From contig NZ_CP119791.1 in NCBI RefSeq assembly GCF_029338295.1, positions 1,364,001 to 1,428,000 on the forward strand: a stretch of DNA of 64,000 nucleotides. Reading direction: 5' to 3'. Made by a program: the position numbers and the translations under genes. Below the pieces are notes generated by a model. It saw only the letters and a program-made list of their open reading frames with translations. It searched no databases and was not told the origin of the DNA. How positions within the stretch are numbered: position 1 is the first letter of the stretch; each line of letters starts with the position of its first letter. This document shows positions 1-64,000 of the stretch, one piece after another. Source of the stretch: Haladaptatus sp. QDMS2. Lineage in GTDB: Archaea > Halobacteriota > Halobacteria > Halobacteriales > Halococcaceae.

Positions 1-749
1 CACGCGTCTCGATAGTGCATGCCGAGGTCCCATTCACCCAACGCGATCTCGATACCGCCTTTCCGGATTACAGTTTCAACACCGTACTCACTGAGCTTCT
101 GGAACCGAACGTTGTTCCGTCGGACTGTCAGAATCCGCTTCGACTGTGTGATGTACGGATCGACCCACGCTCGCCACTCGTTGTCAGCAGTGTGGAGTCG
201 AAGTCCGTTGTACTCGACTTCACGGCCGAACGTGCAGAAGTCGAGATAAATCTGGAGCATCGAGATGCTGGACCGATGGTTTGCGTTCGGAAGGACATGT
301 CTCAGGATGAGGTTCGACATCAGTTCCCCGGCCACGTTGGTTGCTGTCCCGTTCCAGTTCACTTCATCGATCGCTTCCGGGACACGACTGAGTTCCAACT
401 CTTTGTAGATCTCTAGTCCATCACCGGTTTCTTCGGCTTCCTCACGGACGCCTTCCCATGCCTCGAATAGACCGATTGCAATCGGACGCTCCCGATCTGG
501 ATGCATATCGTCCAATGCAGCAACAATCTCGGTCTCGCTGGTTTCGAGGTCGTCAGCTGTCCCAGACTCGCCAGTCTGCGTGTACAGACAGTAGATTTCG
601 GCCTCTCCAATCAGATACCCGAGTGCCTTCACCGTCCCTGAGTCGTATCCACCGTATCGCTCAGCGAACTGTGTCGCATCGTCGTCAACGTACTCTAACG
701 AGTATCGCTTATCAAGCGGATAGTGATAGTGGACAACTCGGTGCTCCAT
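1..749 (-). CDS. Hypothetical protein with degenerate Fic/Doc-like core (partial, 3' end outside window)
   Basis: An uninterrupted minus-strand frame begins at an ATG at 747-749 and stays open to base 1, giving 249 codons, so the C-terminus lies outside the window. Residues 151-159 read HVLPNANHR, followed by a hydrophobic helix. This resembles the Fic/Doc core H-x-F-x-(D/A)-(G/A)-N-(G/K)-R with Leu for Phe and His for the Gly/Lys before Arg. In Fic/Doc proteins this loop binds the phosphates of the nucleotide and the His is the base for AMP or phosphate transfer. Whether this copy is active cannot be told. It reads away from the HicBA and conjugation-type genes of the same accessory stretch. 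Function is inferred from one motif. Confidence 0.75.
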   Translation of the reverse strand, partial: MEHRVVHYHYPLDKRYSLEYVDDDATQFAERYGGYDSGTVKALGYLIGEAEIYCLYTQTGESGTADDLETSETEIVAALDDMHPDRERPIAIGLFEAWEGVREEAEETGDGLEIYKELELSRVPEAIDEVNWNGTATNVAGELMSNLILRHVLPNANHRSSISMLQIYLDFCTFGREVEYNGLRLHTADNEWRAWVDPYITQSKRILTVRRNNVRFQKLSEYGVETVIRKGGIEIALGEWDLGMHYRDA

Positions 750-836
750 ACTAGAGAGCCTCAACCGAGTGGGAAAATGGTTCCGTCGTGGGTTTTCCAA
801 CCGAAACTGAGCGCTCAAATCAGCGAGCTTACAGAG

Positions 837-890
837 ACCTCACCGAATGCTGTCAGAAGTGGTGTGCAACACTCAGAGGGTGAGTTCAGC
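837..890. repeat. Imperfect direct repeat, copy 1
   Basis: This stretch matches 1677-1730 in the same orientation, with about 11 differences in the last 50 bases. Read on the minus strand, both copies encode the similar peptide pattern LN-x-PS-x-x-CTPLLT-x-x-GEVS. This suggests remnants of a once protein-coding or mobile sequence rather than a regulatory box. In copy 2 the minus-strand frame stays open for 62 codons (1583-1771); in copy 1 it stops after about 25. I cannot name the parent element. Confidence 0.6.
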
Positions 891-1008
891 ACCGATTGCC
901 GGTTGGTTTCACGTTATCAGGGCTGATTCAGCCGGTGAGTTGTGTAGCGTATCGAATGTTCATTTTCCGCGCTGGAATGTTTATTCTGCTCCTGAAACAA
1001 CAGACTGT

Positions 1009-1563
1009 ATGACTGATCACGATGAGTTGGCACGGAAATTCAACAATGCAAGTAATCTCGACCAAGCAGCGACGCATTTCGCACTCGCTGCATTCGAGTT
1101 GATGGTCACGAAGAAGTTTGAAGACACGAAGACGTTGTCACTCGGCGCAGCAGAACTCTTGCGAGCGATAAGCTGTGATGTGAGAGTGAACAATACCGGT
1201 CGGGCAACCCACCTGTTTGACTTTGCGAAGGTACTCTGCGAGCGGGTGCGGGCAGACACTGACGACGAGATACTAGAGGGGCTATCGTACGAATGGGTCG
1301 GCGACGGCTATCTCATGCTGGGTGACCAGCGTGCGATTGAGTGTTACGAGGTGGCTGCCGAAAAACTCGCTGACGTGCCTCCCGGTCACGGATGGGGAGG
1401 TGAGTAGGAATTTGATTATGCGCTGTGGGCGTTTCAAGATTACATCGAGGCACGGGGCTACGAGCTGACCAAAGACCCGTATGAGAAAGAGCCTTCCATT
1501 GATTTCCAAAATCGGATTAAAGAAAAGATGGCAATCACAGACATGTTACTGAACGTACGCTAA
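1009..1563 (+). pseudogene. Helical-repeat (TPR-like) protein gene with in-frame amber stop
   Basis: The ATG at 1009-1011 starts a 132-codon frame ending in TAG at 1405-1407. The same frame then continues without another stop for 51 codons to TAA at 1561-1563. The downstream part is protein-like (it starts EFDYALWAFQDYIEA), so one nonsense change appears to have split a protein of about 184 residues. The first part is rich in amphipathic helices, and its end (GDGYLMLGDQRAIECYEVAAEKL region, about residues 103-125) resembles a tetratricopeptide unit, which suggests a scaffold or partner-binding role. An AT-rich element, gtttatt, lies about 30 bases before the ATG and fits a leaderless promoter. 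A short functional product or amber suppression cannot be excluded. Confidence 0.6.
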
Positions 1564-1676
1564 TCAGACAACCGTACATCGGTCAACGGCAACTCTGCAT
1601 CGAACGTTCCAATCGACTCATTGGTAGCCACTGTCCCGTGACCGACTCGCGCTGTGAGTTCAACACGGTCGTAGAA

Positions 1677-1730
1677 ACCTCACCAGCCCCTGTCAGAAGA
1701 GGCGTGCAAGACTTAGAGGGTGGGTTTAGC
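1677..1730. repeat. Imperfect direct repeat, copy 2
   Basis: Second copy of the 837-890 repeat, lying about 95 bases before hicB. On the minus strand it is part of an open frame at 1583-1771 (62 codons) that shares the LN-x-PS-x-x-CTPLLT-x-x-GEVS pattern with copy 1. The two copies flank the amber-interrupted gene, so they could mark the ends or past duplication of a small mobile segment. That is inference. Confidence 0.6.
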
Positions 1731-1822
1731 ATTATTTCTCCGATTGGTTGTGTCGCCCGGTCATAGTACAATGCAAGCCGTCCGAACGCTTATCTGTAGA
1801 CGTCGACTCAATTCTAGTAGAG

Positions 1823-2083
1823 ATGGCCAGCACGACTCGTGACAACCGTAACGGTGGCGTTGAGTTCATTCGCGAGGATGATGGTCGAGTCACCGCGAAG
1901 GACATCGAGACGGGTGTGGCTTCCTTCGGCGACGATCGTGCGGAAGCATTGCGGATGCTTGCTGACGCACTCGATGCGTACCATGGAAAGGGCGAGCCCG
2001 TAGACGAGAGCGAACTGGCCGAAGAACTTGGTCTCGATGAGAACGAAGCTGGGAGCGAAGGCCGTCCGCCGTGGGACAAGTAG
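1823..2083 (+). CDS. hicB: HicB-family antitoxin
   Basis: Predicted 86-residue antitoxin of a type II HicAB module, which would bind and silence HicA and autorepress the operon. Residues 12-60 have the HicB partial RNase-H-like fold signature: GGVEFIRE, then a strand with DIETGVASFGDD, then the helix AEALRMLADALDAY. The C-terminal third is acidic, with no obvious DNA-binding domain inside the protein. ATG 1823 was chosen because the HicB fold starts directly after it and a TATA-like cttatct lies about 30 bases upstream. The stop codon is followed one base later by the GTG of hicA, so the two are co-transcribed and probably translationally coupled. Confidence 0.85.
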   Translation: MASTTRDNRNGGVEFIREDDGRVTAKDIETGVASFGDDRAEALRMLADALDAYHGKGEPVDESELAEELGLDENEAGSEGRPPWDK

Positions 2084-2084
2084 C

Positions 2085-2330
2085 GTGGGCCGAACGACCT
2101 TCACAGGTCGAGAAGTTGCGAAGGTGCTGATGAAATTCGATTACGAGCCGAAGTCACGGACTGGGAGTCACCTCACACTAGAGTACGTCAATCCAGACAC
2201 TGGCGAGGTCCGACGCCCAACTGTTCCACTCCATGGAGAGATTCCTCGTGGAACACTTGGAAGTATCGCAGAGCAATGTGGTGCAGAGGATTTCCACTCA
2301 TTTTGTGAGTGGATCGACGACCACTGTTAG
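2085..2330 (+). CDS. hicA: HicA-family mRNA interferase toxin
   Basis: Predicted 81-residue HicA toxin, a small double-stranded-RNA-binding-fold ribonuclease that cleaves mRNA when not bound by HicB. The TGSHLTL motif carries the family's catalytic histidine (His29). It is preceded by the usual basic helix GREVAKVLMKFDYE and followed by the strand containing VPLHGEIPRGTL. The GTG start at 2085 lies one base after the hicB stop. Upstream in-frame ATGs at 2028 and 2037 lie inside hicB and would add an unrelated extension. No inactivating change is visible, so the module looks functional. It is embedded in accessory DNA, as usual for such stabilisation modules. Confidence 0.85.
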   Translation: MGRTTFTGREVAKVLMKFDYEPKSRTGSHLTLEYVNPDTGEVRRPTVPLHGEIPRGTLGSIAEQCGAEDFHSFCEWIDDHC

Positions 2331-2428
2331 ATGTCGTCTGAATCGGATGAATGACCAGCGTGAGCGGGCACTCGGCGCGATTGTTCGACTGCCGAGTGTT
2401 TGTCCGTCGGTTCAGCGGCGAGAAGTGA

Positions 2429-2530
2429 TTCCAACTCCTTGCAGAACTCACCGAGGAGGGCCATCAGTACGTCCTTGTCGGTGGGTATGCGGTGAGACTA
2501 CACAGACCACAGGGTGGGAGGACGGGGCCG
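2429..2530 (+). pseudogene. Remnant of a nucleotidyltransferase (AbiEii/MNT-like) N-terminus
   Basis: One frame from 2429 translates to FQLLAELTEEGHQYVLVGGYAV, the N-terminal helix and the start of the phosphate-binding GG loop found in minimal nucleotidyltransferase and AbiEii-type toxins. It is preceded directly by an in-frame TGA (2426-2428). After GGYAV the sequence turns into low-complexity basic residues with no family resemblance. The GS-x-D catalytic part that should follow is missing. This is therefore a 5' fragment cut at about 2495, at the join with unrelated DNA. The family call rests on a short stretch. Confidence 0.5.
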
Positions 2531-2547
2531 GGCGCTCGCGCGTGTCT

Positions 2548-2597
2548 GGTCGCCTCAGCGACCCCTATCGGCCGTGCCGATATGTCGCCTGAGCGAC
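2548..2597. repeat. Cluster of three adjacent hairpin-forming palindromes
   Basis: Three inverted repeats stand almost end to end: GGTCGC-CTCA-GCGACC (2548-2563), TATCGG-CCGTG-CCGATA (2566-2582) and GTCGC-CTGA-GCGAC (2584-2597). The first and third are near-copies of each other with complementary loops CTCA and CTGA. The cluster sits between the truncated nucleotidyltransferase and the conjugation-type ATPase. Possible roles are a structured RNA leader, a protein-binding site or an element end. None can be chosen from sequence. Confidence 0.7.
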
Positions 2598-2782
2598 CGC
2601 GAGCGGCCGGGGGCGCTCGACGTGGTACCGTCGCCTGCCTCCACACTCACGAAATCTCGACGACCAGGTAGAAACACTCGACACGACACCCAGAACCCCT
2701 TACCGCACAATCATGTCGCTTGCTATCACTATCCGAGCTATTATAGCACAAGCCATCCCCAGGAAGAATACTGCAGATTTCG

Positions 2783-5700
2783 ATGCCCGCCGCCGACGCT
2801 TCCACCGACGACCGGTCGATCGCTCCTGAAACCACCTACATTCGCATTCGCCCGACGGACGATTCGCTGCACCCGAAAACCGTCACGACCCATCTCAGGC
2901 GACTCCACGGGCTTGGCCCGGACCCGAACACGAGCCTCGTCTCACGACTCACCAGACGAACGCCCGAGCCACCGACCATCGAATTCCGGCTCGTCGCCGA
3001 TGGCACCGAGGACACGACCATCGACTACTACGTCGGTGTGACCGACCCAAAAGTGACGGATGCACTCGAACGCATTCTCAGAGGATTATTCCCGAATTCG
3101 TACGAACTCACGCGCGTCGATTGTGTGGACCCACTCACTGACGCCGAGGCCCACCCACTCGCCGCCGTCGAATTCTGCGGCCAGCCAGAGCGCCTGAACG
3201 ACTGGCAGACCCAACTCACCCCGTTCGAGGACTTCCAGCACGAAAGCCACTCCCGCCTGCCGCTCGGAGCCCTCGTCGAGACGATGGCTGCGAGTGCCGT
3301 CCCACTCGTCTACCAGACGCTCCTTCGGCCGAAGCCAGATTGGTCACGCAGAGCAGAAGAGCGCAGCGCCTACATCGAGGGCGGCCTGGACACGTACGGT
3401 GGGCAACTCTTGAACGCCATCTGGGGGCCACCGCCGAAAGACGAACTCACGATCACCGCCAGTGACCAAGCCCGCATCCAGGAACTCGCAGAAAAAGATG
3501 GACGTCGCTCGTTCGAGGTGAACGCCCGCGTTGTCGCCATTAGCACGGACAACCCGGATACCCCAGACGCACCTATCCGCGAACTCGCCACCGCGTTTGG
3601 CGACGTGAGCCACACCTGCTACGAGGTTACGAGCGTAGTCCACACCGACGGCGACGCCACGCGCGTGTACGAAGACATCCAGACACAGCGATTCTACCCG
3701 GCCGATTACGGCCGCCTGAGGAACAAGATTCCGTGGACGACGAACACGAGCAGGGCCATCGTCGCAGACGCCCGCGAGGCGTCTAACTTCTGCGTACTCT
3801 CTGGAGATTCGCTCACGGGTGCGGGCAAACGTGCCGTCGCGCCGACGCCAGGCGAGCGAACCGCCCTGCCACGTCCACCCGCAGACCAGTTGCGGGCGTA
3901 CACAGACGGTCTCCTGTTCGGCCACCCGCTCACGCAGGATGGGGCGACGATAGACCAGGGCCTCTCACTTCCGCCTGCCCTCCAACCGTTGCACGTCGCC
4001 TGGTTCGGGAAGACGGGTTCGGGTAAATCGACGGCGCTCGTGAACGCCATCCTCGAAAATCAGGAAGCGACCGAGGGGGCGAATATCCTCATCGACCCGA
4101 AGGGCGACGGCATGGGCGAAGACTACTGTCGCGCCCACTTCGCCCGCTACGGCGACCTGGAGAACGTGCGCTACTTCGACTGTGCGGAGGTCCTCCCCGC
4201 GTTCTCGTTTTTCGATATTCGCGACGAGTTGGAAGTTGGCGTCGCCCGAACGACCGCAGTGGAGGATACCGTCGACCACTACATCGAGATTCTCACCCAA
4301 ATCATGGGCAAGCGGCGCTTCGAACAGGCCGTTCGCTCACCCGACATCATCCGCTATCTCGTGAAGGCGCTGTTCGACCCCGTCAATGGAGACGACGCCT
4401 TCTCGCATCGAGACCTCCACGACGCCGCCCGACGGATGCACGAACGACAGACGGCACCCGCCGTTTCTGATGACGAACTCGAACGCATGCTCGGTGGCGT
4501 AGTCGCAAATCGCGCTCGCTCGTTCGACGAGATCATGCAGGGTGTGGCCAATCGTATCGAGAAGATTCCCGTCGACAAGCGCCTCGCGCGGATGTTCAAT
4601 CACGTCGCCGACGGGGACGAAGCGAGCGATACGCCGCATTTCGACCTCGCAGACTGGCTCGACGAGGATGCGGTGATTATCTTCGATACCGGCGGCCTGC
4701 GGAGTGAAGCCCAGCGCGTGTTGACGCTCGTGATTCTCTCGAATCTGTGGACGGCACTCCGGAGACGCACCCAGCAGAGCGACGAGGAGGACCACCCGCT
4801 CGTGAACCTGTATATCGAGGAGGCTGCGTCTGTCGCGGTGACGGACCTGCTTACGGAGTTCCTCGCAAAATCCCGGAGTTTCGGGTGTTCGGTCACGCTC
4901 GCGATGCAGTTCCCCGGCCAACTTAGAGAGGCCAGCGAGCGGGCGTACAACGAGGTGTTGAACAACGTTTCTACCTTTGTGACGGGCAACGTGCCCGTCG
5001 ACCGCAGGTTGGCCACGCGGCTGGCTACCGACGAGATGGATACAACGGAAGTCGGGAATCGACTTCGAGCACTTCGTCGCGGCCAGTGGTTCGTGAAACT
5101 CCCTGCCGCGTTCGATACCGACGAACCGCGCCCGTTCCTCGTGCGGTCGGCACCGCTTCCGCCGGGTGACCCAGAGGGCCCACAGCCACTGACGGCGAAA
5201 GATGCGACACGATTTTCAGACCAGTTCGAGGAGACCCTCGACCGCACCTATTTCGAAGCCGGCTTGACGCTCTATCAGCCGAGCCTGGCAGACGATTTCG
5301 AGGAGGACACGCCCTCGGTGGTCCGGGTGGATACCGCACTCGCCCACACGAAACGCATGCCCGAGACGGTGGAGTACGACGCGGAGATTCACGCCCTGCG
5401 GTGTGTGAGTTGTGACAACCGCTACGACCGGTCGCTCGACGGCATGCAGCGTGCGATTGCGTGTTGTTCCTCGCTCGACGCGGTCGACCGCCACGACATC
5501 CCCGTCTGTTCGGTCGGGCTCAAACTCACCGACGACGAGCGCGAAGCCTCCGAGTGGACCGACCGACAACTCCTGTTCTTACAGGTCGTGTACAACGCCC
5601 AGCAATTGCGCTACGACCCACTCGAGTACGACCTCAGATACGACTCGATGCTCCGCCTGCAGGAGTACACCGGCATCGACAGTGACACAGTCCAGGAACT

Positions 5701-6352
5701 GGTCGAGGGTGAGTTGCTTCGCCACGACACCGACCACCCCCACCGCCTGTTCACGGTGACATCTGCCGGCCGAAAGGCAATCGGTGAGAGTTACCGGGAG
5801 GGCGTCGATTACGGCCACGGGAAAGGCGACTTAGAGGAATCCAGCCAGCACATCTTCGGCGTCGAAGTCCTCCGCCAGTATCTGGAGTCCGCGTATGTCG
5901 AGAATCCGGAATCTGCAGTCGTCGACGTCGTGCCCTATTACGAGATTCGCGAAGGCAGCGTTTCTGCCGCCGAGTTCATGGGCAGTTCCGTGAGTGCTCC
6001 CACCGAGGAGTTCCAACTGCATCGCCTCGACTGCGTTGGCCTCGACGCGAACGAGAACGTCGTCGTGACGGGTGAAGTCGAGCGTATCAACAACGACTAT
6101 CGACGCGCTATCCCAGAAGATTACGACAAGATGGCCGCCTGTGAGCCAGACGAGGCGATCTGGGTGGTGATGACCCAATCAGCTGGGCACAAAGTATTGG
6201 GGGTGTTGAACGACCCACCAGAGGGAACGCCACGCGTCGAGAAGACCTACGCGAAGACCACGCCACCACAGCATTTCAACATCGATTCGCCCGGACTGAC
6301 GGCGGTGTATCCAGCACCGTGGTTGCGTGACCGCATGCAGGAAGACGCGTAA
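2783..6352 (+). CDS. VirD4/HerA-type conjugation ATPase with zinc-finger, winged-helix and nuclease-like C-terminus
   Basis: A 1189-residue protein. The N-terminal ~380 residues are an uncharacterised alpha/beta region. A RecA/FtsK-HerA-type ATPase core follows, with Walker A GKTGSGKST at residues 409-417, the strand IDPKGDG near 440, and a Walker-B-like NLYIEEA at 675-681. The order matches TraG/VirD4/VirB4 DNA pumps and HerA. Next come Cys874-x-x-Cys877 and Cys894/Cys895 (zinc-ribbon-like), a winged-helix-like stretch (about 930-1000), and a C-terminal domain with Asp1083 and Glu1098-x-Glu1100, the spacing of a PD-(D/E)XK nuclease. No transmembrane segment is obvious. It probably moves or processes DNA for a conjugative or integrated element. 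The nuclease role is inferred and other transfer genes are absent here. Confidence 0.8.
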   Translation: MPAADASTDDRSIAPETTYIRIRPTDDSLHPKTVTTHLRRLHGLGPDPNTSLVSRLTRRTPEPPTIEFRLVADGTEDTTIDYYVGVTDPKVTDALERILRGLFPNSYELTRVDCVDPLTDAEAHPLAAVEFCGQPERLNDWQTQLTPFEDFQHESHSRLPLGALVETMAASAVPLVYQTLLRPKPDWSRRAEERSAYIEGGLDTYGGQLLNAIWGPPPKDELTITASDQARIQELAEKDGRRSFEVNARVVAISTDNPDTPDAPIRELATAFGDVSHTCYEVTSVVHTDGDATRVYEDIQTQRFYPADYGRLRNKIPWTTNTSRAIVADAREASNFCVLSGDSLTGAGKRAVAPTPGERTALPRPPADQLRAYTDGLLFGHPLTQDGATIDQGLSLPPALQPLHVAWFGKTGSGKSTALVNAILENQEATEGANILIDPKGDGMGEDYCRAHFARYGDLENVRYFDCAEVLPAFSFFDIRDELEVGVARTTAVEDTVDHYIEILTQIMGKRRFEQAVRSPDIIRYLVKALFDPVNGDDAFSHRDLHDAARRMHERQTAPAVSDDELERMLGGVVANRARSFDEIMQGVANRIEKIPVDKRLARMFNHVADGDEASDTPHFDLADWLDEDAVIIFDTGGLRSEAQRVLTLVILSNLWTALRRRTQQSDEEDHPLVNLYIEEAASVAVTDLLTEFLAKSRSFGCSVTLAMQFPGQLREASERAYNEVLNNVSTFVTGNVPVDRRLATRLATDEMDTTEVGNRLRALRRGQWFVKLPAAFDTDEPRPFLVRSAPLPPGDPEGPQPLTAKDATRFSDQFEETLDRTYFEAGLTLYQPSLADDFEEDTPSVVRVDTALAHTKRMPETVEYDAEIHALRCVSCDNRYDRSLDGMQRAIACCSSLDAVDRHDIPVCSVGLKLTDDEREASEWTDRQLLFLQVVYNAQQLRYDPLEYDLRYDSMLRLQEYTGIDSDTVQELVEGELLRHDTDHPHRLFTVTSAGRKAIGESYREGVDYGHGKGDLEESSQHIFGVEVLRQYLESAYVENPESAVVDVVPYYEIREGSVSAAEFMGSSVSAPTEEFQLHRLDCVGLDANENVVVTGEVERINNDYRRAIPEDYDKMAACEPDEAIWVVMTQSAGHKVLGVLNDPPEGTPRVEKTYAKTTPPQHFNIDSPGLTAVYPAPWLRDRMQEDA

Positions 6353-6677
6353 GCGTGCTCGGCTCACGGTTGGTGAACTAGCCGTGTCTAGGTAGTTGTG
6401 ATTCCGGTAGCAGTCGACACTGGATTGTGATTCGTGGGCAGATTCGCCAAGACCGTCTTCGGACTGCTGGGCCCGGCATCCGTGGCTTGATGGTTCATTT
6501 CTGACGAGGCGCTCCGGCGAAGGATAGTCGTCTGACCGTTATCTACTGGTGGTGTCGAGCGCGATTTGGATAGTGAAAGTATGAATTGGCTATCTTAGAG
6601 TGCTCTAACAGCTATTTTGGATAGTAATATTGGTTATTCGTTATCTATAAGCCGCTCCGAACGTGTGTTGGATACCA
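6353..6677. other. Intergenic region with the promoter of the Fic gene
   Basis: The first ~200 bases show no gene. Base use becomes strongly AT-rich from about 6570 to 6655. This part holds repeated ggatagt/ctatc words and an AT-rich ttatctataag about 30 bases before the Fic start, so it is a promoter and operator region. Confidence 0.5.
6565..6625 (+). promoter_or_regulatory. Repeated TTTGGATAGT operator-like words before the Fic gene
   Basis: TTTGGATAGT occurs at 6565-6574 and again at 6616-6625. Between them lies ttggctatc, the reverse complement of the gatag core, so direct and inverted copies alternate. They stand 50-110 bases before the start codon of the Fic protein, whose own C-terminal winged helix could bind here in autoregulation. 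That link is inference. Confidence 0.5.
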
Positions 6678-7838
6678 ATGAGGCCTGAAGACTTTGTTGA
6701 CGACGCTCCGGGAGAGGTTGAGATGGTCGACGGTATCTTCACGTTCAGCCCAGACCCGCTCCCACCAGACCTCGACGCCACACACGACCTAGTCAGCGAC
6801 AACGGGGAGGCAATGTATGCCGTGGGTCAACTCTCAGACCTGGATACCTGGCTGGATTCGCCGGAGGTTATCCTCAGTCCCCTCATCCACCGTGAGGCCG
6901 TCGATTCCTCGAACATCGAGACGACGACCCGACTCACGCTCTCGGACATCTATCGACGCGAAGCCGGTGAAGAGCCCGGACGAACCGCGACCGAGCGAGC
7001 CGACATCACGGAAGCACAGAACTACGTCGAAGCAATCACCACCGGCATTCAGGCGCTCAGAGAAGGCGCCGAGTTAGACCGGGACTTGCTGTGTCGCCTC
7101 CACGAAATATTGCTGCAGGGTGCACGTGGCGAGCAAAAGAACCCCGGAGAATTTCGCGAAGACCTCGTGGGAATCGACAAGCCGGGAACGCCACTCAGTG
7201 AGGCACGATTCGTTCCGGCTCCCCCAGCGAGTATCCCCTATGCACTTCGGAGCCTGCTCCAGTACATCCGCACAGGCCCACGGTACGCTCCACTGGTTGA
7301 CCTGGCGCTAATCCACTACCAATTCGAGACAATCCATCCGTTTCAGGACGGCAATGGGAGACTCGGTCGCCTCCTCGTGATGCTCGCCCTCTACAAGTGG
7401 GAGCTGTTACCCGGTCCGTATCTATATCCGTCGTCGTATTTCAACGCGAACCGTGATACCTATCTCGACAGGCTGCTGGCCGTAAGTCGTGACGGGGCGT
7501 GGATAGAATGGGTGTCATTTTTCGTTCAGGCAATCGCCGAACAGGGTCGTGAGGGATATACTGTCGCCCGAGAACTGCTCGCGTTGCGCGATCGGTATCG
7601 AGCCCAGTATCAGGGCCAGGGTGCCGTGATTCGCGAACTCATCGATTTTATCATCGAACACCCGTATCTCACAGAGCCACAGGCGGTCGACGCTCTCGGG
7701 CGGTCTCAACCTGCCGTGAACCAGGCGATTCGGCGCGTATGGGATGATGGGGTCCTGCGTGAGACGACCGGCCAGCAACGCAACCGACGGTATGAAGCGC
7801 CCACGATTCTCAAAATCGTCGAACCGTACAATCCGTAA
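6678..7838 (+). CDS. Fic-family protein (putative AMPylase) with C-terminal winged helix
   Basis: A 386-residue Fic protein. The canonical active-site motif HPFQDGNGRLGR lies at residues 220-231, with catalytic His220. The N-terminal helix bears SSNIE (77-81), the place of the (S/T)xxxE(G/N) self-inhibitory motif of class II Fic proteins. Glu81 is present, but the following residue is Thr instead of Gly/Asn. The C-terminal 65 residues form a winged-helix-like DNA-binding domain (EPQAVDALGRSQPAVNQAI). Such proteins transfer AMP to a target side chain and often autoregulate. ATG 6678 was preferred over the in-frame GTG at 6663 because the conserved N-terminus begins there. It stands alone in accessory DNA; the target is unknown. 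Confidence 0.85.
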   Translation: MRPEDFVDDAPGEVEMVDGIFTFSPDPLPPDLDATHDLVSDNGEAMYAVGQLSDLDTWLDSPEVILSPLIHREAVDSSNIETTTRLTLSDIYRREAGEEPGRTATERADITEAQNYVEAITTGIQALREGAELDRDLLCRLHEILLQGARGEQKNPGEFREDLVGIDKPGTPLSEARFVPAPPASIPYALRSLLQYIRTGPRYAPLVDLALIHYQFETIHPFQDGNGRLGRLLVMLALYKWELLPGPYLYPSSYFNANRDTYLDRLLAVSRDGAWIEWVSFFVQAIAEQGREGYTVARELLALRDRYRAQYQGQGAVIRELIDFIIEHPYLTEPQAVDALGRSQPAVNQAIRRVWDDGVLRETTGQQRNRRYEAPTILKIVEPYNP

Positions 7839-8675
7839 CTCGCGAGACAGTGGGGTCGTTCGTTGACACACCGTTCGTTGTGATGGTGATTGCCTGTTCA
7901 TACTCGGAATCGTGGTTTCCACGCGCCTGAACGGGCATCTAGGCAATTCTAGGGGGCTGATTTATCTTTCCTAGTCGGGGTCTGAGTCCGGAAGAGAGCG
8001 AAACAGCACAAAAAACGAGCACGAGGTCGATTCGAGCGCGAGAGAGCACAGGCCAAAATGGTCGTAAATGGGAGAACGATACGAAACCCGGATGCGTGAG
8101 GCGATTATATTCCGATTTCTCTGAGCGCGACGCACCAAAAGCAACATCCCAAAACCACAAGAGGGAATCCGATTATGAAGCGCAGAGAGACGGATTTGGA
8201 GGCATTCGCGAACGCCCGCAATTCCCCCTATCTAGCGAATTCAAACCCCACAAGCGCTCAAACCCCAAAATCATCCCCGCGAAAATCCCACACTAGTCTG
8301 GAACTCAATACCTCACAACAATCCTCTTCCGGGATTTCCAACCGGTTAGGATTCGGAATTGGGTGGTTCAGATTCCTCATAATCTGCTAACATGGGCTCT
8401 CCGCCCGTTATTCCGACAATGAGCGGTCAACTCCTGCATCAATCACGGATGGAATTTCTCTATAACAGACTGACAACGCCACTTCGAGAAGCATTTCAAC
8501 CATCGATTAGACCTTGAACGGTAATGAAATCGCAAGACTAGAACCGATTATGAAAATCGAGGGTGGTGATTGATTCTTTGAATATAGGGTCCAGGGATGA
8601 CGTTGAACCGTTCAGGCTTCTCTACATCATTAGCCCTGCGCCACTCTTTTTCAAACGCCACATCGAGTAGCTAGC
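7839..8675. other. 837-base purine-skewed spacer without a convincing gene
   Basis: The plus strand is unusually rich in A and in C-runs, especially at 7990-8290, and far poorer in GC than the following chromosome. Short repeats include TCAAACCCCA at 8241-8250 and 8258-8267, and CCGATTATGAA at 8169-8179 and 8544-8554. Only doubtful small frames exist, such as a 41-codon frame at 8392-8517. It probably marks the edge of the accessory island or decayed DNA. No tRNA or attachment site was recognised. Confidence 0.45.
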
Positions 8676-9602
8676 ATGCACGCCCACTCTGTCATCGAAG
8701 CCGTTGGAAACACGCCGCTCATCGAACTTCCCGGCATCCGTCCCGAAGGTGGCGCACGCATCTTCGTAAAGTGGGAGGGCGGGAATCCGACGGGGAGCAT
8801 GAAGGACCGATTCGCCCTCTCGATGATTCGGGGAGCGCGCCGCGACGGCTTGCTCGACCCCGGTCAGCGCGTCGTCGAGTACACCGGCGGCTCTACCGGC
8901 TCTAGTCTCGCGTTCGTCTGTGCGGTGATGGACCATCCGACGACGATGGTGACCGCAGATTGCTTCGCCCAGGAGAAGATTCGGACGATGCGAGCGTTCG
9001 GCGCGGAGGTCATCGTCCACGAAACACCTGACGGGAGTGTGTACCCGGGTATCATCGACGACATGATGGCGTACGTCGAGGAGGTGAAAGCCGAGACTGA
9101 GGCGTATCACACCCATCAGTTCGAGAACCCGTACCTGCTCGACGGCTACACCAAGATGGGCGAAGAGATTCTCGACGACTGCCCCGACGTGACCGACTTC
9201 GTGATGTCCTACGGGACCGGTGGCTGTCTGACCGGAAACGCGGAGGTGCTCAAGCCGGCAGGTGCGCGAATCACAGCCGTCGAACCCGCCGAGTCCCCGC
9301 TTCTGAGCGAAGGTCGTTCCGGGAACCACCACATCGAGGGCATCGCCGTGGGCGTGAACCCGCCCATCTTCGAGCGGGAACCGTACGACGACGTTCGCGC
9401 GCCGTCCGAATCGACGGCCAGAGAGATGATTCAGCGAGTCGCCAAAACGGACGGACTGTTCGGCGGATTATCGACGGGATTGAACTTGACCGCGGCGGTG
9501 GAAATCGCGAACGAGCGCGATCCAGACGACGCCGTCGTCACCGTCGCCTGTGATACCGGACTGAAATACCTGCAGGGTGACCTCTTCGCCAAAAAACAGT
9601 GA
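8676..9602 (+). CDS. PLP-dependent cysteine synthase family protein
   Basis: A 308-residue fold-type II PLP enzyme of the cysteine synthase/cystathionine beta-synthase family, acting in the cytoplasm on O-acetylserine or a related beta-substituted serine. The PLP lysine is Lys43 in GNPTGSMKDR. The substrate loop is EYTGGSTGSSLA (about 68-79), and the phosphate-binding glycine loop is GTGGCLTGN (about 185-193). Length is typical. Two features, GSMKDR and GGCLTG rather than GSVKDR and GGTITG, place it among divergent haloarchaeal members, so the substrate is not certain. It is monocistronic and marks the return to ordinary GC-rich chromosomal sequence after the island. Confidence 0.8.
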   Translation: MHAHSVIEAVGNTPLIELPGIRPEGGARIFVKWEGGNPTGSMKDRFALSMIRGARRDGLLDPGQRVVEYTGGSTGSSLAFVCAVMDHPTTMVTADCFAQEKIRTMRAFGAEVIVHETPDGSVYPGIIDDMMAYVEEVKAETEAYHTHQFENPYLLDGYTKMGEEILDDCPDVTDFVMSYGTGGCLTGNAEVLKPAGARITAVEPAESPLLSEGRSGNHHIEGIAVGVNPPIFEREPYDDVRAPSESTAREMIQRVAKTDGLFGGLSTGLNLTAAVEIANERDPDDAVVTVACDTGLKYLQGDLFAKKQ

Positions 9603-9614
9603 GTCGGGTGGGCT

Positions 9615-9866
9615 TCAGAGTGCCATCAGCGCTTGCCACGTGTCGTGGCCGATGACGCCGTCGACGCGGATGCCGGCATTCGATTGGAAGTCTTCGACCG
9701 CACCCTTCGTCTCGGGGCCGTAGTAGCCGTCGACGGAGATGGAGTAGCCTTGACCGTGTTTCAGGTGGTGCTGTGCGCCGTAGGTCGCCAAGTAGGGGTC
9801 GTTGTTGGAGTCCCAGACGGTGGCAAACAGCTTGACCCACGTGTTCGGGCCGACTCGGCTACGTAG
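9615..9866 (-). pseudogene. Truncated peptidoglycan-binding-like (PGB_1) domain gene
   Basis: The frame encodes the end of one PG-binding repeat (VGPNTWVKLF) and a whole second repeat with YYGPETKGAVEDFQ and the closing VIGHDTWQALMAL. No plausible start codon or upstream half exists. Further upstream the frame runs into the wrong phase of the DUF5518-type gene, whose stop lies at 9859-9861. The first repeat is cut in half at that join, so this looks like a 5'-deleted gene, or a C-terminal domain lost by frameshift from the neighbouring membrane protein. Such domains in haloarchaea probably bind surface glycans or cell-wall debris. Confidence 0.6.
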
Positions 9867-10260
9867 CGGTCCGAGACTCGGAGAAGTAGACGCCGATATA
9901 GCCACCGAGTGCACCGAGACCGACGGTGTAAAGACCAACGAGTAACAGCAGGACGAACCCCATGATGCCGAACCCGACGAGCGGGCCGACGATGCTGTTC
10001 CCCTGGGTGACGACAACCGGCGTCAGGAACGTGACCAGGAACATCACGACTGCGACGACCGGGATTGCTGCGAAGAGTCCCGCGAGTGCGCCGACCTTCA
10101 CGCCGTCATGCTTGTGGAGATAGCCAGCTGCTGCACCACCCAAAACGGGCGAGAGTGGGATGAACGAAAGGACGAACATCAACACCGCACCGATGAGCGC
10201 GTGGAGAAGGATGCCGTCGCGTTGCTGTGATGAGGACTGTACCACTGTTGTTTCTACCAT
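9859..10260 (-). CDS. DUF5518-type membrane protein
   Basis: A 133-residue integral membrane protein with four hydrophobic segments: about residues 18-45, 55-80, 88-105 and 110-128. The Gly/Ala-rich PLSPVLGGAAAGYLHK between the first two is typical of haloarchaeal DUF5518 proteins. Function is unknown. It ends with the short tail YFSESRTAT directly at the broken PG-binding domain, so its natural C-terminus may have been altered by the same event. It is separated by 31 bases from the DUF2270 gene upstream and is probably co-transcribed with it. Confidence 0.65.
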   Translation of the reverse strand: MVETTVVQSSSQQRDGILLHALIGAVLMFVLSFIPLSPVLGGAAAGYLHKHDGVKVGALAGLFAAIPVVAVVMFLVTFLTPVVVTQGNSIVGPLVGFGIMGFVLLLLVGLYTVGLGALGGYIGVYFSESRTAT

Positions 10261-10291
10261 AGGATAATATACGTCTGCTGAGGAGATACAC

Positions 10292-11008
10292 CTATCTCCG
10301 CCGGTTCGTTCGGTCTCGTCGGAGTGCTTCCGTCCGCATCTCGTCGTGCGTGTGCCACGTCCGCGGGCGAATCGCGATGAAGATGAGGCCGAGGAAGAAC
10401 AGGCCGACGAACATGGACACCATCGTGCCGGGAAGTTGGCCGATGGCGGCGCTCTCGGGCCACGGCTGGTCGCCGAACACGACGACGCGGGCGGTCCACG
10501 CGCCGAGGATGACGCCGAACAACGGCAGGTAGACGCGCCGGAGGCGGTGAGCGAGCGCCTCCTCCATGGTGATTTTGAGTGTCGGCGTTCGGTAGTCCTG
10601 GCTCAGGTCCTGTCGCCAGTTGGGATTCACGGGGTCGGTCGTCGGGTCGAGTCCCGGGGCGAAGACGTTTCGTTGGAGACAGCGAACCCGGGAGCGCCAG
10701 ATGTCGTAGCCGCGATAGCGTCTGGCCTCGATGGTGAGGAAGATACTGAGCGCTGCGATACCAGCGAGAATCACGTAGTGGGGGTTCTCCTGGCTCGAAA
10801 ACGACCACGTCAACACGGCGGCCATGACGATGACCGACCAGTTGGTCGTGCGGTCTAAGCGCTCGCGCCAGAGTTTCATCCGGTGGACTTCGCCACGGTA
10901 GAGATGTGCGAGTGCGGAACTCGGCCCCATCTGCTCGTCCAGGAGTCCCTTCCCGATGTCAGTAAACAGGGTGTCTTCCGACTCCGTCTGCGGCGATTCG
11001 TCCGCCAT
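10292..11008 (-). CDS. DUF2270 integral membrane protein
   Basis: A 238-residue protein matching the DUF2270 pattern: a charged N-terminal helix with ALAHLYRGEVHRMKLWRERLD, two close transmembrane segments (about 55-95), an amphipathic loop with EARRYRGYDIWRSRVR, and two more membrane segments (about 165-215). It ends in a basic cytoplasmic tail rich in Arg. Function is unknown. ATG 11008 precedes an acidic N-terminus usual for haloarchaeal proteins. Confidence 0.8.
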   Translation of the reverse strand: MADESPQTESEDTLFTDIGKGLLDEQMGPSSALAHLYRGEVHRMKLWRERLDRTTNWSVIVMAAVLTWSFSSQENPHYVILAGIAALSIFLTIEARRYRGYDIWRSRVRCLQRNVFAPGLDPTTDPVNPNWRQDLSQDYRTPTLKITMEEALAHRLRRVYLPLFGVILGAWTARVVVFGDQPWPESAAIGQLPGTMVSMFVGLFFLGLIFIAIRPRTWHTHDEMRTEALRRDRTNRRR

Positions 11009-11321
11009 AGTTGTTCATAGATTGGGCAATACTGTGGATATCTCTTTCGGATATTGATGGGTTTCGTGGGCACCGGTAGAGCATCTCACGCGCACAAATG
11101 TGACAGTTTTGCCGGTATCTACGTGCCACCATCCGGTGGCCGGGTGACCGCCGAAAACAGAGATAACTCGTTTCGAGCGGAGGACCACCAGTTTCCGCAC
11201 GTGTGGGCCGAGAAATTTGGCAGTTCAGTCGAATCGGTCGCGAGGGAGGCGTCGTAGGTACCTGCAGCGGACGCAGGATGCGTGAGTATTACCCGGATAG
11301 ACGAGGTAACACGGGCAACTC
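11009..11321. other. Divergent promoter region between DUF2270 and symporter genes
   Basis: No gene is supported. It contains a perfect hairpin, GCCACC-ATCC-GGTGGC (11125-11140), in mid-region, of unknown meaning. The promoters of both flanking genes must lie here because they are transcribed away from each other. Confidence 0.45.
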
Positions 11322-12629
11322 ATGGCTACCCCCTTCCGCTCGCTGTGGCATCGCTATCGAACCGTCCCGCTCATCTATCGCATCTTCGCGGCGTTCCTGC
11401 TTGGGTCGCTCGCCGGGCTTGTCTTCGGCGAGGAGATGGCCGTCGTCCGTCCGCTTGGCGACCTGTTCATCCGGCTACTCAACATGCTGGTGCTCCCCAT
11501 CATCGTGTTCACCCTGCTGACCGGGATTCGCCAGCTTTCGCCCGCTCGCCTCGGCAAACTCGGCGGCGCGACGGTGTTCCTCTACGCGGTGACGACGACC
11601 ATCGCGGGCATTATCGGCCTCGCCGTGGCGAACCTGCTCCAGCCGGGACTCGGCGCAGACCTCGCGGCCGGGCAGGCACCCGAATCCCAGTCGCCACCCG
11701 CGCTCATGGACGTCATCCTCAACATCGTTCCGGCGAACCCGGTCGCGGCCATGGCGGAGGGCAACCTGCTCGCGACGGTGTTCGTCGTCATCGTCTTCGG
11801 AACGGCGCTCACCTTCGTCCGCGCCCAGCAAGATGACCTCGCAGAGAAGGTAGATTCGGTGTTCGAGGCGTTCGAAGTCGCGACCGAAGCGATGTTCGTC
11901 GTGGTTCGCGGCGTGCTCGAATACGGCGTCATCGGCGTGTTCGCGCTGATGGCCGCCGGCATCGGGGCCGAAGGAATCGGTGTGTTCTCGGACCTCGGAA
12001 TGCTCGTCGTCGCCGTCGCCATCGCGGTGGCAATCCACATCGTCTTTACCTATCTCGTCGTGCTGATGGGGCTGGTCGCCCGCGTCTCGCCGCTCTCGTT
12101 CCTCAGCGGTGCGAAAGACGCCATGCTGACGGCGTTCGCCACCCGGTCATCGAGCGGGACGCTCCCCATCACGATGTCGAACGCAGAGGAGAACCTCAAA
12201 ATCGAGGAGTCGGTCTACTCGTTCGCGCTCCCTGTCGGCGCGACGGCCAACATGGACGGGGCGGCCATCCGACAGGCGATTACCGTCATGTTCGTCGCCA
12301 ACGTCGCCGGCCAGCCACTCGCCTTCGGCGAGCAGGCGATGGTGCTGCTCGTCGCCGTCCTCATCAGCATCGGGACAGCGGGCGTGCCGGGCGCGGGCAT
12401 CATCATGCTCACGGTCATCCTGAGCCAGGTCGGCCTCCCGCTCGAACTCGTCGGCCTCGTCGCGGGCGTCGACCCGATTCTTGGGCGCATCGCGACGATG
12501 AACAACGTCACTGGCGACCTCGCCGTCTCCACCGTCGTCGCGAAGTGGAACGACGCCATCGACTTCGACAGCGGCGTCTGGAGTCGGGCGTCTGCGGCAT
12601 CCGGGCAGTTCGTGCCTGGCGGCGACTGA
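11322..12629 (+). CDS. Dicarboxylate/amino acid:cation symporter (DAACS, SLC1 family)
   Basis: A 435-residue Na+- or H+-coupled importer for glutamate, aspartate or C4-dicarboxylates in the cell membrane. Family marks are a serine-rich re-entrant loop with SSSGTLP (about residue 273), the sodium- and substrate-binding GATANMDGAA (about 310; most relatives have NMDGTA), and the closing MNNVTGDLAVSTVVAKW. Eight hydrophobic helices are visible. The short charged N-terminus FRSLWHRYRTVPL is typical. It is monocistronic. The substrate within the family cannot be assigned from sequence. Confidence 0.85.
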   Translation: MATPFRSLWHRYRTVPLIYRIFAAFLLGSLAGLVFGEEMAVVRPLGDLFIRLLNMLVLPIIVFTLLTGIRQLSPARLGKLGGATVFLYAVTTTIAGIIGLAVANLLQPGLGADLAAGQAPESQSPPALMDVILNIVPANPVAAMAEGNLLATVFVVIVFGTALTFVRAQQDDLAEKVDSVFEAFEVATEAMFVVVRGVLEYGVIGVFALMAAGIGAEGIGVFSDLGMLVVAVAIAVAIHIVFTYLVVLMGLVARVSPLSFLSGAKDAMLTAFATRSSSGTLPITMSNAEENLKIEESVYSFALPVGATANMDGAAIRQAITVMFVANVAGQPLAFGEQAMVLLVAVLISIGTAGVPGAGIIMLTVILSQVGLPLELVGLVAGVDPILGRIATMNNVTGDLAVSTVVAKWNDAIDFDSGVWSRASAASGQFVPGGD

Positions 12630-12710
12630 CGGGCCTGCTTCGCTCGTTCCGAAAGGTATGGTAGGCTATCACATATTTTTTTGAGTCATCAAGTTGAATC
12701 CATACCTGCG

Positions 12711-13256
12711 ATGAGTACCCAGAAAGTCACCCGCAAACAGGCCGGAACGGTCGGTGAGAACCCGGTCCGCCTGGATACGGACAAAGCAGAACAGATCGTC
12801 GACGCGCTCAACACTGACCTCGCCGACGCGTACGTGTTGTACCACCAGTTGCACAAGCACCACTGGAACGTCGAAGGCGCAGAACACCTGCCGATTCACC
12901 GGTTCTTGCAGGAAGCCTACGAGGCGGTCGAAATGGCCGCAGACGAACTCGCAGAGCGACTCCAGGCCATTGGCGGGGTTCCCCACGCGAGCATGAAGGC
13001 CCTCTCGGAGGCGGCCACTGTCGAACCCGAAGACGAGGACGTTTACGACATTCGCACGTCGCTTACCCACGACCTCGAGATGTACGGCGACATTATCGAG
13101 AGCTACCGCGAACACATCGAATTATCGGAGGGACTCGGCGACTACGCGACGGGCCAGATTCTGCGCGGGCACATCGTCGAACTCGAAGAACACGCCCACG
13201 TCATCGACCACTACCTCGAAGACGACACGCTCGTCCTCGAATCGGCGACGAAATAG
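12711..13256 (+). CDS. dpsA: DNA-protecting ferritin-like protein DpsA
   Basis: A 181-residue Dps protein that oxidises and stores iron and shields DNA in oxidative stress, forming a dodecamer in the cytoplasm. The intersubunit ferroxidase ligands sit in YHQLHKHHWNVEG (about 41-53) and in the next helix EAYEAVEMAADELAERL (about 62-78). Length and the MSTQKVTRKQAG N-terminus match haloarchaeal DpsA. ATG 12711 was chosen over an upstream TTG. An AT-rich catattttttt lies about 35 bases before it. It is convergent with the amphi-Trp operon that carries an iron-box-like operator, so an iron-homeostasis cluster is likely. Confidence 0.9.
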   Translation: MSTQKVTRKQAGTVGENPVRLDTDKAEQIVDALNTDLADAYVLYHQLHKHHWNVEGAEHLPIHRFLQEAYEAVEMAADELAERLQAIGGVPHASMKALSEAATVEPEDEDVYDIRTSLTHDLEMYGDIIESYREHIELSEGLGDYATGQILRGHIVELEEHAHVIDHYLEDDTLVLESATK

Positions 13257-13261
13257 GCTGC

Positions 13262-13558
13262 TTATTCGACGCTCGGGGCGGACTCGTCGGTGCGCCCCGG
13301 AATTTCCAGTTCGATTTCGAGTTCGGGGCCGTCCATCCCGTCGAAATCGATTTCTAGTTCGATTGGCTCACCGAAGGCAAAGGGGAGTTCCCACTCGTCG
13401 GTCGAAATCGTGAGTTCGTCGCCGTCGCGCAACTGCTCGCCGAGTTTGATGAGGAATTCACCCACCTCGCTCGCGTCGAGGCGGAAAGTGTGTTCGAAAT
13501 TGCGGCCAGCACGAATCGTGGTGCGTTTGCTGTCGGGTGTAGGTTCGTCGTTTGCCAT
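13262..13558 (-). CDS. Amphi-Trp domain-containing protein
   Basis: A 98-residue acidic protein. It ends in alternating hydrophobic/acidic strands (PIELEIDFDGMDGPELEIELEI) and has an N-terminal helix VGEFLIKLGEQLRDG, as in the amphi-Trp family of small haloarchaeal proteins. The usual tryptophan near the end is replaced here. Function is unknown. It follows the 53-residue gene at 13563-13724 by four bases and shares its promoter with the DtxR-like palindrome. Confidence in the family is moderate, in the gene high. Confidence 0.75.
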   Translation of the reverse strand: MANDEPTPDSKRTTIRAGRNFEHTFRLDASEVGEFLIKLGEQLRDGDELTISTDEWELPFAFGEPIELEIDFDGMDGPELEIELEIPGRTDESAPSVE

Positions 13559-13562
13559 GGGG

Positions 13563-13724
13563 TTACTCCAGTACCGGTACCGTCACGTCGCTCGAAATCC
13601 ACCCGTCCGTGTTGCCCGACTCGAGGAAGACATTTCGCCCGGGACAGGTCTCACAGACGACGATATCGGGAGCTCGCTCGACGGTAGAGGGGTGTTCGAC
13701 GCGCAGTTCGGGGCTCACAGCCAT
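13563..13724 (-). CDS. 53-residue hypothetical protein with one CxxC motif
   Basis: ATG at 13722-13724, stop at 13563-13565. The product begins MAVSPELRVEHP and contains VVCETCPGRN followed by GNTDGWISSDV. I do not recognise the family. A single CxxC could bind metal in a dimer. Its ATG lies about 28 bases from the centre of a TATA box (ttttatttta on this strand), so it is leaderless. The palindrome TTTAGG-CAGA-CCTAAA sits between TATA and ATG. It is the first gene of a two-gene operon with the amphi-Trp protein. The tight promoter spacing strongly supports the start. Confidence 0.75.
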   Translation of the reverse strand: MAVSPELRVEHPSTVERAPDIVVCETCPGRNVFLESGNTDGWISSDVTVPVLE

Positions 13725-13732
13725 CAGCGAGG

Positions 13733-13748
13733 TTTAGGCAGACCTAAA
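13733..13748 (-). promoter_or_regulatory. DtxR-like iron-box palindrome in the promoter of the 53-residue gene
   Basis: TTTAGG-CAGA-CCTAAA has perfect 6-base arms and resembles the TTAGG...CCTAA core of DtxR/IdeR-type operators. DtxR-family regulators (SirR/Idr) control iron genes in haloarchaea. It overlaps the TATA end and the start site, so a bound repressor would block transcription. The proposed regulator is inferred, not present in the window. Confidence 0.65.
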
Positions 13749-13869
13749 ATAAAAAGGGAGCGGTTCGTCTCGGCACGCTCACGGAGGGCGAGGATCTTTT
13801 GAGATTGCCCGTGAGAAGGTGAGAGTCACGCTGAGTCGAACGCATTTGGCCTTCGACAGGAGTTTGCAC

Positions 13870-14979
13870 TCAGCCGTCAATTTGATACGCGAGCGACGTG
13901 TCGAGGAACCGTTCGAGGTCGGTGAGTTCGGCTCGCAGGAGTCGTTCCTCGGGAGTCGAAAGCGCAGAAAACGGCGAAACCTCGACTGTTGGCTGCACCC
14001 GAGACCGGTCGAGTTTCCACGTCGCGATGGCCCGACCGTCGGAAATCACGGTCGGTCGAATGAGACCACCGCCCGGCCAGATGTAGTGTTCGTCCTCGGC
14101 GCTGACAGCGTGTGCGCGGTTTTCATAGCCGAGCAGGTAGGTGTCGTAGGCCGGAAGCAGGCGGAGCGTGGGTTCAGCTTCGGGCAGCGATTCGGAAGCT
14201 ACGTCACCGAGTATCGACAGTTCTCGTCCATCGACGTCGACTGCTGTCGTCTCCGTCTCGATTGCCTCCCAGCCCTGTCGCACGTCGGCCATCGGCAGTC
14301 CGGACCACGCAGCAAAGTCGGCGAGGGTTGCGGGTTGGTACGCCGCGAGATATCGCTGGGCCAGCATCGCCAGACAGGTCGTCCGGTCAGGCGGGGATTC
14401 GAGCGGGACCCACTCGTTGAGTAAGTGGTACGCCTCCTGGCCCGCCTCCGGAGCGACTTTACAGAGGACACCGAAGAGCACGGCGCGGCGAAGTAAGTGA
14501 AACGTCGCCTGCCCCTTCGGGTCGAATTCGAATCCCGCTCGCTGGAGCGTCTCCGTGAGTTCGAGACGGGTGAGTGGGCCGCGAGCGACGAGCGCATCTC
14601 GCAGCACGCCTGTCGCGGATTCTGCATCCGCATCGACGAATCCGAGGTCGGCCAGTCGCGTCCGTCCGCGAGCGACGAAGACCGGGCCGAAAACCGCGAG
14701 TAACCACGGCACATCCTCGGTGGCGACCAGGTGGAGTGTCCCACGCATACACCACGTTCGGACGAGCGTGCGGTCGTCGAACAGCGCGTGCTGGATGTCG
14801 ACAGCGGTCACGTCCTGCGTCCGAACCCGAACGCCGAGGGCAGCGGCGGCGGCGTCCTGTGCCTGCAACCCGCAGACGGTGGCGACGGCATCGGTTGCGT
14901 CAGTCAGGACGGGAGCTGAGAGGCGCTGGGCACGAAGTCGAAGGCGCCTGCAATCGGTAGTAGCGAGGGTGGCGGTCAT
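13870..14979 (-). CDS. AlkZ/YcaQ-like winged-helix DNA glycosylase family protein
   Basis: A 369-residue member of the HTH_42 family, which includes the bacterial glycosylases AlkZ and YcaQ that unhook alkylated bases and interstrand crosslinks. The N-terminal LRLRAQRL helix is followed by VCGLQAQDAAA (about residues 32-42). LQAQ there corresponds to the catalytic Q-x-Q turn. The next block, VRTWCMRGTLHLV (about 70-82), is the family's conserved WxxRGTxH. Tandem winged-helix domains fill the rest. ATG 14979 was preferred because upstream codons give a Ser/Pro-rich extension without family resemblance. Glycosylase activity is inferred from motif conservation. Confidence 0.75.
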   Translation of the reverse strand: MTATLATTDCRRLRLRAQRLSAPVLTDATDAVATVCGLQAQDAAAAALGVRVRTQDVTAVDIQHALFDDRTLVRTWCMRGTLHLVATEDVPWLLAVFGPVFVARGRTRLADLGFVDADAESATGVLRDALVARGPLTRLELTETLQRAGFEFDPKGQATFHLLRRAVLFGVLCKVAPEAGQEAYHLLNEWVPLESPPDRTTCLAMLAQRYLAAYQPATLADFAAWSGLPMADVRQGWEAIETETTAVDVDGRELSILGDVASESLPEAEPTLRLLPAYDTYLLGYENRAHAVSAEDEHYIWPGGGLIRPTVISDGRAIATWKLDRSRVQPTVEVSPFSALSTPEERLLRAELTDLERFLDTSLAYQIDG

Positions 14980-15073
14980 GGAAATCGAAGCGGATAGCGC
15001 CCTAGACGCCAGAGTGGAGGGTAAGCACTTCGCCGGAGTTACTGACGGAGTTAGCAGAAGGGCAGGCGGGGAC

Positions 15074-16360
15074 TTAGGGCCAGAGGCCGCGCGAGGCGTG
15101 CGATTCCGCGATGCGAGAGAGCGCGACGATGTAGGCGGCATCGCGCCAGGTCACACCGCGGGCATCGACTTCCGAACGGACGTCGGCCCACGCCGTCTGC
15201 ATCTCCGATTCGAGTTCTTCGTTCACCTGTTCGAGCGACCAGGCACGGCGATTGATGTCCTGGAGCCACTCGAAGTAGGAGACAGTGACGCCGCCTGCGT
15301 TCGCGAGGATGTCGGGAATCACGGGAATCTCGCGTTCGTCGAGAATCGCGTCGCCGCCAGAGGTCGTCGGGCCGTTTGCACCCTCGACGACGATGTCGGC
15401 CCGAATGGCGTCGGCGTTCTCCTCGGTGATGACGTTGCCAACGGCGGCCGGGATGAGCACGTCCACGTCGAGTTCGAGCAGGTCCTCGTTCGAGAGCACG
15501 TCGGCCGCGTCTCGCGTGACGGCTTCCGGCTCCTCGTCGTGGGAGGGGATTTCAGCGACAGCGAGGCCGTCGGGGTCGTAGATTGCTCCGTTTACGTCGC
15601 TCACCGCGACCACGTTCGCACCCCACGAATCGAGCAAGCGCGCCGCGTTCGCGCCAACAGACCCGAAGCCCTGAATCGCGACGGTCGTATCGTGGAGCGG
15701 GCGGTCGTAGTAGTCGCACGCGAGGCGCGTGATGATGGCGACGGAGCGACCGGGAGCCTCCTCACGACCGTACGAGCCACCGACGATTGGAGGTTTTCCG
15801 GTGACGACGCCCGGCGTCGTCTCGCCGACTTGCATGGAGTAGGCGTCCATGATCCACGCCATCGTCTCGGCGTCGGTTCCCATGTCCGGGGCAGGGATGT
15901 CACGATTGGGGCCAATCGCATTCCGCATCTCCTGGGTGAACCGCCGGGTCAGGCGCTCTCGTTCGGCGGCGCTCAGGTCCTTCGGATTGACCACGATGCC
16001 GCCTTTCGCGCCACCGAATGGGATATCCATGACGGCACACTTCCAGGTCATCCACATCGACAGGCCGACACACTCGTCGCGGGTGACGCTCGGGTGGTAC
16101 CGAAGGCCGCCCTTGTACGGCCCTCTGACGCTGTCGTGTTGGGCTCTGTAGCCCGTGAACACCTCGACGGTTCCGTCGTCTCGCTTTATCGGGACGGTGA
16201 CCTCGTGGATTTTTGCGGGGTACTTCAGTCGCTCGACGATGTTCTCGTCGATGTCGAGCAGGCTCGCCGCGCGGGCGAGTTGTCGGCGGGCGGTCTGGAG
16301 GGCCGATTCGAACTCGGCCGGTTCACCCTCGGCCTGCGCTGTGGCTGTGTGCGTCGCCAT
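15074..16360 (-). CDS. gdhA: Glutamate dehydrogenase (Glu/Leu/Phe/Val family)
   Basis: A 428-residue amino-acid dehydrogenase interconverting 2-oxoglutarate plus ammonia and glutamate. The substrate loop YKGGLRYHP and the catalytic-lysine block PFGGAKGGI (Lys about 120-125) are intact. The nucleotide-binding Rossmann motif is [13 protein letters not shown] (about 233). [13 protein letters not shown] and [13 protein letters not shown] are the usual C-terminal family blocks. Length is normal for archaeal hexameric enzymes. The ATG at 16360 overlaps by one base the TGA of a 47-residue zinc-ribbon gene, so they form an operon. Coenzyme preference cannot be read reliably. Confidence 0.9.
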
Positions 16361-16503
16361 CACTCGAGTGGGGTGTTTCGGCTGCGCATCTCGTTGCCGC
16401 AGTCAGAACACGGACCGGGATTCGATTCTGCACGCTCGATGGTCCCACACGCGAAGCACTCGTAGGCGGATTTCTCCGACGGGTCGTAGGTAATATCTCT
16501 CAT
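16360..16503 (-). CDS. Rubrerythrin-like zinc-ribbon microprotein
   Basis: A 47-residue protein starting [16 protein letters not shown]. It has two CxxC knuckles, CFACG and CSDCG, 16 residues apart: a rubredoxin/rubrerythrin-type ribbon that binds Zn or Fe. It is translated just ahead of glutamate dehydrogenase, with its stop and that ATG sharing a base. This strict coupling suggests a partner or regulatory role for the enzyme, though none is known to me. Haloarchaea have many such stand-alone ribbons. Confidence 0.75.
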
Positions 16504-16602
16504 TCGGCGAGCGAACCTACGGAGCGCGCAAAAATGACCGAAGTAGTTGAATAGAGAACCGTGTCGAATCGGAAAGGTTTGTTATTGAACCACCGTACTC
16601 GC

Positions 16603-19470
16603 TCAGGTCGATGGCGCGGTGGGCACGCCAATGTCCTCGAACAGTGTCGTGAAGAGTTTCCGCTGGACGACGCGGGCGTGCTTGTAGAACGCGGGCGGGG
16701 AGATGCCGAGCGTTGCTGCAATCTCCTCGCCAGTCCGCTCGCGCGGCGATTCGAAGAATCCGCTGTAGTAGGCCGTCTGTATCACTTCGAGTTGCCGGTC
16801 GGTGAGTTGGCCGAGGAACTTCGCGTATAGGTTCTGGGTGTCCTCTCGGGCGACGGTCTTCTTCGAGCGCAACTCGATAGTCGCGAACGAGTCGGCGACG
16901 AGGCTCGTGATGTGTCGAACGTCCACGCTGTCGGGAACGTCGATGACCACGTTGGCCGCTTCCGGACTGCTCGACGCGCTCCGGAGCACCGCCCCGTGGT
17001 CGGCCAGTTCGAGCGCGAGAAACGGCTGTGAGAGGCGCAGGCGAAGGACACCCTCCGACCCGCTCGCGCTGATTCGCTGGACGTCATCGATAGCGACCAG
17101 TCGGTTTGCCGCCGCCTCAACCGCCTCCACGTCGGCCCCCTCGACCGTGACAAACACGTAGGCTCCCGCGTCCGTCTGCTGGACGCCGCCCTGGAACGTA
17201 ATCGTACAGCCCACGTCCCGCGCCAGCCGCGAGAGCACGAACGAGGGGTCGGCCACATCGAATTCGAGGCGTGTGACCGACGTGGTGAGCAGGGCGTTCT
17301 TTCGCTCGATGGCACTCGTCGCGGAGGCGATGGTCTCGCCGAGTTCCGCGAGCACGGCCTGTGACGTTTCGTCGAAGGCGTTCTGCGAGGTGGCGTAGAC
17401 GGTGAGGACGCCGTAGGTGAACTCGTCGTACGCGAGTGGGACGCTAATCACAGAGAGGTACTCCCGGGAGAGCGCCTCCTTTCGCCAGGGTTCGGCTCTG
17501 AGCCTGTCGGCGACGTTTCTGACCATCGTGACCTCCCGCGTGGCGGCGGTTCTGCCGGCCGGTTCAACGGACGCGTCCGTGACCGAGAACGGCACGCTGT
17601 CGAGGTAACCCTGCTCTGCACCCGCCCAGGCCCGCGGTTCGAGGGTGTCGGTAATCGAATCGGCGACCCCAATCCAGGCGAACGAGAAGCGGTCGGCGGC
17701 GGTGAGCAGGTCGCACACTGCGTGGTCGATTTCTGCGCGCGTCTCAGCCTGTACGAGCGCCTGGTCGATTTCGCGGATGATTTCGTTGATGCGGTTGAGT
17801 GCGGTGAGTTGGCTGTTCCGTCGCTGGAGTTCGCGGTCCTGTTCGCGCAACCGACTCTCGCGGGAAACTCGGTCGAGGGCGGCTTCGGCCGTGGCGGCGA
17901 GCAGGTCTGCGAGTTCTCGCGTCACGGCATCGAACCGGCCGACAGTGGGCGACCCACAGAAGAACACGCCGTGGTCGCCAAGCGGAATGTAGGCTGCGCT
18001 GCGAAGTTCGGTGGCCGGATTTTCGAGCGCGTCGGCGTCGTGAACGTCGTCGAAAAACAGGGACTCGGCTTCGAGGAAGCTGTAACTCACCAGGCCAGAC
18101 CCGTCCGCGCCGACGCTCGTGAGTGTGCCGTGGAGTCGTTCGAGCGAGTCTGCGAAGGCGATTGGCGTGAGTTCGGTTTCGACTGCGTCGAACAGGTAGA
18201 CGGCGCTCGCGTCCATGTCGAGAACGCCCGCCGTGTCCTCAACGACGTGGTGGGCGATTTCGTGGTGCGTTTCGGCGTACAGGAAGTCACGCGCCAGTTC
18301 CTGCAAGGTCGCGAGCGCCTCCTCTCGCTGTTTTCGCTTCGTGATGTCGCGACAACTGTAGAGAATCGTCCCGTCCTGAATCGACACCTCGCGGACGTTG
18401 ACCAACAGCGTGTGTTCCCGGCCACGCTTGTCGGAGGCTGTGCACTCGATGTTCTTCAACACGCCCTCTGCCGCGAGTTCCTCGCGGTCGAACAGGTCCG
18501 CGCCGAGCAAGTCGTCGATGGTTCCCAACTCGCGAATCTCGTCGTCCGTGTAGCCGAAGATGAAATGGACGTTCGGACAGACGTAGGTGTACTCACCGTT
18601 CTCGTCGGTCATGAGGACGGTGTCGGTCATGTTGTTGAGCGTGACGCGGTGGAGTTCCTCGGAGCGACGCAAGTCGCGTTCGAGGCCGACGCGCTCACTG
18701 ATATCGACACCCTCGACCACGATGGAAGCCAGGTCGCCCCGCGCGGAGAACACCGGTCGCGCCGAGAGGTCCACGACCGACTCGTCGGTGGCGGTGGTGC
18801 GCGTAATCACAGCGTTCGAGAAGGTTCCCTCGCGCGCCGTTTCGACGATTTGCTCGACGTCCGCCCGCGTCGTGGCATCGTCTGCCCACCACGCGAGCGA
18901 CCAGAACGGCTGGCCGACCAGTTCGGAGACCGGTTGGTCGGTCGTAGCACGGGCGGTTTCGTTCGCCCGGACGACCGCTCCCTCCGTATCGAGCACCCAG
19001 GTTGCCGTCCGGTCGTCGTGGAAAATCGCGTCGAACTGTCGCGCCCGGTCGCGCTGGGTCACGGTTCGGCGTGCCTCACGGATGCGCCCTTCGATGCGCG
19101 CCACGAGGTCGTCGAAGCGTTCGGAAACGTCGCCGTCGAGCGGGACGTACTCCGTGACGCCGGCCGCAATCGCCTCGCTCGCGAGCGACTCTGAGCCGTC
19201 TGCGGTACAGAGAAACACGGGGAGTGTCGCGGTGCGCTCGCGAATTTCGCGGAGGAGGGCCAACCCAGACTCGGCTTCGAGGGCGTGTTCACAGAGGAGA
19301 CAATCGACCGTGCTGTCTTCGAGAGCGTCGAGGGCACCCGTCGCGTCGGGAACGTTCGAAACTGTGGCGTCGCTGTGGCGCTCCAGCCACGAGGCGAAAC
19401 TGGACACCCACTCGATTTCACCGACGAGCAAGAGGTGCGGAGAACGGAGCCGATTAGGGGAAGCCGCCAT
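16603..19470 (-). CDS. Pseudo-receiver/PAS/GAF Bat-type HTH_10 transcription regulator
   Basis: A 955-residue cytoplasmic sensor-regulator. Order: receiver-like domain (about 11-135), two PAS domains (about 145-260 and 270-390), a GAF-like domain (about 400-545), a second GAF (about 580-760), the bacterio-opsin-activator extension (about 765-890) and an HTH_10 domain (LTDRQLEVIQTAYYSGFFES, then GEEIAATLGISPPAFYKH). The receiver lacks the acid pocket, and the phospho-acceptor position holds Glu (Glu61 in DCLLCEHA), so phosphorylation is unlikely. No transmembrane helix or kinase domain is present, so a small ligand or redox signal probably acts directly on DNA binding. Targets are unknown. Confidence 0.85.
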   Translation of the reverse strand: MAASPNRLRSPHLLLVGEIEWVSSFASWLERHSDATVSNVPDATGALDALEDSTVDCLLCEHALEAESGLALLREIRERTATLPVFLCTADGSESLASEAIAAGVTEYVPLDGDVSERFDDLVARIEGRIREARRTVTQRDRARQFDAIFHDDRTATWVLDTEGAVVRANETARATTDQPVSELVGQPFWSLAWWADDATTRADVEQIVETAREGTFSNAVITRTTATDESVVDLSARPVFSARGDLASIVVEGVDISERVGLERDLRRSEELHRVTLNNMTDTVLMTDENGEYTYVCPNVHFIFGYTDDEIRELGTIDDLLGADLFDREELAAEGVLKNIECTASDKRGREHTLLVNVREVSIQDGTILYSCRDITKRKQREEALATLQELARDFLYAETHHEIAHHVVEDTAGVLDMDASAVYLFDAVETELTPIAFADSLERLHGTLTSVGADGSGLVSYSFLEAESLFFDDVHDADALENPATELRSAAYIPLGDHGVFFCGSPTVGRFDAVTRELADLLAATAEAALDRVSRESRLREQDRELQRRNSQLTALNRINEIIREIDQALVQAETRAEIDHAVCDLLTAADRFSFAWIGVADSITDTLEPRAWAGAEQGYLDSVPFSVTDASVEPAGRTAATREVTMVRNVADRLRAEPWRKEALSREYLSVISVPLAYDEFTYGVLTVYATSQNAFDETSQAVLAELGETIASATSAIERKNALLTTSVTRLEFDVADPSFVLSRLARDVGCTITFQGGVQQTDAGAYVFVTVEGADVEAVEAAANRLVAIDDVQRISASGSEGVLRLRLSQPFLALELADHGAVLRSASSSPEAANVVIDVPDSVDVRHITSLVADSFATIELRSKKTVAREDTQNLYAKFLGQLTDRQLEVIQTAYYSGFFESPRERTGEEIAATLGISPPAFYKHARVVQRKLFTTLFEDIGVPTAPST

Positions 19471-19536
19471 GACGCGGTGATTGCGCGCCCGGATGGAAGA
19501 ACGTACCGCCCCCTCGGCTGGTTCGAAGCGCGCCCG

Positions 19537-21306
19537 TCAGGTGTCGCGTGGCCCAATCGTCACGTCGTTGTAGGTGTGTTTCGAGAAGCCCGCAGCCCCC
19601 GTCTTCGGGAGCGAGAGCCAGGGATAGTAAAAGCCCTCGCCGAGTGGCTGGTACTTCGGCAGCACCGTGACGTCCTGCCAGTTTGCCTCTTCCATTTGCC
19701 GGTAGGCGGCCGCGCGAATCTCCTGGTCCTCCGCGGACCGTGTCGAGTGTTCGGTAATCTGCTCCCACGCCTCGCTCGCCTGTGCTGCGGCCTCTGTCCC
19801 GCCCCAGTTCGTGAACACCGGGTTGTCGGTGCCGGGGACGAGGATGCTGAGGAAACTCTCTGCGGCCGGATAGTCCATCGCCCACGCCCACGAGAACATC
19901 TCGAGCGTTCCGTTCTGCCCGCGCGAGTACATCGTCCCGAACTCCGCCTGTTCGATGTCGATGTTGACGTGGACGCTTTTCAGTTGATTCTGGAGAATTT
20001 GTGCGCTCTGTCTCCAGGTGCTGTTCTGGTAGACGGTGAACGTGACGTCGGCGGGGTTCGACTCGCTGTACCCGGCGGCTTCCATCACCTCGCGGGCAGC
20101 TTCGAGGTCAGAAGTGTCGAGGCCGTAGGGATACGCCGAGTCGGCGTGTTCGGTGCGGGCCTCACGGTCATCGAAAAGCAACGGCGGCGGCGTGACGTGT
20201 GCGGAGAGTGCACCGCGACCCTTGTGGACCTGTTCGAGGTGCGCTTGCTGGTTCATCGCGTAAGCGACGGCTTGCCTGACCGGTTTTGCGACCGATTGCG
20301 TGTTGAACCCGATGAAGTACATCCACAGCAGCGGCACGCCGAGGTAGTTCGCGGTGATACCGTTTTCGGGCAGGGGACCGTAGGTCCCGACCAGCCGACC
20401 CTGTTCGTCTACGTGGTCTACGTCGAGCAACGACCGGTCGAATCGGGCGTCGGGCACCCAGAAGGCGTCCGCGTCGAGGCCCATCGCGTAGTCGTAGGCC
20501 GTATCCGACTCGATGACCGCCCAGTCGATGCCCGCGATGTTCGGACCATCGCCGTGGTAGTCCTCACGAGCGCGAACTCGATAGTGGTCGCCCTGTGACC
20601 ACGATTCGAGGGTGAACGGTCCGGTTCCGTACGACGACTGCGTGGCGAACGTCTCGTATTCGACAGACCCCTCGTATCCCTCAATGTCGCCGACGAGTCC
20701 TTCGGGAACGACGGCGAAGGCGGGGTGGGCGAGCAGTTCGAGGCCGTTGTGGGTCGCCTGCTGAAGTTCGATTGCGACGGTCGAATCGTCCACCGCGGTC
20801 ACGCCGAGACTTCCAGGCACGTACTCGTCCCCTTCCATCTCGTGGACGACGCCGAGCATCGAGAGGAGGTAGCTTCGCCAACTCGAATTCGTGGACTGGG
20901 CAACGCGCTCGAACGAGTAGGCGACGTCGGCGGCAGTGAGTCCGTCGCCGGTCGAAAACTCGACAGTCGGGTCGAGCGAGAACGTGTAGGTCAGTCCGTC
21001 GTCGGAGACGGACACATCGTCTGCGAGCAGCAGTTCGGGGTCCGGGTTGCCCTTCGGGAAGTGAAGGAGCCCCTCGTAGAGCTGGGTGAGCACCTTCACT
21101 GAGTTTTCGTCTGCGGCTTTCGCCGGGTCGAGCGTACGAATGGGGCCGCCGATGAGGGCGAGCGTTCGCGACCGAGAACCCGGGTCCGTCGTCGTCGCTG
21201 CCGTGGTGTCACCGGTGGGTTGTGACTGACACCCGGCGAGCGCGCTGGTGGCGACGAGACCGCCCGAGAGTCGGAGAAGGTGGCGTCTAGAGAATCCGTC
21301 GGTCAT
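19537..21306 (-). CDS. Peptide-type ABC transporter solute-binding lipoprotein (SBP_bac_5)
   Basis: A 589-residue extracellular binding protein for oligopeptides or similar solutes. The Tat lipoprotein signal RRHLLRLSGGLVATSALAGC gives a twin-arginine export motif and a lipobox cysteine (about Cys24), as in most haloarchaeal binding proteins. SBP_bac_5 features include DPAKAADENSVKVLTQLYEGL, TYTFSLDPTVEFSTGDGLTAADVAYSFERV and RQAVAYAMNQQAHLEQV. ATG 21306 was chosen because it places the signal at the N-terminus. No permease or ATPase genes adjoin it, so it must work with a transporter encoded elsewhere. Confidence 0.88.
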   Translation of the reverse strand: MTDGFSRRHLLRLSGGLVATSALAGCQSQPTGDTTAATTTDPGSRSRTLALIGGPIRTLDPAKAADENSVKVLTQLYEGLLHFPKGNPDPELLLADDVSVSDDGLTYTFSLDPTVEFSTGDGLTAADVAYSFERVAQSTNSSWRSYLLSMLGVVHEMEGDEYVPGSLGVTAVDDSTVAIELQQATHNGLELLAHPAFAVVPEGLVGDIEGYEGSVEYETFATQSSYGTGPFTLESWSQGDHYRVRAREDYHGDGPNIAGIDWAVIESDTAYDYAMGLDADAFWVPDARFDRSLLDVDHVDEQGRLVGTYGPLPENGITANYLGVPLLWMYFIGFNTQSVAKPVRQAVAYAMNQQAHLEQVHKGRGALSAHVTPPPLLFDDREARTEHADSAYPYGLDTSDLEAAREVMEAAGYSESNPADVTFTVYQNSTWRQSAQILQNQLKSVHVNIDIEQAEFGTMYSRGQNGTLEMFSWAWAMDYPAAESFLSILVPGTDNPVFTNWGGTEAAAQASEAWEQITEHSTRSAEDQEIRAAAYRQMEEANWQDVTVLPKYQPLGEGFYYPWLSLPKTGAAGFSKHTYNDVTIGPRDT

Positions 21307-21464
21307 ACCGTGCCCTCCCGACGGACGGGACGTGCGTGCATACGTGTGGGTCGAAGGAATGGAGATATATAAAATTCGGAGGCACGTCATTCGTGTCAGT
21401 AATTCGTCAGAGCTGTGGTGTGCGGCCCCAGCCATTATTGTTCATCGATGAGCAGGCCTAAATA

Positions 21465-21899
21465 ATGGTGCAAACCACGACGCGGAGACGACTGCTTCAG
21501 TCGAGTGGCCTCCTGTTCGTCGCGGCTACGGCGGGGTGTACCGGCGGGGGTTCCGACGATGGTGGGGGTGACGGGGCACCGGCAGCTTCGTTCACGTTGG
21601 GCGGGGAGACGAGTGGCTGGCAGGGTCAGTCGCCCGACGAGATAGCAGAAACGACGAACCCGACGCTCCAACTCACCGCCGGCGAGACGTACGAGCTCAC
21701 CTGGGAGAACCTCGATGGGATGGAACACGAACTCATCATCGAGGACGGAAGTAGAAGCGAACTAGAGGCGACCGAATCGAACGACGAGAAAGGCGCGACC
21801 GAATCGATAACCTTCGAAGCGACGAGTGAGATGGCGTCGTACTACTGTGAGTACCATCCCGAGCAGATGCGAGGAAGCGTCGAAGTCAGCGAGGAGTAG
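21465..21899 (+). CDS. Halocyanin-like blue copper lipoprotein
   Basis: A 144-residue cupredoxin anchored outside the membrane, probably carrying electrons. TRRRLLQSSGLLFVAATAGC is a Tat lipoprotein signal. A Gly/Asp-rich linker follows. The cupredoxin domain supplies type-1 copper ligands: His in GMEHELII, then Cys, His and Met in YYCEYHPEQMRGS. All four ligands are present. It is divergent from the peptide-binding lipoprotein, with a 158-base shared promoter region. The electron partner is not identifiable here. Confidence 0.85.
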   Translation: MVQTTTRRRLLQSSGLLFVAATAGCTGGGSDDGGGDGAPAASFTLGGETSGWQGQSPDEIAETTNPTLQLTAGETYELTWENLDGMEHELIIEDGSRSELEATESNDEKGATESITFEATSEMASYYCEYHPEQMRGSVEVSEE

Positions 21900-21964
21900 C
21901 GTTACGCCGGTGTGGGGAGTGAAGTTCCAGAAGAGTTAGCATCTGTCATGCCGAAGCCGTCGCT

Positions 21965-22426
21965 ATGAGTACGTCATCGAGCGAATCGACCGTCCTCCCC
22001 GAGTGGGTCTGGCGGCGTCACGCGAACCCGTGGAGTGGCTGGAGCCGGGCGGCCACGACGCCCGTGCTGGTGTACGCGCTCTATCACCGCAAGTGGCGAC
22101 TGGTCGCGACCGCGCTCGTCTGGCTGGTCGTCAATCCCGCAGCGTTTCCCGTGCCCGAAACGACCGACGCGTGGATGACCCGCGGAGTGCTGGCAGAGCG
22201 CGAGTGGCTCCGCGACGGTAACGGAACCGTCGGCCTGTCGTGGCCGAACCTCCTCAACCTCCTCAATGCTCCCGTGACGGCTTACGTCGGGTGGGCCACG
22301 CTCAAGCGCAGGCCTGTCCACGCAGTCGTCGCGACGGCGCTACTCATGGCGCTCAAGTTGCTGTGGATTCGTGAGATTATCGGACTGACGGGCGTCAAAC
22401 CCGGTGAGAAATTCCCCGAGGAGTGA
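21965..22426 (+). CDS. DUF6653 family membrane protein
   Basis: A 153-residue protein with the family opening WVWRRHANPWSGWSR and three or four hydrophobic segments (about 30-60, 95-115, 118-140). The block NLLNLLNAPVTAYVGWATLKR is also typical. Function is unknown. It starts 65 bases after the cupredoxin gene on the same strand and ends four bases before the convergent MATE gene. Confidence 0.75.
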   Translation: MSTSSSESTVLPEWVWRRHANPWSGWSRAATTPVLVYALYHRKWRLVATALVWLVVNPAAFPVPETTDAWMTRGVLAEREWLRDGNGTVGLSWPNLLNLLNAPVTAYVGWATLKRRPVHAVVATALLMALKLLWIREIIGLTGVKPGEKFPEE

Positions 22427-22430
22427 GCGG

Positions 22431-23876
22431 TCAGTCGTCCATCGGAGCCGCATCGGGGCGATAGGAGCGACTAATCTCCTTCCACTTGCCGGTCGTAAAC
22501 CGGTAGTAGGTGATGAACGCGGGCACGAGCGTCTCGCCGAAGAAGGCGAGGTAGATTCCCCAGATGCCGAGTGCCGTCGTCGCACCGAGGTACATGAACG
22601 GGATGGCGACGCCGAACATCCCGATGACGAAGGCGTAGAACGGCCAGCGCGTGTCCCCCGTCGAGTCGAGCGCCCCCGAGACAGTGCTCGTGACCCCCTG
22701 GAAGATAACCGCGACGGCGGAGACGTAGACCATATCGACGGCGACCGGAATCGTCGGATCGCCCGAACTGCCGACGAACAGTTCGACGATGGGCCGGGCG
22801 AAGGTGACGACGACGACTGCGGCGACGACGTAGGTCGCCACCGAGAACCGGACGATTTCCCGCCCGTAGGACTCTGCGTTCTGTTCGTTGTTCTTGCCGA
22901 GTTCCTGGCCCACGAGGCTGCTCGCGGCGAGACCGAATCCCCAGCCGGGAGTGTTGATGAGCCCCCAGATACGCCGGGCGATGATGTACGCGGCGGCGAC
23001 CGGTGGGCCGAACATACCGACGATTGCGAGTGCGGGGAACCGGGCGACGGTCCAGACGGAATTACGCCCCACGACGGGCGTCCCGATGGTCGCGACGTCG
23101 CGCATCGTTTCGCGGTCGAGAAACCGACCCGTCGGCGAGACGGTGACTGGGAGCGCGCCGACACCGGGCAGCGACCCCCGCGAGAGGCCGACGACGAACG
23201 CGGCCGTCACGATGACGTTCGAGACGACGGTCCCGATGGCCGCGCCGACGACCCCCATCCCGAGGCCGAAGATGAGCACCGCGTTGATGACGATGTTCAA
23301 CACCGCGCCGGTCGCGCGGAGGACCATCGGCGTCCAGGCGTCGTCCGCGCCGATGAGCGCGCGACTCCCGATGAGGTTGAGCGCGCCGAAGGGGACGCCG
23401 AAGGCGACGATTCTGAGGTAGTCAGCACCGTAGGCGACCACCTGCGCGTCCGAGGAGAGCAGCGAGATGAGTTCGACCGGGAACAGAAAGTAGAGCGCAG
23501 CGACGGGAATCGTCACGAGAACGACGAGCGCGGCACTGGCGCGGATTGCCTGTCCGAGCTGGTCGAAGCGTTCTGCGCCGAATCGCTGGGAGACGAGGGC
23601 GATGGTCCCCGCGGCGAGCCCACCACCGATGCTGAACACCATCCCCCAGAAGGGACCGGCGAAACCGACGCCCGTGATGGCAGTCGACCCGAGCGCGACG
23701 CCGACCATCGCCACGTCGGCCGCGTTCTTCGACATCCGCGCGAGGCCGGTGACGATGCGGGGCCACGCGAGGTCAGCGGTGTGGCGCGCTCGCTCCTCGG
23801 CGATGAGGCCGAATCGGGAGAGCAGAAGGCCGATGCTGAGAAGGAGGGCGCTCAGCGGGTTCGGAATACGGGGCAC
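22431..23876 (-). CDS. MATE-family multidrug/cation efflux transporter
   Basis: A protein of about 481 residues with twelve hydrophobic helices and MATE signatures. The first half has GVGFAGPFWGMVFSIGGGLAAG and VSQRFGAERFDQL; the second half has its repeat counterpart GFGLAASSLVGQELGKNN. MATE proteins export organic cations or antibiotics using H+ or Na+. GTG 23876 (PRIPNPLSALLLSIG) is preferred; an in-frame TTG at 23903 would add nine residues. The substrate is unknown. Confidence 0.87.
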   Translation of the reverse strand: MPRIPNPLSALLLSIGLLLSRFGLIAEERARHTADLAWPRIVTGLARMSKNAADVAMVGVALGSTAITGVGFAGPFWGMVFSIGGGLAAGTIALVSQRFGAERFDQLGQAIRASAALVVLVTIPVAALYFLFPVELISLLSSDAQVVAYGADYLRIVAFGVPFGALNLIGSRALIGADDAWTPMVLRATGAVLNIVINAVLIFGLGMGVVGAAIGTVVSNVIVTAAFVVGLSRGSLPGVGALPVTVSPTGRFLDRETMRDVATIGTPVVGRNSVWTVARFPALAIVGMFGPPVAAAYIIARRIWGLINTPGWGFGLAASSLVGQELGKNNEQNAESYGREIVRFSVATYVVAAVVVVTFARPIVELFVGSSGDPTIPVAVDMVYVSAVAVIFQGVTSTVSGALDSTGDTRWPFYAFVIGMFGVAIPFMYLGATTALGIWGIYLAFFGETLVPAFITYYRFTTGKWKEISRSYRPDAAPMDD

Positions 23877-23966
23877 TTGGCTACGCTTCGACGTCGAGGC
23901 CAAAAGCCGTTCGTTTGCCGGAGAGGATATCTGCTATTTCGCGGGGTTTGGTAGCCCGAGCCGTGC

Positions 23967-24158
23967 TTATCGCTCGTCGCTGGACTCGCGATTACGGTTG
24001 GTCTCGTGACCGAGTTTTTCGAGGACGGACTGCATCATCGAGCGCACCTTGTTCGAACCGTTCGGCAGGCTCGAACCCTCCCCGTCACTCTCGCTCACCG
24101 CGTCGTCAGCTGTGTCGCGGGCCATGTGCTCGGTCGAAGGTCGTCGTTGGTCTGTCAT
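23967..24158 (-). CDS. 63-residue hydrophilic hypothetical protein
   Basis: A small acidic, Ser/Asn-rich protein beginning MTDQRRPSTEHMARD, with one predicted helix, VRSMMQSVLEKLGHE. No family is recognised. It lies 13 bases after the membrane-protein gene at 24172-24678 in the same direction, so the two may be co-transcribed. Support comes from position and codon use only. Confidence 0.5.
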   Translation of the reverse strand: MTDQRRPSTEHMARDTADDAVSESDGEGSSLPNGSNKVRSMMQSVLEKLGHETNRNRESSDER

Positions 24159-24171
24159 AACTGTAGGGGCC

Positions 24172-24678
24172 TCACAGGAGCGCCACCCCGAGACTCACAC
24201 CGGTCACCACGACGCCGAGGATGAACGCGTTCTGGGCGTAGGCGAACAGCGTCGAGAGGTTGTCGAGTTCCACCTCGTTCCACCGCACCCACGCCTTATA
24301 ATCTCCGAGGAGGCGTTCGAGCCATTGACGCTCGCCGAGTTCACGCTCGGTGAGCGAGTTCGCGTGTCGGGCTGCCACTCCGGCTCGCATGTCCGGGTAC
24401 TGCTGGACGCTCACCCCGAGGACGAACGAGACGAGGAGTAAGCCGGTCCCAAGGACGATGCCCGCGTTCAGCGGGAACTGCTGGGGGAAGATGCCAACGC
24501 CGGAGGCGATGACCCCCATGATGACGAGGACGAACCGCGAGAGTTTGGCCGAGGTCTGTTCTACGTCTTCGGCCTGCGAGAGTTGGTCGTTCACCACGCG
24601 CCGGAACTCCTCGCGCTCGACGCGAAGGCTCTCGACGTAGCCGTCACCTGTCTGGGACGTGGTGACGCTGGTGCTCAC
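24172..24678 (-). CDS. Hypothetical membrane protein with coiled N-terminus
   Basis: A 168-residue protein. Residues 10-45 form a charged helix with YVESLRVEREEFRRVV. Two adjacent hydrophobic helices follow at about 46-88 (LSRFVLVIMGVIASGV, GIVLGTGLLLVSFVLG), then a long amphipathic stretch and a final membrane helix (about 145-168). The layout of paired helices plus a cytosolic helix is like small SLATT-type or stress membrane proteins, but I cannot assign a family. Function is unknown. Confidence 0.6.
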   Translation of the reverse strand: MSTSVTTSQTGDGYVESLRVEREEFRRVVNDQLSQAEDVEQTSAKLSRFVLVIMGVIASGVGIFPQQFPLNAGIVLGTGLLLVSFVLGVSVQQYPDMRAGVAARHANSLTERELGERQWLERLLGDYKAWVRWNEVELDNLSTLFAYAQNAFILGVVVTGVSLGVALL

Positions 24679-24766
24679 GGTGGGCCTCCCGAGCGCGAGG
24701 CGTGGGCCATTGTATGGGATAGGTCAGTGAACTAACGTAATAATTTCGGGAATCGAGAGTATGGGA

Positions 24767-25210
24767 TTAATCGACGCGCATCCGTTCGCGAATCTGCCCG
24801 TTACAATCTCCAGAGTACATGAGAGATACTCGATTCGTAGATTCAGCGATGATACTCACGAAGGTGCAATCAGACGGTGCGACTGCAGAAACGTCCATCA
24901 CTTCCGGTTGCGCGCTCCCATCGAGGTAGGCTTTTATCAGAAATTCCCCTGGCTCTTTCGGCAGGTCGTCAGTGAAGTCAACAGCTGGAGCGACGTTGTT
25001 TCGCATCTTCTCGAATTCGTGGACTTCGTCGTAGGCCACTTCGCCGTTGAATTCGACGACAACTCTGATGGTATGGCCGCGCTCTGAATCACGATTTCCG
25101 ACAGCGGCTTCGCCGATTCGGACTTGGTTGGCTGGGAAATACTGGGTGCAGCCGGCGAGACCTGCGCTTCCGAATGCTACGCCCAATTGGAGGATTTTTC
25201 TTCGGTTCAT
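24767..25210 (-). CDS. Small secreted lipoprotein of unknown function
   Basis: A 147-residue protein with a Tat-type lipoprotein signal, NRRKILQLGVAFGSAGLAGC. The mature part is a small beta-rich domain (TIRVVVEFNGEVAYDEVHEF) with two further cysteines late in the chain (about 114 and 135), possibly forming a disulfide. It has no close neighbours in an operon. Codon use is less GC-biased than in flanking genes, so it may be of recent origin or weakly expressed. Confidence 0.65.
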   Translation of the reverse strand: MNRRKILQLGVAFGSAGLAGCTQYFPANQVRIGEAAVGNRDSERGHTIRVVVEFNGEVAYDEVHEFEKMRNNVAPAVDFTDDLPKEPGEFLIKAYLDGSAQPEVMDVSAVAPSDCTFVSIIAESTNRVSLMYSGDCNGQIRERMRVD

Positions 25211-25290
25211 CGTCGTCGCCGTGGGGCTTCTGTAGAAAAGTCAGCCAAACAATATATAGATGGTCGCAAAAAGGTACGGATCGATTGTGC

Positions 25291-26532
25291 CTACTCGTCA
25301 GCGGAGTCCGCGGGTGAGAAGTGCAGAATCGTCTCCGAGGCTGTCTCGCTCAATCGTGTGACGTCGTAGTCACCGGGTGCGACCCAATCAGCACCCAGCG
25401 TTATCTCGGTTCCCTCCGACGATTGTTCGACCGTCGCTTCGGTGGTGGGCCATTTGCCGTCGCCGTCACCGTTGGGTGGCTTCTTTCCGACCGTTGCCCC
25501 GTAATCGACCAATCCAGCCCCGTCTTTCGGCTGGTCTTTGATGTCGCGGGCGTGTTCCTCGAACACCTGCATAATCTGTTTGGGCTTTACTTTCGGGTTC
25601 TTGGTGCGGTACTTCGCGACCATCCCGGCGACTTCCGGAGAGGAAAACGACGTGCCGGAGGCCTTCACCCATGGCCCCGAGAGTTGCTCGCCCATCGTCG
25701 TTCCCTTCGCCTGCGCGAGGCGGTTGTCCTTGCCGATGGCGGTCACGTCCGGGTTGTCGAGTTCGGGGTTGTACGAGGAGAACTCGGCCATCTTGCCCGC
25801 CTCGGTGCAGGCCCCGACGCTAAAGGCGCGTTCTGCGGTTGCGGGACTCCCGCTCTTGCCGCCGGAGTTCCCAGCGGCGACTACGTCGCGGACGCCCTTC
25901 TCGACAAGTTTGTTGTGGACGCGGTCGATCTGCTCGGAGGGCTGGCTCGCGCCCCACGACATGTTCACCACGTCGTACTCGTCGGTGTGGTTGTGCAGCC
26001 ACTCGTAGGCGCGCATGATGACGTTCGTCTTGGTCTTGCCCTGGTCGCCGAAGATTCGCAGGGAGATGAGTTCCGATTCGGGTGCGAGGCGGGTAATCTG
26101 GCCGAGGACGGCGGTTCCGTGACCCACTTCGTCGCCCTTGCCGCTGCCGGTCACGTCTACCTGTTTAATCGAGTCGTCGCTGAACACCGGGTGGCTCGGG
26201 TCGACGCCCGAGTCCATCGCGACGACGGTCTGCCCCTTGCCCGACGCGCTGTCGGTGGGGACGTTGTGGAGTTTGCGCACGTCTTCGATGGTGGCTGTCT
26301 CCTGTTTCGCTTCGCTCGTGGCTTCCGGTGCGGTGGGAATGCCGATGTCGAGGTTCTCCTCGACGCTCTTGATGCGCTCGTCCCACGTCTTTATGCTCGC
26401 GTGGGAGTCGTCGGTCCGGACGTAGGCCGCCGCGCCCACGTCGTCGCCGAAGTTGTAGGTTTCGAGGACGGTGCAACTGCAATCGTACAGGAATTCCGGG
26501 CGTCCTGTGGTAAATAGCATCAGGTCTGTCAT
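25291..26532 (-). CDS. Subtilisin-like serine protease (S8), apparently cytosolic
   Basis: A 413-residue S8 peptidase. The catalytic triad is Asp107 (VVAMDSGVD), His138 (VGHGTAVLG) and Ser295 (GTSFSSPEVAG). The oxyanion Asn222 lies in AAGNSGG. Residues 1-95 are an N-terminal prodomain-like region, and the last 60 residues form a small beta-rich tail. No Sec or Tat signal is seen: the N-terminus MTDLMLFTTGRPEFLY lacks the twin arginine typical of exported haloarchaeal subtilases. The enzyme therefore probably acts inside the cell or leaves by an unknown route. Confidence 0.85.
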   Translation of the reverse strand: MTDLMLFTTGRPEFLYDCSCTVLETYNFGDDVGAAAYVRTDDSHASIKTWDERIKSVEENLDIGIPTAPEATSEAKQETATIEDVRKLHNVPTDSASGKGQTVVAMDSGVDPSHPVFSDDSIKQVDVTGSGKGDEVGHGTAVLGQITRLAPESELISLRIFGDQGKTKTNVIMRAYEWLHNHTDEYDVVNMSWGASQPSEQIDRVHNKLVEKGVRDVVAAGNSGGKSGSPATAERAFSVGACTEAGKMAEFSSYNPELDNPDVTAIGKDNRLAQAKGTTMGEQLSGPWVKASGTSFSSPEVAGMVAKYRTKNPKVKPKQIMQVFEEHARDIKDQPKDGAGLVDYGATVGKKPPNGDGDGKWPTTEATVEQSSEGTEITLGADWVAPGDYDVTRLSETASETILHFSPADSADE

Positions 26533-26733
26533 GGCGGGGAGTGCGCGGACGTCAGGGCGGGCGACGACACCGTGAACGGTTGCCGTGCCTGACAGTCACG
26601 TACAAGTAAATTTCACGCTACCCTGTGGTAAAACATGCGGCCAGTGCAACGGGGCAGGCGGGGCTGCGAGGGACGTTGCAGATGCAGGCAGCGCGCCTAA
26701 CATCCTTCCCACCTATTTTTGAACTGCACGACA

Positions 26734-27237
26734 ATGACTGTAACAAACCTGCGTGACTTCTTCGTACACAACGTAGAGGACATCTACTACGCCGAAAAGC
26801 AACTTCTCGACGCGCTCCAGCAGTTCGAAGACCAGACCGAAGACGAGGACATCGCCCAGGAGTTCAGCGACCACCGCGAGGAGACCGAGGAGCACATCGA
26901 GCGCCTCGAGAAGGTGTTCGAGAAACTCGACAAAGAGCCAGAAAAAGAGGAGTGTGAGGCCATCGAAGGCCTGCTCGAAGAGCACAAGGGCTTCGCGGAC
27001 AAGGACCCCGACCAGCGGCTCCTCGACCTGCACAACCTCGTCGCCGCACAGAAAGTCGAGCACTACGAGATTGCCTCCTACGGCAACCTCGCGCTGCTCG
27101 CAGACCGACTCGACATGGACGAGGCAGGCGACCTCCTCCACAAGAACCTCGAAGACGAAGAGGAGGCCCTCGACACCCTCTCGTCGTTCGTCGACGACTA
27201 CGACTACGAAGAAATCGTCGAAGCGTCCGCCGACTAG
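26734..27237 (+). CDS. YciE/YciF (DUF892) ferritin-like protein
   Basis: A 167-residue four-helix protein of the DUF892 family, ferritin-like di-iron proteins induced by stress. The family opening LRDFFVHNVEDIYYAEKQLL is complete. Glu/His metal ligands occur in ETEEHIERLEKV (about 55-65), EEHKGF and AAQKVEHYEIASYG (about 112-125). It is very acidic, as expected for a halophile. ATG 26734 fits the family N-terminus better than an upstream TTG. An AT-rich cctattttt precedes it. Confidence 0.85.
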   Translation: MTVTNLRDFFVHNVEDIYYAEKQLLDALQQFEDQTEDEDIAQEFSDHREETEEHIERLEKVFEKLDKEPEKEECEAIEGLLEEHKGFADKDPDQRLLDLHNLVAAQKVEHYEIASYGNLALLADRLDMDEAGDLLHKNLEDEEEALDTLSSFVDDYDYEEIVEASAD

Positions 27238-27336
27238 ACGCATACGGGCAGGTCCGGTCTCCAGGTCAGTGACGGCGTGACGACCCTGCATCCGAATCGC
27301 CGTCTCGCTTTTCTCGCTGCCGTTCCTACAGCACGC

Positions 27337-28020
27337 GTGAGTGCAATCGCCGCGACGCTGTTCGACTTAGACGGAACGCTGTGTCAGAGCGATCAGGACG
27401 CAATGACCCTCTATCGCGGGTCGTTCGACGTTGCGGGCATCGACCCCTTCGGCGAGCCGGGTGACCTCTGGCGGGCGCTCGACGGCCCACCCGACCCTGG
27501 CGACGAACTCGGCTATCTGACCGCCGGGTTCAGCGCGGTGGCCGCCCAGTACGGCCGGTTGGAAGCGGACGCCAGCGCGCTCGCTCGTGGCTTCATCGAA
27601 ACGCTCGATCTGACGGCCGTCTCGTTCCATCCTGGAGCAGAGGAAGCCCTGGAATTGGCGGGCGACCACGGTCTCGTCGGGCTGGTGACCAACGGCCCTG
27701 CCCGACGACAGGCGGTGAAAGTAGACGCCCTCGGCATCGCGAATGCGTTCGACGTTATCATCTACGCGGGCGACTTGCCGCGACGAAAACCCCACGCGGA
27801 CCCGTTCGACCGGGCGCTCGCGGCGCTCGGCGTCGACCCGGACCGCGTCCTTCACGTCGGTGACTCACTTGAATACGACGTCGCCGGTGCGCAGGCCGCC
27901 GGCCTGCTTGCAGCGTGGTATCCCCACAAATCGAACCCGGACCCGCGGGAGTACACACCCGATTTCATCCTCACCCACCTCTCCGAACTCGAAGTTGTCC
28001 TCACGGCCCCGGCTGACTAG
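27337..28020 (+). CDS. HAD-superfamily hydrolase (phosphatase)
   Basis: A 227-residue HAD hydrolase. Motif I is LFDLDGTL (nucleophile Asp10), motif II Thr is in GLVTNGPA, motif III Lys in RRKPHADPFDRAL, and motif IV is HVGDSLEYDVAGAQ. An alpha-helical C1 cap lies between motifs I and II, as in phosphoglycolate-phosphatase-like enzymes. The substrate is unknown. GTG 27337 places motif I near the N-terminus; an in-frame GTG at 27277 would add 20 atypical residues. The next gene, a phosphotransferase, begins 43 bases later and may be in the same operon. Confidence 0.8.
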   Translation: MSAIAATLFDLDGTLCQSDQDAMTLYRGSFDVAGIDPFGEPGDLWRALDGPPDPGDELGYLTAGFSAVAAQYGRLEADASALARGFIETLDLTAVSFHPGAEEALELAGDHGLVGLVTNGPARRQAVKVDALGIANAFDVIIYAGDLPRRKPHADPFDRALAALGVDPDRVLHVGDSLEYDVAGAQAAGLLAAWYPHKSNPDPREYTPDFILTHLSELEVVLTAPAD

Positions 28021-28062
28021 TGAGGAACTGGGCCTTTATCCCGCGCCATCGAACCTTCGGTG

Positions 28063-28992
28063 ATGGCCTCGGTCCGTGAAATCGTCGCCCGCGAGTTTCC
28101 CGAGCGTGCCGTGGCGACGGTCGCTCCCTCAGCACGCGGCAACCGCAAGCGAACCACCTTCGTCACCTTCGAAGATGGGGGCGGGGTCGTCGTCCAACAA
28201 GCCGCAAATCGAGCGGCGCTCCGAACGGAGGCGCAACTCGCGAGTAGACTACAGGCAGAGACCGTCCTGCCGATTCCAGCCGTCCTCGCAGACGGAATCC
28301 GCGAAGCAGACGCCTACGTCGTGGTCGAACGCGCCCCGGGCGAGGACCTGCACGAACGGTTCGCGAGCCTCGACACCACGCACCAGCAATCCCTCGCTTC
28401 GACATTCGGGCGCTACCTCGCGACCCTCCACGAACTGACCGCTTTCGACGCCTTTGGTCAGGTGACGTGGACGGACGGACGTTTCGTCGCTCGCGGGACG
28501 GTCGACTGGCGCGCGTGGTTCGACGACTACCTGCACGCGGGTCTCGACGCGCTCACTGCCGATTTCGACGACGTTCGAGCGCAGGTTCGTAAGTTCGCGA
28601 CGATGGCGACGCTCCCCGAGCGCCCGGAATCACGACTGTATCCGTGGGACGTTCGCCCGGGGAATGCGCTGGTTTCTGACGGACGGCTCACCGCAATTCT
28701 CGACTGGGGCGACCCGCTCGCCGCCGACCCGGGCGTGGCCGTCGCGAAGGCAGAACATCTCGTCTGCGACTGGTACGTCGCGGATGGGGGCCACCTTCGT
28801 GAGGCATTTCGGTCGGGTTACGAGCGGGTGCGAGCGTACCCAACGGTACGACCTGTCTACCGGGTTGCCGCCGTCGTTCACTCGGCGGTGGACTCGAACG
28901 GCATCGTCACGAGACCCGGCTTCCCGGAACGGACGGGGGGCGCGGCGGTGGCGTTCCACCGCGAGCGATTACGCGCCGCGATGGCGAACTGA
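28063..28992 (+). CDS. Aminoglycoside-phosphotransferase-like kinase
   Basis: A 309-residue kinase-fold protein of the APH/choline-kinase family. It has an N-lobe with AYVVVERAPGEDLHERF at the hinge. The catalytic loop is PWDVRPGNAL (about 203-212), in which the usual His of HGDxxxxN is Pro while the catalytic Asp and Asn remain. The metal-binding motif is ILDWGDPLAADPG. It probably phosphorylates a small metabolite. Antibiotic resistance is not implied. It lies directly downstream of the HAD gene, a possible kinase/phosphatase pair. Confidence 0.75.
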   Translation: MASVREIVAREFPERAVATVAPSARGNRKRTTFVTFEDGGGVVVQQAANRAALRTEAQLASRLQAETVLPIPAVLADGIREADAYVVVERAPGEDLHERFASLDTTHQQSLASTFGRYLATLHELTAFDAFGQVTWTDGRFVARGTVDWRAWFDDYLHAGLDALTADFDDVRAQVRKFATMATLPERPESRLYPWDVRPGNALVSDGRLTAILDWGDPLAADPGVAVAKAEHLVCDWYVADGGHLREAFRSGYERVRAYPTVRPVYRVAAVVHSAVDSNGIVTRPGFPERTGGAAVAFHRERLRAAMAN

Positions 28993-29324
28993 CCCGTCTG
29001 TACCTGTGGCTCCCTCCAGAACGGGACCCCTCTGGGAGGGGATCGCGATTGAGGAGGGAGTGGGCGTGAGTGTGTGGGATGGGTGTCTCCAGACCGTCCG
29101 CCAAGATACATTGGAGAGACAATACTTCCCCCGACCACAGCGAGCGACAGCTAGACCACCGACGGTTGCGTCCGAGAAACGTCAGACAACTACTGCCAAT
29201 GTCTATCAATTTTGATGATAAATCACCAGACGTCGTCCGGGTGGTTCGTGATACCATCCATCCGCCCCCCAATTGTTTAGGGACAGCGAGTATCCCTCTG
29301 GTGACTGTATGACCACGAGTTGAG
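28993..29324. other. Intergenic stretch without a supported gene
   Basis: A strong GC hairpin (gggacccctctgggaggggatc near 29020-29045) could end the phosphotransferase transcript. The second half is AT-richer (tatcaattttgatgataaatc near 29203-29225) and probably holds the promoter of the small HTH regulator at 29325. Nothing else is recognised. Confidence 0.4.
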
Positions 29325-29822
29325 ATGGTGACGAAGGACCAGCCCCAACGTTCGCTGTTGCAGGCGATACTATATCGCCTCAGTGGCATGTTCGGGGTTG
29401 AATTAGATGACGAAGCAGGAGGCAACGCGACGGGTGAATCTGCGTCAGTGCGGGGGCAAACCGGATCTGAGACGGTTGCGACGAACGATTTCGTCGAATA
29501 TACCTATGAGCACTCGAAGGCGGATTTCGTCGTCGAGACGGGCTTGACGCCAGAAGAATTGGTGTTGGAACTCGTCGAAGAAAACGACGGACGAATGCCC
29601 CAAAAGGAGGTGGTCTCGCTCGTTGGCTGGTCGGATGCGACAGTGAGCAGACTTCTGCAGGACATGGAGAAGTCTAAACTGCTCAATAGATTCAGACTGG
29701 GACGTGAGAAGATCATCTGCAAACCTGAGCTCTCGCCAGGTGGGTTCGACAGCCGACTCAAAAGCGAGACGCCACAGGGTCCACCGAGAGTCCAAGAGGA
29801 CGCGAAGGTAGAATCCGACTGA
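29325..29822 (+). CDS. Winged-helix transcriptional regulator
   Basis: A 165-residue protein. Residues 70-130 form a winged helix with GRMPQKEVVSLVGWSDATVSRLLQDMEKSKLL, followed by a basic wing strand (FRLGREKIICKP). This is the MarR/IclR-like arrangement of haloarchaeal DNA-binding proteins. The first 65 residues are low-complexity and may start with an amphipathic helix (LLQAILYRLSGMFG). It is convergent with the large Bat regulator, six bases between stops. The target is unknown. Confidence 0.7.
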   Translation: MVTKDQPQRSLLQAILYRLSGMFGVELDDEAGGNATGESASVRGQTGSETVATNDFVEYTYEHSKADFVVETGLTPEELVLELVEENDGRMPQKEVVSLVGWSDATVSRLLQDMEKSKLLNRFRLGREKIICKPELSPGGFDSRLKSETPQGPPRVQEDAKVESD

Positions 29823-29828
29823 ACGCAG

Positions 29829-32720
29829 TCAGTCCGCCGTTGGACTCCCTTCGAACAGCGCCGCCAGTAGCTTTCGCTGGGCGCGACGCAGGTGTTCGTG
29901 GAACGTTGCCGGTGACACGTCGAGCGACTCAGCCACGTCTGTCCCCGCGCTTTCTCGCGGCCAGTCGAAGAAACCGGCGTAGTATGCGGACTTGAGCGCC
30001 GTTCGCTGGCGGTCTGTAAGCTGTCCGATGAGACTTTCTGCGAGCTCTTCGGGCATGGCGACTTGCCGATTGACCGTGTTTCGCGAGACGAGGTCGATGT
30101 CCGGGTAGTGCTCGCGGACGGCGTCACTAACCTGCCGTACGTCGACGGTCTCGGGGAGTTCGGCCTCGATTTCGACTCGTCCCGGCGCGAACGTGACTGT
30201 GTGCAGTCGCCCGCCGTAGGTTGCGAGAATCGACCCGGCGGTCGGTTCTTCGATGAGAATTTCGAGTCGCGTCACCGTTTCGGAGGTGGTAATCGTCCGA
30301 ACCTCACGCACGCTCGGGTCGTCGGCGATTGCCGCTTCGTAGGCCGCAGCGTTCATTTTACGGACGGTATGGTACTGCAACACCGTCCCGTTGTTGAGCG
30401 GAACGGCCCGGTCGATGGTCACCTCGCCGAGGTCGTCGCCAAGTGCGGCGAGCGTCTCGGGGAGCGTGCCAGACCGGAAGGTGACTTCAGTGATGCGGTC
30501 TGCCATCAGTGCCGCCTTTCGCTCCATCGCGTTTATCGCGTGGCCGATGACGTCGCCGACCTGCGAGAGAATCTTGCGTTCGTTCTCGCCGAAGGCGTCG
30601 GGCCGGGCCGAGTGGAGCGTCAAGACGCCGTACTGGAGGTTCTGATAACCGATAGGAATCGCCGCCACAGAGTGATAGCCCCGCTCGCGAGCGTCGTCGT
30701 GCCAGTGTTCGTAGGCCTCGTCTTCGAGGATGTTCCGGCTGAACACGGCAGTTCGCTCCTGGAGGGCCCGACCGGTCGGGCCGAAATCCGTGGCTTGCGC
30801 TGTTGGGTCGCCCGACCACTCCTCCAGGTAGCCAGAGACGCCGGCTTCCGCGATTGGTTCGAGCGTCGAGTCGTCTGACTCCGTGGCCAGCCACGCGAAC
30901 TCGTAGGAATCTGCGGCGGCGAACCGCTCACAGACGAGGCGTTCTACGTCCTCTCGTGCGGTGGATTCGACGATGGCGTGAGTGATTTCCCGGACCACTT
31001 CGTTCAGTTCGTTCAGCGTCTCGACCTGCCGCTCCCAGGCCTTTCGCTCCGTGATGTCCCGGACGACGCCCGCGCGACCGTCCACTTCGTCGGAGTAGGG
31101 GTACGGTCCGAGGCGCGCCTCTGCGGGAATCGAGGTGCCGTCCTTTTTCGTCAAATCGAACTCAAGCGTCGCCATCTCTCGATAGCCGCTGCGTATCTCG
31201 GAGGCGAGTTCGTTCGCCTGCTGGCGAACCGTTTCGTTGTGGGCGAGGTTTGCGTGATTGCCGAGCAGTTCTTCGCGGTCGTACCCGGTCATCTCACAGA
31301 GCGCATCGTTCACCATCACGAAATTCTCGTTCGGGTCGAGGGCGTACACGCCGTCCCAGATGGTTTCGACGATGGTTTCGTAGCGCTCTAACTCGCGTTC
31401 GCGTTCCGTCCGCGAAATAGCCGCGGCGAGAATGTTCGCCACGTTGCGGACGAAAGAGACGTCCTGCTCGGTGAACTCCCTCGTGGTCTTCGTGTGAGCG
31501 CCGAAGACGCCCCACGGGTCGTCTGGTGGGCCGATGACAACGCTGACGCCGCTCACGACATCGTGGTCTACGAGGAGGTCTGGCCCGCTAAAGCGCGTCT
31601 CTGCGTCGAGGTTGGTGACGACGACCGGTTCCGCCGAGAGCAGCGTATAGCCGGCCTGTGAGGTCTGCTCGGTTCCGACGGTGGCGGTTCCGACGAGGCC
31701 GTCCCGCCAGCCGACACCGGCCCTGAGACGGAGGTGTGACTGCGTTTCGTCAAGGTCGAGTACTTTTGTCAATTCGATGTTGAGCGTCGATGAGACAAGG
31801 TCTGTGGCCGTCTCGAACAACCCGTCTAAGTCGCGGTCGGTGAGCGCCTGCTGACCGAAGTCTGCGAGTGCCCGCTGTTGGCGTACCTGCCGTTCGAGGC
31901 TGTCGACGCGTTCGGTCCGACTTTCGAGATTTCTGACGACGCCAACCGTTCCTTTGAATGAACCGTCGTCGCTGGGGAGGAGCGCAAAGCGAGTCTCTGC
32001 CGCGACCTCCTCGCCGTCTGCCCGCTCGAGCGTGATGTCGACTGCGCCACCCTCGCGCTCCCCGTCACGCATCGCTGCGCGCAGTCGATGACCCTGTTTG
32101 ATGACCTCGTCGTCGACGACGGTCGAAACGTGCTCGCCGATGAGCTCCTCACGGTCGTAGCCCACCATCGAAGCGTACCCGGCGTTGACCATCTCGAACT
32201 CGTCGTCTTCGTTGGTGATGTACACGCCATCGTGGATGGTCTCGACGATGGTCTTGTAGCGTTCCAGGTCTGCTGTCGGCTGTTGGGAATCCGATTCCGG
32301 TTCTGGAGGTTCGTCTTCGGGCGTCGGTTTGACGACCACGAGTATCGTCCCCGATGCCGCGTCGTCTCCAAGTCGCTGTAACCAGAGGTCGCAGTGGACA
32401 GGGTGCCCATCGGCCTGCAATATCGTGGTGGACAGGCGCGCCGGGTCTGCGTCGCTCCGGTCCAGTTGGCCCCGGACGCTGTCTATCACCGCCGTTTCGG
32501 TTGGGAGGAATGAAGTGAACAGTCGGCCGTGAAGGTGGTCTGCTGGCTGGCCGACCAACTCACAGAACCGGTCGTTTGTGGCAACGATGGTTCCGGAGTC
32601 ATCAAGTTTGATGGTGCCAACATCTGTCGCCTCGACAACTGCGCTGAAGGCGCGTCCCGCCTCTTTGGAGTTGTCGGTCAACGGGGATGTGGGAGGCTCC
32701 CCGCCGGAAGCACGGGTCAT
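29829..32720 (-). CDS. Multi-PAS/GAF Bat-type HTH_10 transcription regulator
   Basis: A 963-residue soluble regulator. Domains in order: PAS (about 25-140), PAS (about 150-275, with YASMVGYDREELIGEH), GAF (about 300-445), PAS (about 450-565, with ALCEMTGYDREELLGNH), GAF (about 590-750), the Bat extension (about 755-890) and C-terminal HTH_10 (LTDRQRTALKSAYYAGFFDW, then AESLDVSPATFHEHLRRAQ). No receiver or kinase is present. The two PAS copies share nearly the same helix, which points to internal duplication. It is close in layout to the regulator at 16603-19470. Signals and targets are unknown. Confidence 0.85.
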   Translation of the reverse strand: MTRASGGEPPTSPLTDNSKEAGRAFSAVVEATDVGTIKLDDSGTIVATNDRFCELVGQPADHLHGRLFTSFLPTETAVIDSVRGQLDRSDADPARLSTTILQADGHPVHCDLWLQRLGDDAASGTILVVVKPTPEDEPPEPESDSQQPTADLERYKTIVETIHDGVYITNEDDEFEMVNAGYASMVGYDREELIGEHVSTVVDDEVIKQGHRLRAAMRDGEREGGAVDITLERADGEEVAAETRFALLPSDDGSFKGTVGVVRNLESRTERVDSLERQVRQQRALADFGQQALTDRDLDGLFETATDLVSSTLNIELTKVLDLDETQSHLRLRAGVGWRDGLVGTATVGTEQTSQAGYTLLSAEPVVVTNLDAETRFSGPDLLVDHDVVSGVSVVIGPPDDPWGVFGAHTKTTREFTEQDVSFVRNVANILAAAISRTERERELERYETIVETIWDGVYALDPNENFVMVNDALCEMTGYDREELLGNHANLAHNETVRQQANELASEIRSGYREMATLEFDLTKKDGTSIPAEARLGPYPYSDEVDGRAGVVRDITERKAWERQVETLNELNEVVREITHAIVESTAREDVERLVCERFAAADSYEFAWLATESDDSTLEPIAEAGVSGYLEEWSGDPTAQATDFGPTGRALQERTAVFSRNILEDEAYEHWHDDARERGYHSVAAIPIGYQNLQYGVLTLHSARPDAFGENERKILSQVGDVIGHAINAMERKAALMADRITEVTFRSGTLPETLAALGDDLGEVTIDRAVPLNNGTVLQYHTVRKMNAAAYEAAIADDPSVREVRTITTSETVTRLEILIEEPTAGSILATYGGRLHTVTFAPGRVEIEAELPETVDVRQVSDAVREHYPDIDLVSRNTVNRQVAMPEELAESLIGQLTDRQRTALKSAYYAGFFDWPRESAGTDVAESLDVSPATFHEHLRRAQRKLLAALFEGSPTAD

Positions 32721-33031
32721 CTCATCGCCGCCTTACGAGGCGTCCCAAATAAGTCCAATGGCTGAAATCAAACATATCAATAATATTATAATATCGGTAA
32801 TTGTCCAGAAAATAGGGCGATTTTCAAAATATTCAAACTAAAAAACCAATATTTCTTTCCCAAATTGTTGGATGTGCATCGGAATCTGTTTGCGACCTGT
32901 GGGCAAAATATGTCATGTCCTACCACGAATGTGACGTCCCGACAGCCCCCGAATTCCAAACGACGTTTCTAGTACCTGTAGCGGGTGAAATAACACAATT
33001 TATTAACTCTGAGGCCTGTTCTAATAACAGA
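32721..33031. other. AT-rich divergent promoter region before the metal ABC operon
   Basis: No gene is supported. The region is strikingly AT-rich from 32760 to 32870 and again at 32980-33030, and contains promoters for the Bat regulator (minus) and the metal importer (plus). The operator-like element at 33000-33027 is annotated separately. Confidence 0.5.
33000..33027 (+). promoter_or_regulatory. NikR-like inverted repeat in the metal-importer promoter
   Basis: TTATTA (33000-33005) and TAATAA (33022-33027) are exact inverted arms with a 16-base spacer, the same 6-16-6 layout as the known NikR operator of E. coli. The left arm overlaps the TATA box (atttatta), about 30 bases before the ATG. 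The word TATTAACTC (33001-33009) recurs directly before the NikR-type gene at 36163-36171. Binding is inferred. Confidence 0.6.
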
Positions 33032-34006
33032 ATGCAACGATTTTCACGGCGTGCGCTCCTCCAGTGTGGAGGGGGTGCGCTCGCAGTATCGCTCGCAGGC
33101 TGCCTCGGCGATTCCTCTGGTGAGGCGGGACAATCGACGGCGACGGCGTCGTTTTTCGTGCTCTCGGATTTCGCCGAGCAGATCGTCGGTGACGGGCTTA
33201 CTATCGAAAATCTGGTTCCCGTCGGCCAGCACGGCCACGGCTGGGAACCCGGGCCAAACGTTCAGCGGTCGGTCCTTCAGTCACTCGCCTTCCTCTACGT
33301 GGGCCACGGATTCCAGCCGTGGGCCGACAACATCGTGTCGAACCTCGCCGCGGACGCCCCCGAAGTCGTCGTCGTCGAAGCATGGGAGGACATAGACCTG
33401 CTTGCTGCAACCGGTCACGACCAGGGGGAAGAAGACGGAGGTCACAAAGAAGACGAAGACCACGACGAGACCGGTGTCGATCCCCACTTCTGGCTCAACC
33501 CCCAGCGTGCCGCCCAGGCAGTCGAGACCATCGCCGCCGGCCTCGGTGCCGCGGATGCAGACCGCGCCCAGCAGTATCGCGACGGAGCGGCAGCCTACAC
33601 GGAGGTACTCTCCGACCTCGACACCGAGTTCGAAAATGCACTCTCCACGCGCACGCGAGAGGCGGTACTGGTCGCCGGTCACGACGCCTTCCAGTACCTC
33701 GCCACTCGATACGGCTTCGAGGTGCACGCCCTCTCGTCGCTCTCGCCGGACGACGAGCCGACGCCACAGGACGTGCGACACGCCCAGGAAATCATCGAAG
33801 AACACGACATCGAGTACGTCCTCGCGCCGGTGTTCGAATCTGACCGCGCGGCGCGACAACTCGTCGAAGAGACGGATGCCACTGGCCTCCTTCCCATCAC
33901 GTCGATTCCCTCGATTTCCGAGGAGTGGCGCGATAAGGGATGGAGCTACGAAGACATCATGCGCGAGGTCAATCTCGCGTCGCTCACGGAGGCGCTCGGA
34001 GCGTGA
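33032..34006 (+). CDS. znuA: Metal ABC transporter substrate-binding lipoprotein (ZnuA-like, cluster A-I)
   Basis: A 324-residue metal-binding lipoprotein. The Tat signal SRRALLQCGGGALAVSLAGC precedes the mature domain. Predicted metal ligands are the His of VGQHGHGWEPGP, His of DPHFWLNP, His of VAGHDAFQYLATRYG and the acidic residue of VFESD. A long His/Asp/Glu loop (about 130-150) lies before DPHFW, as in zinc-type proteins. ATG 33032 gives the signal at once; upstream codons are non-homologous. The metal is uncertain: Zn or Mn is usual for the family, but the adjacent regulator has a nickel site. Confidence 0.85.
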   Translation: MQRFSRRALLQCGGGALAVSLAGCLGDSSGEAGQSTATASFFVLSDFAEQIVGDGLTIENLVPVGQHGHGWEPGPNVQRSVLQSLAFLYVGHGFQPWADNIVSNLAADAPEVVVVEAWEDIDLLAATGHDQGEEDGGHKEDEDHDETGVDPHFWLNPQRAAQAVETIAAGLGAADADRAQQYRDGAAAYTEVLSDLDTEFENALSTRTREAVLVAGHDAFQYLATRYGFEVHALSSLSPDDEPTPQDVRHAQEIIEEHDIEYVLAPVFESDRAARQLVEETDATGLLPITSIPSISEEWRDKGWSYEDIMREVNLASLTEALGA

Positions 34007-34776
34007 CGGCAGTCATCGACGTCGACCACGTCACCTTCGGCTACGGTCCCACCCCGGTCGTCGAAGACGTGTCGCTCACCGTCGAAGAAGGCGAGTTCCT
34101 CGGCCTCGTCGGACCAAACGGATCGGGAAAGAGTACGCTCTTGCAGCTCATGCTCGGGTTGCTCGAACCCGACGAGGGGCGTGTCGCGCTGTTTGGCGAA
34201 CCGGCGAGCGAGTTCAGCCACGGCGAACGACTCGGATACGTCCCCCAGCAGGTAACCAACTCGACGGTCGGGATGCCCGTCACCGTCCACGAAGTAGTGA
34301 CGATGGGGCGCTATCCGCGGGTCCGATTCGGCCGACTGTCTAGCGAAGACCGCGACATCGTCGCCGACGCCATGGAGACAGTGGGCATCACGCACCTCGC
34401 CAAACGGCGCATCGCCAACCTCTCCGGGGGCCAGCGCCAGCGGGTGTTCATCGCCCGAGCGCTCGCGGCTGAGGCCGACCTGCTCGCGCTCGACGAACCG
34501 GCCGTTGGCGTCGATGCCGAGTCTCGCGAACGGTTCTACGACTTGCTCAACCAGCTCAACGGCGAGGGGATGACCATCATCCTCATCGAACACGACATCG
34601 GCGTCGTCACCGAACACGCGACGAAGATTGCCTGTATCAATCGTCGCCTGTTCTTCCACGGTGCGTCTGCCGGATTCACTGAGAGCGACGCGCTCGCCGA
34701 AGCCTACGGCGCGAACCAGCGCGTGTTGCACCACGACCACTCCCACGGCCACGATTCGGACGGTGACCGTCCGTGA
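34003..34776 (+). CDS. znuC: Metal ABC transporter ATP-binding protein (ZnuC-like)
   Basis: A 257-residue ABC ATPase. Walker A is GPNGSGKST (about 38-46), the signature LSGGQRQRV (about 141), and Walker B LLALDEP, followed by the switch His in LIEHDIGVV. The GTG start at 34003 overlaps the stop of the binding-protein gene (GTGA), and its own end overlaps the permease start in the same manner, so translation is coupled through all three genes. The His-rich C-terminus (HHDHSHGHD) may bind metal. Confidence 0.88.
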   Translation: MTAVIDVDHVTFGYGPTPVVEDVSLTVEEGEFLGLVGPNGSGKSTLLQLMLGLLEPDEGRVALFGEPASEFSHGERLGYVPQQVTNSTVGMPVTVHEVVTMGRYPRVRFGRLSSEDRDIVADAMETVGITHLAKRRIANLSGGQRQRVFIARALAAEADLLALDEPAVGVDAESRERFYDLLNQLNGEGMTIILIEHDIGVVTEHATKIACINRRLFFHGASAGFTESDALAEAYGANQRVLHHDHSHGHDSDGDRP

Positions 34777-35732
34777 GCGTCCGGCCGCTGGTCGTCCTCG
34801 CCCTCGTGACCGAGTGGTTGAACGCACTCCTCGACGGCGTCGGTGCCGGGATGTGTGCGCTGACCGCCCCGCTCGGCATCGAAATGCTGTGTTTTCCCTT
34901 CATGCAGCGGGCGTTCGTCGCAGGCGTCGCAATCGGCGTCGTCGGGCCGCTCATCGGGTCGTTCCTCGTCCACCGACAACTGTCACTCATCGGCGAAACG
35001 CTCGCCCACACCGCCTTCTCGGGCGTGGCTATCGGCCTGTTTTTGAGTTCTACGTTCGCGTTCGTCGTCTCGCCGTATCTCACCGCACTCGTCGTCGCCG
35101 TCGTCGCTGCGCTCCTCATCCAGGCTATTTCCGAGTACACCAATGCCTACGGCGACGTGTCGATGGCAATCGTTCTCGCCGGCGGGTTCGCCCTCGGGAC
35201 GGTCATCATCAGCGCGTCGGGCGGCATCGCCGTCTCCGTAAACCAGTACCTGTTCGGTAGTCTCTCGACGATTACCCGCGAAAACACCGGGATACTCGTC
35301 CTGCTCAGCCTGTTCGTCACGAGCGTCGTCGCGCTCACCTACCGCCAACTCCTGTTCATCACCTTCGACGAGACGGCCGCGCGGGTGGCGAGTCTGAACG
35401 TCGAGGGCTACAATCGCCTCCTCGTCGTGCTCACCGCGCTGGTCGTCGTCGCGGCGATGCAACTCATGGGCGTCATCCTCGTCGCGGCCCTGCTCGTCGT
35501 GCCGGTGGCGGCGGCCGCACAGGTTGCGGGAAGTTTCAAACGCTCGCTCTGGTACTCGATTGCCTTCGCAGAACTCTCGGTCGTCGTCGGCCTCACCATC
35601 TCGTACGCTTACGGTCTCGCGACGGGTGGAACCATCGTACTCGTCGCAATCGCTGTCTACGCGGGTGCGGTGGTCGTTGGAAAAGTTCGTACCAGAACAG
35701 TGGTAGCCGAGCGAACGGTAGATGCGGAGTGA
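34773..35732 (+). CDS. znuB: Metal ABC transporter permease (ZnuB-like, ABC-3 family)
   Basis: A 319-residue membrane protein with about eight or nine helices and ABC-3 family blocks: RAFVAGVAIGVVGPLIGSFLV, LSLIGETLAHTAFSGVAIG, and in the second half FDETAARVASLNV with VAAMQLMGVILVAALLVVPVA. It forms the pore for the metal delivered by the lipoprotein. The gene ends exactly where the convergent NikR-type gene ends (stops at 35730-35732 and 35733-35735), leaving no spacer. Confidence 0.88.
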   Translation: MSVRPLVVLALVTEWLNALLDGVGAGMCALTAPLGIEMLCFPFMQRAFVAGVAIGVVGPLIGSFLVHRQLSLIGETLAHTAFSGVAIGLFLSSTFAFVVSPYLTALVVAVVAALLIQAISEYTNAYGDVSMAIVLAGGFALGTVIISASGGIAVSVNQYLFGSLSTITRENTGILVLLSLFVTSVVALTYRQLLFITFDETAARVASLNVEGYNRLLVVLTALVVVAAMQLMGVILVAALLVVPVAAAAQVAGSFKRSLWYSIAFAELSVVVGLTISYAYGLATGGTIVLVAIAVYAGAVVVGKVRTRTVVAERTVDAE

Positions 35733-36161
35733 CTATTCGACGCTTGCGAACGTGCCGAACTCGTCTACCGGGATGACCGAGTAATCGACGGTCAGGATGT
35801 CCTTCGTGGCGCGAATCTTCCCGACGAAGGTCGAGATGTTTTCGAGCGACCCTTCGAGGATGAACAGTTCCATGCAGTAGTGGTCGCCGACGTGGCTGTG
35901 GAAGTTAGAAGCGACGAGGTCTTCGTGTTCGTGGCGCAGGTGCATCATCTTCTCTTCGACGCTCGTCGTCTGGAACTTGAACAGGACGGTGACGACGCCC
36001 ATTAGGTCGCGGTCCTCGAGGCGTTTGTCCTCGAACTCGCCGAGGAGGTTGCGACTCGCTTCGCGAATCACTTCACTGCGACCCGTGTAGCCGTGTTCGG
36101 AAGAGAAGGCGTCGATTCGTTCGAGCAGTTCGTCTGGCATGGAGACGCTGACGACGGTCAT
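35733..36161 (-). CDS. nikR: NikR-type ribbon-helix-helix metal-responsive repressor
   Basis: A 142-residue regulator. The ribbon-helix-helix domain (1-45) starts [15 protein letters not shown]; the ACT-like metal domain follows. His77, His88, His90 and Cys96 ([17 protein letters not shown]) have exactly the spacing of the E. coli NikR nickel ligands His76, His87, His89 and Cys95. It should therefore bind nickel and repress in its presence. The gene is leaderless, with TATTAACTC two bases before its ATG. The same word precedes the adjacent metal importer, which suggests autoregulation and control of that operon. Confidence 0.88.
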
Positions 36162-36162
36162 G

Positions 36163-36190
36163 TATTAACTCAGGGGCACTTCGATATTAA
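36163..36190 (-). promoter_or_regulatory. Candidate operator before nikR sharing TATTAACTC with the importer promoter
   Basis: Read on the plus strand, TATTAACTC at 36163-36171 is identical to 33001-33009. The following bases keep the GGC and CTTC/GTTC positions and end in an AT-rich arm (atattaa). Here the right arm is a poor mirror of the left, so symmetry is weaker than at the importer. The element covers the TATA box of nikR (tttaata on the minus strand). Confidence 0.5.
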
Positions 36191-36261
36191 AGATTGAGTA
36201 ACGACCCGGGGTGTCCGTCACCGAGACACACCTTTTCACGCCCACGTCTCGACTAGGAACC

Positions 36262-36645
36262 ATGGCACTCTCGGTCAGCACGAACGAGCGCGTGGAGCTG
36301 GTGGATATCTCAGACCGCGTCGCCGGTGAACTTCCGTCCGACGCGACTGGTATCTGTACGGTTTTCTGCACCCACACGTCGGCGGGCCTCCTGATACAGG
36401 AGAACGAATCGCGGCTGAAACGCGACTTGCTCGGGCTGTTAGAACGCGTGGTTCCGGAAGCCGGCGGGTACGAACACGACGAGATAGACGACAACGCAGA
36501 CGCCCACCTCCGCGCCACGCTGCTCGACAGTAGCCTCTCGATTCCCGTCAAGAATGGCGCGCTCCAGCTGGGGACGTGGCAGACGATTTTTCTCGTGGAA
36601 TGTGACGAGCCTCGCACGCGCAAGATTATTGTTACTGTCACTTAG
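36262..36645 (+). CDS. YjbQ family (UPF0047) protein
   Basis: A 127-residue single-domain protein of the YjbQ family, associated with thiamine phosphate synthase-like activity in some reports. Key block: CTVFCTHTSAGLLIQENE (about 32-49), with the conserved His and Glu. ADAHLRATLLDSSLSIPV and LGTWQTIFLVECD with GxWQ are also typical. ATG 36262 starts at the family N-terminus. It is divergent from nikR, sharing about 100 bases. The physiological role is unclear. Confidence 0.83.
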   Translation: MALSVSTNERVELVDISDRVAGELPSDATGICTVFCTHTSAGLLIQENESRLKRDLLGLLERVVPEAGGYEHDEIDDNADAHLRATLLDSSLSIPVKNGALQLGTWQTIFLVECDEPRTRKIIVTVT

Positions 36646-37634
36646 AGCGCGAGGACGAGGTCTTCACCGTCGCGCTCAAACTCGGTGTCGAACGGGGCAG
36701 AGCGGTCCCGCATGGTCTCACGGCACCATGTGGCGGCCTCCGGGCGCGCGATGTGGACCGAAAAGTCGTAGATTTCGGTAGGGCTGCAGCGCAGTTGTGA
36801 GAGCCCCTCCGGGGTGAGCGTCACCTCGAAGATGAACCCGTGGTCGTTGTGGAGGTGAGAGTCAACCGCGTAGTCGTCCACGAAGTCGCCCGTGTCGTAC
36901 AGAATGAGCCCGTCCTCGTACACCTCGACGCCGTGAAAGAGGTGTGCGGAATGCCCATAAACGATGTCCACGCCCTCGTCGACGAGCCAGTGGGCGAAGG
37001 CGACGAAGTGGTCAGGCGGACTCGTCGTCATGTTCGGCCCCCAGTGGAGGGCGGCGACGAGCAACTGTGGATTCCACTGGCGGGCGCGAGCGAGAACCTC
37101 ACGAACCCTGATTCGCGTCGGGCCGTGGCGAGGATCTACCTCGATGAGGGCCGTCCCGTACTTGTCGTGGTCTGCGGCGTACTCCGGCGTGTTGTCGGTG
37201 AACGACACCATCGCCACGCGAACCCCGTTCAGCGCGAACACGGCGGGGTCGAGCGCGGTATCGAGGTTCCGGCCCGCACCAGCGTGGGCGATTCGCGCCG
37301 CGTCGAGGTGGTCTAGCGTGTCGCCGAGGGCGGTCGGGCCGAAGTCCATGACGTGGTTATTTGCGAGACTCACCGCAGACACTCCGGCCGCGGTGAGCGC
37401 GGGAATCGCCCACATCGGGTCCGCCCGGAAGTGAAACGGTCGGTAGGTTTTCGTCCAGGGCATTCCGTTCGTCGAGAGACAACACTCCAGATTACAGACG
37501 AGGCCGTCAAGGTCCGTGAGGCGGGAACGGCAGTCTCCCCAGACCGTCTCCGGGGGGAGCCAGCGCTGGCGCTCGTCTACGAGTCGCCCGAGCATCACGT
37601 CACCTAAAAGCCCCAGCCGACGAGTCGGTGCCAT
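36642..37634 (-). CDS. CapA family metallophosphatase-like protein
   Basis: A 330-residue protein of the CapA (poly-gamma-glutamate synthesis) family, with a calcineurin-like phosphoesterase fold. Motifs are GLLGDVMLGR near the start, CNLECCLS, SLANNHVMDFG (about 90-100), and LHWGPN and GHSAHLFHGVEVY with metal-binding His. No signal or membrane helix is present, so it appears cytosolic. Its stop overlaps that of YjbQ by four bases (convergent). The true substrate is unknown; capsule synthesis should not be assumed. Confidence 0.83.
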   Translation of the reverse strand: MAPTRRLGLLGDVMLGRLVDERQRWLPPETVWGDCRSRLTDLDGLVCNLECCLSTNGMPWTKTYRPFHFRADPMWAIPALTAAGVSAVSLANNHVMDFGPTALGDTLDHLDAARIAHAGAGRNLDTALDPAVFALNGVRVAMVSFTDNTPEYAADHDKYGTALIEVDPRHGPTRIRVREVLARARQWNPQLLVAALHWGPNMTTSPPDHFVAFAHWLVDEGVDIVYGHSAHLFHGVEVYEDGLILYDTGDFVDDYAVDSHLHNDHGFIFEVTLTPEGLSQLRCSPTEIYDFSVHIARPEAATWCRETMRDRSAPFDTEFERDGEDLVLAL

Positions 37635-37724
37635 TCACAGAGATACGACGGCGAGCGAGAAAACGTCATCACACCCATACAGGTTTTCTCCGGGCGAAGC
37701 GAAAGTTCATTGAGGCGATTTACC

Positions 37725-38291
37725 GTGGAAGTAGCCTGGACTCGCCGGTCGTACCTCGCAGTGTCACTGGTAACACTGTCTGGTATCACTGGCTGTGCGC
37801 AGGTGAGCGACCCGGCGCCGGGTGGGGACGAGACGATGGCAGACTTGCAACTCAGGAGTGAGGCGTTCGACGACGGCGCACTGATTCCGCGAACATACGG
37901 CTACAAAAACGAGAACGTGAATCCACCACTCTCGATTTCGGGGGTTCCGGCGGACGCACAGTCACTCGCGCTGGTGATGGACGACCCCGACGCGGTAAAA
38001 CCCGCGGGCAAGGTGTGGGACCACTGGGTCGTGTGGAACGTCGACCCGGAGACGACCGAGATTCCCGAGAACTGGGACCAGATGGAGGCGACGGTGGGGA
38101 CGAACAGTTTCGGCGAGTTGGGCTACGGCGGGCCGAGTCCACCCGACGCAGAACACACCTACCGGTTCTTCGTCTACGCCCTCGACACGACGCTCGACCT
38201 CGATGCGGGCGCGACGAAGGCCGACCTGCAGGCGGCGATGGAGGGCCACGTTCTCGCAGAGGTACTGCTCACGGGAACCTACGCACCCTGA
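37725..38291 (+). CDS. YbhB/YbcL-type PEBP (Raf kinase inhibitor-like) lipoprotein
   Basis: A phosphatidylethanolamine-binding-protein fold of about 188 residues. The PEBP marks are NPPLSISGVPADAQSLALVMDDPDA, the anion-pocket block DHWVVWNVDPE, and GTNSFGELGYGGPSPPD followed by HTYRFFVYALD. The N-terminus has twin Arg and a lipobox-like LSGITGC, so it is probably an exported lipoprotein. GTG 37725 was chosen; an in-frame TTG at 37710 also fits. The ligand is unknown. Confidence 0.78.
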   Translation: MEVAWTRRSYLAVSLVTLSGITGCAQVSDPAPGGDETMADLQLRSEAFDDGALIPRTYGYKNENVNPPLSISGVPADAQSLALVMDDPDAVKPAGKVWDHWVVWNVDPETTEIPENWDQMEATVGTNSFGELGYGGPSPPDAEHTYRFFVYALDTTLDLDAGATKADLQAAMEGHVLAEVLLTGTYAP

Positions 38292-38350
38292 GTGCCGGTA
38301 GTCGGTCGTGAGGAGGGGAACTGATTACGCCTGAGTGCTTACGTCTCGCC

Positions 38351-38662
38351 ATGTACCTCTCCCGTCCCGTCCGCGCCATCATCGACGACCCCCACCGCGG
38401 CGAGACCGTCACGCTCATCCTCCGCTTGCCGGATGGGTGGACCGACGCCGACATAGACCGCGTCACGACGGCTGTCGAAACCGCCGGTGGCGACGTGGTA
38501 AAACGACTCTCGACCGGGGGCCTCAAAGTCGCCGCCGACCACGAGGACGTGGCCGCGATTACCGCCATCGACGGACTCGACGCCGTGGAGACCGACGACA
38601 CCCTGCGCATGGCACTCGACGGCGCGGGCGAGGACGTGGAGTACCCCAGCGAGACGCGCTGA
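38351..38662 (+). CDS. Hypothetical 103-residue protein
   Basis: A small acidic alpha/beta protein beginning MYLSRPVRAIIDD. It contains TVTLILRLPDGWTDADIDRV and repeated strand-helix units ending in LDAVETDDTLRMALD. No family is assigned. The layout of two short beta-alpha-beta units suggests a ferredoxin-like fold. It lies 59 bases before the macro-domain gene on the same strand and may be co-expressed. Confidence 0.6.
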   Translation: MYLSRPVRAIIDDPHRGETVTLILRLPDGWTDADIDRVTTAVETAGGDVVKRLSTGGLKVAADHEDVAAITAIDGLDAVETDDTLRMALDGAGEDVEYPSETR

Positions 38663-38720
38663 CCGAGGGGCGAATCCGGGGCGTACACAGTTTTAGGGCG
38701 GTGGCGACCAATCTGCCGCC

Positions 38721-39212
38721 ATGGAGTTCAGCGTCGTACAGGGCGACATCGCCGCACAGACCGCAGATTGTCTCGTGAACGCCGCGAACACCGGCTTGCG
38801 AATGGGGTCGGGCGTCGCAGGGGCGCTCAAGGCGAAAGGCGGAGACGCACTCGACGAGGCCGCCGTCTCGAAAGGCCCAATCGACCTCGGCGACGTGGCG
38901 GTCACCGACGGCTACGGCCTCGACGCAGACTACGTGGTTCACGCCGCCGCGATGCCACCGGGCGGGCAGTCCTCGGCCCGGAGCATTCGGCTCGCGACCC
39001 GACGAACCCTGGAAGTGGCCGACGCCCTCGGTTGTGCGTCGCTGGTCCTCCCGGCGATTGGCTGTGGCATCGCCGGATTCGACTTCCGCGAGGGGGTGGA
39101 GATTATCTGTGAGGAACTGGCCGTATTTAGGCCCCGTTCGCTTGCTGACGTGCGTCTCATCGCCTACAGCGACGAGGAGGTCGAGACGATGCGAGCGGTC
39201 GCCGAGAAATGA
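38721..39212 (+). CDS. Macro domain protein (ADP-ribose-binding/hydrolase-like)
   Basis: A 163-residue single macro domain. FSVVQGDIAAQTADCLVNAANTGL carries the conserved Asp and Asn of the ADP-ribose pocket, GSGVAGALKAKGG is the adjacent loop, and LPAIGCGIAGFDF is the phosphate-binding loop. Such proteins remove ADP-ribose from proteins or nucleic acids or hydrolyse ADP-ribose-1-phosphate or O-acetyl-ADP-ribose. No transferase is visible nearby. Confidence 0.87.
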   Translation: MEFSVVQGDIAAQTADCLVNAANTGLRMGSGVAGALKAKGGDALDEAAVSKGPIDLGDVAVTDGYGLDADYVVHAAAMPPGGQSSARSIRLATRRTLEVADALGCASLVLPAIGCGIAGFDFREGVEIICEELAVFRPRSLADVRLIAYSDEEVETMRAVAEK

Positions 39213-39276
39213 GCGTAAACGTTCACGGATTGCAGAACGACTCGATTTTTTACCAGTTCGGACCGAACAGCCATCT

Positions 39277-39879
39277 ATGCCCGAGGAATCCCTGCTCTCG
39301 AACACCGGCGTGACGTTCACGGAGGACGACCCGGCTGCCGAGGCTACCATCTCGCCGCAGGTGGCCGCGTTGCTCGTCCCCAATCAGGACCGGGCGGACG
39401 CCATCGGCGCGGATCTCCTGCGGATGGCTGACGACCGTTTCAAAATCGTGTTCGGCCCCGCACTCGACGGGTTGCGAGCGGCCGCCTGCGAACTCCCCGA
39501 GGGACCGGCCGTCTACGTCGTCGGCGTCGAACTCGACATGCGCAAGGTCGGAACTGAGACGAACCTCCACGAGGACGCTCCCGGAATCATTCACAATGCG
39601 CGCTTGCTGTTCGCCTACGTCCCGAATGAGGCGGGGACGGGCGCGACGTTCGCCCACCTGACCGAGGATTTAGACGGCGTGGACGACCTCCTGCTCGCCC
39701 TCGGCGACAGCGAACGCATCTCGGGCGCTGAGACGACGCTCGAAGCGTTCCGGCGTGAGCTCGCAGGCCAGCAAGCCCGCCGCATCAGCTTGCTGGCGGA
39801 AGATCCGGAGGCGGCGAAGGCGCAGTTCCAGTCTGTGTTCGCCGCTCCGCTGTACGCCTTCGAACAACGCAATTCGTGA
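39277..39879 (+). CDS. Hypothetical 200-residue protein
   Basis: A soluble protein beginning MPEESLLSNTGVTFTEDDPA. It shows ISPQVAALLVPNQDRADAIG, a strand-rich middle (VYVVGVELDMRKVGTETNLHE) and helical C-terminal repeats (TLEAFRRELAGQQARRISLL). No family is recognised. It starts 64 bases after the macro-domain gene on the same strand. ATG 39277 was preferred because earlier codons overlap the macro gene in another frame. Confidence 0.6.
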   Translation: MPEESLLSNTGVTFTEDDPAAEATISPQVAALLVPNQDRADAIGADLLRMADDRFKIVFGPALDGLRAAACELPEGPAVYVVGVELDMRKVGTETNLHEDAPGIIHNARLLFAYVPNEAGTGATFAHLTEDLDGVDDLLLALGDSERISGAETTLEAFRRELAGQQARRISLLAEDPEAAKAQFQSVFAAPLYAFEQRNS

Positions 39880-39977
39880 CCGCTCATTGCTCGGTAAGAA
39901 TAGTTACCTAGACACACATACTGCCGAAATATTATTTACATATTACTTATGTTTCTGGCGTTGCTACGGACTAGCAG

Positions 39978-40082
39978 ATGGAACACACCGTGGGAAAGGT
40001 GGGGTTGTTCGTACTGACTGCTGCGATGGCACTGGCGATGGCAATCGCGCTGAGCCTGCTGTACGTGAGCCTCACGCCCTGA
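39978..40082 (+). CDS. 34-residue membrane microprotein
   Basis: ATG 39978 to TGA 40082 encodes a peptide with one hydrophobic helix: MEHTVGKVGLF, then VLTAAMALAMAIALSLLYV, with a short SLTP tail. Its composition is clearly that of a single-span membrane protein. An AT-rich region (atattatttacatattac) about 40 bases upstream can serve as promoter. A similar but unrelated 33-residue peptide follows at 40196. Confidence 0.6.
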   Translation: MEHTVGKVGLFVLTAAMALAMAIALSLLYVSLTP

Positions 40083-40195
40083 GTCGAAGAACCGAGCGAC
40101 GGGGTGCGTGTAAGCCCCGAGTAACGATTCGGAAAGACGGGCGTACAACCTGGCAGGTGGCAGATAACTATCGTGGCTTTTTGCGACTGTCCGGT

Positions 40196-40297
40196 ATGAA
40201 CCACATCTTAGAAGACGTCGGCATCATCCTCCTCGTGTTGTTCGTCGTCATCGGCTACTGGCTCTTCCTGGCGATGGCCTACCAGCAGTTCGTCTGA
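40196..40297 (+). CDS. 33-residue membrane microprotein
   Basis: ATG 40196 to TGA 40297 encodes MNHILEDVG followed by one strongly hydrophobic span (IILLVLFVVIGYWLFLAMA) and YQQFV. It has the charge layout of a single-pass membrane peptide. It ends 48 bases before the LOV-Bat regulator on the same strand, so the two may be co-transcribed. Confidence 0.6.
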   Translation: MNHILEDVGIILLVLFVVIGYWLFLAMAYQQFV

Positions 40298-40345
40298 CCC
40301 CGACGGTGGCACACCTATTTGCACGACGGCAACGTAGTGTGGACC

Positions 40346-42352
40346 ATGGGTACTCAGGATAGTCCACAGATAGACGTGCTCTACGTCGGGCACGGAGATT
40401 CTGCGGACACGGTCACGGCGGCGTTCGGCCGGGCAGGCGTGAACGCGACCGTCGTGTCCAGCGTAGCAGACGTTGCGTCGGCACTTTCCCCCGAAATCGA
40501 CTGTGTCGTGACGGAGGCGACGTTCGACGCAGGCGACGCAAAATCGGTCGTCCAGACGGTAAACGAATTCGACCTGGACCTCCCGCTCATCGTCTACTCT
40601 CACGGCGCGAGCGAGGCGCTGGCGAGCAAAGTCACCGCACTCGGAATCACCTTCTACCGACTCGTCGCGGAGACCGACGCAGACGAGTTGACCGCAGACG
40701 TGTTGGCCGCGGTGCGGGCCCACCGGTCGCGGCTCGAAACACCGGTTGACGAACTCAGGCTGAAACAGCGGGCGATGAACGAAGCACCCGTGGGTATCGC
40801 CATCTCAGATGCGACACAGCCTGACAACCCGCTCACCTACGTGAACGACTCGTTCGTGGAGATGACGGGCTACACCGAGACGGAAATTATTGGCCGAAAC
40901 TGCCGATTCTTACAGGGCGAGGACTCGGACCCCGCCGCGGTCACCGCCATGCGCCAGGCAATCGCCGCGGAAGAGGAGGTCGCCGTCGTGGTGAAAAATT
41001 ACCGAAAGGACGGCGAGATGTTCTGGAATCGCGTGAACATCGCGCCGATTCGCGACGCAGACGGTGAGGTTCGTCACTTCGTGGGCTTCCAGAACGACGT
41101 GACCGCCCGCAAGGAGGCGGAACTCGCACTGGCCGAAGAACGCGAGCAATTGGCCTACCTGCTCGACCGGATTCAGGGGCTCATCCAGGACGTGACCCAG
41201 ACGCTCGTCCGGTCGGTGAATAGAGAGGAGATAGAGGAGACGGTGTGCACGCAGTTGGCAAACGCAGACCCCTACGTCTACGCGTGGGTCGGCGAGGTGG
41301 ACGTGGCCGCGAACGAAGTCGTCCCGACGCAGTGGTCCGGCGAGGCGCTCGTCTCGGTGGGCGACATCGGCGTGAGCCTCTCGGACCCCGATTCGGCGAA
41401 CAATCCCGTCGCCCGGGCGGTGAAGACCGGAACCATGCAGACAGCGCGTGTCGGTGTTCGCGGCTTCGGGCGGGGCTACCCGAAGCGCGTCGTCGAGGTC
41501 GCGGCCGTCCCACTCGTGTACGAAGACGTGACCTACGGCGTGCTCACGGTGTGTGCCGACCGCGAAGACGTGTTCAACAGCCGCGAGCGCGTCATCCTCG
41601 AATCGGTGGGACGCGCCGTCGCGAGCGGCATCAACTCGCTCGAGAGCAAGAAGATAATCACCGCAGACAACATCGTCGAAGTCGAACTGGAGTTCGAATC
41701 GACCGCGCTGTTCTTCGTCGATATCGCCTCGAAGACCGGTGCCGAACTCGAATTCAAACAGGCGATGTACCAACCGGACGATTCGCTGGTACTGTTTTTC
41801 ACTGCGACAGGAGCAGACCCGGAGGTGGTCGAGGCGGCCGCACGCGAATGTGGCGAGATCGCGAACGTACAACTGGTCGCGACGGGCGACGACGAGAGCC
41901 TCTTCGAACTCACGCTCGCGAGAGAGTCTATCGTGACCGACCTCGCGAACTACGGCGCGAAGACGCAGGCAATCACCGCACACGACCGGGTCGGGCGCAT
42001 GAAAATCGAGCTCCCTCAGGAGGCGAACGTCCGCCAGCTCGTCGAACTCGTGAAAAAGGAGTATCCCGGTACCGAACTCGTAAGCTACCGCGAACACGAC
42101 CGGCGACCGACGACGAAACAGGAGTTCGTCATGGCGCTGCGAGAACGACTTACCGAACGCCAGCTTTCGACGCTCCAGCGAGCGTACGTCGCCGGCTTCT
42201 TCGACTGGCCACGGCCCGTGAATGGCGACGACCTGGCGGCGACGATGGGCGTCTCACGTTCGACGTTCCACGAACACCTGCGCGCCGCGGAACGGAAACT
42301 CTGTGCGGAGTTGTTCGAGCGGCCAGCGGAACCCCCACTAGTGAGGGAATGA
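40346..42352 (+). CDS. LOV-domain blue-light Bat-type HTH_10 transcription regulator
   Basis: A 668-residue soluble regulator. Residues 8-125 resemble a degenerate receiver. Residues 140-270 are a PAS domain of the LOV class: GRNCRFLQGED, with the photoactive Cys186 that forms the flavin adduct, then NYRKDGEMFWNRVNIAPI with the flavin-contacting Asn residues. A GAF domain (about 285-445), the Bat extension (about 450-590) and an HTH_10 domain (LTERQLSTLQRAYVAGFFDW, then AATMGVSRSTFHEHLRAAE) follow. It should sense blue light via FMN and control transcription directly. ATG 40346 follows the two microprotein genes. Targets are unknown. Confidence 0.88.
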   Translation: MGTQDSPQIDVLYVGHGDSADTVTAAFGRAGVNATVVSSVADVASALSPEIDCVVTEATFDAGDAKSVVQTVNEFDLDLPLIVYSHGASEALASKVTALGITFYRLVAETDADELTADVLAAVRAHRSRLETPVDELRLKQRAMNEAPVGIAISDATQPDNPLTYVNDSFVEMTGYTETEIIGRNCRFLQGEDSDPAAVTAMRQAIAAEEEVAVVVKNYRKDGEMFWNRVNIAPIRDADGEVRHFVGFQNDVTARKEAELALAEEREQLAYLLDRIQGLIQDVTQTLVRSVNREEIEETVCTQLANADPYVYAWVGEVDVAANEVVPTQWSGEALVSVGDIGVSLSDPDSANNPVARAVKTGTMQTARVGVRGFGRGYPKRVVEVAAVPLVYEDVTYGVLTVCADREDVFNSRERVILESVGRAVASGINSLESKKIITADNIVEVELEFESTALFFVDIASKTGAELEFKQAMYQPDDSLVLFFTATGADPEVVEAAARECGEIANVQLVATGDDESLFELTLARESIVTDLANYGAKTQAITAHDRVGRMKIELPQEANVRQLVELVKKEYPGTELVSYREHDRRPTTKQEFVMALRERLTERQLSTLQRAYVAGFFDWPRPVNGDDLAATMGVSRSTFHEHLRAAERKLCAELFERPAEPPLVRE

Positions 42353-42429
42353 GAATTAGTCACTAACTGGCGTCCATTTATGTAGGTGCGAGGCACGAAG
42401 CGATTCGATGCAATCACCTCACTAAAACA

Positions 42430-42579
42430 ATGCCAACCTGCACGAACTGCAACGCACACGTCTCGAAACGATTCGCCCAGGTATTCTCGGACGCACAGGG
42501 TCGGATACTCGCCTGTCCGGAGTGCTCCGCGAATGCTGGAATCGCAGAGGCTGCACGGATTCGTGGTCAACAGGTCTGA
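42430..42579 (+). CDS. 49-residue zinc-finger protein (two CxxC, DUF7563-like)
   Basis: The product starts MPTCTNCNAHVSKRFAQVF and has a second knuckle, LACPECSANAG, so four cysteines form a zinc ribbon. Short ribbons of this type are common in haloarchaea and of unknown role. A TATA-like catttatg lies about 50 bases upstream. It stands between the LOV regulator and the que operon. Confidence 0.75.
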   Translation: MPTCTNCNAHVSKRFAQVFSDAQGRILACPECSANAGIAEAARIRGQQV

Positions 42580-42728
42580 GGACCCTGGACCACTCTTCGG
42601 CGCGCACCGAAGACGAGTATTCCAGTGGTTTCCATACGGGACCTCACTCGTCGCCTGTCAGAAAGCTCGCAACCGGGCAATTTCACCACCCATCAGCAGT
42701 CACACGGAATCCCAGACCCATCCGTGTC

Positions 42729-43430
42729 CTATTTTGACGAATCGCAATACGACGGCCGCGTCGCGTAGTCGATGGGGTCTGTGACGCCGATTTCTTCGAA
42801 CGCTCTGAGCCGGATGGCACAGGCATCACACACGCCGCACGCGGGCGCTTCCTCGGAGTAACAACTCCACGTGTGCTCGAACGGCACGTCGAGGGAGACG
42901 CCGTGAGCGGCGATTTCCGTCTTCGACCAGTCGACGAACGGCGCTTCCAATGAAATTTCCGTCTCCGGTTTCGTCCCCAGGTCGGCCACGGCCTGAAATG
43001 CCTCGAAAAACTCGGGGCGACAGTCCGGATAGCCGGAGTAGTCCTCGCTGTGTGCACCGATGAACACGGCGTCACACTCTTTTGCCTCTGCGTAGGAGAC
43101 GGCCATCGCGAGCAAGTTCGCGTTTCGAAACGGAACGTAGGTGTCCGGAATCTCCTCGCTGTCTAAGTCAGCGGCGGCCACGTCGATGCTGTCGTCGGTG
43201 AGCGCGGACGCCCCAATCTGGGCGAGATGGCTGGTTTCGATGTGCAGGAAGTCGTTCGCCTCGAAATCCTCGGCGAGCTGTCGAGCGCACTCGTACTCCT
43301 TGCCTTCGGTGCGCTGGCCGTAGGAGGTGTGCAGAAAGTAGAGGTCGTAGCCGCGGTCGCTCGCCTCGGCGGCGGCGGTGGCGCTGTCCATCCCACCAGA
43401 GACGAGGACGACCGCTCGTTCGTCGCTCAT
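42729..43430 (-). CDS. queC: 7-cyano-7-deazaguanine synthase QueC
   Basis: A 233-residue ATP pyrophosphatase-type enzyme making preQ0 from 7-carboxy-7-deazaguanine and ammonia. The PP-loop SGGMDS is at 11-16. YVPFRNANLL and GAHSEDYSGYPDCRPEF are family blocks, and the zinc site is built from CYSEEAPACGVCDAC (about 190-205). In Archaea preQ0 is used for archaeosine at tRNA position 15. It is the last gene of the operon; its ATG overlaps the folE stop by four bases. Confidence 0.93.
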   Translation of the reverse strand: MSDERAVVLVSGGMDSATAAAEASDRGYDLYFLHTSYGQRTEGKEYECARQLAEDFEANDFLHIETSHLAQIGASALTDDSIDVAAADLDSEEIPDTYVPFRNANLLAMAVSYAEAKECDAVFIGAHSEDYSGYPDCRPEFFEAFQAVADLGTKPETEISLEAPFVDWSKTEIAAHGVSLDVPFEHTWSCYSEEAPACGVCDACAIRLRAFEEIGVTDPIDYATRPSYCDSSK

Positions 43431-44026
43431 CGCTCCGCCTCCGCACGGTCTGTGGCGCTCCTGAACTGCGTGCGCTCTTCTGCGGTCGGTTCACCGACGG
43501 TGACGGTCGTTCGCGTTTCCGTCTCGGTTTCGACGCCGCGCATCGCCTCGCACATGTGGGTCGCAGCAATCTCGACCATCACGGCCTCAGCGTCAAGTTC
43601 GTCTGCGAGTCCTTCGGCGATTTCCCGGGTCAGTCGCTCTTGCATGGAGAGTTTACGAGACTGCCAGCGGACGTAGCGCGTGAGTTTCGAGAGCCCCACC
43701 ACCTCGTCACCCGGACGGTAAGCGACGTGCGCGATACCGTAGAAGGGCAGCAAGTGGTGTTCGCACATGCTGTAGACCGGGATGCTCGTCTTGATGACGA
43801 GCCCCGAGCCTTCGGCGGGGAAGGTTCGCATGGTAGGTTTCTCCGTCTCACGAAAGCCCTCTGTCAACGTGCGAAATGCGTCTGGGACGCGCCGTTCCCA
43901 CGTCTCGACGAGGCCATCGCGGTCGGGGTCCGTGCCGACGGCTTCCAGCAGCATTCGAACCGCCCGTTTTGCCTTCTCGTGGTCGTACGTCGATTCGTCG
44001 TCGTGAATGAGGGTAGCGTCAGTCAT
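43427..44026 (-). CDS. folE: GTP cyclohydrolase I (type IA) FolE
   Basis: A 199-residue enzyme converting GTP to dihydroneopterin triphosphate, the first step to preQ0. The zinc ligands are Cys88 and His91 in MCEHHLLPF and the later Cys in THMCEAMRG. KLTRYVRWQSRKLSMQERL is the usual active-site helix. Lying inside the que operon, it most likely serves archaeosine rather than folate synthesis. It is separated from queE by one base and overlaps queC by four. Confidence 0.92.
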   Translation of the reverse strand: MTDATLIHDDESTYDHEKAKRAVRMLLEAVGTDPDRDGLVETWERRVPDAFRTLTEGFRETEKPTMRTFPAEGSGLVIKTSIPVYSMCEHHLLPFYGIAHVAYRPGDEVVGLSKLTRYVRWQSRKLSMQERLTREIAEGLADELDAEAVMVEIAATHMCEAMRGVETETETRTTVTVGEPTAEERTQFRSATDRAEAER

Positions 44027-44027
44027 T

Positions 44028-44798
44028 TCAGGTGCCGGGAGCGTCGTTCCAGAGGTCGACGTGGAGTCGGGGGGTGTAGCGAAAACCGTACTCCATCGCC
44101 AGGTCAGCCGTTCGTATGCGCGTCTCGTCTAAAGCCTCACGGGTTTGCCCTTCTGGCATGAGCAACACGTCGTGGTCGTGGAGGGGCGTCGCGGCCTTCG
44201 CCCGGATACGCGAGACGATGTCCGCCACCTCGGGCATGTCGTCGGGGCCGGTGACGACGAACTTGAGTTGCGTATCGTAGGCATCGACGAACTGCGCGAG
44301 GACGTCGACGTCGATGCGAGCACGTTCGTGTCGCGCTTCCCATTCGCCCTGACCCTTCGGGTCGCGTTCGGGCGTTGGGGTGCTGGATGCGAGTTTGGGG
44401 CTCACGCTCGCGAGGTCGATAGGGGCGTCACGGAAGATGGTTCCGTTGGTTTCGACGGTGGTGTGATAGCTTGCATCTGCAAGTCGTTCGAGCAGTGCCA
44501 CCGAATCGTCGTGGATGAGCGGTTCACCACCCGTGAGCACGACGTGTTCGGCTTGCTCGTACTCGGCGACGGCCGCCACGATGTCGTCTACGGTCATCCA
44601 CGCGTGTTTCGGTTCCCACGAAGTGTGATACGAGTCGCAGAACCAGCATCGCAGGTTACAGCCGCTCGTGCGAACGAACACGGACGGGACGCCAGCGAGG
44701 ACACCCTCGCCCTGCAGCGAGTAGAACAGTTCGTTGATGGGCAGAGCCTCCCTGTCTGCCGGTCGCTCACTCACTGTTCCTTCGGCGTTGACCGGCAT
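44028..44798 (-). CDS. queE: 7-carboxy-7-deazaguanine synthase QueE (radical SAM)
   Basis: A 256-residue radical SAM enzyme converting 6-carboxytetrahydropterin to 7-carboxy-7-deazaguanine. FeS cysteines Cys47, Cys51 and Cys54 lie in SGCNLRCWFCDS. The N-terminal INELFYSLQGEG and LTGGEPLIHD (SAM-binding GGE) are intact. It shares its start with the queD stop (TAATG). Confidence 0.92.
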   Translation of the reverse strand: MPVNAEGTVSERPADREALPINELFYSLQGEGVLAGVPSVFVRTSGCNLRCWFCDSYHTSWEPKHAWMTVDDIVAAVAEYEQAEHVVLTGGEPLIHDDSVALLERLADASYHTTVETNGTIFRDAPIDLASVSPKLASSTPTPERDPKGQGEWEARHERARIDVDVLAQFVDAYDTQLKFVVTGPDDMPEVADIVSRIRAKAATPLHDHDVLLMPEGQTREALDETRIRTADLAMEYGFRYTPRLHVDLWNDAPGT

Positions 44799-45253
44799 TA
44801 GCAGGTCACGCCACAGAGTTCGCTCGTTTCGCGAACCATCACCGAGACGGCTTCGACGTTATCGGGGAGTTCGGCGAGCAACCGCTGTTCTAAGATGATG
44901 CCCATGACTTCGGCAGTCGGCGGGTGTTCGAGGACGACGAGCGCGTCGCCGTCACCGGCGGCCTCGAACGCCTCGATAAGCGGGTCGCCCTCCTGGAGCA
45001 GGAATCGGTGGTCCCAGTCGTCGATGACGTCAGTGACGTCGCCCTTGTCGACGACCCATCCCTCGTTCGTCAGGTTGCCGCGAATCGTGACCGAAATCTC
45101 GTAGTTGTGGCCGTGCGGGCGAGCACACTTGCCGTCGTGGTGCAGCAAGCGGTGCCCACTACTGATGCGAATCGGGCTGTCGTGGCCGATTCGCAGTTCG
45201 TGAACGCGCTCTGTGAGCGCAACCTCGTCGCGCATCGAGGTTCTTGAGAGCAT
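44798..45253 (-). CDS. queD: 6-carboxytetrahydropterin synthase QueD
   Basis: A 151-residue PTPS-family enzyme. Zinc ligands are His34, His47 and His49 (SSGHRLLHHDGKCARPHGHNY), with the catalytic Cys43 between them. DKGDVTDVIDDWDHRFLL and the C-terminal VRETSE Glu complete the site. It is the first gene of queD-queE-folE-queC. The TATA box ctatata lies about 25-30 bases before ATG 45253, supporting a leaderless start there rather than at the internal ATG at 45235. Confidence 0.9.
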   Translation of the reverse strand: MLSRTSMRDEVALTERVHELRIGHDSPIRISSGHRLLHHDGKCARPHGHNYEISVTIRGNLTNEGWVVDKGDVTDVIDDWDHRFLLQEGDPLIEAFEAAGDGDALVVLEHPPTAEVMGIILEQRLLAELPDNVEAVSVMVRETSELCGVTC

Positions 45254-45454
45254 ACTGTGAGATTATTGAGAGAGTATATAGATGTTTCCACTTTGCGGAC
45301 TATCAGAAAAATAGTTAGCAAAAGGGACGCTCTCAGTCCGTGTGCGCGTGTTTTTTGGACGAATAATGATGAGACGTACCCGGCGATGCGTTGGGGGTTA
45401 CAGGGGTCGTCTGGATATTCGAATCAACTGTGACGTGGGCCGAAAATCGGCCGC

Positions 45455-45820
45455 TCAGGCGGACTCTTCGGCCGGTGGCATGAGATGTTCCTGGCCCCAG
45501 TCGTGCATCGCCATGATGAGTGGTTCGAGAGATTTGCCGCGGGCAGTGAGCGAGTACTCGACGCGGAACGGTTTCTCGCTCACGACTGCCCGGTTGACCA
45601 GGCCGAACTCCTCTAAGTTTTCGAGGCTATCGGAGAGCACCTTCGAGGAGATGCCGTCTACGGCCGCTTTGAGCGCGTTGAACCCCGAAGGCCCGTGTTT
45701 CAGCAGGCGGTGGATGATGACGGGATGCCACTTCTTCCCGAGAATCGTCGCCGTCGAGGTGATGGGACACCAATCCTCGCCCACACACGGGATTTCGAGC
45801 GGTTCCGTACCGTCGTCCAT
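45455..45820 (-). CDS. HxlR-family winged-helix transcriptional regulator
   Basis: A 121-residue regulator with the HxlR pattern: CPITSTATILGKKWHPVIIHRLL, then GPSGFNALKAAVDGISSKVLSDSLENLEEFGLVNR, and a wing with EYSLTARGKSLEPLIMAM. N-terminal Cys12 and Cys18 could sense redox or electrophiles, as in some relatives. No structural gene is adjacent in the same direction, so the target is unknown. Confidence 0.85.
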   Translation of the reverse strand: MDDGTEPLEIPCVGEDWCPITSTATILGKKWHPVIIHRLLKHGPSGFNALKAAVDGISSKVLSDSLENLEEFGLVNRAVVSEKPFRVEYSLTARGKSLEPLIMAMHDWGQEHLMPPAEESA

Positions 45821-45882
45821 GACGGCAGTACAACGCCCGCCGATAAAAGGTTACCCGCGACTACCGGATTACCGGGAGTAAC

Positions 45883-46041
45883 TCACTTGCGGAGCACAAC
45901 CTGCCCTTCGTCGGTGACATAGTCAATACCCAACCTTCGCCTGCGAGCGGCTTGAGTATGAGTCACGCCACAGCGGCGACAGGGTTTACGGCGCTCGTAG
46001 CGAGTATTCAGACGTATGGAAACCGCCGAATCCACGCATAC
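45883..46041 (-). CDS. Possible small zinc-knuckle protein, antisense-overlapping
   Basis: The reverse frame from a GTG near 46041 to the stop at 45883 encodes about 50 residues containing KPCRRCGVTHTQAARRRR and the well-formed ending LGIDYVTDEGQVVLRK. The latter looks like real protein rather than random frame. The N-terminal half overlaps the opposite-strand zinc-finger gene at 46016. The start is uncertain and the family unknown. It could also be the 3' remnant of a longer gene. Confidence 0.35.
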   Translation of the reverse strand, partial: VCVDSAVSIRLNTRYERRKPCRRCGVTHTQAARRRRLGIDYVTDEGQVVLRK

Positions 46042-46120
46042 ATGCGAGGCCTGTGGCCGGGAATTTGAGACCGAAGCAGACCTCGAAGCCCACATCAACG
46101 CCGTCGGACTCGCCGAATAA
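46016..46120 (+). CDS. 34-residue C2H2-like zinc-finger microprotein
   Basis: ATG 46016 to TAA 46120 encodes METAESTHTCEACGREF followed by ETEADLEAHINAVGLAE. The CxxC and the later His fit the first three ligands of a C2H2 finger; the final His is missing. Tiny single-finger proteins of this kind are frequent in haloarchaea and some regulate cell-surface or metabolic genes. Its 5' end overlaps a possible reverse-strand gene. Confidence 0.65.
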   Translation: METAESTHTCEACGREFETEADLEAHINAVGLAE

Positions 46121-46205
46121 CGCACCCCCTATCAGCTGAGACGACTGGTATCATTTTTGTCAGACAATAGTATGACACATTGTAGCAAGGGTTATGACTC
46201 GTGGG

Positions 46206-46232
46206 TTGGTACCGTGGTATGTAGCGTACCAA
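46206..46232 (+). promoter_or_regulatory. 27-base inverted repeat before the DUF7331-like gene
   Basis: TTGGTAC (46206-46212) and GTACCAA (46226-46232) are exact inverted arms around a 13-base spacer, ending 22 bases before ATG 46255. The position is right for an operator overlapping the start site. The binding protein is unknown. Confidence 0.6.
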
Positions 46233-46254
46233 AACACATCGCTACCTACCCCAA

Positions 46255-46422
46255 ATGACCCCCACATCAGATCCGAAGCGTCGGGACGAACCCCCTACCG
46301 ACGACTACCTCGAGTACGCACAACTCGAACTCGCAACGGGCGAGATCGTGATCTACGACCGAACGAACCCGGAAGCATGGATTCAGACAGACGAAGCCGT
46401 AATAATCGCGGCTAATGCCTGA
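46255..46422 (+). CDS. DUF7331-like 55-residue protein
   Basis: A small acidic protein: the N-terminal 18 residues are polar, then YLEYAQLELATGEIVIYD and PEAWIQTDEAVII form a compact beta-rich unit typical of haloarchaeal DUF7331 proteins. Function is unknown. ATG 46255 is placed just after an inverted-repeat operator candidate, and a T-run follows the stop. Confidence 0.7.
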   Translation: MTPTSDPKRRDEPPTDDYLEYAQLELATGEIVIYDRTNPEAWIQTDEAVIIAANA

Positions 46423-46428
46423 TTTTTT
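46423..46428 (+). terminator. T-run terminator after the DUF7331-like gene
   Basis: Six T residues follow the stop codon at once. Oligo-T on the non-template strand is sufficient for archaeal transcription termination. Confidence 0.45.
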
Positions 46429-46748
46429 CGTTACCAGTTACTGACAAACAGGGATCAGAACCCTCCCTGAGTCGTCAGGCCGAAACGAGTTGCGTGACGC
46501 CTACCGTTCGAGTGTCTGGCGGAGTTTCCTTCGTTCCGAAGTTTCGTGTAGTCACGAAACTCGGGGATTGAACTGTCGATAGCTGAGAAGGTTGGCGTGA
46601 ACAGTAGTTATTTACCGATTCTCAACAGCCATACGTAACGAATGAACTTGCGAGCGTGTCAACCGAACCGGACACACGAACGACGCCCAGCTGTAATCAT
46701 ATATGCCGATTCGGTGCGTCATTCGGCGGTCGCGAGGAGGCGGGGGCG
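46423..46748. other. Intergenic region before the first short Bat regulator
   Basis: It contains a T-run after the DUF gene, an imperfect hairpin around 46545-46566 (gtttcgtg tagt cacgaaac), and an AT-rich agttatttacc near 46605-46615 that may be the regulator promoter. An in-frame GTG at 46656 could extend the regulator by 31 residues. Confidence 0.4.
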
Positions 46749-47414
46749 GTGATCTTCGTCGAGGTGCAACTGGACACGCCAGTCTTGCAGGCGGCCCTCA
46801 CGGCCAGGACAGATGTGGTGGTCACCGTCGAAGAAAAACGCGCCCTCCCGTCCGGCGTGGTCCGGTTCCTCTTTTGGGCCTGTACTGAAGATTTCGACAC
46901 CTTCGAGACGGCTCTCGCCGACGACCCGACGGTCAAGGCACCGTCGGTGTTACACGAAGTCGAGGACAAACGCCTCTACCGCGTCGAACTCACTGAGGAA
47001 GGGAAGGCGACGACCGTCCACCAGGCTTACGTAGAACTCGACGCAGTCCTCCTCGAAGGGAAAGGAACCCGAGACGGGTGGTTCCTCCAGATGCGGTTTC
47101 CAGACCACGCGACGTTCAAGGAGTTTCGACAACGCTGTGACGACGTGGGCGTCGAAGTCGACCTTTACACCATCTACAACCAGACCGAATCGTCGTCGGG
47201 AGACCCAATCTACAACCTCACCGAATGCCAACAAGATGCACTGGTTGCAGCCTACGACATGGGGTATTTCGAAATACCGCGGAACACCTCGCTTGCCGAC
47301 CTCGCGAGTGAACTCGGCGTCTCCAGTCAGGCCACCTCTGAACGACTCCGGCGCGGAACCGAACGACTCGTTCGCCACTCACTCGCCGAGCAGGCCAGCC
47401 ACCGTAGCGGATGA
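46749..47414 (+). CDS. Short Bat-type HTH_10 regulator (paralogue 1)
   Basis: A 221-residue regulator without sensor PAS/GAF domains. Residues 1-150 are the bacterio-opsin-activator N-terminal domain (IFVEVQLDTPVLQAAL, RFLFWACTEDFDTFE, LYRVEL). The C-terminal 60 residues are HTH_10 (LTECQQDALVAAYDMGYFEIPR, then ADLASELGVSSQATSERLRRG). GTG 46749 starts at the conserved domain; GTG 46656 is an alternative. It is closely similar to the next gene at 47648, indicating tandem duplication. Confidence 0.8.
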   Translation: MIFVEVQLDTPVLQAALTARTDVVVTVEEKRALPSGVVRFLFWACTEDFDTFETALADDPTVKAPSVLHEVEDKRLYRVELTEEGKATTVHQAYVELDAVLLEGKGTRDGWFLQMRFPDHATFKEFRQRCDDVGVEVDLYTIYNQTESSSGDPIYNLTECQQDALVAAYDMGYFEIPRNTSLADLASELGVSSQATSERLRRGTERLVRHSLAEQASHRSG

Positions 47415-47647
47415 CAGTTCAAGGCCACCACGATGGATGACGTTTCCCGCTCCTCGCAGTGCGTTCGAAAACAGTTATCAATGGCCCGTTCGTGTCATTC
47501 GAGTATGGTTTTAGAGGCCGAGTGCAAACGCGCGTGTGCTCGGAGCGATGCGTGGGGGAGGTCTGTCGAAATCCAATGTGGGCCGTCACGGGACGACAGC
47601 ACCTTGCCGACCGGAAAGCCAGCCCACCGGAACGGGATAGCGAACCG

Positions 47648-48295
47648 ATGATTCTGGTCGAGTGTAAACTCGAAACACCGATACTCGCAGCGACGCTCGC
47701 CGAGAATTCCGCGTTCACGCTCACGTATGAAGACGAGCGATTGCTTCCCGACGGGCGAATCAGATTCCTGTTCTGGGCCAGTGGCGGGGAGTTCGACGAC
47801 TTCGACGACGGCCTCGACGCAGACCCGACGGTGGAGAACCGGGCCGTCCTCGGCGTGGACGGCTCGAAGCGTCTGTATCGCGTAGAACTGGCCGACCCCG
47901 TAGACGAGATGACGGTGTATCAGGCCTACACGGAGGTCGATGCCGTGCCCATCGACGCGACGGGGACGGTAGACGGCTGGAACGTAAAGATGCAGTTCCC
48001 CGGTCGAGCGAATTTCAAGCAGTTCAGGCGGCAGTTGCTCGAAAGCGGCGTGAGCGTCGAACTGTTCACCATCTTCACGACGCGCCCGAACGACCAGAAC
48101 ACACCCCGTTCGCTCACCCAGTGTCAGGAGGACGCACTCGTCACCGCACTCGAAGACGGCTACTTCTCGATTCCGCGGGAAACCTCACTCGCCGACCTCG
48201 CGAGCGAACTCGGCGTCTCCAGCCAGGCCGCCTCGGAGCGACTTCGGCGCGGAACGGAGCAGTTAGTACGACACACACTCACAGACCAGCCGTAG
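47648..48295 (+). CDS. Short Bat-type HTH_10 regulator (paralogue 2)
   Basis: A 215-residue paralogue of the previous gene with the same two domains: ILVECKLETPILAATL, RFLFWASGGEFDDFD, LYRVELADP, then LTQCQEDALVTALEDGYFSIPR and the nearly identical recognition region ADLASELGVSSQAASERLRRG. The near identity of the recognition helix suggests overlapping DNA targets. The variable N-terminal domain may sense different ligands. ATG 47648 was chosen. Its stop lies five bases before the SprT-like gene. Confidence 0.83.
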   Translation: MILVECKLETPILAATLAENSAFTLTYEDERLLPDGRIRFLFWASGGEFDDFDDGLDADPTVENRAVLGVDGSKRLYRVELADPVDEMTVYQAYTEVDAVPIDATGTVDGWNVKMQFPGRANFKQFRRQLLESGVSVELFTIFTTRPNDQNTPRSLTQCQEDALVTALEDGYFSIPRETSLADLASELGVSSQAASERLRRGTEQLVRHTLTDQP

Positions 48296-48300
48296 TGACG

Positions 48301-48858
48301 ATGCCGACCGACGAGATTCACACGCGAACAGCCCTTCTCGAACGAGCGAGTGCGCACGCGGAGACGGTCCCGCTCAACGTGAATCTGGAGACGGTGTCGT
48401 GGGAGATTTCAGCACGCGCTCGGCGTCGCGCTGGGCAGTGTCGGTATGACGAGCAAACCGGAGAGGTGACGATTCAATTGACGTGGGCGGCGTTCGAGGC
48501 CTACGGCTGGGAGCAGTTTTCTGGTGTCGTCCGCCACGAACTCGTCCACGCCTGGGAGTTCCAACAGTTCGGCGAATCGAGCCACGGCCCGCGATTTCGC
48601 GCGAAAGCGGGTGAGGTGGATGCACCGCGAAGGTGTGAACCCTTCACCGACGGGCGGCTCGTACTCACGTGTGTGGACGACCGGTGTGATTGGCGAGCAG
48701 AGCGCCACCGCGCCTCCGCGGTGGTGACCAAACCGACGCGCTACCGGTGTGGAGCCTGTCGGAGCAAACTGGTCGTCACCCACGTCCAGACGGCCGAATC
48801 CTGGCGGACGAACGACGGCTACGAGGACGCTCGCGCCCGAATCGGGGCCGAGTGGTGA
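48301..48858 (+). CDS. SprT-like zinc metalloprotease domain protein
   Basis: A 185-residue protein with the SprT/Spartan active-site helix VVRHELVHAWEFQQFG, HExxH plus a third His in SSHGPRF. A C-terminal zinc ribbon follows, with CVDDRC and CGACRS pairs. Spartan-type proteases cut DNA-protein crosslinks; the bacterial and archaeal role is less clear. It follows the second Bat paralogue by five bases and is probably co-transcribed. Confidence 0.83.
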   Translation: MPTDEIHTRTALLERASAHAETVPLNVNLETVSWEISARARRRAGQCRYDEQTGEVTIQLTWAAFEAYGWEQFSGVVRHELVHAWEFQQFGESSHGPRFRAKAGEVDAPRRCEPFTDGRLVLTCVDDRCDWRAERHRASAVVTKPTRYRCGACRSKLVVTHVQTAESWRTNDGYEDARARIGAEW

Positions 48859-48960
48859 TGGACAGATGATTAATCATTATACACCTAATACGGATATGCA
48901 GAATTTAACATGAACGACCATTAACTTTATCTGCATCTTCCGTCTCGAACAGGATGCAAC

Positions 48961-49110
48961 ATGACACCCGCCCAGTACACAGACGGCGAGAACACCGGCG
49001 CACCAATCGTCCCGCTGGTCACAGATACCGACATTGCTGCCGACGGCGGCCCGGACACCACGCTCGAATATCTCCGCGAGATGGTCTGGAGTCACCGAGC
49101 AGAAGAGTAA
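48961..49110 (+). CDS. 49-residue hypothetical protein
   Basis: ATG 48961 to TAA 49110. The acidic product starts MTPAQYTDGENTGAPIV and ends in a helix (TTLEYLREMVWSHRAEE). No family is known to me. A TATA-like ctttatc lies about 33 bases before the ATG in an AT-rich spacer, which supports expression. Confidence 0.5.
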   Translation: MTPAQYTDGENTGAPIVPLVTDTDIAADGGPDTTLEYLREMVWSHRAEE

Positions 49111-49259
49111 TGTGCCCGCCACCAACCACACACGCCCACCCTGTACGGGGGCTGGCCCCGAATAGTTTACATAAATCGACCCGTGAATAGCGTTTATTTT
49201 TAATAAATTTCGCCGAATTAGATTCAAGTCAATGGACTAACAGACGTGGGTCTGTAGGC

Positions 49260-51092
49260 ATGACGGACGAGAACGAACCAAGTAGTCGATCCGACCAGTC
49301 GGGACTGTCCCGTCGTACCGTCCTGAAAAACACGGCACTCGCCGCTGGCCTCAGCGCGGTCAGCCTCACAGAGGGAACCCACGTCGCGAAAGCCACGGAA
49401 CGCGACGGCGACCAGTACGTCTCCGGGAACGTCGTCGAGGCGGCAGGTGGCATGGTCTCCTCGCTGCACCCCCGCGCCTCCGAGATTGGCGCGAAGGTCC
49501 TGAACGACGGGGGCAACGCCGTCGACGCGGCCGTCGCGACCCACTACGCGCTCAACGTCGCCGCCCCGCCGACCTGCGGAATCGGTGGCGGTGGCTTCAT
49601 GATAATTTACTCAGCTGACGACGACGAGTTCACGCTCGTCGATAGCCGTGAGGCCGCTCCTGCAGGGGCGGAACCGGACATGTTCCTCGGCGACGACGGA
49701 GCGCCGATTCCGTTCGACGACCGCCACACGCACGGGCGTGCCGTCGGCGTCCCCGGCACCGCGATGGGCCTCCAGAAGGCGCTCGACCTCCACGGAACGC
49801 GCCCGCTCGCCCAGCTCATCACGCCCGCGATGAACCTCGCGAAAAACGGCGTCGAGGTTGGCGAGGTACTCGCAGAAGAAATCGCGAACAACTGGTGGAA
49901 ACTCAACGACGCCGCCCGCGAGGTGTTCTCAGACGAATGTGGCGACCCACTCGAAGCGGGCGATCTCCTCGTCCAGCCGGAACTCGCAGAGACGCTTCGC
50001 CTCATCAAAACCCAGGGCACGGAAGCAGTGTTCGAGGGTGAAATCGCCGAGGGAATCGCACAGACGGTCCAGGAAAACGGCGGCACGATGACTGTCGAAG
50101 ATCTGGCCGAATACGAGGTCACGCTCGACGAACCGACCCGCGCGGAGTACAAGGACCTCGAAGTGGTCTCCCAGCCGCCGCCGAGTTCGGGCGGCCTGAT
50201 GGTCTCCGAGATTCTGAAAATCGCAGAGGAGCGGGCCGTCGGCGAACACGACATCCGGGACGCAGAGAAGTACCACATCCTCGCAGAGGCAATGGGGCTC
50301 TCCTACGCCGACCGCGAGGCCCACGTCGGCGACCCCGAGTTCGTGGACGTTCCGCGTGAGGGCTTCCTCGCCGACGGCTACATCGAAGAACGCGCCGCAA
50401 ACATCTCGATGGACGCGACGCTCGCAGATTACGAGGCCGACGAGTGCGTCGAAGCTGGCAACCCGTGGGCGTATCAGGAGGGTGACGGCGAACCCGCCGC
50501 GGAGGAAACCGCGTCGAGTACCGGCGGGCAGACGAGTCACTTCACCGTTGCCGACGCGGAAGGGAACCTCGTCAGTTACACGACCACCATCGAGCAGTTC
50601 TTCGGGACGGGTCTGATGGTGCCCGAGTACGGCTTCATGCTCAACAACGAACTCACGGACTTTAACGCGATTCCGGGCGGCCCGAATCAGGTCGAAGCCG
50701 GCAAGCGCCCGATGAGCTCGATGAGTCCGACCGTCGTCATGCGCGATGGCGAACCGGACCTGACGGTTGGCTCACCGGGTGGCTCGACCATCATCTGTTC
50801 GGTCGTCCAGACGATTCTTCACCACTACGAGTACGGCCTCTCGGTGTACGAGGCCATCAACGAACCCGCGTTCTACACCGACGAATGCCCGCCAATTTAT
50901 TGGGAACCAGACTTCCCCCAGGAGGCGAAAGCGGACCTCGAATCACTCGGCCACGTCTTCCGCGACGAGTCGATGGTCCTCGGGAACGTGAATTGTATCG
51001 AGGTTCTCGAAGACGCCTACCGCGGCATCGCGGACCCGGCCCGCGACAGCGAGGCCGTCGGCGTCACAGCTCGCGGCGAGAGCGACGACTAG
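49260..51092 (+). CDS. ggt: Gamma-glutamyltransferase, Tat-exported
   Basis: A 610-residue Ntn-hydrolase that cleaves glutathione-like gamma-glutamyl bonds, made as a precursor that cuts itself. The N-terminal SRRTVLKNTALAAGLSAVS is a Tat signal without lipobox. The large-subunit block contains ATHYALNVAAPPTCGIGGGGFM. The catalytic Thr425 (GGQTSHFTVAD) starts the small subunit, and GSPGGSTIICSVVQT forms the oxyanion region. Haloarchaea contain gamma-glutamylcysteine, a plausible substrate. It is monocistronic. Confidence 0.9.
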   Translation: MTDENEPSSRSDQSGLSRRTVLKNTALAAGLSAVSLTEGTHVAKATERDGDQYVSGNVVEAAGGMVSSLHPRASEIGAKVLNDGGNAVDAAVATHYALNVAAPPTCGIGGGGFMIIYSADDDEFTLVDSREAAPAGAEPDMFLGDDGAPIPFDDRHTHGRAVGVPGTAMGLQKALDLHGTRPLAQLITPAMNLAKNGVEVGEVLAEEIANNWWKLNDAAREVFSDECGDPLEAGDLLVQPELAETLRLIKTQGTEAVFEGEIAEGIAQTVQENGGTMTVEDLAEYEVTLDEPTRAEYKDLEVVSQPPPSSGGLMVSEILKIAEERAVGEHDIRDAEKYHILAEAMGLSYADREAHVGDPEFVDVPREGFLADGYIEERAANISMDATLADYEADECVEAGNPWAYQEGDGEPAAEETASSTGGQTSHFTVADAEGNLVSYTTTIEQFFGTGLMVPEYGFMLNNELTDFNAIPGGPNQVEAGKRPMSSMSPTVVMRDGEPDLTVGSPGGSTIICSVVQTILHHYEYGLSVYEAINEPAFYTDECPPIYWEPDFPQEAKADLESLGHVFRDESMVLGNVNCIEVLEDAYRGIADPARDSEAVGVTARGESDD

Positions 51093-51143
51093 GCGCCAAC
51101 TGCGGCTATTTTGTTTGAACTCGGCAAAATGGATTTTCGGCGG

Positions 51144-52307
51144 TCAGAACAGCGGGTCGAGCGACTCGTCCGTGTCCATCAGGTCAGCGAGTGCGCCCGG
51201 GGCAAGTTCCGCGCGGTCTGCGATGTTGCGCTGGGCTTCGATGGCGACCTGCTGGAGTTCCTTGATGCGCGGCACGTCGTACACCCCAGAGAGCAGGACG
51301 ACGGCCCCGAGGTGGTCGGTCTTCGCGATGGGATAGTCTCCGCCGCGAACCTCCATGCTTCCGGTCTCGGCTTCGAGCCACCTGCGGGCGCGTTCAATGC
51401 CCTTGCGGTCAAGGTGCCGCGGCTTGCCCGCGACGACGACGAGCGCCCGTTCCGCACTCTTTACGTTACACGGGAGGCTGAGCCGACCGAGCGTCGCCCG
51501 GCGCACCACCGACAGGACGCGATTGGTCGCGTTGTCGTCTGGCGTCTCCGCGTGGCCGTTGCGGAAGCGCGCGAGCAATCCCGGTGGCTGGTGTTCGACC
51601 GCCGCCGAGGCATACCCGATGGTCGAGACACCGCCAGAGGCGAGCGTGTTGATGAGTTCACTCGCGTCCACGACGCTCTCTGCGACTTCACCTTCGGCGG
51701 GTTCGCCGGCACTGAGCAGGAGGCCGATGTGGCGCGCGATTTCGCGGTTCATCTCGGTGTACCCACCCTGCAAACTCTCTCCGCCTTTCCGCCAGGCGTC
51801 GTTGTCGAAGACGATGAGGTTGTCCACCTCGCGGACGAACGTGAGGAACGACCGCGCGGCGTTCAGCGTGTAGATGCCACCTTCCTCTGGACTCGGCAGC
51901 AGGCCGAGGCCGTAGACCGGTTCCGTGTAGAGACGCTTCAGTTCGCGGGCGATGACCGGTGCGCCCCCGCTGCCCGTCCCACCGCCGAGTCCGGCGACGA
52001 GAAAGAACGCGTCTACGTGGTTCATCGCGATGTCGTCGATGGCCGCGAGCACCTCGCCGATGTCCTCAGACGCGACGGTCGTCCCGAGTTCGTTGTCCGC
52101 GCCGACGCCGTGGCCCTTCACGTGGTACTGCCCGATGAGCACGCGGTTCTCCTCTGGGATGTGTCTGAGTCCCAGCAAGTCTGCCCGCGCTGTGTTCACC
52201 GCGATGGCGGCGGCGATGAAGTTCACTCGCGACTGTAATTCGTAGTCGATGAGCGCTTCTACGACCTTTCCCCCTGCCTGTCCGATTCCGATAAGTGCTA
52301 CTTTCAT
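51144..52307 (-). CDS. cetZ: CetZ tubulin/FtsZ-family cell-shape protein
   Basis: A 387-residue GTPase of the CetZ group, cytoskeletal proteins controlling cell shape in haloarchaea. The nucleotide site is IGIGQAGGKV at the start and the tubulin signature GLGGGTGSGGAPV (about 104-116). FDNDAWRKGGESL is the T5-type region, and the T7 loop is in the following helix. It lacks FtsZ's C-terminal peptide. ATG 52307 was selected because the fold begins there (MKVALIGIG); the open frame extends far upstream without homology. Which CetZ paralogue it is cannot be told. Confidence 0.88.
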   Translation of the reverse strand: MKVALIGIGQAGGKVVEALIDYELQSRVNFIAAAIAVNTARADLLGLRHIPEENRVLIGQYHVKGHGVGADNELGTTVASEDIGEVLAAIDDIAMNHVDAFFLVAGLGGGTGSGGAPVIARELKRLYTEPVYGLGLLPSPEEGGIYTLNAARSFLTFVREVDNLIVFDNDAWRKGGESLQGGYTEMNREIARHIGLLLSAGEPAEGEVAESVVDASELINTLASGGVSTIGYASAAVEHQPPGLLARFRNGHAETPDDNATNRVLSVVRRATLGRLSLPCNVKSAERALVVVAGKPRHLDRKGIERARRWLEAETGSMEVRGGDYPIAKTDHLGAVVLLSGVYDVPRIKELQQVAIEAQRNIADRAELAPGALADLMDTDESLDPLF

Positions 52308-52472
52308 CCGTAGTCCCCCCAGACTGGACGATAAAACGCGCTGAGAGGAGAAAAAGACGACTGTGAGCCAGGTCGTTTCGGGGCTGAAACCAGCGAAGAA
52401 TTTCGATTCTGTGTCCCGTTCACCCGTCGCCAACCCATAAACCCATCCCCGAGGGAGACGAACCTGTTCCAG

Positions 52473-53492
52473 ATGCTCACGGTCGATGGCAGTGACGGTG
52501 GCGGTCAGATTCTCCGGACAGCATTGAGCCTGAGCACCTGTTTCGGGCGGCCGGTCGAGGTGACGAACATCCGGGGTGCACGACCGAACCCCGGACTTCG
52601 AAATCAACACCTGACCGTCGTGGAGACGCTCGCGGAAATTTGCGATGCCACGGTGAGCGACGTGGCCGTCGGCACTGAGGAACTCACCTTCGACCCCGGG
52701 CCGCCCGCGGGCAGTCACGTCAGCGTGGACGTGGGCACGGCGGGGAGTCTGACACTCTTGTTCGACGCACTCCTCCCGCTCGCGACGACACTTACAGAAC
52801 CGCTCACAGTCACCGCAACCGGCGGAACCGACGTGAAGTGGGCACCGACAGCGGCGTGGTACGAGCAGGTGAAACTCCCCCTGCTCGCACGATTCGGCCT
52901 CGATGCGCGTCTCACCGTCGACCGCAGCGGCTTTTACCCAGTCGGGGGCGGCGAAGCGACCCTCCGACTTCGTCCGTCGGAGATAACGCCCCTCACGCTG
53001 GGGACTCGGGGCAATCTCGAATCGCTCGCGGTCACCTCCATCGAATCGAACCATCTGTCGAACGCCGACGTCGCAGCGCGCCAGGCCACGGAGGCGCGTC
53101 GCCTGCTCGACGCCGCCGGCCACGAGGTGGCCCGCGAAACCGTCAACACGGTCGAGAGCGCGTCCCCGGGTTCCACGATACTCGTTCGGGCCGCCTACGA
53201 ACACTCGCTCGTGGGGTTCGACGCACTCGGTGAGAAGGGGAAACCCGCAGAGAAAGTCGCTGCGGACGCCGTCAACGCTTTTCGAGCCTTCCATCAGTCC
53301 GGGGCCACCGTCGATTCGTTCCTCGCGGACCAACTGCTCGTCTGGCTGGCGCTCGGGGGCGGAGAGTTTCTCGCACCCAGACGCACGTCCCACCTCGAAA
53401 CGAACCGGCGAGTCCTCGACGCCTTCGGCTACGCAATCGAGGTCGAAGAAGCGAACGATGGACTCATTCGGTGTTCCGCGCTGTCGTCGTGA
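52473..53492 (+). CDS. rtcA: RNA 3'-terminal phosphate cyclase RtcA
   Basis: A 339-residue RtcA converting RNA 3'-phosphates to 2',3'-cyclic phosphates with ATP. The start has DGSDGGGQILRTALSLS and RGARPNPGLRNQHL. The middle has GFYPVGGGEA, and the end has FLADQLLVWLALGGG and TSHLETN, which holds the adenylate-accepting His. It overlaps the convergent EamA gene by 29 bases at the 3' end. It lies divergent from cetZ. Confidence 0.9.
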   Translation: MLTVDGSDGGGQILRTALSLSTCFGRPVEVTNIRGARPNPGLRNQHLTVVETLAEICDATVSDVAVGTEELTFDPGPPAGSHVSVDVGTAGSLTLLFDALLPLATTLTEPLTVTATGGTDVKWAPTAAWYEQVKLPLLARFGLDARLTVDRSGFYPVGGGEATLRLRPSEITPLTLGTRGNLESLAVTSIESNHLSNADVAARQATEARRLLDAAGHEVARETVNTVESASPGSTILVRAAYEHSLVGFDALGEKGKPAEKVAADAVNAFRAFHQSGATVDSFLADQLLVWLALGGGEFLAPRRTSHLETNRRVLDAFGYAIEVEEANDGLIRCSALSS

Positions 53493-54369
53493 CGTAGATG
53501 CCGGCGAGGACGACAGCCCCGCCAGCGATGGTGAGCGGCGTCGGAACTTCCGCGAGCAGCACGAGCGCGAGTAGCGTGCTGCCCACGGGTTCGCCGAGTA
53601 GCGAGACGCTCACGACGCTCGATTCGACGTGCGCGAGCGCCCAGTTGATGACCGTGTGACCGAAGATGCCGGGACCGATAGCCATCCCGAGAAACAGCAG
53701 CCACTCCTCTGTAGGGTACCCGGTGAGCGGTTCGCCCTCCGCGAGCGAGAGCACGAGGAGGACCACCGCACAGACGACGTAGACGACGGTGACGTAGGGG
53801 ATGAGCGAGATGCGCTGGCGAAGCGACCGCCCGGCGAGGACGTAGGCCGCGGCGGTGATGGCTCCGACGACGGCGAGGGCGTTTCCGAGCAGTGGATTCG
53901 CTCCCGTTACCGCGCCCCCGGTGAGGAAGTCGCCGAGCGACATGACGGCCATTCCGGTGAGGGCAACGGTGATGCCCGCGACGGTTCTGCGGGTGACGCG
54001 CTCTGAGAGCAGGAAGAACGCGCCGAGCGCGACGAACAGAGGCTGTGACTGAACGAGCGTGACGGAGGCGGCGACGCTCGTCCAGTTCAGGCTCTCGAAC
54101 CACGTCGCGAAGTGGAGCGCGAGGGCGATACCCGAGAGCGAGGCGAAACCGAGGTCACGCCCCGAGATGGCCCGAAGGTCTGCCCGGTAGCGCGTAACCG
54201 CCACGGGTGCGAGCAGGAGGATCGTAAACAGCACCCGGTAGAACGCTTTGATGAGACTCGGCGCGTCGCTCCAGCGGACGAGAATGGCGCTCGTGCTCAC
54301 CGCGACGATGGCGACGGCGAGCGCGGCCATCGGCGGGACGCGGGCCTCGAATCCTGACAGGTCAGCCAC
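53464..54369 (-). CDS. EamA/DMT-superfamily transporter
   Basis: A protein of about 301 residues with ten hydrophobic helices in two EamA repeats: ASTSAILVRW-like start, AFYRVLFTILLLAPVA, and the second repeat with AAAYVLAGRSLRQR and SLLGEPVGSTLLALVLLAEVP. It is probably a metabolite exporter. GTG 54369 starts just before the first helix; an in-frame ATG at 54438 would add a basic, Ser/Thr-rich 23-residue extension. Its 3' end overlaps rtcA. Confidence 0.82.
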   Translation of the reverse strand: MADLSGFEARVPPMAALAVAIVAVSTSAILVRWSDAPSLIKAFYRVLFTILLLAPVAVTRYRADLRAISGRDLGFASLSGIALALHFATWFESLNWTSVAASVTLVQSQPLFVALGAFFLLSERVTRRTVAGITVALTGMAVMSLGDFLTGGAVTGANPLLGNALAVVGAITAAAYVLAGRSLRQRISLIPYVTVVYVVCAVVLLVLSLAEGEPLTGYPTEEWLLFLGMAIGPGIFGHTVINWALAHVESSVVSVSLLGEPVGSTLLALVLLAEVPTPLTIAGGAVVLAGIYVTTTARNTE

Positions 54370-54467
54370 AGCGAAGGTTCGCGCCCGACCCGACTTACGT
54401 GTATGGGTCCCGGCGGATTGGTTCGGGAACCGACTCATCTTTGTAGCTTCCCCGTGGGTGCCAATGT

Positions 54468-55328
54468 ATGGAATCCGACCGTCTCGGCGTGGGGCTGATT
54501 TTCGTCTCAGCCGTCGGATTCGGCACGCTCGGCATCTTCGGGAAACTCGGAGCGAACGCCGGCCTCTCGAACGCGACGATGCTCGTCTTTCGGTTCGTCA
54601 TCGCCACCGCCGTCGCGTGGGCGTATCTGCTCACCACTGGGTCGCTGCGCCCGCTTCGTGGCCGAAACTTGCTCGTCGGCCTCGGCCTCGGCGCGCTCGG
54701 CTACGCCACGATGAGCGGCCTCTACTTCCTCGGGCTCGAGTTCATGTCCGCGGGCCTCGTCGCCATCATCCTCTACACCTACCCCGCGTTCGTCGTGCTC
54801 CTGTCGGTGGCCTTCCTCGACGAGCGCGTAACGTGGAAAACCATCCTCGCCCTCGGGTTGGCCCTCGGCGGCGTCGCGCTCATCACGGGAGCGAACCCGG
54901 CCAACGCCGACCCAGTTGGAGTGGGGATTCTCCTGTTCGCCGCGCTCGTCTACGCCTCCTACATCACCGTGAGTCGGGCGACGCTCGCGGACGTCGAGTC
55001 CTCGACACTGACCGCCCACGTCATGCCTGCTGCCGGGGTGAGCCTCGCCGTCCTCGGCACGATGCAGGGCACGCTCTCGGTGCCGTCGGGGGTAACAGAA
55101 TGGAGCATCATCGTCGGCCTCGGCCTCGTCGCTACGGCGCTCCCCATCTTCACCTTCTTCGCCGGTCTCTCGCGGATTCAGGCCAGTCGGGCGAGCATCG
55201 TGAGCACCGTCGAACCCGTCTTCACCGTCGCGCTCGGCGCGCTCCTCCTCGACGAAGTGGTCACGCTCACGACCGTCGTCGGCGGGGCGATCGTTCTCTC
55301 GGGCGTCATCCTGCTCCAGCGCGGGTGA
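54468..55328 (+). CDS. EamA/DMT-superfamily transporter
   Basis: A 286-residue ten-helix transporter with two EamA repeats (GFGTLGIFGKLGANAGLS, MLVFRFVIATAVAWAYLL, then LLFAALVYASYITVSRA and STVEPVFTVALGALLLDE). It is divergent from the other EamA gene at 53464-54369, with which it shares only general fold and so is not a recent duplicate. The substrate is unknown. Its stop meets that of the convergent flavoprotein gene without a spacer. Confidence 0.83.
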   Translation: MESDRLGVGLIFVSAVGFGTLGIFGKLGANAGLSNATMLVFRFVIATAVAWAYLLTTGSLRPLRGRNLLVGLGLGALGYATMSGLYFLGLEFMSAGLVAIILYTYPAFVVLLSVAFLDERVTWKTILALGLALGGVALITGANPANADPVGVGILLFAALVYASYITVSRATLADVESSTLTAHVMPAAGVSLAVLGTMQGTLSVPSGVTEWSIIVGLGLVATALPIFTFFAGLSRIQASRASIVSTVEPVFTVALGALLLDEVVTLTTVVGGAIVLSGVILLQRG

Positions 55329-55883
55329 CTATTCAGCGTCCTCGGGCGTGTCGAAATCGTGGAACGGTTTGCCCTGCTCTTTCGAGAGGATGTCGAGTGC
55401 GGCGGCCGCCCCACCGCCGACGGAAATCGCGGCCTGAATCTTGTCCTTGCGGGCGGCCCATCCGGCGGCGTAGACGTTCTCGACGGAGGTTTCGTTGTCC
55501 GCATCGACGGCCACGGTTTTGTCGTCGTTCATGTCACAGTCGAGGTCCTTCGCCACGTCGCGGGACTGCCCCGTCGCGAGGACGACGTATCTCGCGTCGT
55601 ACTCTCCGTCCCCGGTCGTGACCTGAAAACCGTCGTCCGTTTGCTCGACGGCGGTCACTTTCTCGTCGCGGCGGTCTGCGCCCTGTTTCGAGACTTGCTC
55701 GCGGCCGATGCGCAGGAACTCGTCGCCGTCGATGCTCTTGATGCCGAGGTAGTTGAACAGGTGGGCGTAGTGCAGGGAGGTCTTGTCCGTGTCGAAAACG
55801 ATGGTGTCGAGACCGTTTTTCGCCGTGAACAGCGCGGCGCTCAGTCCGGCCGGGCCACCGCCGACGATTGCTACGTCTGTCAT
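55329..55883 (-). CDS. Thioredoxin-reductase-like FAD/NAD(P) oxidoreductase, single-domain
   Basis: A 184-residue flavoprotein. The FAD-binding motif is VAIVGGGPAGLSAALF at the start, and ENVYAAGWAARKDKIQAAISVGGGAAAAL is the closing FAD block of the thioredoxin reductase family. The NADP domain and the CxxC of true thioredoxin reductases are missing, so it is a short form. The partner is unknown. It may be co-transcribed with the SRPBCC gene 51 bases upstream. Confidence 0.8.
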   Translation of the reverse strand: MTDVAIVGGGPAGLSAALFTAKNGLDTIVFDTDKTSLHYAHLFNYLGIKSIDGDEFLRIGREQVSKQGADRRDEKVTAVEQTDDGFQVTTGDGEYDARYVVLATGQSRDVAKDLDCDMNDDKTVAVDADNETSVENVYAAGWAARKDKIQAAISVGGGAAAALDILSKEQGKPFHDFDTPEDAE

Positions 55884-55934
55884 GGCGTGTCATACGGACG
55901 ACGCGACCAAAAGGGTGTGGCCGGTGGGCGTCGC

Positions 55935-56414
55935 TTACTCCAATTCGCGTTTCGTCGCCCGGTGGCGGCCCGCGAACATGGGTTCGAACCCGATGCGCGA
56001 GGCGGGCGAGACGGCCTTTCCGAGGTCGCCGCCGGGGAGTTCGTACTCGACCCGGTCGTGGAGGATGGTCTCCTCGCCGTCGCGGGAAAACGAGTGGGTG
56101 TGGACCCACCGCGGGAACGGCCCACGCTCCATGATGTCCTCGAACATTGCCTCGCCGTCTGCCTCCTTTCGCTTCGTGATGACGGAGGTCCAGCGTTGTT
56201 TCGGACCGATGCCGAACGGCTGGAGCGACATCTCGATGCGCGTGCCGGTGTCGAGAATTTCGGGGTCGGCCTCGCCGTCCGGTCCCGTCACCGATTCGAT
56301 GGTGAGGTGCATCCAGTCGGGCGTGACCGCCTCCAGTCCCTCGACTCGCGAGTGAAAGTCCCACACCTTCTCGAAGGGCGCGCGAATCCGCGTTTCACGC
56401 TCGAATACGGGCAT
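55935..56414 (-). CDS. SRPBCC (START-like) family protein
   Basis: A 159-residue single domain of the SRPBCC hydrophobic-ligand-binding fold. The family opening FERETRIRAPFEKVWDFHS, the middle strand KQRWTSVITKRK and TILHDRVEYELPGGDLG are typical. Members bind lipids or act as cyclase/ligand carriers. The ligand is unknown. It is upstream of, and in line with, the short flavoprotein gene. Confidence 0.82.
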   Translation of the reverse strand: MPVFERETRIRAPFEKVWDFHSRVEGLEAVTPDWMHLTIESVTGPDGEADPEILDTGTRIEMSLQPFGIGPKQRWTSVITKRKEADGEAMFEDIMERGPFPRWVHTHSFSRDGEETILHDRVEYELPGGDLGKAVSPASRIGFEPMFAGRHRATKRELE

Positions 56415-56484
56415 GGCTGACAGTACGCTCGTGAGACGTAAATCTCCGATGGTGAGAGCGACGAAGAAAGCGGAGTCGTCGGGA

Positions 56485-56913
56485 TTACTTCAACCGCTCT
56501 TGTAGGAACGACGGGTGCGCGGCGGTAACGCCTTCGATAGAGAGAATGTCGTCGGAGATGACCTTGCCAACCGAGTCACCGTCGGAGGCACGAACCTCGG
56601 CCATCAGCATGTGGTCGCCACTCGACGAGTAGAGTTCCTCGACGGCGTCGAGTTCCTTCAGCGCCCGGGTCGCTTCGACGTAGCGTTCTGAGGCCACCTC
56701 GATGCCGACGATGGCGATGGTCTGACTCGTGAGTTTCTTCGGGTCCACGTCGGCGGAGTAGCCCACGATGACGCCCTCTGCTTCGAGTTTCGAGATGTAC
56801 TTGCGGACCGTCGGCTTCGAGACGCCCGCCAACTCGGCGATTTCGGCGTACGACGCCTGCGCGTCCTGCTCCAGAACCGCAAGAATGCGATTGGCCGTAG
56901 ACTCCGCGCTCAT
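56485..56913 (-). CDS. Lrp/AsnC family transcriptional regulator
   Basis: A 142-residue regulator. The N-terminal HTH is ASYAEIAELAGVSKPTVRKYISKLEAEGVI, and the C-terminal RAM/ACT ligand domain follows (TIAIVGIEVASERYVEATRAL, HMLMAEVRASD). ATG 56913 has a TATA box (aagatatttt on this strand) about 28 bases upstream and is thus leaderless. It stands directly downstream of the 2-oxoacid:ferredoxin oxidoreductase genes, which it may regulate; that is inference. Confidence 0.88.
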   Translation of the reverse strand: MSAESTANRILAVLEQDAQASYAEIAELAGVSKPTVRKYISKLEAEGVIVGYSADVDPKKLTSQTIAIVGIEVASERYVEATRALKELDAVEELYSSSGDHMLMAEVRASDGDSVGKVISDDILSIEGVTAAHPSFLQERLK

Positions 56914-56981
56914 GGCAGGAGGTTTTCCGTCCGCGAAAAAATATCTTCCGTTAAAGAAAACTCCGTGATGGAGTTGGAAAG

Positions 56982-57920
56982 TTACTTGTGGCGGTCGAGC
57001 AGCGAGTCGGCGACGCGCTCCCACTGGTAGTCTTCGTCGAAGTAGCGCTCTGCGAGCGGTTCCTCCGGCATCTCGCCGGTGGCCTGCTTTTCTTGCTGGT
57101 AGGATGGGCGCTCGTCGTCGACGTAGAAGCGACCGGTGAGGACCTGGCCCTCGTGGAGGGCGTTCTCGGCTTCGAACATCATGTCCGCGGCTTCGCGGCG
57201 GTCGTGGGTGTCGAAGTCGTAGTCGTCAGAGTCCTGGATGTCCACGTACGGGACGTACTGCCGGGCGTCCTTGTTCCACGTCGGACACTGGGTCAGGAAG
57301 TCGATGTGGGCGAAGCCGTCGTGCTCGATGGCTTCCTTGATGATTTCCTTCGCCTGGTTCGGGTTGACCGCGGCGGTGCGAGCGATGTAGGACGCACCGG
57401 AGGCGAGTGCCAGCGACAGTGGACGGACGGGGTCCTTCGCGCTGCCGGATGGCTGGGTCTTCGACTTGTGACCCTTCGGGCTCGTCGGCGAGGTCTGGCC
57501 CTTCGTGAGGCCGAAAATCTCGTTGTTGAACACGATGTAGGTCATGTCGTGGTTCTCGCGGGCGGTGTGCATGAAGTGGTTGCCACCAATCCCGTAGCCG
57601 TCACCGTCACCGCCGGCGGCGATGACTTCGAGGCCGGGGTTCGCGAGTTTCGCCGCGCGGGCGATGGGCAGACTGCGGCCGTGGAGGGTGTGGAACCCGT
57701 AGCTCTCGAAGTACGAGGAGAGCTTCCCGGAACAGCCGATACCAGTAACCATCAGCACCTCATCTGGGGTGCGCCCGACGTCGGGCATGGCCTGTTTCAG
57801 TGCCTTGAGGACACCGAAGTCACCGCACCCTGGACACCAGGTCGCCTGTGGTTCGATGCCGGGCGTGAACTCGTTGCTGTCTATCTCGCGCTCTTCACCG
57901 ATTGCGCTGAATGCACTCAT
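56982..57920 (-). CDS. porB: 2-oxoacid:ferredoxin oxidoreductase beta subunit (pyruvate type likely)
   Basis: A 312-residue thiamine-diphosphate subunit. TPP/Mg binding is in AAGGDGDGYGIGGNH through FNNEIFGLTKGQ. Cys29, Cys32 (WCPGCGD), Cys63 (GIGCSG) and the later TQCPTW cysteine are the [4Fe-4S] ligands. The complex oxidises pyruvate or 2-oxoglutarate to acyl-CoA, reducing ferredoxin, and replaces the dehydrogenase complex. The length favours the pyruvate enzyme over the 2-oxoglutarate one, but substrate cannot be proved by reading. Its ATG overlaps the alpha gene by four bases. Confidence 0.85.
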   Translation of the reverse strand: MSAFSAIGEEREIDSNEFTPGIEPQATWCPGCGDFGVLKALKQAMPDVGRTPDEVLMVTGIGCSGKLSSYFESYGFHTLHGRSLPIARAAKLANPGLEVIAAGGDGDGYGIGGNHFMHTARENHDMTYIVFNNEIFGLTKGQTSPTSPKGHKSKTQPSGSAKDPVRPLSLALASGASYIARTAAVNPNQAKEIIKEAIEHDGFAHIDFLTQCPTWNKDARQYVPYVDIQDSDDYDFDTHDRREAADMMFEAENALHEGQVLTGRFYVDDERPSYQQEKQATGEMPEEPLAERYFDEDYQWERVADSLLDRHK

Positions 57921-59815
57921 TGGGTAACACCTGCTTCTGGAAGGAACTTCGTGTGTTCGTTCGAAACGTCGTCCTTACCTTCGACGATAGTCTCTTCGAA
58001 CGCTTCGACGATGTTACGCGGGATGAACGGGTTGCCGTCGAACCGCAGCAGGCTCGACATCTTCTCGCCGTAGAGGCCGAGTTCCTTGCGGGCGAGGCCG
58101 CGGAACTGGCCGGTCGCGTTCATCTCGACGACGATCGCCTTGTCCACGCTCTCTAAGAACGCGGCGAGGTCTTTCTTCGGGAACGGCATCAGGTCGCTCA
58201 CGCCGAGGCCCTTGACCGAGTGGCCGGCGTCGTTGAGTTCGGAGACGGCGTCCATGACGGCGCCCTGCTGGGAGCCCCACGTGATGATGCCGTACTCTGC
58301 GTCTTCCGGACCGAACGTGGTCTGGTGGCTCCCGTCCTGGGAGTCCAGGTCGTCGCGGATGGCTTCGAGCTTCTGTGCCCGACGGGCCATCTGCTTGATG
58401 CGGTTGACTGGGTCTTCGCTGATGTGACCCTCCTCGCTGTGTTCGTTACCGGCAGCGAGGAATCGACCGCCCTTCTGACCCGGAATCGTGCGTGGGCTCA
58501 CGCCGTTTTCCGTGTCGTGGAGGAAGCGTTTGAACTTGCCCGACTCGTGGTGGGCCGCCTCGGCGATTTCCTCTTCGGAGAGGACGGTGCCAAGCGATGG
58601 GTTCGGTTCGCGGTCGAAGAACGATTCGTCCACGTTCACCATCTCGCCAGAAATTTTCTGGTCGATGACGATGATGGACGGAATCTGGTAGTCGTAGGCG
58701 ATGCGGAACGCCTGTCGCGTCTGGTCGTACGCCTCTGCGGCGTTACCGGGCGCGAAGACGATGCGGTTCGAGTCACCCTGACTGGAGTACAGGATGGACT
58801 CTAAGTCGGATTGCTCCGGCTTGGTTGGCATCCCGGTGGATGGACCGGCGCGCATCGCCTCGATGAGGACGACGGGCGTCTCGGTCATCTCCGCGAGGCC
58901 GAGTGGCTCGCCCATCAGGGCGAAGCCGCCACCGGACGACCCGCTCATTGCCTTGACGCCAGCGTGGCTGGCACCGATGGCGAGAGCCGCGGCGGCGATT
59001 TCGTCCTCCACCTGCTCCGAGATGCCGCCGAATTTCGGCAGGTTCTGGGACATGATGGTGAACACTTCGGTCCACGGCGTCATCGGGTAGCCCGAGATGA
59101 ACCGACAGCCCTCGTCGAGTGCGGCGTACGCGATACACGCACTCGCCGAGATGAGCAGCTGGTCCTCGTCGTGGTCGCCCGTCGGGACGCGAAGGTCGTG
59201 GGTAAACTCCTCTTCGGAGACGATGTCGTAGGCCTCCTGGAGGATGGCCAGGTTGGCTTCGAGCACGTCGCCGCGCATTGCGCTGCGCATGAGGTCCTCG
59301 ATGTACTCGAGTTCGATGTCGAGGAGTGCGGCGGTGACACCGACACCGGCGGTGTTGCGCATGACCTCGCGCCCGTGTTCGCGGGCGAGCGAGCGCAAGT
59401 CCATCGGGTAGACGTGCCAGTTATTTTCTTCTACGCGCTCCTCGAAGTTCGGCACTTCCGAGATGTCAACGAGCCCCTCGTCGTAGACGATGATGCCGCC
59501 TTCGTTGAGCTCGTTTAAGTTCTCGGTGAGCGGCTTGATTTCCTCGTTGCCGTAGATGGCGTTCTCCTTCGGGTTGCGAGCGAAGGAGTCACCGAGGGCA
59601 AGCAGGAAGTTGTATCCGTTACCACGCGAGTTGACGGGATCTGCGCTCGCGCGAACTTCGACGTACGTGTGGCCGCCGCGAATGCGCGACGGGTAGTGGC
59701 GATGCGTGAATACGTGCAGGCCTGCACGCATCAGGGCCTTTGCGAAGTTCTGGCTGGTCGAGTCGATCCCGTCACCCGAACCTCCAGCGATTCGCCAGAC
59801 AAGGTCCTTAGTCAT
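57917..59815 (-). CDS. porA: 2-oxoacid:ferredoxin oxidoreductase alpha subunit (pyruvate type likely)
   Basis: A 632-residue fused gamma-alpha subunit. The N-terminal gamma domain has WRIAGGSGDGIDSTSQNFA and HYPSRIRGGHTYVEVR. The alpha domain includes GCRFISGYPMTPWTEV (YPMTPWTE, a pattern of 2-oxoacid oxidoreductases), GSSGGGFALMGEPLGLAEM, and IEAMRAGPSTGMPTKPEQSDL. ATG 59815 was chosen; the in-frame upstream codons are non-homologous. It is the first gene of the por operon and divergent from the DICT gene. Confidence 0.85.
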   Translation of the reverse strand: MTKDLVWRIAGGSGDGIDSTSQNFAKALMRAGLHVFTHRHYPSRIRGGHTYVEVRASADPVNSRGNGYNFLLALGDSFARNPKENAIYGNEEIKPLTENLNELNEGGIIVYDEGLVDISEVPNFEERVEENNWHVYPMDLRSLAREHGREVMRNTAGVGVTAALLDIELEYIEDLMRSAMRGDVLEANLAILQEAYDIVSEEEFTHDLRVPTGDHDEDQLLISASACIAYAALDEGCRFISGYPMTPWTEVFTIMSQNLPKFGGISEQVEDEIAAAALAIGASHAGVKAMSGSSGGGFALMGEPLGLAEMTETPVVLIEAMRAGPSTGMPTKPEQSDLESILYSSQGDSNRIVFAPGNAAEAYDQTRQAFRIAYDYQIPSIIVIDQKISGEMVNVDESFFDREPNPSLGTVLSEEEIAEAAHHESGKFKRFLHDTENGVSPRTIPGQKGGRFLAAGNEHSEEGHISEDPVNRIKQMARRAQKLEAIRDDLDSQDGSHQTTFGPEDAEYGIITWGSQQGAVMDAVSELNDAGHSVKGLGVSDLMPFPKKDLAAFLESVDKAIVVEMNATGQFRGLARKELGLYGEKMSSLLRFDGNPFIPRNIVEAFEETIVEGKDDVSNEHTKFLPEAGVTQ

Positions 59816-60049
59816 TGAGAAATCACGGCGTCTGTGTGGGCCATACATTCACATAAGCCCTTGTGATTAAAGAATTTGCCATCCAATGGCACAGATTAAT
59901 TATGAGAGATTGGTATATATTCACACGAAAGATAACGTAGAACGGAACCGCACTATTCTGCCGTTAGCCTTCCCCACGGGTAGGTCTTGTGTACGCTCCC
60001 TCGACACAGGTGGCTAGATATCGCCTCGGCGTGTACATCCGTGGAGGGC

Positions 60050-60784
60050 ATGTCGCTCGTAGAAATCATCGCGGGAGTGGAAGCACACGAGAAACTGCTG
60101 ACGGTGTTCAACCCACAGGCAGACCAGTCGCTCGTTCCGCAGCTCCGCGACGCGCTCAAAGACAGAAACGTTCGGGTCGAACTGGAGACCACGAAAGACG
60201 GCGCACCGTACGATTTCGCCGTGTTGAGTCGTGACGGCGAGTTCGAGACAGCGTTTCCGCTCTCGACGCTGGAGGCCATCACGAACCCTACCCCCGGCGA
60301 CGACGACCTGGGGTGGAACGACGAGGCCTACCGGCCCATCCTCCAGCACTTAGACGAGACGATGTTTACGTCTCGGAGCATCAAAGAGATGGTCCAGGCT
60401 TCTCGTGAAATCGAAGATAGGGCCTGGCGTCTCGGGCGGGGGAGACTCCACGCGGGATTCCAGTACCTCTCTACGCTCAGCGGTGAACTTCACGTGTACG
60501 AGAAATTGGGCACGAAGGACATCGAGGTCCACGCGTACGCGACTCCCGACACGGACGTGCCCGACCACGAAGGGTTCATCCTTCACCTCGAACGGGCTTC
60601 GGAAATCGAAAAGACGTGGTTCGTCATCTTTGACGGAGCGGGCAACGACATCGACAAGTGTGCGCTGCTCGCGGAGGAACGCGCTCCCCGCGAGTTCTAC
60701 GGGTTCTGGACCTACGACCCGAAAACGGTCGACTGGATACTCGACTACCTCGACGAAACCTACGGCATCGTGGAACTATCATAG
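60050..60784 (+). CDS. DICT sensory-domain protein
   Basis: A 244-residue soluble protein with the DICT domain, a sensory fold found with GGDEF and HTH domains in bacteria and alone in haloarchaea. The opening EIIAGVEAHEKLLTVFNPQ and GAPYDFAVLSRDGEF are typical. The second half (FQYLSTLSGELHVYEKLG, then WFVIFDGAGNDIDKCALLAEER) completes the domain. ATG 60050 was preferred. It is divergent from porA, with AT-rich promoters between. Its partner is unknown. Confidence 0.8.
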   Translation: MSLVEIIAGVEAHEKLLTVFNPQADQSLVPQLRDALKDRNVRVELETTKDGAPYDFAVLSRDGEFETAFPLSTLEAITNPTPGDDDLGWNDEAYRPILQHLDETMFTSRSIKEMVQASREIEDRAWRLGRGRLHAGFQYLSTLSGELHVYEKLGTKDIEVHAYATPDTDVPDHEGFILHLERASEIEKTWFVIFDGAGNDIDKCALLAEERAPREFYGFWTYDPKTVDWILDYLDETYGIVELS

Positions 60785-60897
60785 ATAAAATAAAACTATA
60801 CTTTAGTTTATAATCGTTCATGCTATCTTATACGTGAGCGATACTACATTATCGTCATGCAAACACTGGCGGCACCCAGCGCAGTCAGGGGGCAGAG

Positions 60898-62484
60898 ATG
60901 AGAGGGGCCATCGCAGTAATTTTCGTACTTCTGGTCGCGGCGGTCACACCGGGCGTCGTGGCGGCGCAGGTCAGAGGTTCTCCCGACCTCGAACTATATC
61001 TCTCTGACAATCGCGTGACGCCAGGGGAGGAGACCGAGCTCTCCCTTTCGATTCTGAACACGGGCGACATCGACACCGGCGGCAACCCGGCGAACGAAGC
61101 GCGGGTGACGACGGCGCGCGGGACGACCCTCGAAGTCCGCGAGGGTGACGCCCCAATCTCGGTGAAGACCGGGAAAATCGCGGTCGGGTCGGTTCCTGAA
61201 GGGACGACCGGACCGATTCCGTTCTCCGTCGTCGTAGATGAAGACGCCGAACCGGGGACGTATACCATACCGGTTCGCGTTTCCTACACGCACACGAGTC
61301 AGATTTCCGAGCGCGAACCGTTCGTCCAGCAAGAGCGCAGCGTCAGCGAGACGCTCGAAGTCACCCTCGTGGTCGAAGACGAATCACGCTTTGAAATCCT
61401 CGGCACGTCGAGCGACGTGGCCGTCGGTGACTCCGGAACTGTCACTATGCAGGTCCGAAACACCGGCAATGCACCCGCGAGCGACGCGACGATTTCCGTC
61501 CAATCGCCCAATTCCGACGTGACACTCGGTGCGGGTGCGCAGGCCGCAGAATCGTACGTCGGGTCGTGGGCCGCAGGCGAGACAAAGGAAGTTACCTACC
61601 GGGTGAACGTCGCAGAGGAAGCCGAACGCCGGACCTACTCGTTACAGGCGACCATCGGCTACGACAACGAAGAAGGCCAGGCCCGTGAGGCCGGTCCGCT
61701 CGCGACTGGGTTCGTTCCGAGTGGGGCACAGGAGTTCGAAATCGGGAACGTAGAGAGTACCCTGCGGGTCGATTCTGAGGGCACCATCAGCGGAAAGGTC
61801 GCGAACACGGGTGACGTGGTCGCGGAGAACGCTGTGCTCGTCCTCGAAACGCAGACGCAGAACCTGAACCCCGTCGAAACGGAAGTGGCTCTCGGCACGC
61901 TCGAACCCGGTCAGGGGGCCGACTTCGCCTTCGACGTGGAAGTCGGCTCAGAGGCGAGTGCGGGTCCACGCCAGTTCACCTTCCGCCTCGAGTACCGCAA
62001 CGAAGAGGGAGAAAAGCGCCAGAGCGACCCGCTCGACACCCAGGTAACCGTCGGTGAGAAACAGAAGGAGTTCACCGTCCAACCGGTGAACGCGACAGTC
62101 GAAGCAGGCAGTGGGACGACGCTCGAAGTCACCGTGACCAACGACGGCGACGAACCGCTCACCGACATCTCCGCGAAACTGTTCGCAGACAGTCCCCTCT
62201 CGACGAGCGATGACGAAGCGTTCATCCAGTCGCTCGGCCCCGGCGAGTCGGCGACCATCAAGTTCGCCGTGAGCGCCGATGGTGCTGCCCTCGAAAAGGA
62301 CTACCCTGTCTCCATGGACTTCCAGTACGACAACGCACGGGGCGACACGCTCCTCTCTGACACCTACCAGGTGGCGGTGCAGGTGGAAGAGCCCGAAGAC
62401 GGCGGCCTCCCGGTCATCCCAATCGCCGCGGGCGCAATTCTGGTCGCCCTCATCGGATTGTACATCCTCTATCGCAGACAATAA
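60898..62484 (+). CDS. COG1361-type secreted/membrane-anchored repeat protein
   Basis: A 528-residue protein. An N-terminal signal sequence (AIAVIFVLLVAAVTPGVVAA) is followed by four or five tandem Ig-like NEW3/CARDB-type domains, marked by repeated N-T/N-D-G motifs (ILNTGD, VRNTGNAP, VANTGDV, VTNDGDEP), and a single C-terminal membrane helix (VIPIAAGAILVALIGLYILY) with a basic tail. It is probably anchored outside the cell. The stop overlaps the ATG of the RND-type gene, so the two form a surface transport unit. Confidence 0.83.
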   Translation: MRGAIAVIFVLLVAAVTPGVVAAQVRGSPDLELYLSDNRVTPGEETELSLSILNTGDIDTGGNPANEARVTTARGTTLEVREGDAPISVKTGKIAVGSVPEGTTGPIPFSVVVDEDAEPGTYTIPVRVSYTHTSQISEREPFVQQERSVSETLEVTLVVEDESRFEILGTSSDVAVGDSGTVTMQVRNTGNAPASDATISVQSPNSDVTLGAGAQAAESYVGSWAAGETKEVTYRVNVAEEAERRTYSLQATIGYDNEEGQAREAGPLATGFVPSGAQEFEIGNVESTLRVDSEGTISGKVANTGDVVAENAVLVLETQTQNLNPVETEVALGTLEPGQGADFAFDVEVGSEASAGPRQFTFRLEYRNEEGEKRQSDPLDTQVTVGEKQKEFTVQPVNATVEAGSGTTLEVTVTNDGDEPLTDISAKLFADSPLSTSDDEAFIQSLGPGESATIKFAVSADGAALEKDYPVSMDFQYDNARGDTLLSDTYQVAVQVEEPEDGGLPVIPIAAGAILVALIGLYILYRRQ

Positions 62485-64000
62485 TGGACACGAGTCGCTT
62501 CCTCGACTGGGCCGACCACCTCATCGTCGACCGGTCGTTACAGGTCGTGTTTGCCTTCCTCGTCATGACGGCGATATTCGCCGTCGGACTCGGTAACGTA
62601 GAGACGGAAGCGGGCACCGAGCAGTTCGCAGAGGAGGTTCCGGCCCAGGAAGCACTCGAATCGATCAACACGGAATTCTCACCGACGTTTTCGACGGGCG
62701 GCGGGAGTACGCAACTCATCCAAACGGGCGAGAACGTCGTCTCGAAACAGGGGATGTTGCGGATGCTTCGCGCCCAAGAGCAGATGAGCGAGCGCGAGTC
62801 GCTGCGTGTCGCCCAGACGTCGAGCGCCGCGGCCATCGTCGCTCAGACGATAAACCCGAACGCGACGACGCTCGAAGCCCAGATTCGGACGATAGAACGC
62901 GCGACGCCCAGTGAGATTCGAACCGCCGTGCGAACCGCGACGGAGCGTCCCGGCTTTACCGGGCTGTTGAGCAACGACTTCAATCCGAGCCAGCCCTCCG
63001 CCTCCGCGACCATCGCCGTCGTCCAGCACAACCTGCCTATCGAGTTCAGTCAGGGAGCGGGGACCGGCGGTGCCGACCCGCTCACGAACATCCAACTCCA
63101 GATGCAGCGCATCGCAGACCAGCAAGGCGGTGACATCCGCGTGTTCGGCAGCGGCATCATCTCGGACGAGTTCTCCTCGGTCATCTTCGACTCGCTCATC
63201 ATCGTCATCCCCGCCGCCGTCGTGTTCATCGTCTTCTTCCTCATCTTCGCCTACCGCGACCTCGCGGACCTGCTGCTCGGGGTGGTTTCGCTCGGAATGG
63301 CCATCGTCTGGACGTTCGGATTCATGGGTCTCGCCGGCATCTCATTCAACCAGATTCTCATCGCCGTCCCGCCGCTGTTGCTCGCCGTAGGTATCGACTT
63401 CGGGATTCACGCGGTGAACCGCTATCGTGAGGAACGCGTGGAGGGCAAGGAGATAGACGAGTCGATGTTGCTCACGACCGACCAGTTGCTGGTGGCGTTC
63501 TTCATCGTCACGACGACGACGGTCATCGGTTTCATGTCGAACCTGACGAGCCAGCTGCTCCCCATCCGCGACTTCGGCATCGTGGCGAGCGTGGGTATCA
63601 TCTTCACGTTCTTCGTGTTCGGCATCTTCCTTCCGGCGGCGAAGGTGTCGCTCGACCGCGCCCGAAAGAAATACCCGATTCCGACGTTCAGCCAGACGCC
63701 GCTCGGGCAGGAAGGGTCGCGTCTCGGCCGAGTGCTGTCGGGTGGGGTGTTCATCGCGCGGCGTGCGCCGCGAGCGTTCCTCGTCCTCATGGTGCTGCTC
63801 AGCCTGGGGTCTGCCTACTACGCCACCGGCATCGATACCTCGTTCACACAGGAAGAGTTCCTGCCGCCGGAGGAGACGCCAGTCTACCTGTCGAGTCTGC
63901 CAGAACCGTTCAAGCCAAGCGACTACACCATCGTCGGGACGCTCAACTTCTTAGAAGACAACTTCGAGGCGAGTCAGGACAGTTCTGTGACCATATACAT
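62484..64000 (+). CDS. MMPL/RND-family transporter (partial, 3' end outside window)
   Basis: The ATG at 62484 overlaps the preceding TAA by one base. The frame is open for 505 codons to the window edge. It has the RND layout: an initial membrane helix (about 21-40), a periplasmic-side-type domain, then five close helices (about 230-395) containing AVGIDFGIHAVNRYREE, the MMPL proton-path block with its Asp, and a loop region leading to the next repeat (about 430 on). It probably exports lipids or peptides, with the preceding NEW3 protein as partner. Confidence 0.85.
   Translation, partial: MDTSRFLDWADHLIVDRSLQVVFAFLVMTAIFAVGLGNVETEAGTEQFAEEVPAQEALESINTEFSPTFSTGGGSTQLIQTGENVVSKQGMLRMLRAQEQMSERESLRVAQTSSAAAIVAQTINPNATTLEAQIRTIERATPSEIRTAVRTATERPGFTGLLSNDFNPSQPSASATIAVVQHNLPIEFSQGAGTGGADPLTNIQLQMQRIADQQGGDIRVFGSGIISDEFSSVIFDSLIIVIPAAVVFIVFFLIFAYRDLADLLLGVVSLGMAIVWTFGFMGLAGISFNQILIAVPPLLLAVGIDFGIHAVNRYREERVEGKEIDESMLLTTDQLLVAFFIVTTTTVIGFMSNLTSQLLPIRDFGIVASVGIIFTFFVFGIFLPAAKVSLDRARKKYPIPTFSQTPLGQEGSRLGRVLSGGVFIARRAPRAFLVLMVLLSLGSAYYATGIDTSFTQEEFLPPEETPVYLSSLPEPFKPSDYTIVGTLNFLEDNFEASQDSSVTIY

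Follow-up and report, generated by a model that had tools for sequence, protein, structure and literature searches.

Results

A NikR-family gene converges on a zinc-type importer

The window, a 64-kb stretch of a 3.88-Mb haloarchaeal genome, carries a znuA-C-B operon on its plus strand (33032–35732) that converges on a NikR-family gene on the minus strand (Table 1). The preliminary description of this DNA had noted the two side by side, which is confirmed here; the convergent arrangement is retained in both congeners. ZnuA, ABC and ABC-3 domains occur together in the operon, identifying a cluster A-I metal ABC importer; its NCBIfam equivalog scores all fell below cut-off, so that a subtype cannot be assigned. 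The window ZnuA has a candidate ligand set of His-His-His-Glu and a short His stretch only, the long His-rich loop being absent.

The regulator scored above cut-off for Pfam NikR_C (PF08753), RHH_1 (PF01402) and NF002815, and its named relatives are haloarchaeal. It aligns with the NikR proteins of E. coli, P. horikoshii and H. pylori across the metal site, and H77, H88, H90 and C96 lie at the E. coli spacing, as had been read from the sequence beforehand. These His3Cys ligands are fully conserved in 101/101 orthologues. By its domains and ligands, the window protein is a member of the NikR family, the only one encoded in the host genome. The same family was found in all 41 good relatives, and the subfamily is nearly universal in haloarchaea.

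Table 1. Genes and promoter elements of the znu/nikR locus (window coordinates).
Feature	Position	Strand	Remarks
Operator TTATTA-N16-TAATAA, importer promoter	33000..33027	+	Sole exact N16 match in 3.88 Mb; kept in both congeners
znuA-type substrate-binding lipoprotein	33032..34006	+	324 aa, cluster A-I; nearest solved relatives are zinc-binding AdcA and YcdH
znuC-type ABC ATPase	34003..34776	+	257 aa
znuB-type ABC permease	34773..35732	+	319 aa
NikR-family regulator, haloarchaea-wide subfamily	35733..36161	-	142 aa; H77, H88, H90, C96
Conserved nikR promoter elements	36163..36190	-	ATG-adjacent word (TTAATA, minus strand) and TATA-position word, 22 bp apart

The importer promoter carries a NikR-type operator

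The sequence directly upstream of znuA reads TTATTA-ACTCTGAGGCCTGTTC-TAATAA, exactly a 6-16-6 inverted repeat, bearing out the NikR-like repeat that had been proposed for this promoter. Its two half-sites, with a 22-bp centre spacing at the promoter of the presumed target, have the layout of a NikR-type operator. In both congeners the half-sites and the 16-bp spacing are kept despite diverged spacers, and conservation near orthologous genes favours a real operator. The left half-site, TTTATTAA, falls at the same time on the TATA-box position, the promoter being leaderless, and some of its letters are therefore ordinary promoter sequence. The right half-site coincides with the expected start of the leaderless transcript; in Haloferax volcanii, the transcript of a znuA operon starts four bases before the ATG (PMC8155600). 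Elsewhere in the host genome, a second operator site with one mismatch lies directly before a ZIP-type gene and is likewise kept in both congeners. A second znu operon carries a TTAGAC/GTCTAA-like box and no N16 operator.

The preliminary description had also pointed to a word shared by the importer and nikR promoters, two bases from the nikR start. TATTAACTC does occur in both, at 33001 and 36163, and nowhere else in the window when both strands are counted, and the nikR promoter does contain a related word, but the distance to the nikR start codon is one base rather than two, and the nine-base identity is not conserved: the congener importers carry TATTAATTT and TATTAATCT in its place. We rejected the nine-base word as the signal, the half-site alone being conserved. 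The nikR promoter itself reads TATTAA-N16-TATTAA, with the same 22-bp spacing as at the importer, but as direct words and not as an inverted repeat. The start-codon word and the TATA-position word stand 22 bp apart in 85/107 nikR promoters, and 15 other gene families almost entirely lack the start-codon word; the inverted N16 repeat was seen in 6/109 nikR promoters. Autoregulation of nikR is plausible, and is put no higher because the layout of its promoter is not the inverted repeat.

The operator marks zinc-type transporters across haloarchaea

To score the operator in relatives we used TTATTA-N16-TAAYAA with up to two mismatches. Promoters were gathered by homology and scored without motif selection, although some loci had entered through motif searches, and znuA genes were sorted by whether they have a DtxR-type box, without regard to the operator. 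The promoters counted are related and so are not independent, but many families of the order are represented. The operator preceded 24 of 27 haloarchaeal znuA genes without a DtxR-type box and 0/15 of those with one; control of the window importer by DtxR/SirR was rejected, as DtxR-type boxes mark this other znuA class. It was also found before 21/30 genes for ZIP-type transporters, all binding-protein genes of NMT1-type ABC importers (12/12), all cbiM genes of the MAHIH class (15/15), 23/26 nikR-like paralogues and 11/31 COG0523 GTPase genes. Shuffled controls gave means of 0–1.1 for these counts, and enrichment peaked at spacing 16. In a comparison of two cbiM classes, the operator was missing from promoters of the canonical cbiM/nikM class (0/8) and present in 10/11 of the second class.

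Wider scans gave the same spacing. Among the matches listed for 60 relatives, a count that left out the small f2 genomes, which lack NikR, exact TTATTA/TAATAA pairs peaked at spacing 16 (10 pairs; next highest count 6). Around 80 named nikR genes, a total of 1.5 Mb, 16 was again the commonest spacing, and most sites with it stood 1–6 bases before a start codon. The operator lies ~60 bases upstream of the start codon in some families, so the exact mode of action may vary. Of 44 near-exact sites in 20 further genomes, 17 fell at the promoter of a znuA or ZIP gene, where ~0.003 would be expected by position; a reversed-pattern control yielded 35 sites in total, so that sites away from znuA and ZIP are mostly background. 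N16-like sites without a clear downstream gene start were seen at L213, L216 and L217. Sequence comparison shows both this operator and its link to transporters of zinc type.

Linkage of nikR to these targets is partial: of 80 named loci, 18 have the gene no more than 9 kb from a target operon, and in 62 it is not adjacent. Because most nikR promoters lack the inverted N16 repeat, it is geometry, linkage and presence that tie NikR to the operator.

The window protein is separate from canonical NikR

In a phylogenetic tree built on few columns, with long branches and a root placed for drawing only, a 100/99 branch separates window-type NikR from E. coli, P. horikoshii and H. pylori NikR and from canonical haloarchaeal NikRs. 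With the same caution about columns and branch lengths, the window protein does not group with the characterised NikRs, and the canonical haloarchaeal proteins do. Such an additional NikR, nearer to the P. horikoshii protein, is encoded by six relatives; its gene adjoins canonical NikM in three of them and urease in one. Both systems are present in relatives such as G013 and G015. By clade and gene company, the window protein does not appear to be a nickel-responsive NikR orthologue.

Gene content points to zinc rather than nickel

Nickel-related genes were sought in the host genome. Urease was judged absent, its sole match being partial (23 bits, profile positions 63–109), and NiFe-hydrogenase, CbiM and canonical NikR were not found; no linked or co-occurring nickel gene was detected in this search, which covered these four. 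The ZIP-type gene, presumed to be co-regulated, was characterised further. All 14 ZIP homologues tested match Pfam ZIP, the first of them below the curated cut-off. An AlphaFold model of the ZIP-type protein (mean pLDDT 73) returned the zinc transporter BbZIP as its top nine PDB fold hits, and PDB sequence searches with this protein gave nothing useful. Long His-rich loops are frequent in ZnuA proteins of the operator class and never occur in those of the DtxR-box class. Neighbouring COG0523 proteins best match ZigA, below its cut-off. A ZIP transporter and/or an operator-class ZnuA, the latter from a list compiled by hand, occurs in 38/41 good genomes, with partial mutual replacement (Fisher p = 0.012).

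Two further observations concern nickel. In one relative (L202), a znu-like importer adjoins urease and canonical NikR. In H. salinarum, ZnuC rises under nickel stress (PMC6978704); this report was left out of the argument, the operon class not being established.

Discussion

A predicted zinc-uptake repressor on a NikR scaffold

We consider it probable that the window NikR-family protein is a metal-sensing repressor of a zinc-uptake regulon. A little less firmly, we favour the broader reading that a nearly universal haloarchaeal NikR subfamily has been re-tooled as a zinc-sensing repressor acting through TTATTA-N16-TAAYAA, with a separate canonical NikR keeping the nickel job in nickel-using species. 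What the sequences themselves show is the operator with its conservation and target genes, an intact His3Cys site and a protein set apart from canonical NikR. From these we infer that the window NikR binds the operator and represses, and that zinc, and not nickel or cobalt, is both signal and cargo.

In the proposed mechanism, a metal-loaded NikR tetramer, most likely holding zinc, would set one ribbon-helix-helix head on TTATTA and the other on TAATAA, half-sites separated by two helical turns. Bound upstream of the importer genes, NikR would cover both the TATA box and the transcription start of the leaderless promoter, presumably blocking TBP and polymerase and switching znuACB off. When zinc is scarce, NikR would release the operator, and znuACB as well as the ZIP-type transporter encoded elsewhere in the genome would be made. 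Haloarchaea other than the host also have the operator before NMT1-type ABC importers, one cbiM ECF class, some COG0523 GTPases of zinc-chaperone type and nikR-like paralogues. On the broader reading, the regulon would include ZnuABC, ZIP, ECF and NMT1-type importers and zinc-chaperone GTPases. The role of the window protein would probably be that of bacterial Zur: a functional counterpart, but not itself a Zur.

Several points count against the zinc reading. First, a conserved His3Cys site is what a nickel sensor would be expected to have. Second, the regulon also takes in cbiM importers, whose usual cargo is cobalt or nickel. Third, neither ZIP nor cluster A-I transporters are limited strictly to zinc. 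Separately, the operator could be bound by another regulator, which counts against NikR as the repressor.

Alternative explanations

The preliminary description suggested that the znu-type importer may really import nickel or cobalt; this reading, with the protein as an ordinary NikR responding to nickel, we regard as unlikely. The full metal site and the cbiM-type ECF importers that share the regulon in other genomes fit this proposal, and the znu-like importer of L202 beside urease and canonical NikR suggests that the importer family may include nickel carriers. Two sets of findings weaken it. First, the operator of the importer recurs before ZIP-type genes, one of them in the host, and marks ZnuA proteins that often have His-rich loops; none of urease, NiFe-hydrogenase or CbiM was found in the host genome. 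Second, several haloarchaea with nickel genes have a second, canonical NikR, from whose clade the window protein is excluded, and the NikM promoters of that separate system lack the operator (0/8). On these comparisons, a NikR-family protein serving zinc is the simpler reading than a zinc-family importer serving nickel.

It is similarly improbable that the operator is real and zinc-related but bound by an unrelated regulator, NikR being nearby for another reason. The rarity of the inverted repeat at nikR and the distance of nikR from its presumed targets in most named loci speak for this, as does the known use of DtxR-family regulators in haloarchaeal Mn uptake (PMC3600143). However, DtxR-type boxes mark a different znuA class that lacks the N16 site, the 22-bp spacing fits NikR, and the regulated paralogues in the same clusters are NikR-family members themselves.

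We hold it very unlikely that NikR is a broad repressor for several metals (Zn, Ni, Co) with similarly broad importers. The mixed set of Znu, ZIP, CbiM and NMT1-type transporters would suit such a role, and E. coli NikR binds Zn, Co and Cu in other geometries (PMC7055735), but the relatives that keep canonical NikR and NikM beside the window-type regulon point to a division of labour. Finally, that the 6-16-6 repeat and the shared word are chance AT-rich promoter sequence, as the TATA-box position of the left half-site and the unconserved nine-base word might suggest, is refuted by the comparative data, namely spacing-specific enrichment across many families, the unique match in genome scans and half-sites conserved at fixed spacing.

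Our literature search found no binding or metal data for the window NikR subfamily and, among sources that included few subscription papers, no earlier report of the regulon. The analysis puts forward a candidate protein with the exact operator and a list of targets, all open to testing in a laboratory haloarchaeon. If the zinc-repressor reading is true, a nickel-sensor scaffold serves zinc, and haloarchaeal genes annotated nikR are probably misnamed.

Comparison with known systems

The window importer has the family domains, gene set and ligand residues of the ZnuABC, AdcABC and AztABC importers of cluster A-I, and differs in its sub-threshold equivalog scores and in a ZnuA with only a short His stretch. 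The regulator shares the RHH and NikR_C domains and the His3Cys site with NikR of E. coli, P. horikoshii and H. pylori. The E. coli operator, GTATGA-N16-TCATAC (PMC7055735), has the same 6-16-6 geometry as the window operator, with half-sites two turns apart, but a different sequence; the H. pylori ureA-perf oligonucleotide contains TTATTA and TAATAA, there 12 bp apart (PMC9860126). Unlike the characterised NikRs, the window protein sits in a separate clade, its predicted targets are zinc-type transporters, and none of the nickel genes sought was found in its genome.

Among zinc regulators, Zur of the Fur family has the role predicted for the window protein, repressing znuABC and other zinc-uptake genes and including COG0523 GTPases in its regulon, but its fold is unrelated: the window protein consists of RHH and NikR_C and not of a Fur-family winged helix. 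Archaeal genomes then sequenced had no recognisable Fur or Zur (PMC2770081). In the same work, the DtxR-like protein ZntR of Methanosarcina was predicted to be a zinc regulator controlling znuABC together with a COG0523 gene (PMC2770081); it resembles the window NikR as a predicted archaeal regulator of such genes but belongs to the DtxR family and to another archaeal group. SirR, a DtxR-family protein associated with zurA/zurM/ycdH of Halobacterium, is described as Mn(II)-dependent (PMC3600143); it is, as predicted for the window NikR, a haloarchaeal repressor of a znu-like importer, but differs in its dependence on Mn(II).

A second znu operon and related promoters

The second znu operon of the QDMS2 genome (locus L209, about 6000-8800; C1:2.10 Mb) carries a TTAGAC/GTCTAA-like box, and the TTATTA-N16-TAATAA (N16) operator was not found there. 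This operon is probably of the Mn type and under DtxR control. Near it lies a TTATTA/TAATAA pair with a spacing of 28 and a common core, which is kept across the genus. The N16 operator was also seen upstream of the start of a thioredoxin-reductase-like gene (loci L187, L195), which adjoins nikR in one genome.

Coordinates of neighbouring genes and of the spacing-28 pair
Feature	Position	Relation
Large PAS/GAF/HTH_10 (bat-type) regulator	window 29829-32720	divergent from importer
YjbQ/UPF0047 gene and PGA_cap-domain gene	window 36262-37634	adjoining nikR
Spacing-28 TTATTA/TAATAA pair (genome:contig:position)	G000:C1:2108390, G001:C1:2227070, G002:C1:2024440	

NikR-family genes and metal transport loci

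The cbiMNQO-type ECF genes are accompanied by a small unassigned protein (loci L203, L211, L060) and, in some of these loci, also by a DUF1405 membrane protein. NikR-family paralogues without the metal-ligand motif, falling into MRTS.. and MPIVSSS.. groups, occur in gene clusters at L060, L067, L075, L103, L108 and others, and some promoters of these clusters contain long inverted repeats.

Between canonical nikR and nikM (loci L270, L271, L277) are GTAATACT / AGTATTA words, a possible operator of canonical haloarchaeal NikR. In a relative (G038; locus L202, about 8300-12100), urease and canonical NikR adjoin a znu-like importer whose binding protein apparently lacks the second His ligand in the alignment; here a Znu-family transporter may genuinely take up nickel.
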